Shown here one piece after another: positions 1-64,000 of a stretch of DNA of 64,000 nt. The position numbers and the translations under genes are program-made. Origin of the DNA: an uncultured Hyphomicrobiales bacterium (GTDB lineage: Bacteria > Pseudomonadota > Alphaproteobacteria > Rhizobiales > Beijerinckiaceae); assembly GCA_903861645.1 (NCBI GenBank), contig CAIOVE010000032.1:27201-91200 (forward strand), in the 5' to 3' direction. The notes under the pieces were generated by a model that made no database searches, was not told the origin of the DNA, and saw only the letters and a program-made list of their open reading frames with translations. The number at the start of each line of letters is the position of its first letter. Position 1 is the stretch's first letter.

Positions 1-784
1 CGAGGAATTGCTTCATCGCCTTTTCGCGGCCCTTCTCGGGGTCGACGAACTTCAGCGCGTCGCTCTTGCAGTTGAGGTAGTCGAGCGCCTGATCCTGCGT
101 CATGCCGCGCACGGAGCGCACGGCGTCCTTGGTGTAGCGCACGGCGGCGGGGCTCTTGGCCTCGAGCATCTTGGCGAACTCCAGCGTCCTGGCGCGTAGT
201 TCGGCGACGGGGTAGGACTTGTTCACGAACTTCATGTCGGCGGCTTCCTTGCCGCTGAAGCGCTCGCCCGTGACGGAGTAATAGATCGCGTCGCGATAGC
301 CCATGGCCTGCGTCACGGCCCAGGCCACGAGGCCGCCGGGGATGATGCCCCAGTTGACCTCCGACAGGCCGAAGGTGGCGTCATCGGCCGCGATGGCGAA
401 GTCGCAGGCGATGACCGGCGTGAAGCCGCCGCCGAAGCAATAGCCATGCACCATGGCGATGGTGGCCTTGGGGAAGCGGGACAGCTTGTCCCAGCGCCAG
501 GAATGGGCGGCGCGGCGGGCGCGCACGCGCAGCTTGGGGTCTTCCTCGGTGCCGCGGAAATAGAGCTTCAGATCCTGCCCGGCGCAGAAGTGACCGCCGG
601 CGCCGGTGATGACGACAACGCGCGTCTGGTCGTCCTCCTCGGCCCAGTCGAGCGCCTCGCACATGTCCATGTGCAGTTGCGGGCTCATGGCGTTGCGCTT
701 TTCCGGACGATTGAGAACGATGAAGGTCACGCCGCCCTCGCGTTCAATCTTCACGTTTTCGAGCTTGATCACTTCGTCCGTCAT
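1..784 (-). CDS. Crotonase-fold enoyl-CoA hydratase/lyase, HCHL-like (3' end cut)
   Basis: No stop is reached before the window edge, so the ORF track omits it; 261 codons are visible from the ATG at 784. The fold is enoyl-CoA hydratase/isomerase. NRPEKRNAMSP (residues 25-35), the oxyanion-hole stretches AGQDLKLYF and GYCFGGGF, and FGLSEVNWG carrying the likely catalytic Glu142 match p-hydroxycinnamoyl-CoA hydratase/lyase (feruloyl-CoA to vanillin) better than ordinary crotonases. From memory of the Pseudomonas enzyme, its phenol-binding Tyr239 aligns with Asn238 here (DYLNCK), so feruloyl-CoA need not be the substrate. It is last of a ten-gene minus-strand run, 111 bases after a Bug binding protein. 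Superfamily assignment is firm; substrate is inference. Confidence 0.88.
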   Translation of the reverse strand, partial: MTDEVIKLENVKIEREGGVTFIVLNRPEKRNAMSPQLHMDMCEALDWAEEDDQTRVVVITGAGGHFCAGQDLKLYFRGTEEDPKLRVRARRAAHSWRWDKLSRFPKATIAMVHGYCFGGGFTPVIACDFAIAADDATFGLSEVNWGIIPGGLVAWAVTQAMGYRDAIYYSVTGERFSGKEAADMKFVNKSYPVAELRARTLEFAKMLEAKSPAAVRYTKDAVRSVRGMTQDQALDYLNCKSDALKFVDPEKGREKAMKQFL

Positions 785-895
785 GGGTTCCTCCCGAAAG
801 GATTTATCGACGGGGCGCTTGTGCGGCCCCTGCCGGTTTCCCTTCATTGATACACAGCCGCCGCCCATGGGGTCAATGCGCGCCCTTGCCGCATT

Positions 896-1921
896 TCAGG
901 GCGGCGCGATGGCCGCGCGGGCCTTTTCAACGATGTCGCGCGGCGTGGCGTAAAGCGCCTTGATCGTGGCTTCGAGTTTGGCGCCGGTCATCAGGGATGG
1001 CTGCAAGCCTTGCCGCGCCGCGTCGGCCAGAAGGTCGGGGTCGGCAAGGGTTCTGGTGAAGGCGGCGCGTATGGCCTCGACTCGCTCGCGCGGCGCGTCG
1101 GGCGCCATGACGAAGGGGCGGGTGAAGGCGAATTGTCCGTAGATGATTTCGAGGATTTGCCGTTGCTCGGGCGTCCTGGCGAAGTTAAGCGCGCGCGGCA
1201 CGCCGGCGCGGTCAAGCTCGGGATCGGTGCGGATCGTTTCCTGCACCAGCACCCGCACGGGCGCGTCGGGCGACCGCCACTCGGGCCGCTGGGAAACAAC
1301 GCTGGTGTAGCCCATGCCGCAAATGCCTTGAACCTCGCCCTTGTCCATGGCGAGCAGAACCTCGCGCGTGCCGGGATAGCCGCTGATCAGCCGGAATTTG
1401 GCGCCGAGCGTGGTCTTGAGCGCCGTCGGCATGTCGTGTGTCGTGCCGCCGCTCGATCCGATGATGGCCTCGGTCGAGAAAACGTCGGCGAAGGTCTGGA
1501 CGCGGGCGTCCTTGCGCATCAGGCAGGTCGAGACCTCGGCGTTGGCGCTGCCGATGTAATTGAAGGCGCGCGGGTCGTACTTGACGATGCCGCGTTCGCC
1601 AAGCAGCGGCTCAAGCAGGGAGCCGGACGACGTCGCGGCGATAACCGTGCCGTCGCGTGGCGCGATGGAGACGAGATAATTCACCGCCGTCGCGCCGCCG
1701 GCGCCCACCATGTTGTTGTAGACGACGGTTGGATGGCCGGGCAGATATTTGCCGATGTAGCGGCCGACGAGGCGACCGTAGGCGTCATAGCCGCCGCCGA
1801 CGTTGGAGCCGATGACGATGGTCAGGTTCTTGCCGCGATAGAATTGCTCGATCGCGTCCTGCGCCCGCGCGTGGCCCATGCTCAGCCACAGGCAAAAGAG
1901 CGCAAGCCATCGCCGCCACAT
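896..1921 (-). CDS. Tripartite tricarboxylate transporter substrate-binding protein (TctC/Bug family)
   Basis: A 341-residue periplasmic binding protein. Residues 1-20 form a signal peptide ending ARAQ, followed by the Bug opening DAIEQFYRGKNLTIVIGSN and the ligand-loop region GGGYDAYGRLVGRYIG. Length fits the family (about 320-340). Bug proteins capture small carboxylates for a TctAB membrane pair, but no TctA or TctB lies in the window, so it is an orphan binder or serves a distant transporter. The ATG at 1921 has a good ribosome site (GGGAGGACGC). It sits between an orphan ABC ATPase and a crotonase on the same strand. The ligand cannot be read from sequence. Confidence 0.88.
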   Translation of the reverse strand: MWRRWLALFCLWLSMGHARAQDAIEQFYRGKNLTIVIGSNVGGGYDAYGRLVGRYIGKYLPGHPTVVYNNMVGAGGATAVNYLVSIAPRDGTVIAATSSGSLLEPLLGERGIVKYDPRAFNYIGSANAEVSTCLMRKDARVQTFADVFSTEAIIGSSGGTTHDMPTALKTTLGAKFRLISGYPGTREVLLAMDKGEVQGICGMGYTSVVSQRPEWRSPDAPVRVLVQETIRTDPELDRAGVPRALNFARTPEQRQILEIIYGQFAFTRPFVMAPDAPRERVEAIRAAFTRTLADPDLLADAARQGLQPSLMTGAKLEATIKALYATPRDIVEKARAAIAPP

Positions 1922-1997
1922 GATGCGTCCTCCCGTTCGTGGACGCGCCGTTCGCGCGCCTCGTGTTTGGTTCAGCCTAGCACATCCGGCGCGCGCG

Positions 1998-2777
1998 TCA
2001 GCCCGCGACGACCTCGCGATCGGCCATGCGGGCCTCCTCGCGGATCAAAGCCCAGAGGGTTTCGTGCAGTCGCGCAAGCTCTACGCGCGCCGAGGGTTTT
2101 CGTCGCTCGTCGCGGGGGATGCCAATCGAGACGATCTCGCGCACGCGGCCGGGGCGTCGGCGCAAGACCACGACGCGGTCGGCCATGCGCAGGGCCTCGT
2201 CGAGATTATGCGTGACGTAAACGCCGGTGGTCTTCTCACGGGCCCAGATAGCCTCGAAATCATCCATCAACAATTCGCGTGTCTGCGCGTCTAGCGCCGA
2301 CAGCGGTTCGTCCATCAAGAGCACGGCAGGGCTGACGACCAGCGCGCGGGCGATGCCGACGCGCTGACGCATGCCGCCGGAGAGCTGTTTCGGCAGCGCG
2401 CCCGCGAAATCGGCGAGCCCCGTGCGCGCCAGCGCCTCGGTCACGCGCGCGGCTTTCTCCGCCTTGTCCATGCGATGATGTTCGAGGGGAAGCATGACGT
2501 TGCCGCGCACGTCGCGCCACGGCAACAGGGCGAAATCCTGAAAGATGAAGGTGAAGGGATTGAGCGAATTCGCCGGCAGTTCGCCGCGCACGCCAACGGC
2601 GCCGCTGGTGGGCTCGATCAATCCGCCGATAATGCCCAGCAACGTGGATTTGCCACAGCCGGAGGGGCCGATGATCGCGACGATCTCGCCTTCGGCCACC
2701 TCGAGCGAAACGCCATCGAGCGCCGTGGTGGCGCCATAGGCGTGCGAGACGTTGGAGACGCTCAACTCGAATGTCAC
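1998..2777 (-). CDS. ABC transporter ATP-binding protein, nitrate/sulfonate/taurine type
   Basis: A cytoplasmic ABC ATPase of about 259 residues. Walker A is GPSGCGKST, the Q-loop region FQDFALLPWRDV, the signature LSGGMRQR, Walker B VLLMDEPLSALDA and the switch His is in YVTHNLDEA. The LLPW after the Q-loop is typical of NrtD/SsuB/TauB ATPases importing nitrate, sulfonates or pyrimidine precursors. The track starts at TTG 2792; I prefer GTG 2777, which has GGAG nine bases upstream, but either is possible. It follows the cupin gene by 21 bases. No permease or matching binding protein is adjacent, which is unusual because these systems normally travel as three genes. Confidence 0.9.
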   Translation of the reverse strand: MTFELSVSNVSHAYGATTALDGVSLEVAEGEIVAIIGPSGCGKSTLLGIIGGLIEPTSGAVGVRGELPANSLNPFTFIFQDFALLPWRDVRGNVMLPLEHHRMDKAEKAARVTEALARTGLADFAGALPKQLSGGMRQRVGIARALVVSPAVLLMDEPLSALDAQTRELLMDDFEAIWAREKTTGVYVTHNLDEALRMADRVVVLRRRPGRVREIVSIGIPRDERRKPSARVELARLHETLWALIREEARMADREVVAG

Positions 2778-2798
2778 GCGCGAGCGCTCCAACGGAAA

Positions 2799-3305
2799 TC
2801 AGCCGCGGCCGTACCAGCGATCGGACATGACAAGCGTGCGCTTCTTGTTGCGGGGATCGTCGCCCGTTATGGTCGCGCCCTCGCTGTCGATGCGCTCGAA
2901 CCGATCGCCATCGGCGGAGGACGAGCCGACGCGCAGCAGCACCATCGGCTCCTTGCTCACCGTCTGGAACCAGTAAAACGTCCCGCGTGGCAGCAGCACG
3001 CCCTCGCCGGCGCCGATGATCTTTTCCTCGCCCTTGGGGCCGTAAAAGCGCGCCGCGCCTTGCAGGATCACGAAGGTATGGTCCTCGTTGGGATGCGCGT
3101 GCAATTCATTCTCGCCGCCCGACGCGTAGGTCTTCAACACGACCCACATGTTGGCCGATGTCGCCATGGGGATATTGGTGCGGCCATCCAGCGGCAGTTG
3201 CGCTTCAAGCTTGAAGAAGCTGGGGACGCCGTCGCGCGAGCGGGCCTCGATGGCCGCGTGCAGGTCGTCGGACGTTTCGGGAATAGCGCGCGCGTCATCC
3301 GCCAT
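2799..3305 (-). CDS. Cupin-domain protein
   Basis: A 168-residue single-domain protein with one conserved beta-barrel. The cupin metal motif is clear at GENELHAHPNEDHTFVILQG (two His, an acidic residue, a third His), and the second strand motif ends in PRGTFYWFQ. Such proteins bind a divalent metal and may be dioxygenases, isomerases or small-molecule sensors; nothing here separates these. The ATG has a strong GGGGGAGA ribosome site. It is in the run between a TIGR04282-type protein upstream (67-base gap) and the orphan ABC ATPase downstream, hinting at a metabolic role linked to small-molecule uptake. No signal peptide is seen, so it is probably cytoplasmic. Confidence 0.82.
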   Translation of the reverse strand: MADDARAIPETSDDLHAAIEARSRDGVPSFFKLEAQLPLDGRTNIPMATSANMWVVLKTYASGGENELHAHPNEDHTFVILQGAARFYGPKGEEKIIGAGEGVLLPRGTFYWFQTVSKEPMVLLRVGSSSADGDRFERIDSEGATITGDDPRNKKRTLVMSDRWYGRG

Positions 3306-3372
3306 GGTCGATCTCCCCCGGTCGCGAAGTCACGGTTTCGCGCCAAAGTTATGGGCGGGGCGGGGTGGCCGG

Positions 3373-4014
3373 TCAAGCAAGCGATGGTCGCCAGTCCGGC
3401 AACAGGCCGCTCGCGATCAGGCGATCCACGTCGGCGGGACGATCAATGTCCCAGACCACGGCGGGTTCGCTGAATGTCAGCCCTCGCGCGCGCAACCGCC
3501 GGCGCGTTTCCGCCATCACTGTGTCGACGCTCCAGACCATGCTTTCGAATAGTTCGGGCGCCGGTCGACGCAGACCCACGAGGGCGTAGCCGCCATCCTC
3601 GGCCGGCAGAAACACCGCGTCGTGGTCGTGCAAGCCCTCGGCGCAGGCGCGCAACAGCGGCGCGTCGATGACGGGCGCGTCCGTGCCCATCAGCAACAGC
3701 GGGCAATCATCCGCGAAGGCCGCGCGTATGCGCGCGCCAAGATCGCCCACCGGTTGGGCGCGCGTCGCGACATCGAAGACGCTGGCGATATCGGCAAGAA
3801 AGGGATCGGCGGCGTCGGGCGCGCACCAAAGGGTGACGGGCCCAAGACGGGCTTCCGCGACCACTTGCAGCGCGTGGCGGATGAGATGGCGATGCAGATC
3901 GGCGGCGCCGTCCGCGCCAAGCCGAGGGATGAGGCGCGTTTTCGTCGCGCCGGGGGTGGGCGCGCGCGTCATGATCGCGACGGCGACGTCAATCCGGTCC
4001 GGGTCGATAGCCAT
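3373..4014 (-). CDS. TIGR04282 (DUF2064) family nucleotidyl/glycosyl-transferase-like protein
   Basis: A 213-residue GT-A-like protein. Typical family stretches are MTRAPTPGATKTRLIPRLG near the N-terminus, LWCAPD, the acidic core LLLMGTDAPVIDAPLL, PAEDGGYALVGLRRP and a C-terminal WDIDRPADVDRL. Length and motifs match TIGR04282, often annotated as arsenosugar-biosynthesis glycosyltransferase although the biochemical role is mostly inferred. It overlaps the TIGR04283-type GT2 gene upstream by 26 bases, the usual partner arrangement, so the two are probably translated together. No arsenic methyltransferase or other arsenosugar gene is in the window, so the arsenosugar label should not be taken literally here. 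Confidence 0.88.
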   Translation of the reverse strand: MAIDPDRIDVAVAIMTRAPTPGATKTRLIPRLGADGAADLHRHLIRHALQVVAEARLGPVTLWCAPDAADPFLADIASVFDVATRAQPVGDLGARIRAAFADDCPLLLMGTDAPVIDAPLLRACAEGLHDHDAVFLPAEDGGYALVGLRRPAPELFESMVWSVDTVMAETRRRLRARGLTFSEPAVVWDIDRPADVDRLIASGLLPDWRPSLA

Positions 4015-4702
4015 ATCTCACCGCGAGATCGCGTGGGTCGGCGCCAAGGAAGTAGGCCGCCCGCAAACGCCACATCAGCAGGATTGTTCCGATAACGCCA
4101 TGCTTTTCCCAGCGCCGGCCCGATGTCGTCGCGCGGGCGCGCAGGCAGAGCGGCGGGCCAAGGCGTTTCATGCGCGCGGAAAACGCGATGTCCTCCATCA
4201 GCGGGATATCGGGAAAGCCGCCCGTCGCGCGAAACGCGTCGGCGCGCGCGAAGATCGCCTGATCGCCGGTGGCGATTCCCGTCAGGCGCGAGCGAATGTT
4301 CATCAGCTTGGCGACCACGCGCAGCAGGAGCGACGCGCCATCGATTTGAACATCGAAACGACCCCATGCGCGGCCGCTCGCCGTGAGCCCGTCGAGCACG
4401 AGCGCGTCGGCGTTGTCGGGCAGGCGCGTGTCGACGTGGAGAAACAGCAGCGTGTCGCTTGCGGCGCGCGCGGCGGCGGCGTTCATCTGCGAGGCGCGCC
4501 CGCGCGGCGCGGCGATAACGAGATCGCCCGCGCCCGCCGCCAGCGCCATCGTCGCGTCGCCGCTGCCGCCATCGCACAGGATTATTTCGACGCCGCGCGC
4601 GCGCAACGGCGCAAGCGCGCGCAACGCCTGTATGATCGAGTCCGCCTCGTTCAGAACGGGAACGAGTATGGACAGGGGCGGCTTCAAGCCTTGCGCGACC
4701 AT
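3989..4702 (-). CDS. TIGR04283 family GT2 glycosyltransferase
   Basis: The track's 549-residue ORF starts far upstream in a wrong-frame extension; the real gene begins at the ATG at 4702 and encodes 237 residues. The GT2 core is visible: SILVPVLNEADSI, LCDGGSGDAT, the phosphate-contact RGRASQMN, the LFLHVDTRLP metal-binding DxD, and WGRFDVQIDG, TGDQAIFARA and FPDIPLMEDIA towards the C-terminus. These are diagnostic of TIGR04283. It overlaps the upstream dehydrogenase gene by 19 bases and the downstream TIGR04282 gene by 26, so translational coupling is likely. Its acceptor is unknown. Confidence 0.9.
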   Translation of the reverse strand: MVAQGLKPPLSILVPVLNEADSIIQALRALAPLRARGVEIILCDGGSGDATMALAAGAGDLVIAAPRGRASQMNAAAARAASDTLLFLHVDTRLPDNADALVLDGLTASGRAWGRFDVQIDGASLLLRVVAKLMNIRSRLTGIATGDQAIFARADAFRATGGFPDIPLMEDIAFSARMKRLGPPLCLRARATTSGRRWEKHGVIGTILLMWRLRAAYFLGADPRDLAVRYGYRPGPD

Positions 4703-5517
4703 CCGGGCGGATTGGTCGCCTTGACGCGGCGCGCCTCCTTGACGAGTTCCTTCACCGCGCCCGCGATGGGTAGGGAAAGGCCCGCCTGATCGGCCATTTT
4801 CGAGACGATCTGCATGTCCTTCAGCGCCCAGGTGAAGCTTGTCTGCTCCCAGTCCTCCAGCGCCTGACTCTTGCCGGAACTCAGCATCAGCGCCTCGCGC
4901 AGCTTGGGCAGGTCGATGCCGGTGGATTCCGCCACGCGCCCGGCCTCGATCAGGCCGATGCTCGTCACCCACAGCAACATGTTGTTCATGGCCTTGGCGA
5001 CCTGCCCGTGGCCGACGTCGCCGAGATGGGCGATGTCGGACGCGAAGGTCGAATAGACTTCGCGTCCGCGCGCCACGACTTCGTCGCGGCCGCCGAACAG
5101 CGCCAGCAACTTGCCCTCGTCGGCGAACCAGCGACCCCGGCAGATCGGCGCGTCGAGCACGTCGCAGCCGCGCGCGCGCGCCGCGGCGTCGAGCGCCTTC
5201 ACCGTGTCCGGCGAAACGGTCGACGAAACCGCGATGATCGCGCCGCGCGGCAAAGCTGCGAGCACGCCGTTGCCTCCCAGTGTGACCTCGTTGACTTCCT
5301 CGTCGTAGCCAACGCCGAGAATGATGAAATCGCTGACCGCGCCGAGCGCCGCGGGGGTGTCGGCGATTTTCGCGCCCATTTCCGCGACCTTCGCGAGGTT
5401 GTCCTTGCTGACGTCGACGGCCGTGACGTCGTAGCCATGCTTGATCATGTGCTTGACCATCGGCTGGCCCATGCGTCCAACGCCAATGATGCCAACCCGC
5501 GCTTTTTTCGTCGTCAT
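4684..5517 (-). CDS. NAD(P)-dependent 3-hydroxyisobutyrate-dehydrogenase-like beta-hydroxyacid dehydrogenase
   Basis: A 277-residue cytoplasmic oxidoreductase. The N-terminal Rossmann fold has GIIGVGRMGQPM, and the helical C-terminal domain carries the catalytic Lys in GQVAKAMNNMLLW. The substrate loop, usually DAPVSGG, reads DAPICRGRW, so the substrate is probably not a classic hydroxyisobutyrate or tartronate semialdehyde. I chose the ATG at 5517 rather than the track start because GGAGGCGGGA directly precedes it. It lies 17 bases after hydantoinase B and overlaps the GT2 gene, so it may act on a product of the hydantoinase-like pair. That link is inferred from position only. Confidence 0.88.
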   Translation of the reverse strand: MTTKKARVGIIGVGRMGQPMVKHMIKHGYDVTAVDVSKDNLAKVAEMGAKIADTPAALGAVSDFIILGVGYDEEVNEVTLGGNGVLAALPRGAIIAVSSTVSPDTVKALDAAARARGCDVLDAPICRGRWFADEGKLLALFGGRDEVVARGREVYSTFASDIAHLGDVGHGQVAKAMNNMLLWVTSIGLIEAGRVAESTGIDLPKLREALMLSSGKSQALEDWEQTSFTWALKDMQIVSKMADQAGLSLPIAGAVKELVKEARRVKATNPPGWSRKA

Positions 5518-5534
5518 TCCCGCCTCCATGTTGT

Positions 5535-7193
5535 TCAGCCTTCGAGGCCGTAGATTTTTCTAGCCTTGTCGGCGGACACATATCCCTCGGCGACATCGCG
5601 CGCCACGGACGCCTTGTCGCGCGCGCGTGGATCGCCAAAGCCGCCGCCGCCTGCGCTCTGGATGAGAAACCGGTCGCCCGCCTTCAGATCATAGCGGCCG
5701 GACGCGCGGGTTTCGATTTCGTCGGGGGCGCCAACGCGCACGACGAAACGACCGCCGGCCCCATCGCCGCCGCCGCCAACGCCGCCCGGCGGAAACCGGC
5801 TCTTGTCGAAGCGCCGGATGATCATCGCGTCCTCCAGCAATTCATATTCGCGCTGGAAGGAGACGCCGCCGCGCCATTGGCCGGCGCCGCCGGTGTCCGG
5901 CACGATGTTGAATTGCCTGATGCGGCAGGGATATTCGGACTCGAGAATTTCGATCGGCGTCACGTGCAGATTGCTGAGATGGGCCGCCGTGCAGGACGCG
6001 CCGTCGGAGCCTTGACCGCCGCCGTAGGCGGAACCGACGATCTCGTATTGCATGGCCGACTGACCGGGTCGGCCCTTCGCCCACGCAATCAGCAGCGCGC
6101 TCGACGAACCCGCGTGCGCGCAGGCGCGCGTCGGATTGAGGCGAGCCATCGCCTCGAGAATGACGTCGACCAGTTTCAGATTGACCATCTGATAATTTGA
6201 CACGGGCGAGGGCGGCGACGCGTTGACCACCGTGTTGGGCGCCACGACGATCCTGATGCAATCGCGCATGCCATCGTTGAAGTGCAGCCGCGGGCCAAGG
6301 CTGCCGATCAGCGAATAGAACACGCAGGCCTCGACCATCGAGGGCCGCAGGTTGATGGGCCCGCGCGCCTGCGGATCGCTGCCGGTGAAATCGAATTCGG
6401 CGACGCCATCCCTGATGTTGATCGTGACGGCGAGCTTCACCGGTTTGTCGATGGCGACGCCGTCGTTGTCGAGAAAACCCTCCGCGGAAGACGAGGCCTC
6501 GGGCAGTTTCGCGATGGCGCCGCGCAGTTCCTCGGCGGCGCCGCGGAGAATGGCCGCGAAGGCGCCGGTAACGGTCGCCGCGCCAAAGCGCGCGCAGAGT
6601 TCGCCGACGCGCGTCGCGCCCATTTGCGTGACGGCGATCTGCGCGGTCATGTCGCCGCCAACGAGCGTGGGTTGCCGCGAATTGGCCAGAATGAATCGCT
6701 CGATGTCGGGCAGCACGCGCCCGGCGTCGCGAATCTTGATTGGCGGAACCAGCACGCCCTCGTGAAACATTTCCGTCGCGTTGGCCGACGTCGATCCGGG
6801 CACGGTGCCGCCGACGTCGGCCTTGTGCGCGATGGAGCCCGCGAAGGCGACGATGTCGCCATTGGCGAACACCGGCGCGACGAAGGCCATGTCGGACACA
6901 TGCGGCAATCCGCCCTCGTAGGGATGGTTGCTGACGAAAACGTCGCCTTCCCCGATGTCGCCGCCGGGTCCGTAGAGTTCGAGCACGCGCCCGACGAGAT
7001 GACGATACACTGGCGCGTGGAAGAACATGGGCGGCGAGACGATGAGGCGGCCCTCGCGGTCGAGAATGACGCAGGAGAAGTCGCGCGACTCGCGGATGAT
7101 CGTCGAATAGCCCGAGCGATAGAAATGATAGTGCATTTCATCGACGAGGCTGGCGATCTTGTTGCGCAGGATCTGGATGGTGATCGCGTCCAT
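5535..7193 (-). CDS. Hydantoinase B/oxoprolinase family protein
   Basis: A 552-residue HyuB-type subunit. It begins with the family signature region (IQILRNKIASLVDEM), contains FVSNHPYEGGLPHVSDM with likely metal or substrate contacts, and ends in the Gly-rich tail SAGGGGFGDP common to N-methylhydantoinase B, 5-oxoprolinase and acetone-carboxylase-type subunits. It starts two bases after the hyuA stop, so the pair is clearly co-translated. Together they should perform ATP-dependent opening or carboxylation of a cyclic amide, ketone or lactam; the exact substrate is unknown. The neighbouring TAXI binding protein and dehydrogenase suggest uptake and further oxidation. Confidence 0.93.
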   Translation of the reverse strand: MDAITIQILRNKIASLVDEMHYHFYRSGYSTIIRESRDFSCVILDREGRLIVSPPMFFHAPVYRHLVGRVLELYGPGGDIGEGDVFVSNHPYEGGLPHVSDMAFVAPVFANGDIVAFAGSIAHKADVGGTVPGSTSANATEMFHEGVLVPPIKIRDAGRVLPDIERFILANSRQPTLVGGDMTAQIAVTQMGATRVGELCARFGAATVTGAFAAILRGAAEELRGAIAKLPEASSSAEGFLDNDGVAIDKPVKLAVTINIRDGVAEFDFTGSDPQARGPINLRPSMVEACVFYSLIGSLGPRLHFNDGMRDCIRIVVAPNTVVNASPPSPVSNYQMVNLKLVDVILEAMARLNPTRACAHAGSSSALLIAWAKGRPGQSAMQYEIVGSAYGGGQGSDGASCTAAHLSNLHVTPIEILESEYPCRIRQFNIVPDTGGAGQWRGGVSFQREYELLEDAMIIRRFDKSRFPPGGVGGGGDGAGGRFVVRVGAPDEIETRASGRYDLKAGDRFLIQSAGGGGFGDPRARDKASVARDVAEGYVSADKARKIYGLEG

Positions 7194-7195
7194 GA

Positions 7196-9286
7196 TCAGG
7201 CGGCTCCCTTTTCGAGCAGGAGATTGCGATGGCCGTCGACCCGGCCCGTCCAGCCGGACGGCACGATGGTCGTGGCGTCGAATTGCTCCACCACGGCGGG
7301 GCCGGCGATGGTCGCGCCGATGTCGAGACCATCGCGTTCATAGACCGTCGCGACCACGGCGGTCTTGCCGTCGAAATAGATGTCGCGGCGGCCCTTGATC
7401 GCGTCGGCGACGGCGCGCGGCGTGGCGGGCGGCGCCTCGAGCCGTTGCTGGTATTTGGGCGCGGCGACGCGCGCGCGAACGCGATAGCTGACAATCTCCA
7501 CCGGTCGTTCATGGGCCGCGTGGCCGTGGACTTGGGCGTGGCGTTCGTCGAATTTTTCACGCGCGGCGGCCAGCTTGGCGGCGTCGAGGCGTCCCGCCGC
7601 GGCGCCTTCGAGCGGCGTGCGCAATTCATAGCCCTGGCCGGTGTAGCGCATGTCGAGTTCGCGCAGGAACACGGCGGGATGATCGCCAAGACCCTCCGCG
7701 GCGAGTTCCTCGCGCGCGCGCGCCTCAAGCCCGGCGAAGATGGCCTCGGCATGTTCGGGCGTGATTTCCGCCAGCGGCGTCAGTTCGGAGCGGATGTAGT
7801 CATGCACGACATCGGTGCAGAGCAGGCCAAGCGCCGAGAAGGCGCCGGGCCTCGGCGGCACAAGGATGCGGCGCATGTTGAGTTCCTCGGCGACCGCGGC
7901 CGCGTGCACCGCGCCGGCGCCGCCGAAGGGCAACAGCGTGTAGGTGGAGAGGTCGACACCGCGCTTGGCGGCGAAGACGAGAACCTCGTCGGCCATGCGC
8001 ATATCGACGATGCGGCGTACGCCGGCCGCGGCTTCGAGCGCGGTCATGCCGAGCGGTTGGGCGATATGCGTTTCGATCGCGGCGCGCGCGGCGGCGACAT
8101 CGAGTTTCTGCGACCCGCCGAGGAAATAATCGGGATTGAGATAGCCGCAGACGACGTCCGCGTCGGTCACCGTTGGGCGCGTTCCGCCGCGGCCATAGCA
8201 GGCCGGGCCGGGCGCCGCGCCGGCGCTTTGCGGGCCGACCGTGAGGAAGCCCGCGCCGTCGATCCACGCGATTGAACCACCGCCCGCCGAGATCGTCGTC
8301 ATGTCGAGGGCGGGCACGTCGATCTGGCGTCGCGCGATCACGCCTTCGGTGACTTCTAGCGGCGCGCCGCCCTCGATGAAGGCTATGTCGGCGGAGGTGC
8401 CGCCCATGTCGAGCGTTACGATGCCGTTGTCGGCGTCCGTCTCGGTGAGATAGGCGCTGGCCTGCGCGCCCGCGGCCGGGCCCGAGAACAGCGTATGCAC
8501 GGTCTTGCCGCCCGCGATGGCGGTCGCGAAGGGCATGACGCCGCCATTCGATTGCATGAGATAGCGTTGCTGCGTGAGCACGCCGGCCTCGTCGAGCCCC
8601 TTGTTGAGGTGATCGATGTAACGCACCAGCACGGGTTCGAGATAGGCGTTGAGCAGGGTGGTGGACATGCGCGGCCATTCACGCAGGCGCGGCAGCACCT
8701 CGCTGGAAATGGAAACGCTGAGTTCCGGCGCGACCTCGCGGATGATGCGCCGCGTTTCCTCCTCGTGCGCCGGATTCATGAACGAGAAGAGATAGCAGAC
8801 CGCGATGGAATCGACGCCCGCGGCTTGGAGCTCGCGCGCGGCGGCGCGCACGGCGTCCTTGTCGAGCGCGGTCAGGACAGCGCCCGCGTGGTCGGAGCGT
8901 TCGGGAATTTCCCGCGTCAGGCTCTGCGGCGCGATGGGCGTCGGCTTGGCGTAGAAATAGTCGAAGAGATTGCCGTCGCGCGCCTGCACCTGAATTTCCT
9001 GAATGGCGCGAAAACCCTTGGTGATGAGCAGGCCGACCTTCGCGCCGCGCATTTCAAGCAAGGCGTTGGTGGTGATGGTGGTGCCGTGGGCGAAGAACTC
9101 GATCTCGCCGGGCTTCACGCCCCGCGCCGCGAAACGCGACACGCCGTTGAGAACGCCGAGCGCCGGATTGTGCGGCGTGCTGGAGACTTTCTCGACGAGC
9201 AACTCGCCGCTCGCCACGTTCAGCAACACGAGATCGGTGTGCGTGCCACCCACGTCGACGCCAAGCCTGTAACGCGAACCCGCCAT
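7196..9286 (-). CDS. Hydantoinase A/oxoprolinase family protein
   Basis: A HyuA-type ATPase subunit of 696 residues from the ATG at 9286; the track extends it to a TTG two codons upstream. The actin-like ATP-binding loop is YRLGVDVGGTHTDLVLLN at the N-terminus, followed by AHGTTITTNALLE, and a second phosphate-binding segment, TLDMGGTSADIAF, near the centre. The family includes N-methylhydantoinase A, 5-oxoprolinase and acetone/acetophenone carboxylase subunits, all ATP-dependent. It follows the TAXI binding protein by 30 bases and is followed two bases later by hyuB. The specific reaction cannot be assigned. Confidence 0.93.
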   Translation of the reverse strand: MAGSRYRLGVDVGGTHTDLVLLNVASGELLVEKVSSTPHNPALGVLNGVSRFAARGVKPGEIEFFAHGTTITTNALLEMRGAKVGLLITKGFRAIQEIQVQARDGNLFDYFYAKPTPIAPQSLTREIPERSDHAGAVLTALDKDAVRAAARELQAAGVDSIAVCYLFSFMNPAHEEETRRIIREVAPELSVSISSEVLPRLREWPRMSTTLLNAYLEPVLVRYIDHLNKGLDEAGVLTQQRYLMQSNGGVMPFATAIAGGKTVHTLFSGPAAGAQASAYLTETDADNGIVTLDMGGTSADIAFIEGGAPLEVTEGVIARRQIDVPALDMTTISAGGGSIAWIDGAGFLTVGPQSAGAAPGPACYGRGGTRPTVTDADVVCGYLNPDYFLGGSQKLDVAAARAAIETHIAQPLGMTALEAAAGVRRIVDMRMADEVLVFAAKRGVDLSTYTLLPFGGAGAVHAAAVAEELNMRRILVPPRPGAFSALGLLCTDVVHDYIRSELTPLAEITPEHAEAIFAGLEARAREELAAEGLGDHPAVFLRELDMRYTGQGYELRTPLEGAAAGRLDAAKLAAAREKFDERHAQVHGHAAHERPVEIVSYRVRARVAAPKYQQRLEAPPATPRAVADAIKGRRDIYFDGKTAVVATVYERDGLDIGATIAGPAVVEQFDATTIVPSGWTGRVDGHRNLLLEKGAA

Positions 9287-9316
9287 GACCAATTCCAGTT
9301 TGCAAGAAAGCTTCGT

Positions 9317-10207
9317 TCAGGCCAGCGCGCCCGCGGCGCGATAGCCAGCGATGGCGCCGGGATGCAGGGGCACGCCCTCGAATTCCAGCGCGCGCGGCCC
9401 TTCGCTACTCAGGGGGCGCCACAGATCGGCCATGCCCCTGAACAGCGGGTTGAGACTAGCGAGTTCATCCGCGCCCGCGATGATCGCGGCGACGACGGCC
9501 GCCACGGTCGCCTCGTCCTGACGCTCATGGGTCACGAGCACGTTGACGACGCCGGGTTGGTCGACATCCTTCGTCAAGGCGCGCAGGTCGCCCGCCTTCA
9601 TCGTCGAGCGGCGATAGACGCTGTTTTTCGCGAGCACGGTCGCCAGGTCGCCGCCATCGTAGGGTATCACCCGCAGGTCGATTGCGGCGTCGAGCGCGCT
9701 CATCACCTTGTTGGGAATCGGGCATTGCAACTGCGCGTCGATGTCGCCTTTCGCCAGCGCCTCGGCTCCCGCCGCGAAGTCGAGATACACGGGCGTGAAA
9801 TCATCGAGCGTATGGCCGAGCGCGCCGAAAATGGAGCGCGCGTGCTGAGCGACGCCGCTGGTCGCCGGGCCAATCGCGACGCGCTTGCCGAGAAGATCGC
9901 GAACCGATCCGATGGCGCCATCGGCGCGAGCGATGAAGAACATGGGGCCGAGATTCATCGGCGCCGCCATGCGCAGGCCGATGGAGGCCTCGAAGGGGCT
10001 TTCGCCCCGCAGCGCCCGGCCGATCCAGTTGGCGGCCATGAATCCAAAATCAAGGTCGCCGGAGCCGATGCGTCGGGCGTTTTCAATGCTCGCGGAGCGG
10101 GATTCAAGGATGGCGACATCGCGCAAGCCAGCCAGCTCAAGAACGGCGCCAAGCGCCCGTCCTTGTGTCAGAAAAGTGCTGTCAGGCTCGGCTGTCCCAA
10201 TTCGCAT
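9317..10207 (-). CDS. TAXI family TRAP-transporter-like solute-binding protein without visible signal peptide
   Basis: A 296-residue protein of the TAXI (NMT1-like) fold: it opens directly with MRIGTAEPDSTFLTQG, then has the helix-turn stretch DLDFGFMAANWIG and the mid-domain LLGKRVAIGPATSGVAQHARSI. TAXI proteins are normally exported with a 20-30 residue signal; here the mature-like sequence begins at residue 2 and no upstream in-frame ATG is offered, so it is either cytoplasmic or its signal was lost. No TRAP membrane subunit is nearby. It is the first gene of the run leading into hyuAB, suggesting a sensing or uptake role for the hydantoinase substrate. Confidence 0.75.
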   Translation of the reverse strand: MRIGTAEPDSTFLTQGRALGAVLELAGLRDVAILESRSASIENARRIGSGDLDFGFMAANWIGRALRGESPFEASIGLRMAAPMNLGPMFFIARADGAIGSVRDLLGKRVAIGPATSGVAQHARSIFGALGHTLDDFTPVYLDFAAGAEALAKGDIDAQLQCPIPNKVMSALDAAIDLRVIPYDGGDLATVLAKNSVYRRSTMKAGDLRALTKDVDQPGVVNVLVTHERQDEATVAAVVAAIIAGADELASLNPLFRGMADLWRPLSSEGPRALEFEGVPLHPGAIAGYRAAGALA

Positions 10208-10312
10208 GGCGTTTCCCGATGAAATCCATGGCCTTCTGGCCGCCGTTGTTGAGTGATTTCATGCAATACGCGGATCAACGCTGGCGGTCCACCCCTCGGA
10301 CAGCTGCCGGGT

Positions 10313-10972
10313 TCAGCCGCGGGTCCAGCTCATCCAGTCCGGCGCGCCGCGCGACCACAGGTAATAGCCAGCCGCCGCCAACGCCATGCAAAGAACAATG
10401 GAGCCCAGCAATTCGATCGTGAACAGCAGCGCCGTCACCCATATGCCCCGGCGTGGCGTGGGTTCGACAGGAGCGCTTTGCGCGGTCGGTCCGGTCGCGC
10501 CCGCTTCGCCGGCGATGAGCGCGCGAGCGGCCATTTCAATGGTCTGATCCGACGCGAGGGCGCGCTCGCGCTCGACCAGACGGCGCGCGATATAGGCCGT
10601 GGCGGCCTCGACAACCGCCTTTATGTCGTCGCTCTCCAGCACGGTCACGCGGCCATGTCGCGTATCCTGCATGAAGCGATACGTGCGGCGGTCGCGGGCC
10701 ATTTCCACGAAGGCCAGCATGTCGATGAAGTAACGCGGCCGCTCTCCGGCGGACAGGCCGGCGTCGAACATGTCGACGCCCGCCGGCACTTGCGACAGCA
10801 CGGGCTTCAGCGCCTCGGCCAACATTTCAAGTCGCGCGATCTCGCCGCCGCGCAATTCGGCCAGCGCCTCGGCGTGCTGGGCGTTCTCGACCCGCGCGCG
10901 CCTGATGGCCAGCGTGAGGTCCGGCGTTATTGATGCGCCAGCGTCTTGTTTGGGCGCGTTTGAATTGTCCAT
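10313..10972 (-). CDS. Hypothetical protein with C-terminal transmembrane anchor
   Basis: 219 residues, no family recognised. The first about 150 residues are charged and helical (repeated Arg/Glu/Ala segments such as RRARVENAQHAEALAELRGGE), then a Pro-containing spacer leads to one hydrophobic helix at roughly 186-210 (WVTALLFTIELLGSIVLCM). This predicts a single-pass inner-membrane protein with its bulk in the cytoplasm. It lies between the TAXI gene (105 bases downstream) and the divergent glycosyltransferase. The coding call rests on ORF length, ordinary codon use and the clear membrane helix. Confidence 0.65.
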   Translation of the reverse strand: MDNSNAPKQDAGASITPDLTLAIRRARVENAQHAEALAELRGGEIARLEMLAEALKPVLSQVPAGVDMFDAGLSAGERPRYFIDMLAFVEMARDRRTYRFMQDTRHGRVTVLESDDIKAVVEAATAYIARRLVERERALASDQTIEMAARALIAGEAGATGPTAQSAPVEPTPRRGIWVTALLFTIELLGSIVLCMALAAAGYYLWSRGAPDWMSWTRG

Positions 10973-11148
10973 GCGCGGTTACCGCCTCGATGCAACGCAA
11001 TTACTGATCAGGTCTTATATTCGATCCGCGATTTCCTGGCGACTCGCGGTTCCGCTCTTGGCATCGCCATCAAAACCGAATAGTACAAAAAAGCTATAAG
11101 CAAGCTCTGGCAACGCATTGCCCGGACTTCATTTTCCAGATCGGTCGA

Positions 11149-12240
11149 GTGATATCCAAGATGAGCTTGGGTGGCGGGCAAAAGCGGGCGTTCATCGCCG
11201 CGCAATATCTGTCGGCTGGCACCGGCGGCATTTGCCGGCTCGCGCGCCTGACCGCCAAGGCGATGCTCGATTTTGGCTTCGACATGCGGGCGTTTTCAGC
11301 CGAGGACAAGGTCGCGATCACCGATCTTGGCATGCCCGTGCGCTCGTTCGGGGGCGACCGTCTGCCTTTCCTGCTGGCCTGCCAATGGGCCTCGGTTTTT
11401 CATGGTCGGGGTGTCTATGATTTCGCGGGCACGGCGCGCGTGAACCTGCGTTTTAACAGGTTCCGTCATCCATATGCCGTCTGGATCAATGGCATCGAGG
11501 TCTGGGAAGAATTCCGGATGTCCCGTCAACGTTCATTGACGGGGGCCCACAGCCTGTTCGCCAACAGCGATTTCACGAAAAACAGGGCATTGAGCCTGCA
11601 CGGCGACATGTTCGCCCGCGCGCGCGTTTGCTGGCTTGGCACTCAGGACGATGATCCCGGCGAAGTTTCACCCCAGCGCGCGAATGGCCCACCGATCTGC
11701 CTGATTGTCGCGCGAATGGAGCGGGAGCGTGACAAGGGTCACGAGGCGCTCATATCGTCGTGGTCAAGAGTGGTCTCGGTCGTGCCGGACGCCCGTCTGG
11801 TGATCGCTGGCGCCGGGGGGCATCTCGACTATTTTCGCAAGAAAGCCGCCGCATCCTCGGCCGTCGGCAATATCGATTTTCTCGGTTTCGTCAGCGAGGA
11901 CGATCTCGCCCGCCTCTACTCGGAAGCCACTGTATTCGCCATGCCAAGTTGGGGCGAGGGATTTGGCCTTGTCTATATAGAAGCCATGCGTCACCGCTTG
12001 CCCGTGATCGCCTCGACCCATGACGCGGGGCAGGAAGTCAATCAGGATGGCGTGTCGGGTTACAATATCGACATGCGTCGCCCGGACGAACTCGCCGAGC
12101 GGTTGATTGGCTTGCTGGGTTCGCGCGATCTGGCCGCCAAGCTTGGACAGCAGGGGTTCGATCGTTGGCGGGCGCATTTTTGCTATTCTCGATTTCGCGA
12201 CCGCTTCAGGCCGCTGGCGATGGAATTCATGCAATCATGA
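11149..12240 (+). CDS. GT4-like glycosyltransferase (family 1 group)
   Basis: A 363-residue GT-B protein. The N-terminal domain lacks much similarity, but the C-terminal donor domain is typical: LIVARMERERDKGHEAL, LVIAGAGGHLDYF, then IDFLGFVSEDDLARLYSEA and the nucleotide-sugar-binding MPSWGEGFGLVYIEAMRHRLPVIAS, with the E-x7-E pattern. The GTG at 11149 or the ATG at 11161 could start it; neither has a strong ribosome site. It heads a plus-strand cluster with a methyltransferase and an acyltransferase, so it probably adds a sugar to a lipid or polysaccharide that the other two decorate. Confidence 0.88.
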   Translation: MISKMSLGGGQKRAFIAAQYLSAGTGGICRLARLTAKAMLDFGFDMRAFSAEDKVAITDLGMPVRSFGGDRLPFLLACQWASVFHGRGVYDFAGTARVNLRFNRFRHPYAVWINGIEVWEEFRMSRQRSLTGAHSLFANSDFTKNRALSLHGDMFARARVCWLGTQDDDPGEVSPQRANGPPICLIVARMERERDKGHEALISSWSRVVSVVPDARLVIAGAGGHLDYFRKKAAASSAVGNIDFLGFVSEDDLARLYSEATVFAMPSWGEGFGLVYIEAMRHRLPVIASTHDAGQEVNQDGVSGYNIDMRRPDELAERLIGLLGSRDLAAKLGQQGFDRWRAHFCYSRFRDRFRPLAMEFMQS

Positions 12241-12366
12241 ATGTCGCGGGGCCGATCGTCGGGGCTCGCATGGGGCTGATGCGAGCGTCATGACCCCATG
12301 TGATTTGCAAATCATGCCCATCAGCGCCCGCGCGCCCGCTAGCGCGGATCGAAAGGACGATGCTTG

Positions 12367-13080
12367 ATGTCTGTTGAAGCGCTTTCCCGGCGATTTTACG
12401 CGGACCGGAAATTCGATGGCACCCGCGCGTTCTATGATTGGGTGCGTGAATACGTGTCGCCCGCGAGCAAGCTGCTGAATCTCGGGGCCGGGCCACCCAC
12501 CATGTCGCCGGTCCGCATTCTGAAGGGGCAGGTCGCCGAGGTCGTTGGCGCGGATGTCGACGCTTGTGTTCTCGAAAACGGGGAGCTGGACCGCGCCGTC
12601 GTCATCAAGGACGGCAAGCTTCCCTTTCCGGACGGCTATTTCGATGTGGCGCTCAGCGACTACGTGCTTGAGCATGTCGAAAATCCCCGACAGTTCCTCG
12701 CGGAGGTCGTCCGGGTGCTCAAACCCGGTGGCAGCTACCTCTTCCGCACGCCTAACATCTACCATTACGTCGCGATCATCTCGGCGCTGACGCCCCACTG
12801 GTTCCATTCCTACGTCGCCAATCGCGCGCGCCTCAATCCAGAGGGATCGCAGGAGCCCTGGCCCACATACTACCGCATGAACAGTCGCGCGGCCTTGACG
12901 CGCTTGTCGCGCGAGGCCGGATTTTCGTCGGTCGAGACGCGCATGATCGAGGCGGAGCCGTCATATCTTCAATTTCACGCCGCGCCCTACCTGCTCGGCG
13001 TCGCCTATGAGCGCATGGTCAATTCGACGGAAATGCTCGGCGGGCTTCGTTCGAATATTTTCGGTCGCATGCGTAAATAG
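12367..13080 (+). CDS. Class I SAM-dependent methyltransferase (Methyltransf_11 type)
   Basis: About 237 residues. Motif I is a diverged LLNLGAGPPTMSP, motif II follows at VVGADVD, and the acidic DVALSDYVLEHVENPRQFLAEVVRVLKPGG is the classic post-I region of UbiE/COQ5-like small-molecule methyltransferases. I start at the ATG at 12367, nine bases after AAGGA, one codon inside the track ORF. It sits 126 bases after the glycosyltransferase and eight before the acyltransferase. Methylation of a sugar or lipid group is the likely role from context; the acceptor is unknown. Confidence 0.88.
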   Translation: MSVEALSRRFYADRKFDGTRAFYDWVREYVSPASKLLNLGAGPPTMSPVRILKGQVAEVVGADVDACVLENGELDRAVVIKDGKLPFPDGYFDVALSDYVLEHVENPRQFLAEVVRVLKPGGSYLFRTPNIYHYVAIISALTPHWFHSYVANRARLNPEGSQEPWPTYYRMNSRAALTRLSREAGFSSVETRMIEAEPSYLQFHAAPYLLGVAYERMVNSTEMLGGLRSNIFGRMRK

Positions 13081-13088
13081 GAAGCAAG

Positions 13089-14180
13089 ATGATGGCGGAC
13101 GCCGCGTCGGACCACAAGCGATCGCTGATCGGCGCGCTCACCAGCCTGCGCTTCTTCGCCGCGTTCGCGGTGCTGTTCCTTCATTCCGGTTCACATGAAC
13201 TCGAGGGCAGGGGGCTGTTGCCCGGGCCACTGGGAACCTTTTTCGCGAATGGTTATCTGGGAGTCAGTTTTTTCTTTGTTCTGTCGGGGTTCATCCTGAC
13301 CTATATCTATCTCGACGAACTTGTCGGCCGGAAGTCGCTTGTCAAATTCTATCTCGCGCGCTTCGCGAGGGTTTATCCGGTATACCTCTTGTCCATTGTC
13401 TTGATGTCGCCGTTCGTCGCGCCAACATCGTTCGCATTGGACGCGCCGCAGTTTTTCCTTTTGCAAATGTGGCCTCCGCTCGCCGCGAATGATCTTCTCA
13501 ACTGGAATGGACCCGCGTGGACTCTTTCGGTCGAGCTGCTGTTTTACCTCGCCTTTCCGGCGCTGCTCGCGCTCATGGCGCCTCTGCGCGCGGTCGGCGT
13601 CATCGCGGTTGCGACGGTCATGATTCTCGCGATTGTCGCGGGCCGCCTTTCGTCGATTTCAAGCATCGGCGACGCGCCGTTCGCGTTTCTCGGCTATTTT
13701 CCCGCGCCGGTGCTTCGGCTGCCGGAATTCATTTTCGGCATTTGCCTTGCCCTTGTATTCACGCGCCGCCTTGTTGTGACGGGTCATGCCTGGGCGCCGC
13801 ATATCGCTATCATCGCGACCTGCTGCGTGCTCGCGTTTTCGCGGTCGCCATGGGTGGCGCCATTCGCGACCCTGGGTTTCGGACTCGTCATTTTCTCGAC
13901 CGCCGCCTGGCTGCGTGAAGGATTGATGTCGCGGTTTCTGAATTCAAAAATGATGTTGCGGCTGGGCGGCGCGAGTTATTCGCTTTATCTGCTGCAAGCG
14001 CCGGTTCGGCTGATTGTGCGGGTGGTTTTCCAGGGGGCGCTGGAGTCGTTGGGCCGCCATGCCTACCTGCCGCTGATGATTGTCGTTTCCCTCGTCGCCT
14101 ACCACTATTTCGAGGACCCGATGCGTCGAAGGATCAAGTCGTTGGGCGAGACGCGCATGCTCGGGTCGAGCCGCGCCTAG
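13089..14180 (+). CDS. Acyltransferase 3 family membrane protein (OafA/YrhL-like)
   Basis: 363 residues with about ten hydrophobic helices. The N-terminus is typical: LTSLRFFAAFAVLFLHSG, where the conserved His and preceding Arg belong to the acyl-transfer core, and FFANGYLGVSFFFVLSGFILTY contains the family's S-G-F motif. These inner-membrane enzymes move acetyl or other acyl groups onto periplasmic or surface sugars. It begins eight bases after the methyltransferase, so the two are co-expressed. With the GT4 gene this forms a small surface-glycan decoration cluster. Confidence 0.9.
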   Translation: MMADAASDHKRSLIGALTSLRFFAAFAVLFLHSGSHELEGRGLLPGPLGTFFANGYLGVSFFFVLSGFILTYIYLDELVGRKSLVKFYLARFARVYPVYLLSIVLMSPFVAPTSFALDAPQFFLLQMWPPLAANDLLNWNGPAWTLSVELLFYLAFPALLALMAPLRAVGVIAVATVMILAIVAGRLSSISSIGDAPFAFLGYFPAPVLRLPEFIFGICLALVFTRRLVVTGHAWAPHIAIIATCCVLAFSRSPWVAPFATLGFGLVIFSTAAWLREGLMSRFLNSKMMLRLGGASYSLYLLQAPVRLIVRVVFQGALESLGRHAYLPLMIVVSLVAYHYFEDPMRRRIKSLGETRMLGSSRA

Positions 14181-14184
14181 GCCA

Positions 14185-16578
14185 TCATCCCGCCTGCACG
14201 AATGAATCCAGCACCATCTTGCGGCCCGCCTTGTCGAAGTCGACGGTCAACTTGTTGCCATCGACGGCGGCGATCTGGCCGTAGCCGAACTTGATGTGGA
14301 ACACCCGTGCGCCGCTGGAAAATCCCGAAACTGCGGTCGACTTCGCGACGAGTTCCCCCTCGATCAGCTTCGGGCCGCGCGCGTTTTGCGCTGGCGGCGG
14401 CGTCCACGCCTTTTGCGGTCGTTCGCCAAAACCTCCGCCGCCCGTGGTCTGGCGCGCTTTCGCGCGCTGCCAACCGGGCGTGTTGTAGCTGGAGCCGTAG
14501 GAATCCATGTTGGCGAAACGCGACTGGGCGTAGCCGCCATAGGCCGTGCCGCTCGCGGCCTCGACGACCTCCACGTGCTGGCTGTCGAGTTCGTCGAGAA
14601 AGCGCGTGGGAATCGTCGTCTGCCACAGGCCGTGGATGCGCCGGTTGGTGGCGAAATAGATGCGCGCGCGGCGGCGCGCGCGCGTCAGGCCCACATAGGC
14701 GAGGCGACGTTCCTCCTCGAGGCCGGCGCGGCCGTTTTCATCGAGCGAGCGTTGATGGGGGAAAAGGCCTTCCTCCCAGCCGGGCAAATAGACCGTGTCG
14801 AATTCGAGACCCTTGGCCGCGTGCAGCGTCATGATGGAAACGCGCTCGGCGTCGTCACGGTTCTCCGCGTCCATTACGAGCGAGATATGTTCGAGAAACG
14901 CCGTGAGATCGGGGAACTCCTCCATCGAGCGCACGAGTTCCTTGAGGTTTTCAAGGCGGCCGGCGGCGTCGGCGGAGCGATCGTTCTTCCACATTTCCGT
15001 GTAGCCGGATTCATCCAGCACGATCTCGGCGAGTTCGCTTTGCGTCAGTGTTTCACGGCGCGACGCCCAGCGCTCGAAATCGCCCATCAGCGCGCGCAGG
15101 GTCTGGCGCGGCTTTGGCTTTAATTCCTCGGTTTCCACCATCACGCGCGCGGCTTGCATCAGCGGCACGCCGGCGCGGCGGGCGTATTCGTGCAGCGCTT
15201 GCACGGTGGCGTCGCCAAGGCCGCGCTTGGGCACGTTGACGATGCGCTCGAAGGCGAGATCATCGGCGGGCTGCGCGACGCAGCGCAGATAGGCGAGCGC
15301 GTCGCGGATTTCGGCGCGTTCGTAGAAGCGTGGGCCGCCGATGACCTTGTAGGGCAGGCCCAGCGTGATGAAGCGCTCCTCGAATTCGCGCATCTGGAAC
15401 GACGCGCGCACGAGGATCGCCATCTCGTTAAGGCTTTCGCCCTTGCGCTGCTGGCTTTCGATATCCTCGCCGATGTTGCGGGCCTCCTCCTCGGAGTCCC
15501 ACACGCCGGTGACCGTCGGCTTGTCGCCATCCTCGCCGTCGGTGAACAGCGTCTTGCCGAGGCGACCCTCGTTGTGCGCGATGAGATGCGCGGCGGCGGC
15601 GAGGATGTGGCCCGTCGAGCGATAGTTGCGTTCGAGGCGAATGACCTTGGCGCCGGGAAAATCCTTCTCGAAGCGCAGGATGTTCTCCACGTCCGCGCCG
15701 CGCCAGCCGTAAACCGCCTGATCGTCGTCGCCGACGCAGCACAGGTTGTGGCGGCCCTGCGCGATCAGGCGCAGCCACAGATATTGCGCGGTGTTGGTGT
15801 CCTGATACTCGTCGACGAGAATATATTTGAACCGCTCGTGCCAGACCCTGAGCACGTCGGGATTGTCGCGGAACAGGCGCAGGCTTTCGAGCAGCAGGTC
15901 GCCGAAATCCACAGCGTTGAGGATTTTCAGACGCTCCTGATAGAGCGCGTAGAGCTTGCCACCCTTGCCGTTGGCGAAGGCGCCGGCCTCGCCGGCGGGA
16001 ACACGCGCGGGTTCGAGCCCGCGGTTTTTCCAGTTGTCGATCTGGTGGGCCAGCGCGCGCGCGGGCCAGCGTTTGTCGTCGATGTTCTCGGCCTGCAACG
16101 CCTGCTTCAGCAGGCGGATCTGGTCGTCCGTGTCCAGAATGGTGAAATCCGACTTGAGCCCGACCAGTTCGGCGTGGCGGCGCAGCAGCTTGGCGCTGAT
16201 GGAGTGGAACGTGCCAAGCCATGGCATGCCCTCGGCGGTTGGTCCCACTAGGCGCGCGATGCGGTCCTTCATCTCGCGCGCGGCCTTGTTGGTGAAGGTG
16301 ACGGCGAGGATTTCATGCGGGCGGGCGAGGCCCAGCGCGATGATGTGCGCGATACGCGTGGTCAGCACGCGCGTCTTGCCGGTGCCGGCGCCCGCCAGCA
16401 CGAGCACGGGGCCGTCGGTCGCCTCCACGGCCTCGCGCTGCTCCGGGTTCAACCCGTCGAGGTAGCGGGGCGCGCCGATGGCGGCCGCCCGGGCGCGCGC
16501 CGCGATGCCGCCCGCCCGCGGGGCTGGGGCGGCGATGTCGCGGGCGTTGCCGCCATCGAGGTCGAAGGGGTCTGACAA
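14185..16578 (-). CDS. uvrD: ATP-dependent DNA helicase, UvrD/PcrA family
   Basis: A 797-residue superfamily 1A 3'-5' helicase of normal UvrD length. Motifs run in order: the Q-motif LNPEQREAV, Walker A AGAGTGKTRVLTTRI, Ia TFTNKAAREM, II VDEYQDTN, III GDDDQAVYGWRGA, IV LERNYRS, V MTLHAAKGLEFDTV and VI LAYVGLTRARRR. A UvrD-type C-terminal tail (HIKFGYGQIAAVDG) binds partners. It starts at a TTG codon at 16578; no in-frame ATG fits better. It acts in nucleotide excision and mismatch repair. It is last of a three-gene minus-strand set, 37 bases after the spermidine-synthase-like gene. Confidence 0.95.
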   Translation of the reverse strand: MSDPFDLDGGNARDIAAPAPRAGGIAARARAAAIGAPRYLDGLNPEQREAVEATDGPVLVLAGAGTGKTRVLTTRIAHIIALGLARPHEILAVTFTNKAAREMKDRIARLVGPTAEGMPWLGTFHSISAKLLRRHAELVGLKSDFTILDTDDQIRLLKQALQAENIDDKRWPARALAHQIDNWKNRGLEPARVPAGEAGAFANGKGGKLYALYQERLKILNAVDFGDLLLESLRLFRDNPDVLRVWHERFKYILVDEYQDTNTAQYLWLRLIAQGRHNLCCVGDDDQAVYGWRGADVENILRFEKDFPGAKVIRLERNYRSTGHILAAAAHLIAHNEGRLGKTLFTDGEDGDKPTVTGVWDSEEEARNIGEDIESQQRKGESLNEMAILVRASFQMREFEERFITLGLPYKVIGGPRFYERAEIRDALAYLRCVAQPADDLAFERIVNVPKRGLGDATVQALHEYARRAGVPLMQAARVMVETEELKPKPRQTLRALMGDFERWASRRETLTQSELAEIVLDESGYTEMWKNDRSADAAGRLENLKELVRSMEEFPDLTAFLEHISLVMDAENRDDAERVSIMTLHAAKGLEFDTVYLPGWEEGLFPHQRSLDENGRAGLEEERRLAYVGLTRARRRARIYFATNRRIHGLWQTTIPTRFLDELDSQHVEVVEAASGTAYGGYAQSRFANMDSYGSSYNTPGWQRAKARQTTGGGGFGERPQKAWTPPPAQNARGPKLIEGELVAKSTAVSGFSSGARVFHIKFGYGQIAAVDGNKLTVDFDKAGRKMVLDSFVQAG

Positions 16579-16615
16579 GGAGTGTGTTCCGTGGCGTCGA
16601 AGCGAATCGCCAGCG

Positions 16616-17350
16616 CTAATGTGGGGATCGTGGGCGCGAATGTCGATTCGGCCCTTGCGCGGCGCGGGCTTGGCTATTTCCGGACTTTACCGCCAGCCAT
16701 ATCACGTGCTTGGCGCCCTTGCCGCGCCCGTTGGCGCGCACGGTTTTCGCCTCCACCGCGAAGCCGGATTTGCCGAGCCTCGCGGTGTAGCGCTCGTCCG
16801 GCCCCTGCGACCAGACGGCGAGCACGCCGCCGGACCGCAACGCGGTGCGCTGGCTGGCGAGGCCGCCAACGCCATAGAGCCCGTCGTTCGCCTGCCGCGT
16901 CAGCCCCTCCGGCCCGTTATCCACGTCGAGCAGGATGGCGTCCCAGGTGTTCTTGTTGTCGCGGATGAGGGCGCCCACGTCGCCCTCGATCAGGGTTACG
17001 CGCGGGTCGTCGAGGCAGCCGTTGAAGATTTCGGCCATGGGGCCGCGCGCCCAGGCGACCACGGCGGGCACGAGTTCGGCGACGTCGATCCGCGCGTCGG
17101 ATGGAAAGCATTTGAGCGCCGCCCGCAGGGTGAATCCCATGCCGAGGCCGCCGATCAGCACGCGTGGCGCGGGGCGGCCCGCCAGCTTCTCCGCGGCGAG
17201 GGTCGCGAGCGCCTCCTCCGAGCCGAACAGGCGGGAATTCATCAGGGCGTTCTGGCCGAGCATGATGGCGAATTCCGAGCCGCGCCGGATCAGGCGCAAC
17301 TCCTCGCCGCCCGGCGCGCGGGCCTTGTCGAGGTGGACCCAGGGGATCAA
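16616..17350 (-). CDS. Spermidine synthase-fold methyltransferase-like protein
   Basis: 244 residues with a class I Rossmann domain of spermine/spermidine synthase type. VLIGGLGMGFTLRAAL is the glycine-rich nucleotide loop, DVAELVPAVVAWARG the acidic strand-2 end, and DAILLDVDNGPEGLT replaces the synthase catalytic aspartate loop. True SpeE proteins are longer, with an N-terminal tetramerisation hairpin that is absent here, so aminopropyl transfer is doubtful. A TTG at 17350 with GGGAGGCGAGG in front is the likely start. It lies 28 bases after the membrane-protein gene and 37 before uvrD. Confidence 0.8.
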   Translation of the reverse strand: MIPWVHLDKARAPGGEELRLIRRGSEFAIMLGQNALMNSRLFGSEEALATLAAEKLAGRPAPRVLIGGLGMGFTLRAALKCFPSDARIDVAELVPAVVAWARGPMAEIFNGCLDDPRVTLIEGDVGALIRDNKNTWDAILLDVDNGPEGLTRQANDGLYGVGGLASQRTALRSGGVLAVWSQGPDERYTARLGKSGFAVEAKTVRANGRGKGAKHVIWLAVKSGNSQARAAQGPNRHSRPRSPH

Positions 17351-17378
17351 CCCTCGCCTCCCGTCGGACGCGGCGCGC

Positions 17379-17960
17379 TCACAGGCCCGTCACGAATTTC
17401 GCCATCACGACGATAATGAGCACCTGACACAATCCCTGCGCGGAAATCCAGTAAACATAGGTTTTCAGCAGGCTGGCGATGCGCGCGCCATCGGGTTGCG
17501 GCTTGCGCAGCTCGAAATAGACGCGAAGGTTGGTCGGCAGCAGCACGCCGAGCCCTTGCCCGGTGAGAATCACAATCAGCACGAGCGCCGCGAGCACCCA
17601 GCCATAGGCGGGCCAGGGCGTATCTAGGATGCCCAGCTGCTTGGCGTGATACCAGCCCGACGTGCCGGTGACGATCGACAGGGTGGGCATCAGGAACAGC
17701 GTCTTGGGCGTGAGGCGGGTGACGACCGCGCGGCGGGCCTCGAAGGGCGAGGCGCGCAGGGTCGGGCCGACGAAAAACCCCATGTAAAGGTCGATGCCGG
17801 TCCACATCACGCCCGCCATGACGTGAACGAAATTGAGGAAAAACACGCTCTCCGACCAGATGGCGGCGAACATGGCGACGAACACCGCCGCGCAGCCCGC
17901 GATGTTCCACGGGCTGACGGTGGGCAGGTCGGCGGGCGCGGCAATGGTGGAATCTGTCAT
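17379..17960 (-). CDS. Predicted integral membrane protein, DUF2269-like
   Basis: 193 residues from the ATG at 17960; the track start lies upstream and would extend into the promoter region of the divergent gene. About five hydrophobic segments are visible, including FFLNFVHVMAGVMWTGIDLY with a conserved His and Trp that recall haem- or quinone-binding membrane proteins, and a C-terminal LCQVLIIVVMAKFVTGL. I cannot assign a function; resemblance to DUF2269 or the membrane part of urate hydroxylase PuuD is only general. It starts the three-gene set running into uvrD. Confidence 0.75.
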   Translation of the reverse strand: MTDSTIAAPADLPTVSPWNIAGCAAVFVAMFAAIWSESVFFLNFVHVMAGVMWTGIDLYMGFFVGPTLRASPFEARRAVVTRLTPKTLFLMPTLSIVTGTSGWYHAKQLGILDTPWPAYGWVLAALVLIVILTGQGLGVLLPTNLRVYFELRKPQPDGARIASLLKTYVYWISAQGLCQVLIIVVMAKFVTGL

Positions 17961-17998
17961 GCGGGGCCTTTTTCTCGGCGGCATGGTATAGGGCGGGG

Positions 17999-18556
17999 AT
18001 GATAGCTCCAACACCCTTGGCGAGCGCGGCCGAAATCGTCGCCTTCTGGGCCGACGCCGGCCCCGAGCGCTGGTTCGCGAAGGACGTGGCCTTCGACGCC
18101 TCGATCGTCGAGCGCTTCCTGCCGGCCCACGAGGCCGCCGCGCGCGGCGAACTCGATGGCTGGCGCGACGACGCCACGGGCGCGCTGGCGTTGCTGATCC
18201 TGCTCGACCAGTTTCCGCGCAACATGTTTCGCGGCTCGGCGCGGGCCTTCGCCACCGACGGGCTTGCGCGCGCGATTGCCTACCATGCCTTCGACATGGA
18301 TTTCGCCGACGCTTTCGAGTTGCCGCTCAAGCGGTTTTTCTTTCTGCCGATGATGCATTCGGAAGACGCGGCGGATCAGCTTTTTTGCGTCAACATGCTG
18401 TCGCTGGAAAACGATCTCGACGGTCTCAAGTCCGGCAAGGAGCATCGCGCCATCATCGAGCGCTTCGGGCGCTTTCCCCATCGCAACGCCGTTCTGGGGC
18501 GGGCCTCCACGCCCGAGGAAACGGCTTTTCTGAACGACGGCGGATTCGCGGGGTAA
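17999..18556 (+). CDS. DUF924 family protein
   Basis: 185 residues matching PF06041 by eye: EIVAFWADAGPERWFAKD at the N-terminus, LILLDQFPRNMFRGSARAFATD as the family core, and LPLKRFFFLPMMHSED near the middle. The family is widespread and all-helical (TPR-like), with no established activity. It is divergent from the membrane protein (38-base gap) and ends one base before the FAD oxidase ATG, so the two plus-strand genes are probably one transcript. Start: ATG at 17999 behind GGGCGGGG. Confidence 0.9.
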   Translation: MIAPTPLASAAEIVAFWADAGPERWFAKDVAFDASIVERFLPAHEAAARGELDGWRDDATGALALLILLDQFPRNMFRGSARAFATDGLARAIAYHAFDMDFADAFELPLKRFFFLPMMHSEDAADQLFCVNMLSLENDLDGLKSGKEHRAIIERFGRFPHRNAVLGRASTPEETAFLNDGGFAG

Positions 18557-18557
18557 C

Positions 18558-19964
18558 ATGGACGATCAGGCTCAAGGCTTCCGGCGGCCCGACGCGGCGG
18601 CGCTCGCGACGGTGACGAAAGCCCTCGCGGACACGTTCGGCAATCGCTATTCGGCCAACGCGACCGTGCGCGCGCAACACGCCCACACGATCACATGGGG
18701 CCCCAACCAGCCGCCCGATTGCGTGGTCTATCCCCAATCGACCGAGGAGGTGGCGGGCGTCGTCGCCCTGTGCGCGGCCCATGGCGTGCCGGTGATCGCC
18801 TTCGGCACGGGCACGTCGCTTGAGGGTCACGTCAACGCGCCGTTCGGCGGCGTGTGTCTGGATATGTCGATGATGAATCGCGTCACGCGCGTCAACGCCG
18901 AGGATCTCGATTGCGAGGTCGAGCCGGGCGTCACGCGCAAGGCGCTGAACGAGCATCTGCGCGACAGCGGATTGTTTTTTCCCATCGATCCCGGCGCCGA
19001 CGCTTCCATCGGCGGCATGGCCTCGACGCGCGCGTCGGGCACCAACGCGGTGCGTTACGGCACGATGAAGGACAACGTGCTGTCGCTGGAAGTCGTGACC
19101 GCGACGGGCGAGATCATCCGCACCGCGCGTCGCGCGAAAAAATCCTCCGCCGGCTACGATCTCACGCGGCTGTTTGTCGGCGCCGAGGGCACGCTCGGGG
19201 TCATCACGCGCATAACATTGCGATTGCAGGGCCTGCCCGAGGCGATCTCCGGCGGCATCTGTCCGTTTCCGAGCGTCAAGGCTGCTTGCGACGCGACCAT
19301 CATGACCATCCAGACGGGTCTGCCCATCGCGCGCATCGAATTGCTCGACGCCTTGCAGGTGAAGGGCGTCAACCTGCACTCGAAGCTGGGCCTGCCGGAA
19401 ACGCCGATGTTGCTCGTCGAGTTTCACGGCACGGAGGCCGGCGTCGCCGAACAATCGGCGCGCTTTGGCGACATCGCCGCCGAGTTTGGCGGCGGGCCGT
19501 TCACGTGGGCCACGCGGCCGGAGGACCGCACGCGTCTGTGGCAGGCGCGCCATGATTCCTACTGGGCGGCGCTGGCTCTTCGGCCGGGCGCTAAGGCGGT
19601 GGCGACGGATGTGTGCGTGCCGATCTCGCGGCTGGCCGAATGCGTCACGCAAACGCAGGCCGACATCGCCGCGAGCGGACTCATCGCGCCCATCGTCGGC
19701 CACGTGGGCGACGGCAATTTCCACGTCACCCTGCTCGTCGACATGGACGATCCCGCCGACGTCCAACGCGCCGAGGATTTCCTGCATCGCCTCGTGCGCC
19801 GCGGCCTCGCGATGGAGGGCACCTGCACCGGCGAACACGGCATCGGCCAGACCAAGATGAAATACATGAGCGAGGAACATTCGCCCGGCGCGCTCGACAT
19901 GATGCGGACGATCAAGCGGGCGCTCGATCCTCGGGGCATCATGAATCCGGGCAAGATGATCTAG
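18558..19964 (+). CDS. FAD-binding oxidoreductase, GlcD/D-lactate dehydrogenase type
   Basis: 468 residues of the VAO/PCMH flavoprotein family. The FAD-binding domain (about 40-220) has VIAFGTGTSLEGHVNAP and FFPIDPGADASIGGMASTRASG; the FAD-oxidase C-terminal domain carries VGHVGDGNFHVTLLVD and the ending EGTCTGEHGIGQTKMKYM. These are hallmarks of GlcD and D-lactate dehydrogenase (cytochrome), which oxidise D-2-hydroxyacids and pass electrons to the respiratory chain. No GlcE or GlcF subunit is adjacent, favouring a single-subunit D-lactate or 2-hydroxyglutarate type enzyme. The substrate is not resolved. Confidence 0.92.
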   Translation: MDDQAQGFRRPDAAALATVTKALADTFGNRYSANATVRAQHAHTITWGPNQPPDCVVYPQSTEEVAGVVALCAAHGVPVIAFGTGTSLEGHVNAPFGGVCLDMSMMNRVTRVNAEDLDCEVEPGVTRKALNEHLRDSGLFFPIDPGADASIGGMASTRASGTNAVRYGTMKDNVLSLEVVTATGEIIRTARRAKKSSAGYDLTRLFVGAEGTLGVITRITLRLQGLPEAISGGICPFPSVKAACDATIMTIQTGLPIARIELLDALQVKGVNLHSKLGLPETPMLLVEFHGTEAGVAEQSARFGDIAAEFGGGPFTWATRPEDRTRLWQARHDSYWAALALRPGAKAVATDVCVPISRLAECVTQTQADIAASGLIAPIVGHVGDGNFHVTLLVDMDDPADVQRAEDFLHRLVRRGLAMEGTCTGEHGIGQTKMKYMSEEHSPGALDMMRTIKRALDPRGIMNPGKMI

Positions 19965-19976
19965 CCGCGCCGGGCG

Positions 19977-20351
19977 TCAGGAGCAGAACAGCGGCTTCAG
20001 ACCGAACTGGACAACGGCGGCGCAACCCTTCGCCAGCAGCGCGTATCGGTTGGGCCAGCCCATGAGGCCCAGCACGAACGGGCCAATGGCGCCCATCAGC
20101 ATCATGTAGGCCATGTTGCGATAGCTGTCGGGATCCCAGCAGCCGTTGTCCATCCATTCGGCGCCGATAATGGATTTCTCGAAATAGTGCGACAGCGCCG
20201 TTTCGGGCCGGGCAATGGCGACATAGGGATTTTCGTAGGCGGAATCGGCGCCGCGATCGAGCGACGCGCGAATGAAATGGGCGATGAGCCCGCCGATGGC
20301 GCCAAACACGGTCAGAACCGCGACGACGAGCAGATAGGACATCGATTGCAT
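19977..20351 (-). CDS. Hypothetical membrane protein
   Basis: 124 residues with one N-terminal hydrophobic helix (MSYLLVVAVLTVFGAIGGLIAHF) and a second at about 80-98 (MAYMMLMGAIGPFVLGLMGW), separated by an acidic soluble loop with two conserved-looking Trp. No family recognised. It is convergent with the FAD oxidase, 12 bases apart. Its likely start codon overlaps one arm of a ten-base inverted repeat, so translation may be structure-controlled; the second ATG three codons in would escape this only slightly. Confidence 0.65.
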   Translation of the reverse strand: MQSMSYLLVVAVLTVFGAIGGLIAHFIRASLDRGADSAYENPYVAIARPETALSHYFEKSIIGAEWMDNGCWDPDSYRNMAYMMLMGAIGPFVLGLMGWPNRYALLAKGCAAVVQFGLKPLFCS

Positions 20352-20384
20352 GAACGCCCCCGCGCGCGCGTAACGGGGCGTTCA
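20351..20384 (-). repeat. Inverted repeat over the ribosome-binding site of the membrane-protein gene
   Basis: The arms TGAACGCCCC and GGGGCGTTCA are perfect ten-base complements separated by 14 GC-rich bases. In the mRNA the 3' arm contains the GGGGGCG ribosome-site candidate and reaches the AUG of the downstream gene, so folding would hide the start. There is no T-tract, so it is not a terminator for that strand. Confidence 0.55.
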
Positions 20385-20432
20385 TAACCGAGGGGGTCTG
20401 AATATTCCGTAATCGGGCGCGGCGACGGGCGA

Positions 20433-23327
20433 TCAGGTTTCCGGCGAAGTTGATCTTACCGCGCGCGCCAGATTGAGCTCCAGCAACCTGGCCAGCGCGT
20501 CGTCGATGGCGATATCCTCGGGCCAGCCATAGGCGGCGGCGACGGCGCGGTCGAGGTCGGCGTGGGCGCTGGCGAGCCATTGCGGCCGCTCGTTGTAGAG
20601 ATTGGTCAGCGTGCGCGCTTTCAGCTTCGCGGCGGCCTCGGCGTTTTTCGGCAAGACGCGGTCGGGATATTTGACCGGCGCCTCGCCCGGCGCCGCCGTC
20701 GGCGTGATTTCCGGCGCGATGTCGACGAGATCGGCGGGGTTGAGCCACGCCCTGCGGAGGTCGTCGAGTTTTTTCGCCGCCGCCGCGATTTTTCGCGCGC
20801 GCGGGTCGTCGGCGTATGAGGCCGCGGGCAAGTCGGGCGTCAGCCCCTCGGGAAAGGGGAATGTCTCGAAGGTCGTGGTGGGCGTATAGCGGGGCCGATC
20901 CTCAAGCGACGTGCCGAGCCGCAGCGACCATGCCTCGTGAAAGCGCGAATGCAGCATGCCGAAGGTCGTGTCATCGTCGCGGGCGATGGCGATGACGGTG
21001 TTTTCGGGTATCAGGCTTTTTGCCAGAAACACGAAAATTCGATGTTTAGATACCAGCGGTGTTCCAATGATCCTATTTATGGAGCGCATCGAACGTCGAA
21101 GCGCTGGCCGCGGGTCACCATGAAGCCACCATTTCGTTCGATGCCACTCGCGCCGCAATCCAATTCTTGTAGGCTTGACGTGCGTGACTACGTGCAAAAA
21201 CGGCGCTTCATATTGAGCAGCATCGCTTTCCGACATCGTGGGGCCGAAATCGATTATCCATTTGTCTTCATTGTGGCGAACGATTCCAGCGCCATTGGTC
21301 CAAGGACGAACGACATCCGAGTTTGGCCGTCCATTGACATTCAGCGGAGCCTGTAAAAAGGAACGAGCTAACACGCCATCTATATCGAAAGGACCATTCT
21401 TCTGCGTGCCTATGAATGAAATACCCTTGTTTTCATTCAAGGAACACGGTTCGTAAGCCGACGAATTGGCGGTTAAACGTGAACCTATATGATCGCAAAA
21501 AAGCCCGTCCAAGCGAATTTCTTCTTTTGAGCTAGTCTTGCTGAAACATATGATGGAGACTCGGACTGAAGCGCCATCGACAACCCAAGGCTCATCCGAC
21601 CAAGCTTCGAATATTTTCGTTCGCGCCGTGAGGTATTCCATCGTCGGCAGATTGTTGCCCCCTGATATCGAATTTGTGGCGACAAATCCGACCCGTGTTT
21701 TCGGGTGCGCAACGACTTGATCAACGCCCTTGGCAATCCAGTAGCAAACAAGATCAGAGCGACCCGGTATCTGAGTTTCATAGACGCTTCGGAGCGTCCT
21801 GACGTAATCCTCGCCGAGACTTGCAATCATTCTCCGGTCACCCAGAAACGGCGGATTGCCGACGATGAAATCAGCCGCGGGCCATTCGGCTTCCTCGCCG
21901 TCCGCTGTCAGCAGCGCGTCGCGGCATTCAATCGAATCCAGCTTGCGCAGGATGGGCTCTGGATGGTGTGTGATGGCGTTGCGCAGGCGCCATTGAATGT
22001 CGCCGATCCAGATGGTGGTGCGCGCCAGTTCCGCGGCGAAGGGATTGATCTCTATGCCGTGCAGGATTTCAGGCCCGACACGGGGGAGGCACGGCGGCAA
22101 TCCCAGCGTCTCGCATTCGAGCAGCGCCTTGTATTCAATATCCTTGACCGCTTGCAGCGCCATGTACAAAAAATTGCCGGAGCCGCAGGCGGGATCGAGG
22201 ATGCGCAGGCCCGTCAGCCGCTCGATGAAGGCGTCGCGCAGCGCCACCGCCTTGACGCGCGCCGCGGCGATGGCGCCATCGCGCTTCTTGCCGGGCTCGG
22301 CCGCGAGCAGGGGCTCCATGAGCGCGGCGATTTTTTCCCGCGTGGCTTCCCATTCCGCGCGCAGGGGGCGGGCGATCACCGGCTCGACGATGAGCATGAT
22401 CTTGTCGGCGTCGGTGTAATGCGCGCCGATCTGCGCGCGTTTGTCGGGATCGAGGAAACGCTCGAACAGGGTGCCGAAAATCGTCGGATCGACAAGCGCC
22501 CATTTGTGCCGCGTCACGTCGATCAGCAGGCTGAGTTCGTCGGCCTGCAAGGGCAACGCCCGCCGTCCGTCGAACAGGCCGCCGTTGAAATGGGCGATTT
22601 CCGTCAGGTCGAATTCGCCGCCCATTTCCATTTCGGCGAAGAGCTTGTCGAAATAGGCCTTGGACTGGGATGGGCGTTTTTCCGCGACGAGAAGCAGCTT
22701 TTTCAGCAGCCCCTCGGGCAGCAGCTTCACGCTGTCGGCGAAAAACAGAAAGACGAGCTGATTGACGAAATGCGCCACCGCCTCGCGGTCGGGGTTGCGG
22801 GCTTGCAGACGGTCCGAGATCGTCTGGAATTCATTCGCCGCCTTGCGGGTCAGGTCCGCGCGGGATTGTTTCGAGCGCAGCGACTCCGGGTCGTGAAACA
22901 CCGCGCGCAGGACCGTCAGGTTGTGCGGGGCGTCGAGATCGTCCAGATCGAAGGAATAGGTTTTCGAGACCTCGTTGGTCCAGGCGGTGACGATCTTGAA
23001 CCGGTTGGTGTCGCAGACCACCTGCAAGGGCGGGTTTTCGAGCGCGGCGGCGTATTGCACCAGTTGCAGAAGAGCCGCGTCGAGATCGCGCTTTTTCTTT
23101 TTGTATTCCCAGGCGAAATAGCCCTTTTTCCAGACGTCGGCGAAGCCCTCGCCGCCGCCCGTCTTGGGGGCGCCCTTCTCGAAGGAATAGCGCTCGCCAG
23201 TCGGGTCGTCCTCAATGGGGTCGGGGTGGCCGACCAGCAGGCACAAGTCCTTGAAATGCAGTTGCGCCGTCTGTCGCTCGTTGAGCGCGACGGGTTTCCA
23301 TTTGTTGATGAATTCCCGAGGGGTCAT
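20433..23327 (-). CDS. MmeI-like single-chain type IIL restriction-modification enzyme
   Basis: 964 residues, close to MmeI (919). The N-terminal nuclease motif is D64-x9-E74-Y-K76 (FADVWKKGYFAWEYKKKK), a perfect D-x9-ExK. A helical connector follows, then the gamma-class N6-adenine methyltransferase with SAM motif ILDPACGSGNFL (376-387) and catalytic NPPF (491-494). Residues about 500-775 should hold the end of the methylase and the target-recognition domain, and a helical C-terminal domain ends the protein. Such enzymes cut and methylate with one polypeptide and one recognition domain, protecting against phage while using hemimethylation for self. No separate methylase or specificity gene is present, as expected. 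Codon use changes sharply across residues 500-775. Confidence 0.9.
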   Translation of the reverse strand: MTPREFINKWKPVALNERQTAQLHFKDLCLLVGHPDPIEDDPTGERYSFEKGAPKTGGGEGFADVWKKGYFAWEYKKKKRDLDAALLQLVQYAAALENPPLQVVCDTNRFKIVTAWTNEVSKTYSFDLDDLDAPHNLTVLRAVFHDPESLRSKQSRADLTRKAANEFQTISDRLQARNPDREAVAHFVNQLVFLFFADSVKLLPEGLLKKLLLVAEKRPSQSKAYFDKLFAEMEMGGEFDLTEIAHFNGGLFDGRRALPLQADELSLLIDVTRHKWALVDPTIFGTLFERFLDPDKRAQIGAHYTDADKIMLIVEPVIARPLRAEWEATREKIAALMEPLLAAEPGKKRDGAIAAARVKAVALRDAFIERLTGLRILDPACGSGNFLYMALQAVKDIEYKALLECETLGLPPCLPRVGPEILHGIEINPFAAELARTTIWIGDIQWRLRNAITHHPEPILRKLDSIECRDALLTADGEEAEWPAADFIVGNPPFLGDRRMIASLGEDYVRTLRSVYETQIPGRSDLVCYWIAKGVDQVVAHPKTRVGFVATNSISGGNNLPTMEYLTARTKIFEAWSDEPWVVDGASVRVSIICFSKTSSKEEIRLDGLFCDHIGSRLTANSSAYEPCSLNENKGISFIGTQKNGPFDIDGVLARSFLQAPLNVNGRPNSDVVRPWTNGAGIVRHNEDKWIIDFGPTMSESDAAQYEAPFLHVVTHVKPTRIGLRREWHRTKWWLHGDPRPALRRSMRSINRIIGTPLVSKHRIFVFLAKSLIPENTVIAIARDDDTTFGMLHSRFHEAWSLRLGTSLEDRPRYTPTTTFETFPFPEGLTPDLPAASYADDPRARKIAAAAKKLDDLRRAWLNPADLVDIAPEITPTAAPGEAPVKYPDRVLPKNAEAAAKLKARTLTNLYNERPQWLASAHADLDRAVAAAYGWPEDIAIDDALARLLELNLARAVRSTSPET
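20985..21850 (-). other. AT-richer segment covering the recognition domain of the MmeI-like enzyme
   Basis: Within the restriction-modification gene, roughly codons 495-780 are visibly AT-richer than the flanking parts of the same ORF (for example ttcattgtggcgaacgattc against GC-rich flanks), though the reading frame is unbroken. The change begins just after the NPPF catalytic motif and ends before the helical C-terminal domain. Edges are judged by eye to within about 60 bases. Confidence 0.6.
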
Positions 23328-23370
23328 GGGCTGTGTCTAGCACGAGTCGCGGGCGTGGCGCGTGGGCCGC

Positions 23371-23652
23371 CTAATTCGCCTTCGTCGCCCGGCAGACCAT
23401 CGCGCCGGGAGTGCAGGCGATGCCGGCGGTCGAGCATTGCGGCGCGCCCTTGTCGTCGCGCTTGCAGGTCTGGCAGGCGTTGGTCCACTCGACGCAGTCG
23501 GGGTTTTCCTTGCCATAGGTGAAGACCGTGGCGGGGCCGGCCTCGGGCGCGGGCATGGGCTCGGCCCGCGGCGCGTCGGCTTGCGCGCGCGAAACGGCGC
23601 CCAGCGCCAGGAACGTCAGCGCGACGAGGGGAAGCAATCGGCGAGTTTTCAT
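23371..23652 (-). CDS. Small secreted Cys-containing protein
   Basis: 93 residues, with a clear signal peptide (MKTRRLLPLVALTFLALGAVSRAQA) and a short acidic, Pro-rich linker. The mature part has six Cys (DCVEWTNACQTCKR, QCSTAGIACTPG, VCRATKAN), enough for three disulphides. No family recognised; the spacing looks like a small periplasmic or extracellular disulphide-stabilised domain. It lies between the restriction-modification gene and the broken oxidoreductase. Start is an ATG at 23652. Confidence 0.7.
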   Translation of the reverse strand: MKTRRLLPLVALTFLALGAVSRAQADAPRAEPMPAPEAGPATVFTYGKENPDCVEWTNACQTCKRDDKGAPQCSTAGIACTPGAMVCRATKAN

Positions 23653-23696
23653 GGTGAAACCCTAGCGGATTCCGGCGCGCGCGCCAATCGCGGCGC

Positions 23697-25108
23697 TCAC
23701 GCCACCTTGCGTGGCACGAGGCGCTCGCTGCGCAGGGCTTCCTGCTCGCCGGAGGTTCCGGCCTCGTGGTACTCGGCGTCCTCGTTGACATCCCAGATGT
23801 CGTAGTGGTCCTCGCCCGACAGGATGTTGCGGACCGTCAGCATGGCGGTCATCATCGCGTGGTCCTGATTGTTGTACTTGTGCATGCCGTTGCGGCCGAC
23901 GAGGTGAAGGCCGGGGAAGTTCAGCGCGATATCGCGGCGCACCGTGTCGACGTTGTCGCGATAGGCGTCGTCGTAGACGGGGTAGGCCTTGGCCTGACGC
24001 ACGACGCAGGCGTCGACGACGTCGTCTGCGGCGAGCAGGCCGATCTTGTGGATTTCCAGTTTCGCCAGCGCGATCAACTCGGCGTCGGGCGCGTTCCACA
24101 GGCCGTCGCCCTCGAAGCAGAAATATTCGAGGCCGAGACAGGTCATGCCCTCTTGCGGCACGAGGTCCGGCGACCACGAGCGGAAGTTCTGCACGCGGCC
24201 GACCTTGACGCTGGGATCATGGATATAGACCCAGTTGTCGGGGAAATCGCGCGAGGACTTGGCGATCAGCGCGACGGTGAGGAAGTCGCGGTATTTCAGC
24301 GCGCGGGCGTTGAACAGGCTGATGGGCGTCGGCGTCATCGCGTTCATCAATTCGACGATCGGCGCCGAGGAGATCACGTCGCGCGCGGTCCAGGATTGCT
24401 CGCGGCCTTGCGCGTCGCGGGCGGTGACGGTCCAAAGGCCCGTGGCGGCGTCGCGCGTGAGATTCGCCAGCTTCTGGCCCATGCGGATTTCGCCGCCGGC
24501 GGCGCGGATTTTTTTCGCGCAGGCGTCCCACAACATGCCCGGACCCTTGCGCGGGTAGCGGAAGGATTCAATCAGCGTCTTGATGACCGGGCCGCCCAGT
24601 CGGCGGAGATTTCATCGCAGGACATGCCCCACACCTTCTCGGTGTAGGTCTTGAAGAAGATCGAGAACAGGCGCTCGCCGAACTGGTTGCGCACCCATTG
24701 GTGGAACGTCTTTGGGTCGCGGATCGGTCGGACCTTGGCGTAGGCGTAGGAGAGCATGCACAGCGCGCTCTCGAACAGGCCGAGATTGCGCAGCGCCTCG
24801 AAGCCGTTGAGCGGATAGGAATAGAACTTGTCGCCGTAGAAGATGCGCGACAGGCGCGGGCGCTCGACGAAATCGTCGGGCAGGATTTCGTCCCACAGGT
24901 CGACCACTTCCTTCGACTTCGAGAAGAAGCGGTGGCCGCCGATGTCGAACAGGTAATCCTTGTAGTTGGCGGTGCGGCTGATGCCGCCGACGAAGGTCGG
25001 ATCCTGCTCGATGACGAGCGCCGAGCGACCGGCCTTGGTCAGCTGATAGGCGGCGGTGAGACCCGCGGGGCCGGCGCCGATGATCAGCGCGTCGAATTCG
25101 GGCTTCAT
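23697..25108 (-). pseudogene. NAD(P)/FAD-dependent oxidoreductase (UDP-galactopyranose-mutase/protoporphyrinogen-oxidase-like), internally deleted and frameshifted
   Basis: Two ORFs carry halves of one protein. The N-terminal half (24572-25108) has the dinucleotide loop ALIIGAGPAGLTAAYQL and GGISRTANYKDYLFDIGGHRFF, and runs in frame to WGMSCDEISADWAA, after which it ends in a few out-of-frame residues. The C-terminal half is open from near 24600 in another frame (VIKTLIESFRYPRKGPGM, then the MLWDAC start of the track ORF) and ends at 23697. Intact relatives, as I recall them, have some 25-40 residues between these blocks, so bases seem lost as well as the frame shifted. The first half overlaps the GtrA stop as ATGA. 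A sequencing or assembly error is possible, but a single-base error would not explain the missing block. Confidence 0.75.
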
Positions 25109-25632
25109 GACTTGATCCTCGGGGCGGTCGCGCCGGAGCGGGCAAAGGCGAACAGGCTCTGGCCGGTGAAGGAGAAGGCCGCCGTCAAAGCGGCGGCGAT
25201 GAACAGGCTGGCGTAGGGGCGCGTTTCGCCCGACGCGTAGTGCAGCCCCAGAAATACGAGATAGTTGAAGCCCTGCGCGAAGAGCGCGACGCCGAAATAG
25301 CGGGCGATCTCGACATGCGTGGCGTGGCCGCTGGGCCCGAACGTGAAGAGCCGGTTCAGGAACCAGGTCACGACCGTGGCGACGACGAGCGACACGGCGC
25401 GGGAAAAGGGCGCGCCGGCGCCCTGATGAAAGAGCAACGCGAAGACGCCGGTGTCGGCGGCGAGGCCAACCACGCCCACCGCCAGAAACCGCGCCACCCG
25501 GGATATCAGCGGCAGCCAGGGCGCGAAAACGGGCAGGCGCGCGGCGACAGCCGCCTCGAACGACCGGACGAACGATGGAACGAACGGGCCCGCTGGCGCG
25601 TGTTCCTCGACGATATCCGGCGCTAGACGCAT
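25105..25632 (-). CDS. GtrA-like flippase/membrane protein
   Basis: About 175 residues from the ATG at 25632, which has AAGGGA in front; the track's 200-residue start lies further upstream. Four hydrophobic helices are seen, with family stretches FLAVGVVGLAADTGVFALLF, VVTWFLNRLFTFG and YFGVALFAQGFNYLVFLGL. GtrA proteins are implicated in flipping polyprenyl-phosphate-linked sugars for O-antigen or arabinan/teichoic glycosylation. It is the first gene of a two-gene set, its stop overlapping the ATG of the oxidoreductase pseudogene. Confidence 0.9.
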   Translation of the reverse strand: MRLAPDIVEEHAPAGPFVPSFVRSFEAAVAARLPVFAPWLPLISRVARFLAVGVVGLAADTGVFALLFHQGAGAPFSRAVSLVVATVVTWFLNRLFTFGPSGHATHVEIARYFGVALFAQGFNYLVFLGLHYASGETRPYASLFIAAALTAAFSFTGQSLFAFARSGATAPRIKS

Positions 25633-25834
25633 CAATGATCCCTTGCCGCGCCGGCCGGCGCGCCCACGACTCGCGACCGGCGCGAAGCCTATTCCGGGAC
25701 GTATCAAACGCGGTGAAGCTTAATTTCGGGTAACCAAGGGCGTCGGTCGTTCACTATTTGGCGTTCATGATTTCGCTTCGTGGCGATCCGGGCCGGCGGT
25801 CGACACCGCGCGCGCGGCGTGTTAGGCGCCAGCC

Positions 25835-26791
25835 ATGTCCATGCACGAAGGGCTTTTGCCCAACAACGCCGCGCACGTGATGCGCCTGATCTGCGCGCCG
25901 GCGGCCGCGCGCGGCATCGCCGACATCATCGTCGAGAGCTTCGACCCGGCCGAATGCGCCGCCGGCGCCTTCGAGATCGAGGACGCCCAGCCGAGCTGGG
26001 ACGAGACGCGCACCTGGATCGTCGAGATATTCTTCGCCGACGAGCCGGACGAGGATTTCGTGCGCGGCATGATCGCCGCCATCGCGGGCGAGGAAGCCGC
26101 CGCCGCCGCCGTGTTCGAGCGCGTCGCCCAGAAGGACTGGGTCGCCTCGTCGCTCGAGGGCCTCAAGCCCGTCCGCGCCGGGCGCTTTCTGGTTCACGGC
26201 TCGCATAGCCGCGACGAGGTCGCAAGTAACGACATTGGTCTCGAAATCGAGGCGGCGCTGGCCTTCGGCACCGGCCATCACGGCACCACGCGCGGTTGCC
26301 TGCTGATGCTCGCCCGCATTCTCAAGCGCCGCCGTCCGCGCTGCATTCTGGACGTGGGTTCCGGCACGGGCGTGCTGGCGCTCGCCGCCGCGCGCTACCT
26401 GCATCAACCCGTCGCCGCCGGCGACATCGACCCCATCGCGGTCGAGGCCGCGCGGGCCAACGCGCGCCTCAACGGCGCGACGCCCTGGGTGCGGCCGGTC
26501 GTGGCGAAGGGGCTGGAACACCCCCGCCTGAAGGCGGCGGGGCCGTTCGATCTGATCTTCGCCAATATTCTGGCCAAGCCCCTGCGCCTGCTGGCGCCCT
26601 CGATCTGCGCCAACGCCGCCGACGGCGCCGACATCGTGCTGTCGGGCCTGCTCGACCGCGACGTGCCCGGCGTGCTCACGGCCTATGCCGCGGGCGGTTT
26701 CGCGCTGGTTTCGCGCGGCGATCTCGAGGGCTGGGCCTGCCTCTGGCTGCGCCGGGGCGGGGCCGCGCCGCGTCCCGATTACGACGACTGA
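25835..26791 (+). CDS. prmA: Ribosomal protein L11 methyltransferase
   Basis: 318 residues, usual PrmA length. The N-terminal substrate-recognition domain is followed by the linker GLEIEAALAFGTGHHGTTRGCL, the SAM motif LDVGSGTGVLALAAARY, the acidic GDIDPIAVEAARANARLN and the catalytic-loop-like DLIFANILAKPL. PrmA trimethylates several amino groups of L11 before ribosome assembly. The ATG at 25835 fits. The long minus-strand ORF over it is a shadow. Confidence 0.94.
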   Translation: MSMHEGLLPNNAAHVMRLICAPAAARGIADIIVESFDPAECAAGAFEIEDAQPSWDETRTWIVEIFFADEPDEDFVRGMIAAIAGEEAAAAAVFERVAQKDWVASSLEGLKPVRAGRFLVHGSHSRDEVASNDIGLEIEAALAFGTGHHGTTRGCLLMLARILKRRRPRCILDVGSGTGVLALAAARYLHQPVAAGDIDPIAVEAARANARLNGATPWVRPVVAKGLEHPRLKAAGPFDLIFANILAKPLRLLAPSICANAADGADIVLSGLLDRDVPGVLTAYAAGGFALVSRGDLEGWACLWLRRGGAAPRPDYDD

Positions 26792-26834
26792 TCGCGGCAT
26801 TGCGGCGCCTCGGGCGCCGCTCTAGTGTCGCGTC

Positions 26835-28655
26835 ATGTTCGAGAGCCATTTCCAATCCTTCGACGCCGCGCGCGATCCCTCCAGCGGTGGCCCACGCCTC
26901 GCCCTTCTGCGCGCCGAACTCAAGCGCCGCGGCCTTGATGGCTTCATCGTGCCGCGCGCGGACGAACATCAGAACGAGTATGTGCCGCCCAGCGCCGAGC
27001 GGTTGGCCTGGCTGACGGGCTTTGGCGGTTCGGCGGGCACGGCCATCGTGCTGGCGGCCAAGGCGGCGATTTTCGTCGATGGCCGCTACACGCTTGCGGT
27101 GCGCGACGAGGTCGACGTCAAGCTCTTCGCGCCTCTCAACAGCGGCGAGACGACGCCCGAGGCTTGGCTCGAAGCCAACGCCGGCAAGGGCGCGCGTATC
27201 GCATTTGATCCATGGCTTCACACGCCGGCGCAGGTCGCGCGCTACGAGGCGGCGGCCAAGGCGGCCGGCGCCGCGCTCGTGGCTGTCGAGACCAATCCGC
27301 TCGACGCCGTCTGGGCCGACCGTCCCGCGCCGCCCCATGGCATGGTCGCGCCTCATCCACCGCGACTGGCGGGCGAGGCCGCGGCCCGCAAGATCGCGCG
27401 CGTCCGCAAGGCTCTGGCGCGCGTCGACGGGCTCGTCGTCAGCGATCCCCACGCCATCGCGTGGCTGTTCAATCTGCGCGGCTCGGACGTGGCGCATACG
27501 CCCATCGCGCTCTGCTTCGCGTTCGTTCCCGCCAGCGGCGCGGCGACGCTCTATATCGACGCGGGCAAGCTGACGAAATCCATGGCGGCGGCGCTGGCGA
27601 GGATCGCCAATATCGCCCCGCCTTCGGCGCTGATCGGCGATCTCGAACGGCTGGGCGCGGCGGGCAAGCGCCTTCGCTTCGATCAGGCGACGGCGCCCTC
27701 GCGGCTGACCCGGGCGCTGGAGGCCGCGGGCGGCGTCGCGGACATGGGCGCCGATCCCATTGGCCTGATGAAGGCGCGCAAGAACGCGACGGAACTCGAT
27801 GGCGCGCGCGCCGCCCACTTGCGCGACGGCGTCGCCATGGCGCGTTTTCTGGCGTGGTTCGCAAGCGCGTCGCGCGCGGGGATCACGGAGATCGACGCGG
27901 CGCGGGCGCTGGAATCATTCCGGCGCGACACCGGCGCGCTCAGGGATATTTCCTTTCCGACCATCGCGGGCGCGGGCCCCAACGGCGCCATCGTGCATTA
28001 CCGCGTCGACGAGCGCTCCAACCGCGAGATCGGGCCGGGACTGTTCCTGCTCGATTCCGGCGCGCAATATGTCGATGGCACGACCGACATCACGCGCACG
28101 CTCGCGGTGGGCAAGCCCACGGCGGAGATGCGCGACCGGTTCACGCGCGTGCTCAAGGGGCATATCGGCATCGCCACGGCGGTGTTTCCCGTGGGCGTGA
28201 ACGGCGGGCAGATCGACGCCTTCGCGCGCCGCGCCCTGTGGGAAGCGGGGCTCGATTACGACCACGGCACCGGCCATGGCGTCGGCGCCTATCTGTCGGT
28301 GCACGAGGGGCCGCAGCGGATTTCGAAGGTCGGTTCGGTTCCGCTGGAGCCGGGCATGATCCTCTCCAACGAGCCCGGCTATTACAAGGCGGGCCACTGG
28401 GGCATCCGCATCGAGAATCTGATCGTGGTGGAGCCGCGCGCCATCAAGGGCGCGGAGCGCGCGATGCTGGGCTTCGAGACGATCACGCTCGCGCCAATAG
28501 ACCTCGCGCTTGTCGATGTCAGGCTGTTGTCGCGCGCGGAGATCGCGTGGCTGAAAGCCTATCACGCGCGGGTGCGCAAGGCGCTGTCGCCGCATCTCGA
28601 CCCGGCGACGCGCAAATGGCTCGCCGCCGCGACGCGCCCGCTCGCCAAGGGCTGA
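26835..28655 (+). CDS. Aminopeptidase P family metallopeptidase (X-Pro aminopeptidase, long form)
   Basis: 606 residues, the long three-domain form. Two creatinase-like N-terminal domains precede the pita-bread catalytic domain, where the dimetal ligands are visible: LDSGAQYVDGTTDITRT (both Asp), GTGHGVGAYLSVHEG (His plus the supporting His), ILSNEPGYY and RIENLIVV (Glu pair). It removes an N-terminal residue preceding proline. It begins 43 bases after prmA on the same strand. Its stop codon directly abuts the stop of the converging oxygenase gene. Confidence 0.94.
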   Translation: MFESHFQSFDAARDPSSGGPRLALLRAELKRRGLDGFIVPRADEHQNEYVPPSAERLAWLTGFGGSAGTAIVLAAKAAIFVDGRYTLAVRDEVDVKLFAPLNSGETTPEAWLEANAGKGARIAFDPWLHTPAQVARYEAAAKAAGAALVAVETNPLDAVWADRPAPPHGMVAPHPPRLAGEAAARKIARVRKALARVDGLVVSDPHAIAWLFNLRGSDVAHTPIALCFAFVPASGAATLYIDAGKLTKSMAAALARIANIAPPSALIGDLERLGAAGKRLRFDQATAPSRLTRALEAAGGVADMGADPIGLMKARKNATELDGARAAHLRDGVAMARFLAWFASASRAGITEIDAARALESFRRDTGALRDISFPTIAGAGPNGAIVHYRVDERSNREIGPGLFLLDSGAQYVDGTTDITRTLAVGKPTAEMRDRFTRVLKGHIGIATAVFPVGVNGGQIDAFARRALWEAGLDYDHGTGHGVGAYLSVHEGPQRISKVGSVPLEPGMILSNEPGYYKAGHWGIRIENLIVVEPRAIKGAERAMLGFETITLAPIDLALVDVRLLSRAEIAWLKAYHARVRKALSPHLDPATRKWLAAATRPLAKG

Positions 28656-29345
28656 TCAGCGCCCGAAAATGCCCTTGAGGAATTGCGCGGTGGCGTTGCG
28701 CTTCTTCTTGCGCTCAACCTCGTGCTGGTCGCGGATCCACGCGGTCTGCACCACCTTGCGCTCGCCGGCGAAGGGCGGGTGGCCATGCCATGACGTTTCC
28801 GAGCGCAGGAAGGCGAACATGGTGCCCATGGTCGGGGGAACCTCGACCTTGTAGGGCTCGAAGTTCTTGGGCCCGTAGAGCACGCGCAGGCGGCCCGCGC
28901 CGTTATCGCCCCATTCGTCGTTCAGATAGAACAGCACGGTCATGATCTTGGACTTGCCGTCGACATGGGGCGGGCCGTCGCGCAACTGGCTCAGTTTGCG
29001 GATCGTGGTCAGCCGCGGATAGGGGTGCAGATCGAGCCCCATCTTTCGCGACATGACCTCGGAAAACTCCGGGCTTTCGATTTCATCGACGAGCTGCTTG
29101 AAGCGCCCCTTGAGCGAAACCTCGTCGACGGTGAGGAAGCCGGGCTTGGTGATGTGCGGGAACTCGGCGCGCAGGGCGGGCACCGCCGCGTGGCTCAGCG
29201 TGTCGGACGCCAGCATGTAGGTGTAGGGCTCGCGCGACACCTCGGCGGCGCGGACCGCGTCGAGATTGATCACCGGGTCGGCCCAGATGTCGGGCAGGGA
29301 ATGGCGGGCCGCCGACGCGTCGGCTCCCGTGCTGGCCAGGCTCAT
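28656..29345 (-). CDS. 2OG-Fe(II) oxygenase superfamily protein
   Basis: 229 residues from the ATG at 29345 (AGGAG nine bases upstream). The double-stranded beta-helix oxygenase motif is seen as HVD in DGPPHVDGKSK for the first Fe ligands, a distal His in SETSWHGHPPFAGERKVVQ, and the Arg of GERKV for 2-oxoglutarate, with YFDL-like strand FYLNDEW between. The substrate is unknown; surface-glycan or protein hydroxylation are possibilities. It stands alone, tail-to-tail with the aminopeptidase gene. Confidence 0.75.
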   Translation of the reverse strand: MSLASTGADASAARHSLPDIWADPVINLDAVRAAEVSREPYTYMLASDTLSHAAVPALRAEFPHITKPGFLTVDEVSLKGRFKQLVDEIESPEFSEVMSRKMGLDLHPYPRLTTIRKLSQLRDGPPHVDGKSKIMTVLFYLNDEWGDNGAGRLRVLYGPKNFEPYKVEVPPTMGTMFAFLRSETSWHGHPPFAGERKVVQTAWIRDQHEVERKKKRNATAQFLKGIFGR

Positions 29346-29439
29346 GGCGCGCTCCTGTGGATGGGATTCCGGTTCCCTTATGGCTAATCGGCGAAGACGG
29401 CGCAATCAGGGCGTGGCGGCCATGAGGTCGCGGGAGTGG

Positions 29440-31572
<2,133 letters not shown>

Positions 31573-31580
31573 TCACGCGT

Positions 31581-33254
31581 TCAGCCGACGCCGCCCGCCA
31601 GCAGCTTGCCAGCGGCGGCGCGCGCCTCGTCGGTGATCGTCGCGCCGGAGAGCATGCGGGCGATTTCCTCCTTGCGCGCGTCGGGCGGCAGGGGATCGAC
31701 GCGCGTGGCGACGCGCTTGCCCTTGTCGGCGAGATCCTTGGCGATGCGGAAATGGCCGGCGGCGCGCGCGGCGACCTGTGGCGCGTGGGTGACGGCGAGC
31801 ACCTGCGCGCGCCCCGAAAGCCGTTCGAGGCGGCGGCCGATGGCGTCGGCCACCGCGCCGCCGACGCCGGTGTCGATTTCGTCGAAGACGAGGGTGGGGG
31901 CGGTGCCGCGATCGGCGAGCGCCACCTTCAGCGCCAGCATGAAGCGGGCGAGTTCGCCGCCCGAGGCGACCTTCATCAGCGGTCCCGGTCGCGCGCCCGG
32001 ATTGGTCTGGACGAAGAATTCGACGCGGTCGATCCCGTCGGGTCCGGGATTGGCCGGGTCGCTGTCGATCTGGGTCGTGAAGGTCGCGCGCTCCAGCTTG
32101 AGGGGCGGCAGTTCCGCGTTGACGGTCTTGTCGAGCGTCGTGGCGGCCTTGCGGCGGGCGGCGGACAGAGCGGCGGCGGCCTTGTCCAGCTTCTGCCGGG
32201 CGGCGGCCAGCGCCTTGTCGAGGGCCTTCAGGCGCGCCTCGCCGGCGTCGAGCGCGGCGAGGTCGGCGGCGAACTTGTCGGCGAGGGCGGGCAGGTCGTC
32301 CACGCCCGTTGAATATTTGCGCGCCGCGCCGCGCAGGGCGAACAGGCGCTCCTCGACGCGCTCGAGTTCGCGCGGGTCGAACCTGGCGTCCCGAAGGGCG
32401 CTTTCGACGCTTTGCGCGGCGAGTTCCAGCGCCTCGATGGCGGCGTCGAGCGCCTTGACGGGCGGCTCGATGAGGGCGGGCGCCTGCGCCGCGCGGCGTT
32501 CAAGCCGTCGCATGAGGCTCGACAGGCCGGCGATGGGCGAATGATCGCCCGAAAGGGAATCATGCGCCTCGCGCAACTCCCCCGTGACCTTCTCGGCCTG
32601 CATCATCGCCGTGCGGGCGGTGGCGAGGGCTTCCTCCTCGCCGGGGCGGGGGGAGAGTTTCGAGAGTTCCGCGTGGGCGTGGCGCAAATAGTCCGCGTCT
32701 GCGCGGGCGCGGGCGACGCGCGCCTGCTCCGCGGCCAGTTCCGTCTCCGTCGCGCGCCAGGCGGCGTGCGCCTCGCGGGTGTCGGCCAGCGGGCCGCCGA
32801 GGCCGCCGAAGGAATCGACCAGCGCCCGGTGCATGGCGCCATCGACAAGCGCGCGGTCGTCGTGCTGGCCGTGGATTTCGACCAGCGTCGCGCCGATGTC
32901 GCGCAGGGTCTGCACGCTGACGGGTTGATCGTTGACGAAGGCTCGTGTGCGGCCATCGGCCATCTGCACCCGGCGCAGAATGAGGTCGCCGTCGATGGCG
33001 ATGTCGTTGCGCGCGGCGATGGCCAGCGAGGCGTGGCCGCCGGGCGGATCGAAGGCGGCGGTCACCTGGCCGCTCGCCTGACCGGCGCGGACGAGGGAGC
33101 CATCGCCGCGCGATCCCAGCGCCAGCGCGAAAGCGTCGAGAAGTATGGATTTGCCGGCGCCGGTCTCGCCCGTCAGCACGGTGAGCCCGCCGTCGAGACG
33201 CAGATCCAGCCGATCAATCAGAACGATGTCACGGATCGAAAGCTGCGCAAGCAT
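31581..33254 (-). CDS. recN: DNA repair ATPase RecN
   Basis: 557 residues when started at the ATG at 33254 (MLAQLSIRDIVLID), nine codons inside the track ORF and near the usual 553. Walker A is TGETGAGKSILLDAF, a long coiled-coil spans about 150-365, and the head closes with the ABC signature MKVASGGELARFMLALK and Walker B VFDEIDTGVGG. RecN is an SMC-like cohesin of double-strand-break repair. It starts 13 bases after bamD. Confidence 0.95.
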   Translation of the reverse strand: MLAQLSIRDIVLIDRLDLRLDGGLTVLTGETGAGKSILLDAFALALGSRGDGSLVRAGQASGQVTAAFDPPGGHASLAIAARNDIAIDGDLILRRVQMADGRTRAFVNDQPVSVQTLRDIGATLVEIHGQHDDRALVDGAMHRALVDSFGGLGGPLADTREAHAAWRATETELAAEQARVARARADADYLRHAHAELSKLSPRPGEEEALATARTAMMQAEKVTGELREAHDSLSGDHSPIAGLSSLMRRLERRAAQAPALIEPPVKALDAAIEALELAAQSVESALRDARFDPRELERVEERLFALRGAARKYSTGVDDLPALADKFAADLAALDAGEARLKALDKALAAARQKLDKAAAALSAARRKAATTLDKTVNAELPPLKLERATFTTQIDSDPANPGPDGIDRVEFFVQTNPGARPGPLMKVASGGELARFMLALKVALADRGTAPTLVFDEIDTGVGGAVADAIGRRLERLSGRAQVLAVTHAPQVAARAAGHFRIAKDLADKGKRVATRVDPLPPDARKEEIARMLSGATITDEARAAAGKLLAGGVG

Positions 33255-33267
33255 GACCGCCCGGGGG

Positions 33268-34155
33268 TTAGCCCAAGCCAATCCGCTTGAAGGCCTTGGA
33301 AATCCATGACGCGCTGTTTTCGTTGGGCGAATAGCCGCCCTTCTGCAACAGGTTGTAGGCGTCCTGATACCACGGGCTGTCGGGGTAGTTATGGCCGAGA
33401 ACGGCGGCGGCCGTCTGCGCCTCGTTGACGATGCCGAGCGCGAGATAGGCCTCGGTGAGGCGGTACAGCGCCTCCTCGATGTGGCGCGTCGTCTGGTACT
33501 TGGCGATCACCTCGCGGAAGCGGTTCACCGCGCCCGTGTAATTATTGCGGCCGAGGTAATAGCGGCCGACGGACATTTCCTTGCCGCCGAGCTGGTCGCG
33601 CAGAACGGTGATCTTGTACTTGGCGTCGTCGACGTATTCGGACTTGGGATAGCGCTCGACGAGCTGCTGGAACATCTGGAGGCCCTTTTCGGACCGTTCC
33701 TGATCGCGGGTGATGTCCGGCACCTGATTGTAATAGGACATGGCCGCCAGATACATGGCGTAGGGCGCGTCGGGCGACGACGGGTAAAGGCTCACGTAGC
33801 GGTTCGCGGAGGAAATGGCGTCGTCGTACTTGCCGCCCTGATAATAGGCGTAGGTCGCCATCAACTGGCCTTTGCGGGCCTGTTGGGAGAACGGGTACTG
33901 CTTGTCGAGATCGTTGAACCGCTTCGCGGCGCCCTCGGAGTCCTTCTTCGACAGGCGCGCGAGGCCCTGATCGTAGATCTGGTCGGGCTGTTCATCGGGC
34001 AGCAGCTTGGTTTCGTATTTCTCGCCCTTGCTGAAGGGGTTCAGCGAGTCCAGCGTCGAACAGGCCGCGATCGGCGACAGCAGGGCGATGACCGCCGCGA
34101 GACGCGCGCCCCCGGCAAGCCGACGTGACCGGATCAGGTTGTGCATAACGGACAT
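33268..34155 (-). CDS. bamD: Outer-membrane assembly lipoprotein BamD
   Basis: About 295 residues. A basic N-terminus and hydrophobic stretch end in a lipobox at LLSPIAAC, so the mature protein is lipid-anchored; five TPR-like repeats follow, e.g. IYDQGLARLSKKDSEGAAKRF and GQLMATYAYYQGGKYDDAI. BamD is the essential partner of BamA in beta-barrel insertion. The ATG at 34155 is my choice; the track's GTG at 34182 has a GAGAGGG close by and cannot be excluded. Its position between lpxC and recN is the standard alphaproteobacterial order. Confidence 0.94.
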   Translation of the reverse strand: MSVMHNLIRSRRLAGGARLAAVIALLSPIAACSTLDSLNPFSKGEKYETKLLPDEQPDQIYDQGLARLSKKDSEGAAKRFNDLDKQYPFSQQARKGQLMATYAYYQGGKYDDAISSANRYVSLYPSSPDAPYAMYLAAMSYYNQVPDITRDQERSEKGLQMFQQLVERYPKSEYVDDAKYKITVLRDQLGGKEMSVGRYYLGRNNYTGAVNRFREVIAKYQTTRHIEEALYRLTEAYLALGIVNEAQTAAAVLGHNYPDSPWYQDAYNLLQKGGYSPNENSASWISKAFKRIGLG

Positions 34156-34328
34156 GTCGTCGAACTCGCTGCAATGAAACACGGACCCTCTCCCGGTGGA
34201 GAGCGCCGCCGCGCATGACTACGCGATTGTTTAACCTAAACAGGAGTGAAAAGCCACAGCCCGGGTAAGTCAGCCAGAGACAGGGTGAATGTGGCCAATC
34301 CGCGACATCGGGTGGATTTGACGTCCGC

Positions 34329-35279
34329 TCAGTTCGCCTCGGAGTACATAGCGGGCCGCAGGCCGAATCCGGCTTCGGCGCGGGCCGCCTCGCGGCGTGG
34401 CTGGGCGTCGATCACGGCGAAGGCCGAGCGATCGGCGAACAGGGCCTCGAGAACGGAAACGTTCATCTTGTGCCCGCCGCGGAAGGACTTGTAGCGCGCG
34501 ATCAGGGGCAGGCCGGCGAGGGCGAGATCGCCGACGGCGTCGAGCATCTTGTGGCGGACGAATTCGTCGGGATAACGCAGGCCCTCGGGATTCAGCACGC
34601 GCTCGCCATCGAGCGCCACGGTGTTTTCCAGCGAGGCGCCAAGCGCGAAGCCCGCTTTTGTCAGGCGCTCCACGTCGCGCAGGAAGCCGAACGTGCGGGC
34701 GCGCGACAATTCGCGGCGGAACACGTCCGGCGTCAGATCGACGCGCTTTTGCTGGCGGCCGATGACGCCGGCGGCGAAATCGATCTCGACGTCGAGGCTG
34801 AGGCCGCTCGTCGCGGGGCGCAGCTCGGAGAAAGCGCCGCCATGCTCGACGCGCACGGGCTTGAGAACCTTTATGTAACGGCGGGCCGCGGCCTGACGCA
34901 CAAGGCCGACCTGATCGATGGCCTCGACGAAAGCCGCCGACGAACCGTCCATGATCGGGGTTTCCGGCCCGTCGATTTCCACGGTGGCGTTATCGACGCC
35001 CAGACCCGAAAAAGCCGCCAGCAGATGCTCGATGGTCGCCACGGTGGCGTCATCTTTTCGCCCGATGACGGTGCACAACTCGGTCATGGAGACCTTGTCC
35101 CAACGCGCTTCGATGATGCGCTCGCCTCCGCCGGCGAGGCCAGTGCGGAGGAAGACAATGCCGGTGTTGATGGGAGCGGGCTGAATGACAATCGATACGG
35201 GAGCGTTTGAATGAACCCCGGCGCCGGCCAGCGTCACGCGCTCGCGCAGGGTTGTCTGTTTGGCGACGGTCATTCTCAT
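34329..35279 (-). CDS. lpxC: UDP-3-O-acyl-N-acetylglucosamine deacetylase
   Basis: 316 residues, normal length. Zinc ligands and catalytic residues are seen in ATIEHLLAAFSGLGVDN (His85), FVRHKMLDAVGDLALAG (His, Asp) and SFRGGHKMN (catalytic His). LpxC commits precursors to lipid A, so the cell makes LPS. Starts are ATG at 35279 or 35273, two codons apart. It lies downstream of ftsZ but is separated by a terminator and an own-promoter candidate. Confidence 0.97.
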   Translation of the reverse strand: MRMTVAKQTTLRERVTLAGAGVHSNAPVSIVIQPAPINTGIVFLRTGLAGGGERIIEARWDKVSMTELCTVIGRKDDATVATIEHLLAAFSGLGVDNATVEIDGPETPIMDGSSAAFVEAIDQVGLVRQAAARRYIKVLKPVRVEHGGAFSELRPATSGLSLDVEIDFAAGVIGRQQKRVDLTPDVFRRELSRARTFGFLRDVERLTKAGFALGASLENTVALDGERVLNPEGLRYPDEFVRHKMLDAVGDLALAGLPLIARYKSFRGGHKMNVSVLEALFADRSAFAVIDAQPRREAARAEAGFGLRPAMYSEAN

Positions 35280-35479
35280 CCCAATCCGATATGTTGGCCG
35301 GCCTGAACGCTACACGGCGACCGCGCGACCAAGTTTCAGTTTCGGGGCGAAACCCATCCGAAACCGCTTTGGCCAGAACCGGGCGCATCAGGCCCGGTCA
35401 AGCCACGCCGTGCTACATGCTTCCCCCGGAAAGCCCTGGCGCGCGGCGGCGTCGAAGGGCGAAACCCGTCGACAGGGTT

Positions 35480-35508
35480 AAAATACGGCTTTGGCGGGGC
35501 ATAGCCAA
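35480..35508 (-). promoter_or_regulatory. Candidate sigma-70 promoter for lpxC
   Basis: Minus strand: TTGGCT (-35) and TATTTT (-10) with a 17-base spacer, giving a leader of about 190 bases to the lpxC ATG. The whole 360-base gap between ftsZ and lpxC otherwise holds the ftsZ terminator and an AT-rich patch, and no convincing ORF. Confidence 0.35.
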
Positions 35509-35582
35509 ATCACGGTTTCTTACGTTCTGTAACACGATTCCGCGATGCAGCATGTGATGTATAAATATATGAAATATTTATT

Positions 35583-35617
35583 AAAAAATAAAAGGGCGCC
35601 CGGTTGTCCGGACGCCC
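35583..35617 (-). terminator. Rho-independent terminator after ftsZ
   Basis: On the minus strand a ten-pair stem GGGCGTCCGG / CCGGGCGCCC (one G-U pair), loop ACAA, is followed by TTTTATTTTTTAA. It lies 23 bases past the ftsZ stop and is the clearest intrinsic terminator in the window. Confidence 0.88.
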
Positions 35618-35639
35618 CTTTGTCGCGGTGCGGCAGGCT

Positions 35640-37310
35640 TCAGCTGGACTGGCGGCGCAGGAAGGCCGGAATCTCCAGATGATCGTCCTCGGCGGCGCGC
35701 GGGGCGGGCGCCACGCGGCCATGCTGGTCGAGGTGCGCTTGCGGCGCGGCCGGGCGCTTGCCGTATTCGTCGTGCACGGGCTTGGGCTGATAGGCCGGAC
35801 GCGGCGCGGGCTGCGGCTGACGCGGCTGCGGCGCGGCGGCGCGAGGCGCGGTCTGCTGTTCGGCTTCTTCCTGACGGCTCATGCCGAAGGCCGCGAGGCG
35901 CTCGAACAGGGTCTGGCGGCGGGCGGCGGGCGCCGTCTGCTCGGGCTGACGGTCGCCCTCGCGCCAGGCGCGAAGCTGTTCCTGACCCGGACGAGGAAGA
36001 TCCTCGATCGAGGGCATGCGCACCGGACGAACCGGCGCTTCCGGCGCGGGCGGGATGAAGGGTCCGCGCTCCTGAACGGGCTCGTAGTGAACCGGCGCGG
36101 GCGCCGCCTGCATCTCCTGATAGACCGGGCGCGGGCGCACCGGCTCGAGGCGGACGTCGTGATGCATCTGCGGCGCGGGCTGGGGCGCCGGCGCGACAGG
36201 GGCCAGCGGCAGCGACTGTTGGTAGGGGGCGGGCGCCTCCTCGACGACCTGCGCGCGGGGCGCGGGCGCCGTCTGAGCGCGGAGCTTCTGCGCGACGCTC
36301 GCGATGCGGGCCTCGGCGTTGCGGTCGCGCTCATGTTCCTCGAAAGGGCGGTCGATACCCGTGGCGACGACGGACACGCGGATCACGCCGACCAGCGACT
36401 CGTCGAAGGTCGCGCCGAGGATGATGTTGGCGTCCTCGTCGACTTCCTGACGGATGCGGCTGGCCGCCTCGTCCACTTCGTACAGCGTCATGTCGGCGCC
36501 GCCGGTGATCGAGATCAGCAGGCCGCGGGCGCCCTTCATGGAGACTTCGTCGAGCAGCGGGTTGGCGATGGCGGCTTCGGCGGCCATCAGCGCGCGCTTG
36601 TCGCCGGTGGCCTCGCCGGTGCCCATCATGGCCTTGCCCATTTCGCGCATGATCGAGCGAACGTCGGCGAAGTCGAGATTGACGAGACCCTGTTTGACCA
36701 TGAGGTCGGTGATCGAGGCGACGCCCGAATACAGCACCTGATCGGCCATCGAGAAGGCGTCGGCGAAGGTGGTGTGCTCGTTGGCGATGCGGAACAGGTT
36801 CTGGTTCGGAATGACGATCAGCGTGTCGACGGCCGCCGTCAGTTCAGCGATTCCAGCCTCGGCGACGCGCATGCGGCGCTGGCCCTCGAAGTGGAACGGC
36901 TTGGTCACGACGCCCACGGTGAGGATGCCCATGTCGCGCGCGCAGGCCGCGATAACCGGCGCGGCGCCGGTGCCCGTGCCGCCGCCCATGCCGGCGGTGA
37001 CGAAGCACATGTGCGCGCCCGCCAGATGATCGCGGATTTCCTCGATGGCTTCCTCGGCGGCGGTGCGGCCGATTTCCGGCTGGGCGCCGGCGCCCAGGCC
37101 CTCGGTGGCGTGCAGGCCCATCTGAATGATGCGCTCGGCCTTGGAGGCGGTGAGCGCCTGCGCGTCGGTGTTGGCGACGATGAAGTCGACGCCCTGCAAG
37201 CCTGATACGATCATGTTGTTGACCGCGTTGCAGCCCGCGCCGCCGACGCCAAACACCATGATCCGGGGCTTCAGTTCCCGCAATTCCGGGGCTTTCAAAC
37301 TAATTGGCAT
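35640..37310 (-). CDS. ftsZ: Cell division protein FtsZ with long C-terminal linker
   Basis: 556 residues. The tubulin-like GTPase core spans about 1-320: [14 protein letters not shown], the tubulin signature [10 protein letters not shown] (109-118) and the T7 loop [10 protein letters not shown] Pro/Ala/Gln/Arg-rich linker of over 200 residues follows, then the conserved tail [13 protein letters not shown], which docks FtsA and other division proteins. Long linkers are typical of Alphaproteobacteria. It forms the Z-ring at midcell. Upstream ftsA is 94 bases away and a strong terminator follows. Confidence 0.98.
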
Positions 37311-37404
37311 CGCGGGCCTCTCGATTTAGGGACGTCGTTCCGACGTCCGACCAGATGTTTATCGCCGGGAGCGGGCCGCCTGGCCCCGCCCGTCGGCGAC
37401 GGGT

Positions 37405-38721
37405 TCAGAAACTGTCGCGCAGCCAGCGGCCGACGCGGGTGATGTAGCCGTCCGTGCCGGTGGCCCGCAGGCCGCTGGAACGACGCGGTTCGAAGTATTC
37501 GACGCGGGCGAACTGCGGATAGATCAGCAGGCCGACCGAGGCGGCGAAAGCGGGGCTCTTGGCCGATTCCGGCAGGCCCTGAACGCCCAGCGGGCGACCG
37601 ATGCGGGCTTGTGGCGAGATGATGCGCCGCGCGGCGTCGGCGAGGCCGGTGAGCTGGCTGCCGCCGCCCGTCAGCACGAGGCGACGTCCGGCGGCCGGGC
37701 CGAAGCCGTTGGCCTTCAGGCGATCGCGCGCCAGCTCCAGGATTTCCTCGACCCGCGGGCGAATGATGCGCGTGAGCCGCGACTTTGGCACGTGATGGGC
37801 CTGATCGGCGTCCTCGCCCACCTCGGCGATGGCGAGGATTTCGCGTTCGTCGGACGCCGACGACAGGCAGGAGCCGTAGAGCGCCTTGAGGCGTTCGGCG
37901 TCGCTCGGGCGAATGGTCAAGCCGCTGGCGACGTCCATGGTGATGTGATTGCCGCCGACCGCGAAGCCGTCGACATGGGCCAGCGCGCCGTTCTGGAAAA
38001 CGCCGATGGAGGTGGTGCCGCCGCCGAAATCGATGACGGTCGCGCCAAGCTCCATCTCGTCGTCGACCAGCACCGACAGACTGGAGGCGTAGGGCGAGGC
38101 GATCATCGCCTCGATATCGAGATGGCAACGCTCGACGGCGAGCATGAGGTTGCGCGCGGCGGCCTCGTCGCAGGAAACGACGTTCATCGTCGCGCCGAGT
38201 TCCTCGCCGATCATGCCGCGCGGTTCGTCGACGCCGTTCATGCCATCGAGCGAGTAGCCGTTGGGCAGGGCGTGCAACACGGCGCGACCGGGGCGCGCGG
38301 TGCGCGAGGCGGCGGCTTCCAGCACGCGATGCAGGTCGGATTCGGCGACGGGCCGGCCCGAGACATTGACGCCGGCGCTGTAGAGGTTCGAGCCGATGCG
38401 GCCGCCGGTCATGTTGATGATGACGCTTTCGACCTGCACGCCGGCCATGCGCTCGGCGGCGTCGACGGCCAGCCGGATCGCCTTTTCGGCTTCCTCGAGA
38501 TCAACGACCGCGCCGCCCTTGATGCCGCGCGAACGCTGATGGGCGATGCCCAGCACGCGGCAGTGATGGGTGCGGCCGCGCAGGGTGCTGGACGCCTCCA
38601 TCGGCATCAGCCGGGCGATCAGGCAGACGATCTTGGACGTTCCGACGTCCAGCACCGAGAGGATGGCGCTCTTGCGGGCCGACAGGGGACGAAGGCGGGG
38701 CGTCGAGAAATGCGCGTTCAC
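37405..38721 (-). CDS. ftsA: Cell division protein FtsA
   Basis: 438 residues, actin fold. SVLDVGTSKIVCLIARL is the phosphate-1 loop, VIDFGGGTTSIGVFQNG the phosphate-2 loop and LVLTGGGSQLTGL the adenosine motif; the C-terminal amphipathic VGRWLRDSF is the membrane-targeting helix. FtsA tethers FtsZ to the inner membrane. It starts at a GTG overlapping the ftsQ stop by four bases, so the two are translationally coupled. Confidence 0.97.
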   Translation of the reverse strand: MNAHFSTPRLRPLSARKSAILSVLDVGTSKIVCLIARLMPMEASSTLRGRTHHCRVLGIAHQRSRGIKGGAVVDLEEAEKAIRLAVDAAERMAGVQVESVIINMTGGRIGSNLYSAGVNVSGRPVAESDLHRVLEAAASRTARPGRAVLHALPNGYSLDGMNGVDEPRGMIGEELGATMNVVSCDEAAARNLMLAVERCHLDIEAMIASPYASSLSVLVDDEMELGATVIDFGGGTTSIGVFQNGALAHVDGFAVGGNHITMDVASGLTIRPSDAERLKALYGSCLSSASDEREILAIAEVGEDADQAHHVPKSRLTRIIRPRVEEILELARDRLKANGFGPAAGRRLVLTGGGSQLTGLADAARRIISPQARIGRPLGVQGLPESAKSPAFAASVGLLIYPQFARVEYFEPRRSSGLRATGTDGYITRVGRWLRDSF

Positions 38722-39701
38722 GCCGGCCCCCGCTTCTTGTTCTTGGCCAGCGTTTCGGCGCGCGCGGCTGCGGCGTCCTCGCTCAGGCGGGCGTACATGC
38801 GGCCGGGAACGCGAAAGTCCACGTAGAGCAGATCCTTCTCCAGCAAGCGGGCCTCGCGGGCGAGGCGCCCGAGCTGGGCGGCCGCGATTTCCGGGGATTG
38901 TTCGGGCAGCTTCACTTCAAGTCCCGTCGAAAGCTTCAGGTTCCAGCGGCGCTGGCCCACCAGCACGCCGGCGCGAACGCGCCCGCGCAGATCGCCGGCG
39001 GCCTCGACGATCTTGAGGAATTCGCCAATGCGCTTGTTGGCGCCTTCGCCCACCACCAGCGGCAGGTCGGCGAAACGCGCGTCATGCATGTCCATGATTG
39101 GCGCGCCGTCGGAGGCGACGAGTTCGAGGGCGCCGTCCTTCTGCCAGATGGCGAAGGGCGCCCGCTCGACGATCTGGATGATCAGCCGGTTGGGAAACAG
39201 CTTGCGGACGCTGGCTTCCTGGACGAGCGGGATCGCCGTCAGGCGCGCGCGGACATCGTCGACGTCCAGAAACGGCAGCGAATTGTGCTGACTGATGCCA
39301 GCCTCGCGCAGGATTTTGGCTTCATAGAGCTCGCGGGAGCCGGTGATGGTGATGGCTTCGACGCCAAAGCCCAACGCGCGGGCGACCTGATCGGGCAGCG
39401 AACCATTTTCCGCGATGAAACGGGCGTATTGCCCGCCCTGAACGGCGCCGGCGAGGCCAAAGCCGCCAACGAAGAGCAACGACAGAACCTCGGCCACGAA
39501 ATGGGCGCGGGCGAAGCGAATCAGGCGGCTGGAGCGCGTCTCGATGGAGCGTCGGCGGGGTGGGAGTCGTGTCGCGGCGGCGGGTTGGCGGGCCTCGAAG
39601 CCGGCATAGCCCTCGCTCGCCCCGGCCAACGCCGGGCGCGCGGGGGCGAGAGCCCCGAAGGCCTCCTTCAACGATCGCAGGAGGCGTCTTCCACCATCCA
39701 T
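38718..39701 (-). CDS. ftsQ: Cell division protein FtsQ
   Basis: 327 residues. A cytoplasmic basic N-terminus of about 75 residues precedes one transmembrane helix (FVAEVLSLLFVGGFGLAGAV), then a periplasmic POTRA domain (ITITGSRELYEAKILREAGI) and a beta domain with FPNRLIIQIVERAPFAIWQ. FtsQ links early and late division proteins with FtsL and FtsB. Its start overlaps the 3' end of ddl by 34 bases and its stop overlaps ftsA by four. Confidence 0.96.
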   Translation of the reverse strand: MDGGRRLLRSLKEAFGALAPARPALAGASEGYAGFEARQPAAATRLPPRRRSIETRSSRLIRFARAHFVAEVLSLLFVGGFGLAGAVQGGQYARFIAENGSLPDQVARALGFGVEAITITGSRELYEAKILREAGISQHNSLPFLDVDDVRARLTAIPLVQEASVRKLFPNRLIIQIVERAPFAIWQKDGALELVASDGAPIMDMHDARFADLPLVVGEGANKRIGEFLKIVEAAGDLRGRVRAGVLVGQRRWNLKLSTGLEVKLPEQSPEIAAAQLGRLAREARLLEKDLLYVDFRVPGRMYARLSEDAAAARAETLAKNKKRGPA

Positions 39702-40591
39702 CGAACCAGTCCACCAAACGAAAAACCGGCGTGAGCCGCCATTTCGGGCACAAGCGACGTCTCGGTCATGCCGGGCTGGGTGTTGACCTCGAGGACGACG
39801 AGTTCACCGGTTCCGCCGGGTCGATCGTCGTAACGCAGGTCCGAGCGACTCACCCCCCGGCAACCGAGAGCCGTATGGGCCCTCAACGCCAACTCTTGGA
39901 CCTCTTGGTAAACATTTCGTTTAATTTCCGCCGGCAGGACATGAATTGACCCGCCCTTTGAATACTTTGCGTTGTAGTCGTACCAGCCGCCGTCGGCCGC
40001 GCGGATATCGATAACCCCGAGCGCGCGGTCGCCCATGACGGCGCAGGTCAGCTCACGACCGGCGACGAAACTTTCCGCCAGCAGATGCTCGCCATAGGGC
40101 CAGTCAGGGCGATTCAACTCCTGAGGCGGGTGTTCCTGGCCCTCGCGAACGATGAAAACGCCATAGGACGAGCCTTCCGCGATGGGTTTCAACACATAGG
40201 GCGGGGGCAGGACGTGGGCCCTGGCGGCGTTGGCCCGGCTGACGATCATGCCGCGCGGCACCGGGACGCCGGCGGCCGCCATGACGGTCTTCGCCCGGTC
40301 CTTGTGCATGGCGAGGGCCGAGGCCAGCACGCCGGAGTGGGTGTAGGGGATGCTCAGGATTTCCAGTACGCCCTGAATGGTTCCGTCCTCGCCATAGGGG
40401 CCGTGCAGGGCGTTGAACGCGACTTCGGGCTTCAGCGCGCCGAGCACGCTGGCGATGTCGCGGGCGACGTCGACGCGGGTGACGCGGAATCCCTCGCCTT
40501 CGAGGGCGCGGGCGCAGGCCTCGCCGGAGCGCAACGACACTTCGCGTTCCGAGGACCATCCGCCCATCAGGACGGCGACGTGTTTCGACAT
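39668..40591 (-). CDS. ddl: D-alanine--D-alanine ligase
   Basis: 307 residues from the ATG at 40591 (AGGA ten bases upstream); the track ORF adds an unsupported N-terminus. ATP-grasp landmarks are HVAVLMGGWSSEREVSLRSG, ALHGPYGEDGTIQGVLE, YVLKPIAEGSSYGVF and EVNTQPGMTETSLVPEMA. It joins two D-alanines for peptidoglycan precursors. It heads the ddl-ftsQ-ftsA-ftsZ operon; murB and murC, usually just upstream in related genomes, are absent, as LLM-oxidoreductase DNA lies there instead. Confidence 0.96.
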   Translation of the reverse strand: MSKHVAVLMGGWSSEREVSLRSGEACARALEGEGFRVTRVDVARDIASVLGALKPEVAFNALHGPYGEDGTIQGVLEILSIPYTHSGVLASALAMHKDRAKTVMAAAGVPVPRGMIVSRANAARAHVLPPPYVLKPIAEGSSYGVFIVREGQEHPPQELNRPDWPYGEHLLAESFVAGRELTCAVMGDRALGVIDIRAADGGWYDYNAKYSKGGSIHVLPAEIKRNVYQEVQELALRAHTALGCRGVSRSDLRYDDRPGGTGELVVLEVNTQPGMTETSLVPEMAAHAGFSFGGLVRWMVEDASCDR

Positions 40592-40773
40592 GGGAAAATC
40601 CTGCGTTCCTGCCCGCCGCCGAGGGAGGATCGGCGAGGGCTCCATCATCCGCCGGACGGCGACGCCCGCGAGGCGCGCGCGACCGCATGGCGATCCGCCC
40701 TGGCGCGTCGGCCCGGGCGAATCACTTTTAGCACCTTGGCGAAGTGTCGAGGATTTCCGCTAATTTTTTCCGA

Positions 40774-40817
40774 CCGGGCGGATCGGGCGCGCGATGTCGA
40801 CCGCGCGCGCCGCCCGG
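40774..40817. repeat. Large GC-rich inverted repeat between the LLM gene and ddl
   Basis: Outer arms CCGGGCGG and CCGCCCGG are perfect, with inner complementary GGCGCGCG/CGCGCGCC tracts, giving a long near-continuous stem within 44 bases. On the minus strand it is followed by an A-run, not a T-run, so it is not a standard intrinsic terminator for the LLM transcript. It could still pause polymerase or mark the boundary between two operons. Confidence 0.5.
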
Positions 40818-40827
40818 GAGCGGAACG

Positions 40828-41952
40828 TCAGAGGTCGCGGACGGCGGGCAGGACGCGGTCGCGGAACAGCTCCATGCCGCGCCGCACGGCGGTGTCGGGC
40901 ATGTTGCCGATCTTCATGGTCATGTTGAAGACGCCGTGACCAAGGGCCTTGTGGACGTGCTTCATCTGCTTGACCACGCTCTCGGGGCTACCGCAGAACA
41001 CCGTGCCCGCCTCGATCTGCTCCTCCAGCGTGCGCTCGCGCAGCGTCTGGAGGCGCTTGTCGAAATACTGCTTCTGTTCGGCGTTGGCGTAGAAGCCGGT
41101 GTTTTGCAAAACGTCGGTTTGCGCCTCGCGCTGCGGGCGCATCAGCACCCGATGGAAGTAGTCGAGGCCGCTACGCATGATCTCGCGGGCTTCCGTGTCG
41201 CTGTCGGCGATGACGGTCTGGTGGCCGGTGAGAATATGGGCCGGCGTCGGCTCGAAGCCGTTGGCGCGCGCGGCGGTCTTGTAGATTTCGATGTTCTTGC
41301 GCACGAGATCGAGGTCGGCGATGAGCGTGACGCCCATGATCGCCTTGTGCCGGGCGGCGAATTCGGCGGCCTCGGCGTTCGAGGCCGACATGAGGATCGG
41401 CGGCGTCGGCTTCTGCATGGGCTTGGGCCAGATGCAGACCGAGGGGAAATTGTAGTGCTTGCCTTCCCAGCGGAAAGGCTCGTCGGAGGTCCAGCACTTG
41501 ACGATCAGGCGGATCGCCTCGTCGAGACGCTCGTGCGATTCATCGGGATTGATATTGTAGGCGCGGTATTCGTGCGGGATGCCGCGCATCATGCCGGCGA
41601 TGAGGCGTCCGCCGCTCATCACGTCGATCATCGCGTATTCCTCGGCGACGCGCACCGGATTGACCAGCGGCACGAGGTTGCCGAGCATCCCAAGCTTGAT
41701 CTTCTTCGTCCGCGAAACAAGCGCGGCGCCGATCAGGTTGCAGTTCGACATCAGGCCGTAGGGGCTGAAGTGATGCTCGTTGCAGCCGACCCAGTCGAAG
41801 CCGCATTCCTCGGCGTAGGCCATGTCGGCGGTGTACCGCTCGTAGAGGTCCATCGCCTTTTTCGCGTCGAAAGTCTTGGTCGACACGGGCCAGCTTGTCG
41901 GCGGCTCCTCGCAATGGGTCCACGGCATCAGGTGAAAGAAGTTGAACAGCAT
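40828..41952 (-). CDS. LLM-class (luciferase-like) flavin-dependent oxidoreductase
   Basis: 374 residues with the TIM-barrel bacterial-luciferase-like fold: WPVSTKTFDAKKAMDLYERYTADM, FDWVGCNEHHFSPYGLM with the flavin-site EHH, GMLGNLVPLVNPVRVAEEYAMID and SGGRLIAGMMRGIPHEY. Such enzymes use reduced FMN or F420 for monooxygenation or hydride transfer. No flavin reductase gene is near. It is last of the minus arm (binding protein, GST, crotonase, LLM), so it probably acts in the same catabolic route as the divergent hydrolase genes. Confidence 0.92.
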   Translation of the reverse strand: MLFNFFHLMPWTHCEEPPTSWPVSTKTFDAKKAMDLYERYTADMAYAEECGFDWVGCNEHHFSPYGLMSNCNLIGAALVSRTKKIKLGMLGNLVPLVNPVRVAEEYAMIDVMSGGRLIAGMMRGIPHEYRAYNINPDESHERLDEAIRLIVKCWTSDEPFRWEGKHYNFPSVCIWPKPMQKPTPPILMSASNAEAAEFAARHKAIMGVTLIADLDLVRKNIEIYKTAARANGFEPTPAHILTGHQTVIADSDTEAREIMRSGLDYFHRVLMRPQREAQTDVLQNTGFYANAEQKQYFDKRLQTLRERTLEEQIEAGTVFCGSPESVVKQMKHVHKALGHGVFNMTMKIGNMPDTAVRRGMELFRDRVLPAVRDL

Positions 41953-42013
41953 TCGCGAGGTTCCGGCGTTGGTGGGGCCGCCCGCCCCATCGGGAGCGGG
42001 CGGCGCGATGGAT

Positions 42014-42745
42014 TTACTTGCGCTTCATCTCGGCGGCGGTGTTGATCAGCGCGTGGATGTTGCGGGCGTAGTGAACGGCCTTGTTCATGTCGATCGCCTG
42101 GGCGTTGACGCCGTATTCCTTGACCGCGTGGACGGCGGGGCGGGGCGCGGCGAGCAGGCCGGCGGTGAAGGCAGCGACTTCCTTCTCGAGGTCGGCGGCG
42201 GGAACGACGGCGCTGACCGTGCCGATCTCCATTGCCTTGCGCGCGTCGATCATGGCGCAGGTCCACACATGGTACATCAGGGCCTTCATCGGCACGCGGT
42301 CGATCATCGACGACATGACCATGGTCGGCATGATGTTGTGGGAGAATTCCGGAATCTGGAACTGGGCGGCGTCGGAGGCGATGGTGATGTCGGCCGCGGC
42401 CGCCAGCGCGAAGCCAAAGCCGAGCGCCTTGCCCTGCACGACGGCCAGCACCGGCGCGTGCGAGCGGCGCAGCAGGCCATAGGCGCGGAACACGACGTCG
42501 CTCATGTCGCGGCTCTGGAAGGCGTCCATGCCGACCGGGCGCGGCGTGCCCATGGAGGAGCGGCCGACGCAGAAATCCTTGCCGGCGCCGCGCAGGATGA
42601 TGAGCCGGGCCTTGCGCTCCTCGCGCTCGATGACGTCCCCAAGCTCGCCGATCATCGTGTCGAACATGGCGTTGCCATGGTCGGGCCGGTTCATGGTGAT
42701 GGTCAGAACCTCGCCATCGTATTTGCTCTGCAGTTCGTCGCTCAT
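42014..42745 (-). CDS. Enoyl-CoA hydratase/isomerase family protein
   Basis: 243 residues from the ATG at 42745, preceded by GGAGGAAAGC; the track adds four codons. Crotonase features are NRPDHGNAMFDTM, the oxyanion-hole GAGKDFCVGRSS and VQGKALGFGFALAAAADITIAS. The usual second catalytic Glu region reads AQFQIPEFSHNIMPT, giving one Glu only, so isomerase or lyase activity is as likely as hydration. Like the LLM gene 61 bases downstream it belongs to the four-gene minus arm. Confidence 0.9.
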   Translation of the reverse strand: MSDELQSKYDGEVLTITMNRPDHGNAMFDTMIGELGDVIEREERKARLIILRGAGKDFCVGRSSMGTPRPVGMDAFQSRDMSDVVFRAYGLLRRSHAPVLAVVQGKALGFGFALAAAADITIASDAAQFQIPEFSHNIMPTMVMSSMIDRVPMKALMYHVWTCAMIDARKAMEIGTVSAVVPAADLEKEVAAFTAGLLAAPRPAVHAVKEYGVNAQAIDMNKAVHYARNIHALINTAAEMKRK

Positions 42746-42832
42746 GCTTTCCTCCACGCGAGGTCCGCCGCGTCGCGGCCTCTTTCAAGGGTCTGTTAGC
42801 GCGAAAGTCGGCGGCGCGTCCACCGCGCCGCG

Positions 42833-43483
42833 TCAGCCGCGACCAAATCGCGCGGGGTCGGCGCGCTGGAAGGCGGGCAGGGGCGCGCAGGCGTCGGCGA
42901 TGCCGTTAATCAAGGCGTATCCGGAAATATCGCGTCCCATGGAGCGCGCGTTGCCCACCTGCGGCACGAGGAAACATTCGAAATAACCGGGCGCATCGCC
43001 GTGGGCGAAGACGCCGCGGTCGGGGCTCGCGGCCAGCATCGTCTCGATGGCGTCGAAACCCGCCGCGCTCCATTTGTTCATCCACTTGCCCATCGCGTCG
43101 GCATCGTCTGGCAGGAGGTCGCGCACGTGATTGCGGACACGCAGATTGTTGATGGGATGAATGTCGCAGGCGATGATCTGGGCGAGCGCCCTTGTGCGCG
43201 CGCGGGATTCCGGATTTTTGGGCAGCAGGGCCGGCGCGGGGATTGTTTCGTCGAGATAGTCGATGATCGCCAGCGATTGATGCAGCATGGCGCCGTTTGG
43301 ACATTGCAGGGTCGGCACGAGTTGCTGCGGATTGATGGCGCGATAGTCCGCCGCGTTCTGTTCGCCCTTGTGCAGGTCGCGGCGGATTTCGCGGAAATCG
43401 ACGCCCTTGAGCTCAAGGGCGATGCGCACGCGCCAGGCGGCGGACGAGCGGACCGCGCCATGCAGGATAAAGGGGCCGCTCAT
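42833..43483 (-). CDS. Zeta-class glutathione S-transferase, maleylacetoacetate-isomerase-like
   Basis: 216 residues with a thioredoxin-like N-terminal domain (RSSAAWRVRIALELKGVDF) and GSH contact QQLVPTLQ...LHQSLAIIDYLDE, then a helical domain (IIACDIHPINNLRVRNHV). This is the zeta/maleylacetoacetate isomerase pattern; the SSAAWR variant of the SSCSWR motif is common in bacteria. It uses glutathione to isomerise cis-trans dicarboxylates or dehalogenate acids. Neither fumarylacetoacetase nor homogentisate dioxygenase is in the window. It starts eight bases after the binding-protein gene. Confidence 0.88.
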   Translation of the reverse strand: MSGPFILHGAVRSSAAWRVRIALELKGVDFREIRRDLHKGEQNAADYRAINPQQLVPTLQCPNGAMLHQSLAIIDYLDETIPAPALLPKNPESRARTRALAQIIACDIHPINNLRVRNHVRDLLPDDADAMGKWMNKWSAAGFDAIETMLAASPDRGVFAHGDAPGYFECFLVPQVGNARSMGRDISGYALINGIADACAPLPAFQRADPARFGRG

Positions 43484-43491
43484 CGTCGTTC

Positions 43492-44514
43492 CTATTTGAA
43501 CATTTCCGTCGCGCGCTTCAGCAGGGACTCGCGGTCGGCGTAGGGAATGGAGCCGAGCAGCTTGACCTGCGCGAAGCGCCTGGCGTCGGGATCGTCCAGC
43601 GCCTCGACCACGCCTTCCGTCACCGTGCCCATCCAGGCCTTGGCGTAGGTGACCTGCGAGTCCTTTTCGAGCAAATGATTGATGAACAGGCGGGCCGCGT
43701 TGGGGTGCGGCGCGCCCTTGAGAATGGCGCCCTGAATGGGCGTGAAGGGGCAGCCGTCCGACGGCGTGATCACCTTCACGGGCAGGCCCTTCAGGGGCGA
43801 GGCGAAGGCGATGATCTGGTTGATGAAGATGGGATACTCCCCACGCGCGACCTTGCGGGAATCATCCTGGAGGTCGCGACCGATCCCCATGTTCTGGGCG
43901 ACGAGCTTTTCGAGGAAGGCCTCGCCATAGGCCTTGTAAAGCACGGCGAAGACCGTCTGACCGCTGCCGACCGCGCGCATGTCGTCGGTTAGGATCCTGC
44001 CTTTCCATTTGGGGTCGAGCAGATCCTTCCACTCGCGGGGTTCATCCTCGGGCTTCACCATGCTCGTATTCGCCAGCATGCAGACGACCTGCACCCAGGC
44101 GGGAACCTGCCATTTGTCGGCGACGAAGGGCGCCCGCAGGCGCGCGGCGTTCGGAATATCGCCATGCTCGGCGATGAAATCGGTGGCGCGTTGCTGGAGG
44201 ATCGAGGAGTCGCCATGGAACTCGACGTCCGCGACATAGTGTTGCGAGGTCTGCTCGACGCGGATGCGCTCGGTCAACTCGCTGGCGCGCGCGTCGAACT
44301 CCTGCACGGCGATGCCGTATTTGTCCTGAAAGGCCTTGACCACGGCCTTCCAGTGGGGGGCGCCGAGTTGCGCGTGATAAACGGTGACGGTCCCTTCCTT
44401 CTTGGCGGCGGCGACCACGTCCGACCATTCCTCCGCGCGCGTCGCCGAACCGGCGAGGACGACGGCGCCCATTGTCAGCGCGGCCAGGACGCTTCGAGGC
44501 AACAATCCGGTCAT
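43492..44514 (-). CDS. ABC transporter substrate-binding protein (FbpA/AfuA-like, extracellular family 1)
   Basis: 340 residues with an N-terminal signal peptide (LAALTMGAVVLAGSATRAEE) and a periplasmic binding fold: VVAAAKKEGTVTVYHAQLG, a Tyr-poor ligand site, EWKDLLDPKWKGRILTDD and GAPHPNAARLFINHLL. The family includes ferric-ion, putrescine, thiamine and 2-aminoethylphosphonate binders. Its permease and ATPase are in the divergent operon (47.4-50.2 kb), a split arrangement that argues both arms are one system. The missing iron-liganding Tyr pair (no YxY near the C-terminus) argues against an iron role. Confidence 0.9.
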   Translation of the reverse strand: MTGLLPRSVLAALTMGAVVLAGSATRAEEWSDVVAAAKKEGTVTVYHAQLGAPHWKAVVKAFQDKYGIAVQEFDARASELTERIRVEQTSQHYVADVEFHGDSSILQQRATDFIAEHGDIPNAARLRAPFVADKWQVPAWVQVVCMLANTSMVKPEDEPREWKDLLDPKWKGRILTDDMRAVGSGQTVFAVLYKAYGEAFLEKLVAQNMGIGRDLQDDSRKVARGEYPIFINQIIAFASPLKGLPVKVITPSDGCPFTPIQGAILKGAPHPNAARLFINHLLEKDSQVTYAKAWMGTVTEGVVEALDDPDARRFAQVKLLGSIPYADRESLLKRATEMFK

Positions 44515-44581
44515 TCCGATCCACTCCCTCGCGCCATCCGGCGCTCACGTTGAAATTTGGCCGCTGGAGCGGCTCGGTTTC

Positions 44582-44612
44582 TTGACCTGTAATACGTCAG
44601 TCGTGGTAGTTC
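44582..44612 (+). promoter_or_regulatory. Candidate promoter of the amidohydrolase operon
   Basis: TTGACC with, 19 bases on, TAGTTC (or GGTAGT at 17) lies about 70 bases before the first amidohydrolase ATG. The match at -10 is weak and the region is divergent, so this is only a candidate. Confidence 0.3.
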
Positions 44613-44631
44613 TAGCACCGACAAGGGAGCG

Positions 44632-44648
44632 GCGCGAAAATTTCGCGC
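44632..44648. promoter_or_regulatory. 17-base perfect palindrome, candidate operator of the divergent locus
   Basis: GCGCGAAA and TTTCGCGC flank a single A. It lies 31 bases upstream of the first amidohydrolase ATG and about 20 bases past its candidate -10, a repressor-like placement, within the 164-base space shared with the divergent binding-protein gene. No regulator gene is present within this locus, so the protein is unknown. Confidence 0.5.
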
Positions 44649-44678
44649 GGCGCGACCAGATGGATCGGAGGAAGACGA

Positions 44679-45803
44679 ATGGCCGAGGCGGCGCAGGTGG
44701 CGGACAGGCCCGTCAGCGTATTCGGGCATCCCGTGATCGATTGCGACGCGCATATCGTCGTGCCCTCGATCAAGACGATCATGCCCTATCTCGACGCCTA
44801 CTGGCGGCAACAGTTCCTCAACCGCGGAATCGACAAGATAAGCTGGAACCTGACCAGCGACCCGCCGAACGCGCCGATCTCGGGTCGGCCCGACTGGCGA
44901 CCCGCCAACGGCAAGCCGGGCACCGACCTCGGCCTGTTGCGCTCGGGCGCGCTCGACGCCTTCGGGGTGACCAACGCGATCATGACCTGCGTCTGGGGCG
45001 GCGCCGCCCTGCATAGCGAGGACATGGCCGCCGTGGTCTGCACGGCGGTCAACGACTGGGTGACGAAGGAATGGCTCGACAAGGAGCCCCGGTTGCGCGC
45101 CTCGATCGTCGTGCCGCTGAACAATCCCGAGCTCGCCGCCGAGGAAATCGAACGCCGCGCGGGCGATCCCCGCTTCGTGCAGGTGACCATGTTCGTCGCC
45201 GGAGAGACGCCGCTCGGCAAACGGCACAACTGGCCGATCTTCCTCGCCGCCGAGAAATACGGCATGCCCGTGGGCGTGCACGCGGGCAGTCTTTATCATC
45301 ACCCGATGATGACCAACGGTTACGGCTCGTATTTCCTCGAGGATTACGTCGCGCAGGCCTTCGCCTTCGAGAGCGCCACGCTCAGTCTCGTCAGCGAGGG
45401 CGTCTTCGCCAAGTTCCCGAATCTCAAGGTGGTGTTTCAGGAATCCGGCGTCACGTGGTTGCCGGCCTGCCTGTGGCGCTTCAACAAGACATGGCGCGGC
45501 GTGCGCGCCGAGATTCCATGGGTGAAAAAGCCGCCCAAGGATATCGTGCGCGACCATATTCGCCTGACGACGCAGCCCTTCGACGAGCCCGACGGCGCGG
45601 GCCGGCTGGAGCGCTTCTGCGAGATGATGGACAGCGACCGCATGCTGCTGTTCTCGACGGATTTTCCGCACTGGCATTACGAGGGAACGGACGCCCTGCC
45701 GCTTGATCCTAAAAGCGCGCTGGCGCGGCGCGTTCTGTTCGACAACGCCCTTGAGACCTATCCCCGCCTCGCCGCGGGAAACGCCGGGGAGACCAGGCCA
45801 TGA
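44679..45803 (+). CDS. ACMSD-type amidohydrolase, subtype A, copy 1
   Basis: 374 residues, amidohydrolase_2 (ACMSD-like) TIM barrel. HPVIDCDAHIVVP is the first metal strand (D-x-D-x-H), VGVHAGSLYHHP the second His, VVFQESGVTWLPACLWRF puts Glu where ACMSD has a His in its HGGG motif, and LFSTDFPHWHYEG holds the final Asp. The family performs metal-dependent hydrolysis, hydration or non-oxidative decarboxylation of aromatic and muconate-type acids. It is the first gene of the plus operon (GGAGGAAGACGA before the ATG) and overlaps copy 1 of subtype B by four bases. Confidence 0.88.
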   Translation: MAEAAQVADRPVSVFGHPVIDCDAHIVVPSIKTIMPYLDAYWRQQFLNRGIDKISWNLTSDPPNAPISGRPDWRPANGKPGTDLGLLRSGALDAFGVTNAIMTCVWGGAALHSEDMAAVVCTAVNDWVTKEWLDKEPRLRASIVVPLNNPELAAEEIERRAGDPRFVQVTMFVAGETPLGKRHNWPIFLAAEKYGMPVGVHAGSLYHHPMMTNGYGSYFLEDYVAQAFAFESATLSLVSEGVFAKFPNLKVVFQESGVTWLPACLWRFNKTWRGVRAEIPWVKKPPKDIVRDHIRLTTQPFDEPDGAGRLERFCEMMDSDRMLLFSTDFPHWHYEGTDALPLDPKSALARRVLFDNALETYPRLAAGNAGETRP

Positions 45804-46921
45804 GCACGCAAACGCTGGACCGACCGCGGCCGGGGCGCGTCACCCCCCGGGAGGCCACGCTCGGGGTCATTGACTGCGATATCCATCCGCAAGCCGCCAC
45901 GCCGACGGAAGTGCTGGATTTCCTGCCCGAGCGCTGGCGCGCCTATGTTCGGGAATATGGCGGGCTGTACCGCCAGCCGCTGTCCGACACGCTGTCGCAT
46001 CCGCGCATGGCGCCGGATGTCGCGCGCGCGGACTCGTGGCCGCCGACGGGCGGACTGCCGGGTTCCGATCTCGCCTTCATGCAGCAACAGCATCTTGATC
46101 CGAACAACGTCGAGTTCGGCATGCTGATGCCGCTCAACCGCGGGCCGGGCAACCAGCGCAACCTCGAATATGGCGCGGCTTTGGCGGGCGCGGTCAACGA
46201 CTGGCAAATCGCCCACTGGGTCGAGCGCGACAAGCGGTTGCGCGCCTCGATCGTGGTGACGCAGGAACATTCGCCCTTCGCCATCGCGGAAATCGAGAAG
46301 CGCGCCGGCGACAAACGATTCTCGCAGATCATGATGCCGCCCAAGTGTCTCGAGCCGCATGGCCGTCGTCGCTACTGGCCGATCTACGAGGCGGCCGTCG
46401 CGCACAATCTGCCAATCGCGCTGCATGTTGGCGGCATCAACGGCTATCCGCCGACCGCGAGCGGCTGGCCTTCGTATTACATCGAGGAACAGCACACCAA
46501 CGTGACGGGCATGCTGAGCCTGATCACCAGCATGGTGGTCGAGGGCGTGTTCGAGCAATTCCCGACGCTGAAAATCGTGCTGGTCGAGGGCGGAGTCGCC
46601 TGGGCGCCGGCGCTCAAATGGCGCCTCGACAAGCAGTGGAAGCGCCTGAAGAGCGAGGCGCCGCATCTCAAGCGCCTGCCGTCCGAATATATCCACGACC
46701 ATTTCTGGCTGACGACGCAGCCGCTCGACGAACCGGACCGCGACAGCGATCTCGTCGAGATGTTCGAGATCGTCGGCTTCGACCGGATCATGTTCTCGAC
46801 CGATTATCCGCACTGGGATTTCGACGAACCGAAATTCGTCGTCAGCAAGCTGCGCATCGGCGAGGACAAGCTGAAGCGCCTGCTGTCGGGCAACGCCAGG
46901 GAGCTCTATGGACTCGCATGA
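45800..46921 (+). CDS. ACMSD-type amidohydrolase, subtype B, copy 1
   Basis: 373 residues. Motifs match the neighbour but with subtype-specific forms: VIDCDIHPQAATP, ALHVGGINGYPP, LVEGGVAWAPALKWRLDKQWKRL and MFSTDYPHWDFDEP, ending in GNARELYGLA, which subtype A lacks. It carries the same Glu-for-His change. The pair overlaps by ATGA at both ends (with subtype A before and the Rieske gene after), so the three products are translated together, possibly as a complex or successive steps. Confidence 0.88.
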   Translation: MSTQTLDRPRPGRVTPREATLGVIDCDIHPQAATPTEVLDFLPERWRAYVREYGGLYRQPLSDTLSHPRMAPDVARADSWPPTGGLPGSDLAFMQQQHLDPNNVEFGMLMPLNRGPGNQRNLEYGAALAGAVNDWQIAHWVERDKRLRASIVVTQEHSPFAIAEIEKRAGDKRFSQIMMPPKCLEPHGRRRYWPIYEAAVAHNLPIALHVGGINGYPPTASGWPSYYIEEQHTNVTGMLSLITSMVVEGVFEQFPTLKIVLVEGGVAWAPALKWRLDKQWKRLKSEAPHLKRLPSEYIHDHFWLTTQPLDEPDRDSDLVEMFEIVGFDRIMFSTDYPHWDFDEPKFVVSKLRIGEDKLKRLLSGNARELYGLA

Positions 46922-47337
46922 GCAAGAAGCGACACGTCGTGGCGGCCGTCGATGAAGTGCCGCCGGGATCGCGCAAGCATCTCAACCTCGCGGGACGCGA
47001 GATCGCCCTGTTCAATCTGGGCGGCGAATTCTTCGCGCTGGGCGACAAATGCCCGCATGAAAGCGGCTCGCTGTGCGCGGGCAAGATTGTCGGCCTCGCG
47101 GAGGCCGACACGCCCGGTCACTACCGGCTGTCGCGCGATGGCGAATTCGTCAAATGCCCCTGGCACGGGTGGGAGTTCGACATCCGCACGGGGCAATCAT
47201 GGTGCGACCCGACGCGCACGCGCGCGCGCGCCTACGAGACCGCTGTCGCCGCTGGCGAGACGCTGGTCAAGGGCCCTTACGTCGCGGATACCTATCCGGT
47301 GCGGGTCGAGGAAAATTACATCGTGATCGACGTCTGA
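46918..47337 (+). CDS. Rieske [2Fe-2S] ferredoxin-like protein, copy 1
   Basis: 139 residues; the track's 330-residue ORF is a wrong-frame extension. The two Rieske boxes are CPHESGSLC (C-x-H) and CPWHGWEFD (C-x2-H), about 45 residues apart, as in ferredoxins feeding ring-hydroxylating dioxygenases. No catalytic oxygenase domain is attached and no oxygenase alpha subunit or reductase is in the window, so it may be an electron carrier, or a sensor, for the locus. It starts with ATGA overlap on subtype B and ends 19 bases before the permease gene. Confidence 0.92.
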   Translation: MSKKRHVVAAVDEVPPGSRKHLNLAGREIALFNLGGEFFALGDKCPHESGSLCAGKIVGLAEADTPGHYRLSRDGEFVKCPWHGWEFDIRTGQSWCDPTRTRARAYETAVAAGETLVKGPYVADTYPVRVEENYIVIDV

Positions 47338-47356
47338 TCGCGGGAGGGTTTGGAGC

Positions 47357-49129
47357 ATGAGTGAACTGTCGGCCCCATCGCCGACCGGCGGAGCCATGGC
47401 CGGCGCGCGCGTCGGCGCGACGACGCCCGCGCGCGGCTTGTCCGGGCTGGTGTCGCGGCGCGGCCTTGGCATGGCCGCGCTGATCCTGCTGCTGTCGTTC
47501 CTGACGATCTATCCGTTCTCCATGCTGATGTACGGCAGCCTTCATTCGACGCCGCCGGGCATGGCGGGCGAATACAATCTCGACGGCTACCGCCAGTTGA
47601 TGACGCGCGAGGCGCTTGGCATCCTGCTCAACACGATCGGCATTTCGCTGGGCAAGACCATTCCCTCGCTGGGCCTCGCGGTGTTTCTCGCGTGGATCAT
47701 CGCGCGCACGGACACGCCCTATCGCGACAAGCTGGAAGTGCTGATCACCCTGCCGTTCTTCATTCCGCCGATCCTCACCGCCATGGCCTGGGCGATGCTC
47801 GGCAATCCGCAGGTTGGCCTGCTGAACCAGGTGTTCAAGTGGGCGACCGGCGCGAATTACTCGCCGATCAACGTTTATTCGTGGGGCGGCGTCGTCTGGC
47901 ACATGGTCCAGTATTCAACGCCGTTCCTGTTCCTGTTCATCGTCGACGTTTTCCGCGCCATGGACCCGTCGCTGGAGGAATCGAGCCGCATGTGCGGCGC
48001 CTCGCGGCTGCGCACCTTTGGCGGCATCACCCTGATGCTGATGTTGCCGGCGCTGACCAACTCGTTCATTCTCAGCTTCATCAGGGGCATGGAGAATTTC
48101 GAGTCGCCGCTGTTTTTCGGCACCCCCGCCAAGATCACGGTCATCACGACCGAGATGTATAATTCGATCAATCATCACGCGACGCCCGATTATCAATACG
48201 CCACGGCCATCGGCTTCGCGGTGATGGCGCTGATGTTCCTGCTGGTGTTCGCCCAATGGCGCATCCTGCGCGGGCGCAGCTTCGCGACCGTCACGGGCAA
48301 GGGCTATTCACCGAGCGTGATGAAGCTCGGCAAATGGCGCTGGGTCACGTTTGGCTTTTGCGCGTTGTTCTTCGCCGTGACCGTGGTGCTTCCGGTCAGC
48401 CAGTTGCTGATCGGCTCGTTCTTCCGGTTCTTCGGCTTCTATCAATGGGACATGCTGACGACGGAGCATTATCAGGCGGTGTTCTCGTCCAGTGAAATCT
48501 GGCGCGCGGTCACCAACACGATGATGCTGGGCCTTGTCGGCGCGACGCTGACCATGGCGCTGGGCGCCATCGTCGCCTACATCTCCGTGCGCACGAAATG
48601 GCGCGGTCGTCGCGTGATCGACGCGCTGGCGTGGCTGCCGTGGATGATGCCGGGCATGGTGCTCGGCATCGGGTTCCTCTGGGCCTTCGCGATGCTGCCC
48701 GGCCCGATCCCGATCTACGGCACCATCTGGGCGCTGCTGCTCGCCTATCTCGCGCTCGGCACGCCGGTCGCCACCCGCGTTATGACGGGCGCCTACGCCC
48801 AGCTTTCCTTCGATCTGGAGGAATGTTCGCGCGTGCATGGCGCGAGTTTCTTCCAGACGCTCTGGCGCATTCTGGTCGCGCTCGCCTGGCCGTCTTTCGC
48901 GGTCGGCTGGGTGCTGACCTTCTTCGGCATCATGCGCGAACTCTCCGCCTCGGTGCTGCTCTACTCGGTCGGGTCGGAAGTGCTGTCGGTCGTGCTGATG
49001 AAGCTGTGGGCCAACGGCCTCGCCGAGCAGGTCAGCGTCATCGGCCTCTTGATGATGCTGCTCGTCATCCTGTTCCGCTGGGTGCAGATCAAGATCCTGC
49101 AACGTTATGTCACCACGCTTGGCGCGTGA
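47357..49129 (+). CDS. ABC transporter permease, duplicated two-domain (FbpB/AfuB-like)
   Basis: 590 residues with about twelve hydrophobic helices in two homologous permease halves, each with an EAA loop: EESSRMCGASRLRTFGGITL (first) and EECSRVHGASFFQTLWRIL (second). Fused permeases of this type belong to ferric-ion, phosphonate and polyamine-type importers. It starts 19 bases after the Rieske gene and is followed 15 bases later by the ATPase. The matching binding protein is the divergent gene at 43.5-44.5 kb. Confidence 0.94.
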   Translation: MSELSAPSPTGGAMAGARVGATTPARGLSGLVSRRGLGMAALILLLSFLTIYPFSMLMYGSLHSTPPGMAGEYNLDGYRQLMTREALGILLNTIGISLGKTIPSLGLAVFLAWIIARTDTPYRDKLEVLITLPFFIPPILTAMAWAMLGNPQVGLLNQVFKWATGANYSPINVYSWGGVVWHMVQYSTPFLFLFIVDVFRAMDPSLEESSRMCGASRLRTFGGITLMLMLPALTNSFILSFIRGMENFESPLFFGTPAKITVITTEMYNSINHHATPDYQYATAIGFAVMALMFLLVFAQWRILRGRSFATVTGKGYSPSVMKLGKWRWVTFGFCALFFAVTVVLPVSQLLIGSFFRFFGFYQWDMLTTEHYQAVFSSSEIWRAVTNTMMLGLVGATLTMALGAIVAYISVRTKWRGRRVIDALAWLPWMMPGMVLGIGFLWAFAMLPGPIPIYGTIWALLLAYLALGTPVATRVMTGAYAQLSFDLEECSRVHGASFFQTLWRILVALAWPSFAVGWVLTFFGIMRELSASVLLYSVGSEVLSVVLMKLWANGLAEQVSVIGLLMMLLVILFRWVQIKILQRYVTTLGA

Positions 49130-49144
49130 GGAAAGAAAGTCCGG

Positions 49145-50245
49145 ATGTCAGCCATCAGCTTGCAAAACATCAGCCGTCATTTCGGCGATTTCGCCGCCGT
49201 CGACGGCGTCGACCTCGAGGCGGCCACGGGCGAGTTCCTGACCCTGCTGGGGCCATCTGGTTGCGGCAAGACCACGACGCTGCGCATGGTCGCCGGGCTC
49301 GAACAGAACACCGGCGGGCGCATTGTCATTGGCGACGAGGTCGTCAGCGACGCGGAGCGTGGCTTCTTCATGCCGCCCGAGCGGCGCCAGCTCGGCATGG
49401 TGTTCCAGTCCTACGCGATCTGGCCGCACATGACGGTGTTCGACAACGTGGCCTATCCCCTGCGCATCCGCCGTCGACCGAAGGATGAAATCCAGCAACG
49501 GGTGACCAAGGCGCTGAAGCTGGTCGAGATGGATTCCTTCGCGTCGCGCCCCGCGCCAGCGCTGTCGGGCGGCCAGCAACAACGCGTCGCCATCGCGCGC
49601 GCGCTGGTGTTCGAGCCGCGCGTGCTGCTGCTCGACGAACCCCTTTCCAATCTCGACGCGCGCCTGCGCACGCAAACGGGCGATGAATTCCGCGCGCTGC
49701 AAAAGCGGTTGGGCATCACGAGTCTTTACGTCACGCATGATCAGGGCGAGGCGATGTCGCTGTCCGATCGGGTTGTCGTCATGCAGAAGGGGCGCATTCT
49801 CCAGATCGGCGCGCCCGAGGATATCTATCAGCGGCCACGCAGCCGGGCGGTGGCCGAATTTTTCGGCGCGCCCAATCTGGTCGAAACCACTGTGCGCGGT
49901 TGCAAGCAATTGGCGAACGGCCTGTTCGAGCTCGATGTCGCCGGACAAGGCTGGTCCGGCACGTGTCGTGCCGGCGAGGCCTTCGCGTCGGGCGTGCCGG
50001 CGCTTGTCATGTTGCGACCGGAGACCCTGACGCTCGCCGACGCGGCGACGGGCGGCATGAGCTGGACCGGGGAGGTCGCGTCGTCGATCTTCCGCGGCGC
50101 GCAGCGCTCGCTCGTCGTCAAGACCGTCGCGGGCGCGCTCAACGTCGACACCACCGCTTTCGCGCATCCGGCCGTCGGCTCGCAAGTGGCCATCGTCGCG
50201 GACGCCGCGGCCGCCTGGGCCTTGCCCGCGACGCGACAGGGGTAA
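49145..50245 (+). CDS. ABC transporter ATP-binding protein (FbpC/PotA-like)
   Basis: 366 residues. Walker A is GPSGCGKTTTLRMVAG, signature LSGGQQQRVAIARAL, Walker B LLLDEPLSNLDARLR and switch His in YVTHDQGEAMSL; residues 240-366 form a TOBE domain, as in PotA/FbpC-type importers. The track's large minus-strand ORF over it is a shadow. It energises the permease upstream. The second amidohydrolase cassette begins three bases after its stop, keeping the operon continuous. Confidence 0.94.
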   Translation: MSAISLQNISRHFGDFAAVDGVDLEAATGEFLTLLGPSGCGKTTTLRMVAGLEQNTGGRIVIGDEVVSDAERGFFMPPERRQLGMVFQSYAIWPHMTVFDNVAYPLRIRRRPKDEIQQRVTKALKLVEMDSFASRPAPALSGGQQQRVAIARALVFEPRVLLLDEPLSNLDARLRTQTGDEFRALQKRLGITSLYVTHDQGEAMSLSDRVVVMQKGRILQIGAPEDIYQRPRSRAVAEFFGAPNLVETTVRGCKQLANGLFELDVAGQGWSGTCRAGEAFASGVPALVMLRPETLTLADAATGGMSWTGEVASSIFRGAQRSLVVKTVAGALNVDTTAFAHPAVGSQVAIVADAAAAWALPATRQG

Positions 50246-50248
50246 CGC

Positions 50249-51337
50249 ATGAAGGTTCCCTTCGCCGGCGCGATAGATTGCGATCTGCATTTGCCGTCGC
50301 CGTCGATGGCGGTCCTGATGCGGCACATGGACGATTTCTGGCGCGAGCAGTTCGTCACGCGGCGCATCGACCGCATGGATTTCCAGCTCACGAGTTTTCC
50401 GCCCAACACGCCGCTCGCCATGCGCGACGACTGGCGCGCGCCGGCGGGCGAGGGCGAGACGCCGCTCGACAAGTTGCGCCGCGAGGCGCTCGATCCCTTC
50501 GGCGCGCGCATCGCGATCGGCTCCATTCTGCATGGCGCCATCGGACTCTATAACGAGGACATGGCGGCGGTGATCTGCTCCGCGGTGAACGATCATCTCG
50601 CGCGCGACTGGCTCGATCATGAACCTCGCCTGCGCGGCTCCATTCTTGTCATGGGATCGAGCCCCGATCACGCGGTCGCCGAAATCGAACGGCTGGCGGC
50701 CGACCGTCGCTTCGTGCAGATCATCCTGCCCGTCATGGGCGACTTTCTGCCCGGCAAGCGCCAGATGTGGCCGGTATATCGGGCCTGCGAAAAACATGGC
50801 CTCGCGGTGGCGCTGCACGCGGGCTCGACCTATCGCTATCCGCCGACTGGCTCGGGCTGGCCGTCTTATCATGTCGAGGATTACATCGCGCAAAGCACGG
50901 CCTTCGAGAACGCCATCGTGAGTTTTCTCGCCGAGGGCGTGTTCAACGAATTTCCCGATTTGCGGCTGGTGTGTCTCGAAAGCGGCTTCACGTGGCTGCC
51001 GACGCTGCTGTGGCGGCTGAACAAGGAGTGGCGCGGCACGCGACAGGAGACGCCGTGGCTCGACCGCCCGCCCGCCGACGTGGTGCGCGAGCGCGTGCGC
51101 TTCTCGCTGCAACCCGTCGACGCGCCGGCCGATGGCGCGTTGCTGACGCGCACGCTGGCGCATATCGGTTCGGATGAACTTCTGCTGTTCTCGACCGATT
51201 ATCCGCACGCGCAGTTCGATGGCGACAACGCCCTGCCGGAGGGCTTGCCCGCCGACCTCCAACGGAAGATCATGATCGACAATCCGCCGGCCTGTTATCC
51301 GCGGCTCGCCGCCGAGGCGAAGGAGATCGCGCCATGA
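50249..51337 (+). CDS. ACMSD-type amidohydrolase, subtype A, copy 2
   Basis: 362 residues, paralogue of the 44.7 kb gene: AIDCDLHLPSPSM, VALHAGSTYRYPP, LVCLESGFTWLPTLLWRLNKEW and LFSTDYPHAQFDG, and like copy 1 a Pro-rich CYPRLAAE ending instead of the subtype B LYG tail. The two A copies share the overall order and spacing but differ widely in sequence, so the duplication is old. The Glu-for-His ligand change is kept. It overlaps subtype B copy 2 by four bases. Confidence 0.88.
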   Translation: MKVPFAGAIDCDLHLPSPSMAVLMRHMDDFWREQFVTRRIDRMDFQLTSFPPNTPLAMRDDWRAPAGEGETPLDKLRREALDPFGARIAIGSILHGAIGLYNEDMAAVICSAVNDHLARDWLDHEPRLRGSILVMGSSPDHAVAEIERLAADRRFVQIILPVMGDFLPGKRQMWPVYRACEKHGLAVALHAGSTYRYPPTGSGWPSYHVEDYIAQSTAFENAIVSFLAEGVFNEFPDLRLVCLESGFTWLPTLLWRLNKEWRGTRQETPWLDRPPADVVRERVRFSLQPVDAPADGALLTRTLAHIGSDELLLFSTDYPHAQFDGDNALPEGLPADLQRKIMIDNPPACYPRLAAEAKEIAP

Positions 51338-52431
51338 ACGCTCCCCTTGTCGACACCAGCGTCAGTCAACGGCTTGGCATCGTCGATTGCGACATTCATC
51401 CCACGCAACGCTCGGTGGCGGACCTCTTTCCCTACCTGTCCGAACATTGGCGCGAACATTCAAAATCCATCGGGCCGCATATCAGGCAGGGGCTGGCCGC
51501 CATGCAGGCCTATCCGCGCATGATGGCGGCGGGCCAGCGCGCCGACGCTTATCCGGCCCACGGCGGGCCGCCGGGCTCCGACCTCGATCTGATGCGCCGT
51601 CAGCATCTCGATCCCGCCGGGGTCGAGACGGGCATGCTCGTCGCGCTCAGCAAGGGCGGCATGGAGGAGCGCAATCCCGATTACGCGACCGCGCTCGCCC
51701 ACGCGGTCAACGACTGGCAATTGCATGACTGGGTGCGCAAGGAGCCGCGCCTGCGTGCCGGCGTCGTCGTGCCGCAGGAAGACCCGGCCTTCGCCGCGCG
51801 CGAAATCCGCGAGCGGTCGCTGGAGCCCGCGTTCAGGCAGGTCATCCTGTCGCCGCGCTCCATCGAGCCGCTGGGGCGACGGCGCTACTGGCCGATCTAC
51901 GAGGCGGCCGCGGAATGCGGCCTGACGCTCGGCCTGCATCCCGCCGCCAATGGCGCCAACCCGTCGACGGGCGGCGGCTGGCCGACCTATTACATGCAGG
52001 AGCATTACGCCTTCGGCACGAACATGCAGTCCAATCTCGTCAGCATGGTGTTCGAGGGCGTGTTCGAGCGGTTTCCGCGCCTCAAGGTCGCGCTGATCGA
52101 AAGCGGCTTCACGTGGATTCCCGCCATGTGCTGGCGCATGGATCGCCACTGGGCGCGCATGCGCCACGAGGTGCCGCACCTCAAGCGACCGCCGTCCGAA
52201 TATATCCGCGAACACGTGTGGTTCGCGACGCAGCCGATCGAGGAGCCGGAGAACGCCGCGCATCTGCCGGAGATCATCGACTGGATCGGCTGGGATCGCC
52301 TGTTGTTCTCGACCGATTATCCGCACTGGGATTACGACGACCCGAAATACTGCATACGCTTCCGCATGACCGAACAGCAGCGCTCGCAGTTGTTTCGCGA
52401 CAACGCCCGCGCTCTCTATGGCCTGACATGA
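51334..52431 (+). CDS. ACMSD-type amidohydrolase, subtype B, copy 2
   Basis: 365 residues, paralogue of the 45.8 kb gene: GIVDCDIHPTQRS, LGLHPAANGANP (Pro-Ala where copy 1 has VGG), LIESGFTWIPAMCWRMDRHW and LFSTDYPHWDYDDP, ending NARALYGLT. Copies B1 and B2 share more with each other than with subtype A. The cassette order A-B-Rieske is repeated exactly, including ATGA overlaps. A substrate different from that of copy 1 is possible because residues around the second His differ. Confidence 0.88.
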   Translation: MNAPLVDTSVSQRLGIVDCDIHPTQRSVADLFPYLSEHWREHSKSIGPHIRQGLAAMQAYPRMMAAGQRADAYPAHGGPPGSDLDLMRRQHLDPAGVETGMLVALSKGGMEERNPDYATALAHAVNDWQLHDWVRKEPRLRAGVVVPQEDPAFAAREIRERSLEPAFRQVILSPRSIEPLGRRRYWPIYEAAAECGLTLGLHPAANGANPSTGGGWPTYYMQEHYAFGTNMQSNLVSMVFEGVFERFPRLKVALIESGFTWIPAMCWRMDRHWARMRHEVPHLKRPPSEYIREHVWFATQPIEEPENAAHLPEIIDWIGWDRLLFSTDYPHWDYDDPKYCIRFRMTEQQRSQLFRDNARALYGLT

Positions 52432-52841
52432 CCCGGCACGTCGTCGCCGCCGCCGATGAACTCGCGCCGGGCTCGAGCAAGCTCGTGATGGTGGGCGGTC
52501 GCGAGATCGTGCTGTTCAATCTCGATGGCGAATTCTTCGCCCTCGCCAACCGCTGCCCGCATGGCGGCGGGCCATTCTGCGAGGGTGTCGTCACGGGGCT
52601 CGCCCTGTCGGATGGCCCCGGCCGCTACCGGCTGGAGCGGGCAGGGGAATTCATCCGCTGCCCGTTTCACGGCTGGGAATTCGAAATCCGCACGGGGCAA
52701 TCCTATTGCGACCCGCGCTCGACGCGCGCGCGCCAGTTCAACGTCGCCGTCGAACATGGCGACGCGCTGGCGAAAGGCCCCTACGTCGCCGAGCGTTTCG
52801 ATGTGTCTGTCGACAAGGATTATGTCGTGGTGGAGGTTTAG
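52428..52841 (+). CDS. Rieske [2Fe-2S] ferredoxin-like protein, copy 2
   Basis: 137 residues with CPHGGGPFC and CPFHGWEFE Rieske boxes; close to copy 1 in the region EIRTGQSYCDPRSTRAR, which both share almost residue for residue. It overlaps subtype B copy 2 by ATGA and is the last gene of the plus operon, converging with parE. As for copy 1, no oxygenase or reductase partner is visible. Confidence 0.92.
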   Translation: MTRHVVAAADELAPGSSKLVMVGGREIVLFNLDGEFFALANRCPHGGGPFCEGVVTGLALSDGPGRYRLERAGEFIRCPFHGWEFEIRTGQSYCDPRSTRARQFNVAVEHGDALAKGPYVAERFDVSVDKDYVVVEV

Positions 52842-52866
52842 GGGGATTGATCGATCTCTGAATCTT

Positions 52867-52899
52867 GGTGTCGTGAATGTCGTATCTAGAGCCGACACC
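52867..52899 (+). terminator. Weak stem-loop after the Rieske operon
   Basis: GGTGTCG and CGACACC flank a 19-base loop 25 bases past the last Rieske stop, with the T-rich tract TACTTCATTCTATTC beyond. The short stem and large loop make it a weak terminator candidate; it also sits before the end of convergent parE. Confidence 0.35.
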
Positions 52900-52908
52900 T
52901 ACTTCATT

Positions 52909-53214
52909 CTATTCAACCACGGACCACTCGATCCTCGCGAGATCACGAGAGCCATCGACGATGCGCACGATCTGCACGCCGTCGTCGATCAACCGATAAA
53001 GCGCCAGCCATCGTTCCATGACGAGCATCCTCGCATCCGGCGCGATGTCTGGGCGGGCGGGGCCAAGTTGTCGATGATCCCGCAAAAGACCGCAGACTTC
53101 CTCGACGCGGTCGTACACGCGGTCAGCAACCGTCGTGGAATTTCGTTGGGCGACATAAAGCCAAATATCGAGCAAATCCTCGCGAGCGTGGCGAGAAAAA
53201 TGGACCTTGGCCAC
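52909..53214 (-). CDS. parE: ParE/RelE-superfamily toxin
   Basis: 101 residues starting at a GTG at 53214. Fold signature is AREDLLDIWLYVAQRN then RLGPARPDI-like turn and the C-terminal strands RWLALYRLIDDGVQIVRIVDGSRD. Of the two subfamilies, the sequence resembles ParE (gyrase poison) more than ribosome-cutting RelE, because the RelE basic catalytic cluster is not obvious. It follows parD by four bases and is AT-richer than the operons beside it, consistent with a mobile toxin-antitoxin module. Confidence 0.88.
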   Translation of the reverse strand: MAKVHFSRHAREDLLDIWLYVAQRNSTTVADRVYDRVEEVCGLLRDHRQLGPARPDIAPDARMLVMERWLALYRLIDDGVQIVRIVDGSRDLARIEWSVVE

Positions 53215-53218
53215 GACT

Positions 53219-53479
53219 TCAAGCTTTCGACTTGGCCAGTCGCGCGCGCGCTTCCTGTTTCAGGGCCTTGAAATCCACTTCGCCAGCGTCGCCGCTGTCG
53301 ACGCCGGCTTGCCAAGCCTTGCGCAGGAATTGCAACTTCTCGGCTTCCTGCTGTTCCATCTTTTCCATCAAGCGCAGCGCCTCGCGGACGACCTCGCTTG
53401 ATGAAGTGTAGCGACCTGTCGTGACCTTGGCCTTGACGAAATTCGCGAGTTCGTCGGTCAGGGATACATTCATATTCAT
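53219..53479 (-). CDS. parD: ParD-like antitoxin
   Basis: 86 residues from the ATG at 53479, which has GGAGG eight bases upstream; the track ORF adds sixteen residues. The ribbon-helix-helix start MNMNVSLTDELANFVKAKV and SSSEVVREALRLMEKME are typical; the acidic-basic C-terminal half should wrap the toxin. It is co-transcribed with parE and is expected to repress its own promoter through the palindrome just upstream. Confidence 0.9.
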   Translation of the reverse strand: MNMNVSLTDELANFVKAKVTTGRYTSSSEVVREALRLMEKMEQQEAEKLQFLRKAWQAGVDSGDAGEVDFKALKQEARARLAKSKA

Positions 53480-53502
53480 GGCGGCGCCTCCACCGATCAA
53501 TA

Positions 53503-53538
53503 TGACGTCAATGCCTGATTTTGGCAATTTTAGGCATT
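53503..53538 (-). promoter_or_regulatory. parDE operator/promoter candidate
   Basis: AATGCCT and AGGCATT form a seven-base inverted repeat (53510-53516, 53532-53538), and the palindrome TGACGTCA (53503-53510) abuts it. On the minus strand TTGCCA and CATATT 17 bases apart could be the promoter within the repeats, so ParD binding would block it. Confidence 0.5.
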
Positions 53539-53619
53539 AAACGACATTCGTTTGTGCCAATGCCCCCGGGCTCAGGAAGGCTTTCCCCCGCTCGCGCGGG
53601 AGAATACTTGCATGCCCCG

Positions 53620-55197
<1,578 letters not shown>

Positions 55198-55229
55198 GAT
55201 TTCGTTCCTGACTGGGCGGCCCGCGGGTT

Positions 55230-55302
55230 CAGGGGCCGGGGAATGTTCGGCTGGCTTCCAGACCCCTGAGCGCCCAGGCAAAGCCCGGCCGGCCCTCAGG
55301 GG
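55230..55302 (-). promoter_or_regulatory. leuA attenuator: mutually exclusive leader hairpins
   Basis: On the minus strand, segment A (CCCCTGAG, containing the leader stop codon) pairs with segment B (CTCAGGGG), while B's CAGGGG can instead pair with segment C (CCCCTG) 28 bases on. A:B and B:C exclude each other. A ribosome on the leader's Leu run would cover A and free B for C. Neither hairpin ends in a T-tract, so control may be by Rho or ribosome access and not intrinsic termination. Confidence 0.55.
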
Positions 55303-55409
55303 CGACTAAGAAGAAGCAGCAGTCCGGCGAGCGTCGAGGCGCGGCCGCGCGCGCGCGGAACCAAGCGGTCCGCGTCGTCGGCGATCGGCGATGTGGCGAA
55401 ATGGGCCAC
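55296..55409 (-). CDS. leuA leader peptide (too short for the ORF track)
   Basis: A 37-codon frame starting at GTG 55409, five bases after GAGG, and ending at TGA inside hairpin segment A. Codons 30-34 are CTG CTG CTT CTT CTT, five leucines in a row, just before the stop. The position, the ribosome site and the run are the standard design of a leucine-responsive leader; shorter internal starts are possible. It has no other function. Confidence 0.75.
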   Translation of the reverse strand: MAHFATSPIADDADRLVPRARGRASTLAGLLLLLSRP

Positions 55410-55533
55410 GGCAACCTCGTTGAGCCCGAAAATTCAGGCGATACGGCTATATACGGGACGGGCGTGGGGATTGGCAAGGGCTGGGCGCTGCCCCAGGGGC
55501 GCATTTGCCAAGCATTTGATGTCATTCGCCCGG

Positions 55534-55761
55534 TTATTGCCTTTTCAGTCCGGTCAGGCCCTGAGCGGGATTATTGCCCGTCTTCATGCAGATTTCACGA
55601 CCGCGCTTGCAGCGATCGCCGAGGTTGTTGCTTGGGTGGATGTAGTTGTTTTCGCTTCTCATGCACCAGTTGTAGGCTTCGGTGCATGTCGTTGGCGTTT
55701 GCGCATGGGCTTGCGAAATATACAAAACAATTCCGCTGATTGCGCAGAGCAGGATTTTCAT
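55534..55761 (-). CDS. Small secreted four-Cys protein
   Basis: 75 residues: signal peptide MKILLCAISGIVLYISQAHAQ, then a mature domain of about 54 residues with four Cys (TCTEAYNWCMRS, RCKRGREICMK). Two disulphides are expected. Base composition is AT-richer than its neighbours and no family is recognised. It stands between leuA and the Bug genes on the same strand, with GGGGGATAGC before the ATG at 55761. Confidence 0.65.
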   Translation of the reverse strand: MKILLCAISGIVLYISQAHAQTPTTCTEAYNWCMRSENNYIHPSNNLGDRCKRGREICMKTGNNPAQGLTGLKRQ

Positions 55762-55846
55762 GAGCTATCCCCCTTCTTTCGTGGTCAAGCATTGCCGGGC
55801 GCATCATTTGATTGCGACGCATCCCGCCGCGTAACCTCTCTTCCCC

Positions 55847-56866
55847 CTACTGAAAATATTTCCGCGCGCGAGCCTTGGCCTCCGGCGAGGCGTCGAGCGC
55901 CGCGCGCACGGCGTTGGCCAGCGTCTCGGCGCTCACCGGTGAAACCTCCAGCTTCGCGTTCGCGGCGTCGCGCAGAAACTCGGCATCGCCCAGCATCGTC
56001 TCGAAGGCCTTGCGCAGCGCTTCCACGCGTTTCGCGGGCACATCGGGCGCGGTGGCGAAGGGGTGGCCGAGGCGGTCGCCCGAGGTGACGATATCGACGA
56101 TGGATTTGTCGGCGGGGTTGGTCAGCAGATCCTCGATCGCCGGCACGCCCGCGAGGTCGGCGGGCTTCGGGCCGGAATGCACGAGAATGTTGATGTCGTG
56201 GTTGGCGATCCAGTCGGGCTTGCCGGCCTTCAGGCTCGACCACGCGTTGGCGCGGGCGAACACCTCGCCGCGCTCCATGGCGATATCGAGCTGACCCGAG
56301 CCGGTGTAGCCGGGCACCATCTTGAAGCGCGTGCCGACGAGGTCGTTGAGCATGATCGGCAGCGACAGGGTGATGCCCGACGAGCCGACGGCGCCGGCGA
56401 TGAGTTCGGTCTTGCGCGCGTCCGCGATGGTTTTGACGCCGGTGGTCTTCCACGTCGTCATCGTTTCGTTTGTTGGCGCGATGGAGCCGAGCCAGTTGAA
56501 GCGCGCGGCGTCGAACTGCACGCCCTCCATGCCCACCGCCTGCGAGGCGGGCAGGCCGTTCTGGATCAGGCCGATATACGTGCCGTCCTTCGGCGCGACG
56601 CGGAAGAGATAGTTCGCCATGACCATGCCGGTCGCGCCGGTCATGTTCTGCGCGACAATGGTCGGCTTGCCGGGAATGAAGCGGCCGATGTGCTTGGCGA
56701 CAAGCCGCAACTGAAAATCATATTCGCCGCCCGCGCTGACGCCGACGAGGGCATAGAGGGTCTTGCCTCGATAGAAATCCTCGACCTCGTCGGCGCGTAC
56801 GGTCGCCGCGCCGAGCATCGCGAGCGCCGAGGTTGTTGTCGCCATGCGCGCCAGATATCGCGACAT
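55847..56866 (-). CDS. Tripartite tricarboxylate transporter substrate-binding protein (TctC/Bug family)
   Basis: 339 residues from the ATG at 56866; the track's 647-residue ORF runs on through the next gene in a wrong frame. Signal peptide ends TVRADE, then EDFYRGKTLYALVGVSAGGEYD and NMTGATGMVMANYL. It shares the FYRGK start with the 0.9 kb Bug protein, a subgroup distinct from the two Bug proteins beside it. No TctAB pair is near. It lies downstream (20-base gap) of another Bug gene. Confidence 0.88.
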   Translation of the reverse strand: MSRYLARMATTTSALAMLGAATVRADEVEDFYRGKTLYALVGVSAGGEYDFQLRLVAKHIGRFIPGKPTIVAQNMTGATGMVMANYLFRVAPKDGTYIGLIQNGLPASQAVGMEGVQFDAARFNWLGSIAPTNETMTTWKTTGVKTIADARKTELIAGAVGSSGITLSLPIMLNDLVGTRFKMVPGYTGSGQLDIAMERGEVFARANAWSSLKAGKPDWIANHDINILVHSGPKPADLAGVPAIEDLLTNPADKSIVDIVTSGDRLGHPFATAPDVPAKRVEALRKAFETMLGDAEFLRDAANAKLEVSPVSAETLANAVRAALDASPEAKARARKYFQ

Positions 56867-56886
56867 ATTCACAATCGACACGCTGT

Positions 56887-57876
56887 TTACTCCACCTTGA
56901 TGTTGGCGGCCTTGACGATGGGGAACCATTTTTCCACCTCGGCCTTGTGAAACGCGCCGAGCGCCTCGGGCGAACTCATGGTTTCGGGGAAGGGCTCCTG
57001 TCCGAGCCCCGCCAGCTTTTGCCGGATGGCGGGATCGGCGAGCGCCTTGCCAAGCGCCGCGTTGAGTTTCGCGATCGCCTCCCTCGGCGTGCCGCGCGGC
57101 GCCCAGATGCCCGACCACGCCGACAGATACAGGCCGGGCAGGCCCATTTCCTCGATGGTCGGCGTGTCGGGCGCGGCGCTCCAGCGCTTTTTCGCCATCA
57201 CCGCGTAGGACTTGATCTGGCCGCCGCGCACCATGGGCAGCGTGTTCGCGCCAAGGTCGCACATGAAATCGATCTGGCCGCCCATCAGGTCTTGCAACGC
57301 GGGCGCGCCGCCGCGGTACGGCGCCATCTGGAATTTCACGTGCGCTTCCGTTTGCAAATAGACGCCGCAGATATGCGCGCCGCTGCCCGCGCCGACCGTG
57401 CCGGCCGTCGCCTTGTCGGGATTGGATTTCAACCACGAAAGCAATTCCGCCATGTTCGCCGCGGGCATGGAATTGCGCGCGACGATCCAGTACGGCGCGT
57501 CGGCGACGAGACCGACGGGTTCGAGATCGCGTAGCACATCGTAGCGCACGGGATAGACGGCGCCCGCGATGACGTAATTCGCCCAGGTGCCAAAGCCGAG
57601 CGTGTAGCCGTCGGGCGTGGCGCGCGCCGCGCGATCCACGCCGATGCTCGAACCCGCGCCCGCGACATTGTCGACGAGCACGGGCTGGCCCAACGCCGCC
57701 TGCATGGGTTCGGCGATGACGCGCGCGAGGATATCCACCGCGCCGCCGGGGGGCAGGGGCACGATCATGGTGATGGGTCGCGTCGGCCAAGTTTGCGCGT
57801 GCGCGGTCGCGCCGGCGAGGCAGGCGAGCGACGCGAGGACCGTGCGCCCTAGGCGTCCGCCGAAGTTGAAGCGCAT
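56887..57876 (-). CDS. Tripartite tricarboxylate transporter substrate-binding protein (TctC/Bug family)
   Basis: 329 residues with signal peptide (VLASLACLAGATAHAQ) and the classic Bug opening TWPTRPITMIVPLPPGGAVD, NVAGAGSSIGVDRAARATPDGYTLGFGT. The ATG at 57876 faces the cyclase gene 99 bases away. Bug proteins next to a cyclase family gene are frequent and suggest a metabolite taken up and then hydrolysed, but this is association only. Ligand unknown. Confidence 0.9.
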   Translation of the reverse strand: MRFNFGGRLGRTVLASLACLAGATAHAQTWPTRPITMIVPLPPGGAVDILARVIAEPMQAALGQPVLVDNVAGAGSSIGVDRAARATPDGYTLGFGTWANYVIAGAVYPVRYDVLRDLEPVGLVADAPYWIVARNSMPAANMAELLSWLKSNPDKATAGTVGAGSGAHICGVYLQTEAHVKFQMAPYRGGAPALQDLMGGQIDFMCDLGANTLPMVRGGQIKSYAVMAKKRWSAAPDTPTIEEMGLPGLYLSAWSGIWAPRGTPREAIAKLNAALGKALADPAIRQKLAGLGQEPFPETMSSPEALGAFHKAEVEKWFPIVKAANIKVE

Positions 57877-57975
57877 CTCGTTCTCCTCCCGGCCCTTGCC
57901 CGCGTTTTCATAATCGGGGCAAATGGTTCTTGTTCGAATTGTCGCCTATAGAATCCGTTTCGCGGGAGGAAGTCC

Positions 57976-58752
57976 ATGGCGCGTCGCATCATCGATATTT
58001 CATCGTCGCTGCGCGCGGGCATCGCCTCCGATCCGCCCGGACTTGAGCCGCGAATCGAGTATCTCGCCCATGCCGCGACGGCGGCTGGCGTGTGCCAGTA
58101 TTTTCCGGGTCTCAAACCCGCCGATCTGCCCGATGGCGAGGGCTGGGCCATCGAGATGGTCCAGATGACCACCCATAGCGGCACTCATCTCGACGCGCCC
58201 TGGCATTACGCCTCGACCATGGACGGCGGGCGCCGGGCGATCACCATCGACGAAGTGCCGCTCGACTGGTGTTTTCAGCCGGGCGTGAAGCTCGATTTCC
58301 GCCACCTCGCCGATGGTCATGTCGTCACCGCGGCCGAGGTGGAAGCGGAACTGGCGCGCATCGGGCACGAATTGCGACCGCTCGACATCGTCGTCGTGAA
58401 CACAAGCGCGGGCGCGCGCTACGGCAAACCGGATTACGTCTCGAAGGGCTGCGGCATGGGACGCGAGGCGACGCTGTATCTGACCTCGCGCGGCGTGCGT
58501 GTCACCGGCACGGACGCGTGGTCGTGGGACGCGCCCTTCGTCCATACGGCGAAGACCTACGCGGCGACGGGCGACGCGTCGCTGATCTGGGAAGGGCACA
58601 AGGCCGGTCGCGAGATCGGCTATTGCCACATCGAGAAGCTGAACAATCTGGAGGCCTTGCCGGCCTCCGGATTCATGGTCGCGTGTTTTCCGGTCAAGGT
58701 CGAGGCGGCCTCCGCGGGCTGGACGCGCGCGGTGGCCATCATCGAGGACTGA
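57976..58752 (+). CDS. Cyclase/kynurenine-formamidase-like hydrolase
   Basis: 258 residues, cyclase fold (PF04199 type). The zinc motif is TTHSGTHLDAPWHY, with His/Asp ligands, and further metal or catalytic positions near GTDAWSWDAPFVH and GYCHIEKLNNLEALP. Relatives are kynurenine formamidase, isatin hydrolase and related amide/lactone hydrolases. GGGAGGAAGTCC precedes the ATG. It is divergent from one Bug gene and convergent with another, one base apart at the 3' ends. Substrate unassigned. Confidence 0.88.
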   Translation: MARRIIDISSSLRAGIASDPPGLEPRIEYLAHAATAAGVCQYFPGLKPADLPDGEGWAIEMVQMTTHSGTHLDAPWHYASTMDGGRRAITIDEVPLDWCFQPGVKLDFRHLADGHVVTAAEVEAELARIGHELRPLDIVVVNTSAGARYGKPDYVSKGCGMGREATLYLTSRGVRVTGTDAWSWDAPFVHTAKTYAATGDASLIWEGHKAGREIGYCHIEKLNNLEALPASGFMVACFPVKVEAASAGWTRAVAIIED

Positions 58753-58753
58753 C

Positions 58754-59725
58754 CTATTCGGCGCGGATGCCGGCCTCGCGCAAGAGCTTGGACCAGCGTT
58801 CGGCCTCGTTGCGGGCGAAGGCGCGGGTTTCCTCGATGCCCATGGTTTTCAGCGAGCCGCCGGTCTTGGTGAAAATGTCCACCGCCTCGGGGCTGGAGCG
58901 CGCCTTTTCGACCGCCTCGGTCAACTTCGCGAGCACGGGGGCGGGCGTGGCCGCGGGCGCGAACAGGCCGAACCACGTTTCCATGTCGATGTTGGAGAGA
59001 CCGCTTTCGGCGATGGTCGGCAGGTCGGGCAGCACGGCGTAACGCTTGGCGGTGGTGACCGCGAGCGCGCGGACCGTGTCGCCCTTCACCTGCGGCATGG
59101 CGGTCTGCGCGTTATCGGAGAACAGATCGACGCGGCCGCCGAGCAGATCGCCATAGGCGGCCTGCGCGCCGCTGTAGGGCACGTGCGTCAACTTGATCCC
59201 CGCGAGATAGGCGAAGACCGCCGTCGCGACATGCTGGCCCGAGCCGATGCCGGCGGAGGCGAAGGTGATCGCGTCCGGCTTGGCCTTCGCCGCGTCGACC
59301 ACGTCCTTGACCATCTTGTAAGGCAAATCCTTGCGCGTCAGCAGCATGAAGGGCCAGCTCACCACGAGGCCGACGGGCGTGAAGTCCTTCACCGGGTCAT
59401 AGGACAGTTTCGGATACAGACCGAGGTTCAACGCCATGTTCGACGTGCCGCCGAGCAGCAGCGTGTAGCCGTCGGGCGCCGCCTTGGCCGCGTAATCCGT
59501 GCCGACAAGCGTGCCCGCGCCCGGCTTGTTATCCACGACGACCGTCTGGCCGAGAATGGCCGAGAGGCGATCGGCCATGACGCGCGCGACCGTGTCGAAG
59601 CCGCCGCCGGGCGGCTGTGGCACGACAATGTGAATGGGGCGATCCGGAAAGGTCTGCGCGGCGGACGGCGCGAGCGCGCAAAGACCCGCGACGGCCGCGA
59701 GAGCCAGCGACTTCAATAATGACAT
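58754..59725 (-). CDS. Tripartite tricarboxylate transporter substrate-binding protein (TctC/Bug family)
   Basis: 323 residues from the ATG at 59725; the track's 397-residue ORF extends across the serA start on the other strand. Signal peptide MSLLKSLALAAVAGLCALAPSAAQ is followed by TFPDRPIHIVVPQPPGGGFD and NKPGAGTLVGTDYAAKAAPDGYTLLLGG. This is the fourth Bug protein of the window and the third near the cyclase. Convergent with the cyclase gene and divergent from serA. Confidence 0.9.
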   Translation of the reverse strand: MSLLKSLALAAVAGLCALAPSAAQTFPDRPIHIVVPQPPGGGFDTVARVMADRLSAILGQTVVVDNKPGAGTLVGTDYAAKAAPDGYTLLLGGTSNMALNLGLYPKLSYDPVKDFTPVGLVVSWPFMLLTRKDLPYKMVKDVVDAAKAKPDAITFASAGIGSGQHVATAVFAYLAGIKLTHVPYSGAQAAYGDLLGGRVDLFSDNAQTAMPQVKGDTVRALAVTTAKRYAVLPDLPTIAESGLSNIDMETWFGLFAPAATPAPVLAKLTEAVEKARSSPEAVDIFTKTGGSLKTMGIEETRAFARNEAERWSKLLREAGIRAE

Positions 59726-59885
59726 GCTTGCGCGCTCCGATCCCCGCGCCTCCCCCGAGGCGCGCCATGAATTTGAGCGCAAGATGCGCGATTGGGCCGC
59801 GGGTGACAAGGCGCGGGGCGTTTGTCGTGGGGTGTTAACGGCGGTCGTGTTCGGGTAATAGTGCCGGGCCATATCAGGAGCCGTC

Positions 59886-61133
59886 ATGAGTCCGCGTTTT
59901 TCCGTGCCCAAGGATCGCATCAAGGTCCTGCTGCTTGAGAACATCAACGACAGCGCTGTCGCGCTTTTCCACTCGGCGGGTTACGTCAACCTCACCCGGC
60001 TGCCCAAGGCGCTGGAGGGCGCGGCCCTGCGCGAGGCGCTGGCCGGCGTTCACATACTTGGCATCCGTTCGCGCACGCAACTAACCCCCGAGGTCTTCGC
60101 GGCGGCCGACAGGCTGATCGCGGTTGGCTGTTTCAGCGTCGGCATCAATCAGGTCGACATCGACGCCGCGCGCGCCATCGGCGTGCCCGTCTTCAACGCG
60201 CCCTTCTCCAACACGCGCAGCGTCGCCGAACTGGTGATCGGCGAAATCGTCATGCTGCTGCGCCGGGTGATCGATCGATCCGTCTCCGCCCATCAGGGCG
60301 GTTGGGACAAGTCCGCGGATGGCAGCTTCGAGGTGCGCGGCAAGACGCTCGGGATCGTCGGCTACGGCAACATCGGCTCGCAATTGTCGAACCTCGCCGA
60401 GTCCATGGGCATGCGCGTGATCTTCCATGACCTCACGGACAAGTTGCGTCATGGCAATACCGAGCCCGTCGAGACGCTCGAGGAACTGCTGGCGCAGAGC
60501 GACGTCGTGTCGTTGCACGTGCCGGAGACGCCGCAAACCGCCAACATGATCGCCGCGCCGCAACTCGCTGCGATGAAGAAGGGCGCCTATCTCATCAACA
60601 ACAGCCGTGGAACCGTCGTCGATCTCGACGCGCTGGCCGATTCATTGCGCTCGGGTCATCTCGCCGGCGCGGCGGTCGACGTGTTTCCCGTCGAGCCAAC
60701 CTCGAACAAGGAGCGTTTCGTCACGCCGTTGCAGGGGCTGCCGAACGTCATTCTCACGCCGCATATCGGCGGCTCGACGGAGGAAGCGCAGGACCGGATC
60801 GGCTCGGAAGTGGCGCGCAAGCTCATCGAGTTCAGCGATGTCGGCTCGACGCTGGGCGCCGTGAATTTCCCGCAGGCGCAGTTGCCGCCCAATCCGGCGG
60901 GCACGCGCTATATTCATGTTCACCGCAACGTGCCGGGCATGTTGAACCGGCTGAACAACGTTTTCTCGAACCGTGGCGCGAACATCGCGGCGCAGTATCT
61001 TCAGACCTTCGCCGACACCGGTTACGTGGTCGTCGACGCGGAAGGCGACCCCGCCGAGGCGCCGGCGATACTCGAGGAATTGCGCGCGCTCGATGGCACG
61101 GTGCGCGCGCGGCTGTTGTACGAGCGGGATTGA
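59886..61133 (+). CDS. serA: D-3-phosphoglycerate dehydrogenase
   Basis: 415 residues, the E. coli-type three-domain length. The Rossmann loop is GIVGYGNIGSQLSNLAESMG, catalytic Arg in INNSRGTVVDLDAL, Glu/His pair in FPVEPTSNKERF and ILTPHIGGSTEEAQ, and a C-terminal ACT domain from about 335 (YIHVHRNVPGMLNRLNNVF) for serine feedback. It opens phosphorylated serine synthesis. Single gene, converging with nadA. Confidence 0.94.
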   Translation: MSPRFSVPKDRIKVLLLENINDSAVALFHSAGYVNLTRLPKALEGAALREALAGVHILGIRSRTQLTPEVFAAADRLIAVGCFSVGINQVDIDAARAIGVPVFNAPFSNTRSVAELVIGEIVMLLRRVIDRSVSAHQGGWDKSADGSFEVRGKTLGIVGYGNIGSQLSNLAESMGMRVIFHDLTDKLRHGNTEPVETLEELLAQSDVVSLHVPETPQTANMIAAPQLAAMKKGAYLINNSRGTVVDLDALADSLRSGHLAGAAVDVFPVEPTSNKERFVTPLQGLPNVILTPHIGGSTEEAQDRIGSEVARKLIEFSDVGSTLGAVNFPQAQLPPNPAGTRYIHVHRNVPGMLNRLNNVFSNRGANIAAQYLQTFADTGYVVVDAEGDPAEAPAILEELRALDGTVRARLLYERD

Positions 61134-61142
61134 TCCCGCTCG
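61121..61142. terminator. Hairpin over the serA stop, between convergent serA and nadA
   Basis: CGAGCGGG and CCCGCTCG pair perfectly with a six-base loop ATTGAT that contains the serA TGA. Without a T-tract it is at best a weak terminator or a pausing signal for both convergent genes. Confidence 0.4.
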
Positions 61143-61151
61143 CGCGACTTC

Positions 61152-62237
61152 TCAGCCGAGATCGATCATGCGCTGCACGCTGGCGCGCGCGCGCCCGGCG
61201 AGCGCCGGGTCGATGGTCACTTCCTCGCGCATGTAAACGAGGCTGTCGAGAATCTTCGGCAGCGTGATGCGCTTCATGTGCGGGCAGAGGTTGCAGGGGC
61301 GCACGAATTCAGTGATCCCGCCGGTCTCCGCGGCGACGTTGTCGGCCATCGAGCATTCGGTGACGAGCACCACGCGGCGCGGCTTCTTCGTCTTGACGTA
61401 GTCGATCATCGCGGCGGTCGAGCCGGCGAAATCCGACACCGCCACGACTTCCGGCGTGCATTCGGGATGCGCGATGATCTGGATGGACGGATCGTCGGCG
61501 CGATAGCGCAGCAGCTCCTCGGCGGTGAAGCGCTCGTGCACCTCGCACGCGCCCTTCCACGCGATGATCTTGACCTTGGTTTGCGCCTGCACGTTCTTCG
61601 CCAGATACTGGTCGGGCAGGAAGATGACGCGGTCCGACCCCATGCTCTCGACGACCTTCAGCGCGTTCGACGAGGTGCAGCAGATGTCGACCTCGGCCTT
61701 CACCTCCGCCGAGGTGTTGACGTAGGCGACGACGGGCACGCCGGGGTAGGCGGCGCGCAGGGCGCGCACGTCGGCGCCGGTGATGGATTCGGCCAGCGAA
61801 CAACCGGCGCGCGAATCCGGGATCAGCACGGTCTTGTCCGGGTTGAGCAGCTTCGACGTCTCGGCCATGAAGTGCACGCCGCCCTGCACGATGATGTCGG
61901 CCTCCGAGGCCGCCGCCAGCCGCGCGAGCTGGAGGGAGTCGCCAACGACGTCGGCGACGCAATTGTAGATCTCGGCCGTCTGGTAATTGTGGGCGAGGAT
62001 GACCGCGTTGCGCTCGCGCTTGAGGTCGTTGATCGCCTTCACGTAGGGGGCGTGAAAGGGCCATTCCACCGGGGGAATGATCGCCTTGACCTTCTCGTAC
62101 AGATGGGCGGTTTCGCGCTCGACCTCGGGGGTCCAGGCGAGGTTCGGCATGGGGACCACGCCATGCCGCAGCAGGGCGCCCGTGGGTTGCTGGCCAGCCA
62201 GCGAATTGGCGAATGCAGCCTGATTCAACGCGCCCAT
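61152..62237 (-). CDS. nadA: Quinolinate synthase A
   Basis: 361 residues from the ATG at 62237; the track ORF reads upstream across the operator. Typical features are [53 protein letters not shown] and [12 protein letters not shown]; three of these Cys ligate the [4Fe-4S] cluster. NadA condenses iminoaspartate with dihydroxyacetone phosphate to quinolinate in NAD synthesis. nadB and nadC are not adjacent. Two near-identical palindromes upstream indicate NAD-linked transcriptional control. Confidence 0.96.
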
Positions 62238-62255
62238 GGCGAACTCCCGACAAAT

Positions 62256-62278
62256 CTTATACTCATAGTGAGTATAAG
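62256..62278. promoter_or_regulatory. Palindromic operator 1 upstream of nadA
   Basis: CTTATACTCA - TAG - TGAGTATAAG, a perfect 23-base palindrome 18 bases before the nadA ATG. Its position suggests a repressor of NAD biosynthesis (NadQ or NrtR-type regulators are known for nadABC in Alphaproteobacteria). Confidence 0.75.
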
Positions 62279-62344
62279 GTGGCCCGAAAAAATCTCGCCT
62301 GAAAGCGAGGTCACGACCGGGCCGACCGATCGTCACGGAAAGTT

Positions 62345-62367
62345 CTTATACTCCCAGCGAGCATAAG
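62345..62367. promoter_or_regulatory. Palindromic operator 2 upstream of nadA
   Basis: CTTATACTC - five bases - GAGCATAAG, same 23-base span and half-sites as operator 1 with one substituted position in the right half-site. Centre-to-centre distance is 89 bases. The pair could allow cooperative or looped repression. Confidence 0.65.
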
Positions 62368-62371
62368 GCTA

Positions 62372-62410
62372 GAGAAAAATTTAACGACGCCGCTTTGCCC
62401 TCCAGCGTCG
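62372..62410 (-). terminator. Candidate intrinsic terminator after the SleB-type gene
   Basis: On the minus strand CGACGC and GCGTCG flank a 14-base loop and are followed by TTAAATTTTTCTC. It lies 55 bases past the hydrolase stop and keeps that transcript out of nadA. Confidence 0.5.
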
Positions 62411-62465
62411 CCCGATTTCAGGAAAATCCTAAATTTCAAGGGACTAGGCGCATCCGCGCGTCGGG

Positions 62466-63722
62466 TCAGGTCTGGCCAGGCCGCAATTTATAGAAAATGT
62501 GATGACCGATGACGTCCATTTTCTTTAGCGCGCGGGCCCAGCGCGGCCGCACGTAGTTGGCGTGGTAGTGGGTGGCGCCGCCGACGTCCGCCAGCCATGT
62601 GTCGCCTTGCAGCACGTCGTGCGCGATGCGGACGGCGGTTTTCCAGGGATCGCCCTCGGTCACGCGCAGGGCCTTGCCCTCGCAGGCGAAGGAGAACTGG
62701 CAGGCGTTGCGATGGTGGCGGTTCTGATAGACGACGCCGCAGATGGAGGCAGGGTAAAGCCCGCTCTTCACCCGGTTGAGCACGACCTGCGCGACGGCGG
62801 CCTGACCTTCCTCGGGCTCGCTGCGCGCCTCGAAATAGACCGCCTCGGCAAGGCAGCGCTCCTCGGCGACCTCGCGGTCCTGATCGATGAGCGAGGCGTA
62901 GTCCGGCTTCGCGTCGGCGCGCTCGACAACGGTGGCGTTTGGCGCGGATTTCTGCGGCGATGTCGCCATGGCGCGCGGGACGCCGGCCAGCGCGACGACC
63001 TCGACGGGAGTCTGGTCGGGCGTGGCGGGGGTCGTCGATCCCAGCGCGACGGCGCGCGGCGTGGCAGGCGTCGCGCCGTCGTAAACCCCGCGCGACTGGC
63101 GTTCGGCGGCGCGCAGCGTAGGCGCGGACCCGTTCTGGATCGGCGACGCGCCCGGAGCGGCGGCGGTCGCGGTTTCGGATGGCGTTTGCTCGGGCCAGGG
63201 CTCGAACGTGGCGACTGAGTCCGGGCCGGGCGCGGGGCCATCGGCCGGCGCGAAGCCATCGAAGGCCAGATAGTCGTCGGACCCGAGCATCAGGGCGTTG
63301 GCGCGCACCGCGGCGAGGCCGCCGGGTTGGCGCCATTTGGCGTCGAAGGTCGGCCGCAGGCCCACGACGGGGTCGCCCTTGTGGCTGCGGTCGGGCGTTG
63401 GCCAGGCTTGTGCGTTGTGCTTGAGAGCCAGCCGCGGCTGAACCTCGTCCGATGGCGCGAGTGGATTGGGGAGATCGCCGAATTGCAGGCTGGCGAGTTG
63501 GCGTGACGGGGGCTTGCCCGCGCCCAACAACCTTGAGAGACGGGCGCCGGCGGGAGGCACAAGATTGAAGGGCGCCTGGGGGGCTTGCGCGGAGAGTGGC
63601 GCGAGGCTGGCGCCAATGGACAGGTCCTGGCCGGCGTCGGCGGTGAAGGAGATCACCAGACTGACGCCCAGACACCAGGGCGCCATGACGCCGACAGCCC
63701 ATCCGAAACGAGACCGACCCAT
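62466..63722 (-). CDS. SleB/CwlJ-type cell wall hydrolase with long N-terminal linker
   Basis: 418 residues from the ATG at 63722; the track's TTG is less likely. A membrane helix near the N-terminus (GVMAPWCLGVSLVISF) anchors a Pro/Ala-rich region of about 230 residues, then the Hydrolase_2 (SleB) domain: EERCLAEAVYFEARSEPEEGQ with the catalytic Glu, VAQVVLNRVKSGLYPASICGVVYQ, and THYHANYVRPRWA. Such lytic-transglycosylase-like enzymes act on peptidoglycan. In non-sporulating bacteria they serve in wall turnover or division. Confidence 0.87.
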   Translation of the reverse strand: MGRSRFGWAVGVMAPWCLGVSLVISFTADAGQDLSIGASLAPLSAQAPQAPFNLVPPAGARLSRLLGAGKPPSRQLASLQFGDLPNPLAPSDEVQPRLALKHNAQAWPTPDRSHKGDPVVGLRPTFDAKWRQPGGLAAVRANALMLGSDDYLAFDGFAPADGPAPGPDSVATFEPWPEQTPSETATAAAPGASPIQNGSAPTLRAAERQSRGVYDGATPATPRAVALGSTTPATPDQTPVEVVALAGVPRAMATSPQKSAPNATVVERADAKPDYASLIDQDREVAEERCLAEAVYFEARSEPEEGQAAVAQVVLNRVKSGLYPASICGVVYQNRHHRNACQFSFACEGKALRVTEGDPWKTAVRIAHDVLQGDTWLADVGGATHYHANYVRPRWARALKKMDVIGHHIFYKLRPGQT

Positions 63723-63848
63723 CCGCAACCCACGCGACTGTAGCGGCGCGCCTACGAACGCGCCCAAACATGGTTATCGCGCCTTAGGCTTGATGAGCGG
63801 TTACAGGCGCGCCGTCGGGGTCGTTCCAGAATGGGTCAGGCGGAAGGT

Positions 63849-64000
63849 CTAGCTCGCGGTCCAGCCAGCCGCGGCGGAGGAGATGTAATGCCACGTCGGC
63901 GTGTTGTTGGAGATGCTCCAGTCGCCGACCATGCCGGTGGCGTTGTTCATCAGCAGCACATCCGAAACGCCGTCGCCGTTGTAGTCGCCGACGCCCGCCA
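63849..64000 (-). CDS. C-terminus of an FG-GAP/VCBS repeat protein (5' part outside the window)
   Basis: The last 49 codons of a larger ORF continue past the window edge. The Ca-binding repeat DYNGDGVSDVLLMNN is one FG-GAP/VCBS blade edge, followed by GMVGDWSISNN and a Trp/Ser-rich end with stop TAG at 63849. Such repeats build beta-propellers in secreted or RTX-like proteins. The rest cannot be described from here. Confidence 0.7.
   Translation of the reverse strand, partial: AGVGDYNGDGVSDVLLMNNATGMVGDWSISNNTPTWHYISSAAAGWTAS

Follow-up and report, generated by a model that had tools for sequence, protein, structure and literature searches.

Is leuA, the gene for the first committed step in leucine synthesis, controlled in Alphaproteobacteria by a leucine leader peptide, and which RNA structure would then serve as the switch? 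The question is raised by a stretch of 64,000 nucleotides from an uncultured Hyphomicrobiales bacterium, termed the window below. From its letters the original prediction had described a 37-codon ORF with a GTG start, a ribosome site 5 bases ahead of it and five Leu codons, which ends inside the first arm of a pair of alternative hairpins. Sequence inspection confirms this ORF on the minus strand upstream of leuA, at 55409-55296 (Table 1). The peptide translated from the window is VAHFATSPIADDADRLVPRARGRASTLAGLLLLLSRP followed by the stop (37 aa). Its C-terminal end is LLLLLSRP; the codons after the Leu run are AGT CGC CCC TGA (Ser-Arg-Pro-stop). The ATG of leuA is at 55197, and 98 nt lie between the leader stop and leuA. 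Ahead of the leader two promoter-like hexamers are present, of which the -35-like TTGCCA scores under the threshold of a strict sigma-70 scan.

Table 1. Features of the leuA leader region, in window coordinates.
Feature	Position	Strand	Remarks
-35-like hexamer TTGCCA	55472..55477	-	18-nt spacer to -10; conserved genus block CTTGc.a ... TAt
-10-like hexamer TATATA	55448..55453	-	in conserved genus block CTTGc.a ... TAt
Leader Shine-Dalgarno GAGG	55415..55418	-	5 nt ahead of GTG; GAGG conserved across genus
Leader ORF	55296..55409	-	37 aa, GTG start, TGA stop
Five consecutive Leu codons CTG CTG CTT CTT CTT	55308..55322	-	final CTT and next A almost invariant
Hairpin 5' arm CCCCTGAG	55295..55302	-	contains leader stop; covaries with 3' arm including UGA/UAG/UAA changes
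Hairpin 3' arm CTCAGGGG	55263..55270	-	covariation and covariance-model alignment
Second CCCCTGA	55229..55235	-	can pair with 3' arm 55270-55263; window-specific
leuA Shine-Dalgarno CAGGA	55206..55210	-	sequence;.cagGa conserved in genus
leuA, 2-isopropylmalate synthase	53620..55197	-	NCBIfam NF002087 865 bits, TIGR00973 693 bits, both over cut-off

The locus has further features. The leader start codon lies within a small inverted repeat, GTGGC...GCCAC (55393-55409, minus strand), which is kept in most of the genus and encodes the peptide MAxxAT; it might tune translation of the leader. A ParD-type antitoxin gene (TIGR02606; 53219-53527, minus strand) is positioned directly downstream of leuA, and just after it comes a 101-aa ORF (52909-53214, minus strand), possibly its toxin partner.

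Relatives of leuA were detected in 60 of 61 genomes. Upstream DNA was collected for 55 of them and the genus subset was aligned. Common to the genus alignment are a promoter-like block (CTTGc.a / TAt), GAGG and a start codon that is either GTG or TTG, as well as the Leu run and the hairpin. All 33 genus relatives keep start and Leu run in one reading frame, across 11 different lengths and with no internal stop; the chance expectation for such frame agreement is one third. At the level of the order, 54 of 55 leuA upstream regions carry the Leu-rich tail and the hairpin. A small ORF with the end CTT-A..-.GC-CCC-stop is present in 53, and the 54th case (L046) has a CCTCTAAAT/ATTTAGAGG version farther upstream. 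Upstream of leuA in the AT-rich genome of L049 no such leader was seen. An in-frame start that is kept despite so many lengths, together with an element at almost every leuA orthologue of the order, means that the leader is not a product of chance. As far as genome comparison goes, this shows that the leader, with a conserved Leu-rich tail at its end, is under selection for translation. The compared sequences are related throughout, hence all p values given here are optimistic. The minimum free energy of the whole leader is not unusual when compared with shuffles (z -0.78); thus the case rests on conservation and covariation rather than on the energy of folding.

The structure that is shared is a single hairpin. 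Across relatives the conserved pairing is CCCCUGAG:CUCAGGGG, with the stop codon in the 5' arm and a near-invariant CUU-A before it. A covariance model built from 35 order-level sequences scores the window's element at 71 bits and pairs 55302-55295 with 55270-55263. In leaders that stop with UAG or UAA, the 3' arm is altered to match, i.e., the compensatory changes include the stop codon itself. The position of the stop inside the first hairpin arm is as originally predicted. In a class-wide alignment of 108 matches, which was fitted to the model, contains 9 rows that are opposite-strand matches of the same places and leans towards structure, two-sided changes occur in 11 of 15 pairs and 95% of cells pair; its covariation score was reached by none of 500 shuffles and by no slid version. 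A smaller MAFFT alignment (A1), unfitted to the model, agrees with a covarying hairpin. In some families CCCC:GGGG has become CCUC:GAGG, and Leu replaces Pro as the last residue. The RNA helix and not the peptide is under constraint at this point. Further, the last Leu codon keeps a constant spacing from the helix, its first base lying 8 nt ahead of the first paired base.

Two observations on the hairpin are added here. The stop TGA in the arm is changed to TGG in a number of leaders (L070, L096, L175, L283, L288-L289, L296-L298, L304-L307); in the distant family f52 the frame with TGG in the arm reaches another TGA two codons on (CCC TGG GCG TGA). In the internal loop (55290-55270 of the window, minus strand) unpaired bases are conserved, GGCN opposite G/A, which may constitute a protein-binding or tertiary motif.

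A pair of alternative hairpins, as originally predicted, does exist in the window, yet it is not conserved in its genus, where the single hairpin is. The alternative pairs the 3' arm (55270-55263) with the second CCCCTGA (55235-55229); 2.4% of shuffles do as well in duplex energy and 4% in pairing probability. In 174 leaders neither the 3' arm, the 5' arm nor the Leu run was more complementary to the downstream stretch than shuffles are, and a general alternative pairing with downstream sequence was therefore rejected. Family f52, by contrast with the window's genus and the other families, does favour a short alternative hairpin (p about 0.001), for example CUCAGG-GGAA-CCUGAG.

How far does the element extend? 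A search of related genomes with a covariance model, proposed at the outset, was carried out; its E-values are rough. The element was found in 124 of 385 alphaproteobacterial genomes, almost always in one copy each, and in 66 of 80 genomes of f52. Sixty further class matches (E 3e-8 to 0.02) were fetched, and the leuA motif DTTLRDG follows just downstream in 58. In a phylum-wide sample, matches outside the class appeared only at E 0.02 or worse and none was convincing. A pattern scan of 84,980 species genomes returned, among the matches listed, only alphaproteobacterial records or records named just Proteobacteria or Hyphomicrobiales; the genera among these matches include Bradyrhizobium, Methylorubrum, Microvirga, Bosea, Devosia, Kaistia, Xanthobacter and Fodinicurvata. 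Among the matches listed, 157 further scan loci were followed up: leuA is downstream at 152 (143 by one pattern, 9 by a looser one), four loci end at contig edges and one is without clear leuA assignment. In family f24 of the same order the element is absent; the f24 genome G059 is also without a close leuA orthologue (best 33% identity). Additional copies controlling other genes were considered and rejected, as the model detects no more than a single copy in nearly every genome with the element. On these genome comparisons, the element is shown to sit almost only before leuA. The Leu run and the hairpin are conserved in orthologous leuA leaders, the very property whose lack was to count against the original prediction, and a leucine leader peptide that controls leuA is thus strongly supported.

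In 53 of 53 order-level leaders, obtained with a search pattern that did not require CTTA, CTT serves as the final Leu codon and A comes next; a larger set of 190 leaders cannot count as independent here, since CTTA formed part of the pattern by which some of them were selected. Among the class matches CTTA occurs in 51 of 60 and CTAA in 5. Within leuA genes CTT accounts for 2.7% of the Leu codons. The codon preceding the last Leu is CTT or CTC in most order-level leaders. In 37 of 60 sampled class matches and in f52 it is CGA (Arg), so that the Leu run is reduced to Leu-Arg-Leu (e.g., L079, L218-L277, L278-L307).

A slip from CUU to UUA resembles known +1 frameshift sites. A programmed +1 frameshift at CUU-A, serving as fusion or bypass, was rejected: each of the three possible frames between leader and leuA occurs (68/62/49), and a +1-frame stop is encountered within about 60 nt in 34 of 179 cases.

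Which mechanism do these data suggest? From the sequence comparisons we consider it somewhat more probable than the opposite that the element is a leucine-responsive leader-peptide attenuator of leuA and represents an alphaproteobacterial family of cis-acting RNA elements. With ample Leu-tRNA the ribosome would finish at UGA and depart, the hairpin would fold in a terminator-like manner and fewer transcripts would reach leuA. With scarce Leu-tRNA the ribosome would halt with the last CUU in the A site and its leading edge over CCCC; the hairpin would stay open and leuA would be expressed. Given the established ribosome footprint, an A-site codon 8 nt ahead of CCCC would put CCCC under the ribosome. 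A separate antiterminator would be unnecessary in such a scheme. In f52, and in the window by chance or recent gain, the freed 3' arm could pair downstream as well.

Two findings lead us to read the hairpin as terminator-like: U is over-represented behind it, and some lineages have full terminators at this position. Over the 8 bases immediately past the hairpin the T content is 0.24 compared with 0.13-0.14 further on (p about 1e-10 and 1e-4 in two sets), and at least 5 T in these 8 bases are present in 7 of 56 class matches. In genomes G218 and G768 (L275, L308) a perfect 20-pair hairpin is followed by eight T, a full intrinsic terminator, and the leader has almost no Leu run. The window has no intrinsic terminator and no U-tract after the hairpin, and the U-tract is absent in most species, hence this is not a textbook attenuator. 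By analogy, we infer that transcription may terminate at the hairpin in the window's own species. The predicted architecture of leucine attenuation is accordingly retained in part: a Leu leader is present before leuA, whereas a design with the classical terminator and antiterminator, shared across relatives, lacks support.

The missing U-tract would fit a Rho-dependent variant in which a C-rich untranslated stretch recruits Rho once the ribosome leaves at UGA, and a stalled ribosome or altered folding prevents this. The stretch from hairpin to leuA contains C 0.33, G 0.27 and T 0.15, with C exceeding G in 135 of 174 leaders, compared with C 0.28 and G 0.31 in an upstream control. The C bias is modest and therefore weak evidence, the stretch is short (mean 59 nt), and the conserved hairpin would be left unexplained; we regard Rho-dependent attenuation as distinctly improbable.

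Attenuation by the hairpin has its own difficulties. The hairpin alone leaves the invariant CUU-A and the conserved internal-loop bases unexplained, few leader Leu codons are present in the Leu-Arg-Leu clade, and both species with eight T are also without a Leu run. Some of these points could be accommodated if the hairpin served to bind a protein or ligand and the Leu run played a secondary part, as has been proposed for the actinobacterial LEU element. GGCN opposite G/A and CUU-A are not accounted for by pairing, and part of the class has a Leu run shortened to Leu-Arg-Leu. The conservation of frame and the stop codon within the arm, on the other hand, link the hairpin to translation, and we hold a mere binding site to be very unlikely. 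Another conceivable reading is a sensor of a single codon. The hairpin begins 8 nt past the first base of the final Leu codon and would slow the ribosome exactly while the rare CUU occupies the A site. Leu-tRNA would then be measured not by the Leu run but by a single codon in a fixed context (A behind it and, in much of the class, CGA in front), and the stop in the arm would reset the switch. We look on this as a rather doubtful proposal.

Comparison with known systems places the leucine attenuator proposed here more precisely. The enterobacterial leuL attenuator (RF00512) is alike in principle, i.e., hairpins are present whose folding should depend on the ribosome. It differs in that the alphaproteobacterial element has no Rfam match, the stop is within the 5' arm, there is no conserved antiterminator and usually no U-tract. 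In Rfam 15, including RF00512 Leu_leader, the window has no gathering-level match and the leader yields chance-level matches only (E 3.9 or worse). In Caulobacter, ilvL is a branched-chain attenuator of the ilv genes with a Rho-independent terminator (PMC4117421). It shares the class and a ribosome-controlled leader, in which pausing blocks the terminator hairpin, and differs from the leuA leader with respect to target genes, codons and its Rho-independent terminator.

By published description, the closest known kind is the actinobacterial LEU element upstream of leuA, a leader with a Leu run and without an obvious terminator, for which a pseudoknot was described with a base stem formed by the Leu codons and the leuA Shine-Dalgarno sequence (Seliverstov et al., 2005, PMC1262725). 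In Streptomyces LeuL1 is MRFGLLLLSCRGEGL, and the leader is leaderless (PMC8079986). The peptide tails are similar in LEU-element and alphaproteobacterial leaders (LLLLSC/SR). Unlike the Streptomyces leader the alphaproteobacterial one has a Shine-Dalgarno sequence, and unlike the LEU element it has a simple covarying hairpin with the stop codon, as obtained in modelling of nested helices. Among the records listed from a plasmid collection, there was no convincing actinobacterial leuA.

Another rival is translational attenuation: the Shine-Dalgarno sequence of leuA would be paired unless a ribosome waiting on the Leu codons frees it. With a ribosome at the last Leu codon its predicted accessibility rises from 0.37 to 0.57, a rise slightly above that in a shuffled-intergenic null (0.20 vs 0.157, p=0.0014); this excess over the null is small and comes from related sequences. 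Pairing of the Leu run (CUCCUU) with the Shine-Dalgarno sequence (AAGGA) reaches P>0.9 in several families, and in the window UCAGG of the leuA Shine-Dalgarno sequence is a further potential partner of CCCCTGA at 55235-55229. Yet the complementarity is no better than with synonymous Leu codons (duplex energy -7.0 vs -6.55, p=0.40), and a LEU-type base stem was rejected on this ground. Further, no conserved structure that includes the Shine-Dalgarno sequence was seen in Bradyrhizobium, Devosia or the Methylobacterium group. Translational attenuation appears unlikely to us.

A search of openly accessible literature retrieved no description of an alphaproteobacterial leuA leader. Leader ORFs of 32-45 aa, as in this genus, are small enough for ORF annotation to miss. 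The element would be a class-wide regulatory RNA for leucine synthesis in Alphaproteobacteria, in Bradyrhizobium, Methylobacterium relatives, Devosia, Bosea and others, which is apparently uncatalogued. With its simple design, one hairpin with the stop codon, no conserved antiterminator and mostly no U-tract, it touches on the working of attenuation in GC-rich bacteria, a question that the actinobacterial LEU element likewise raises.
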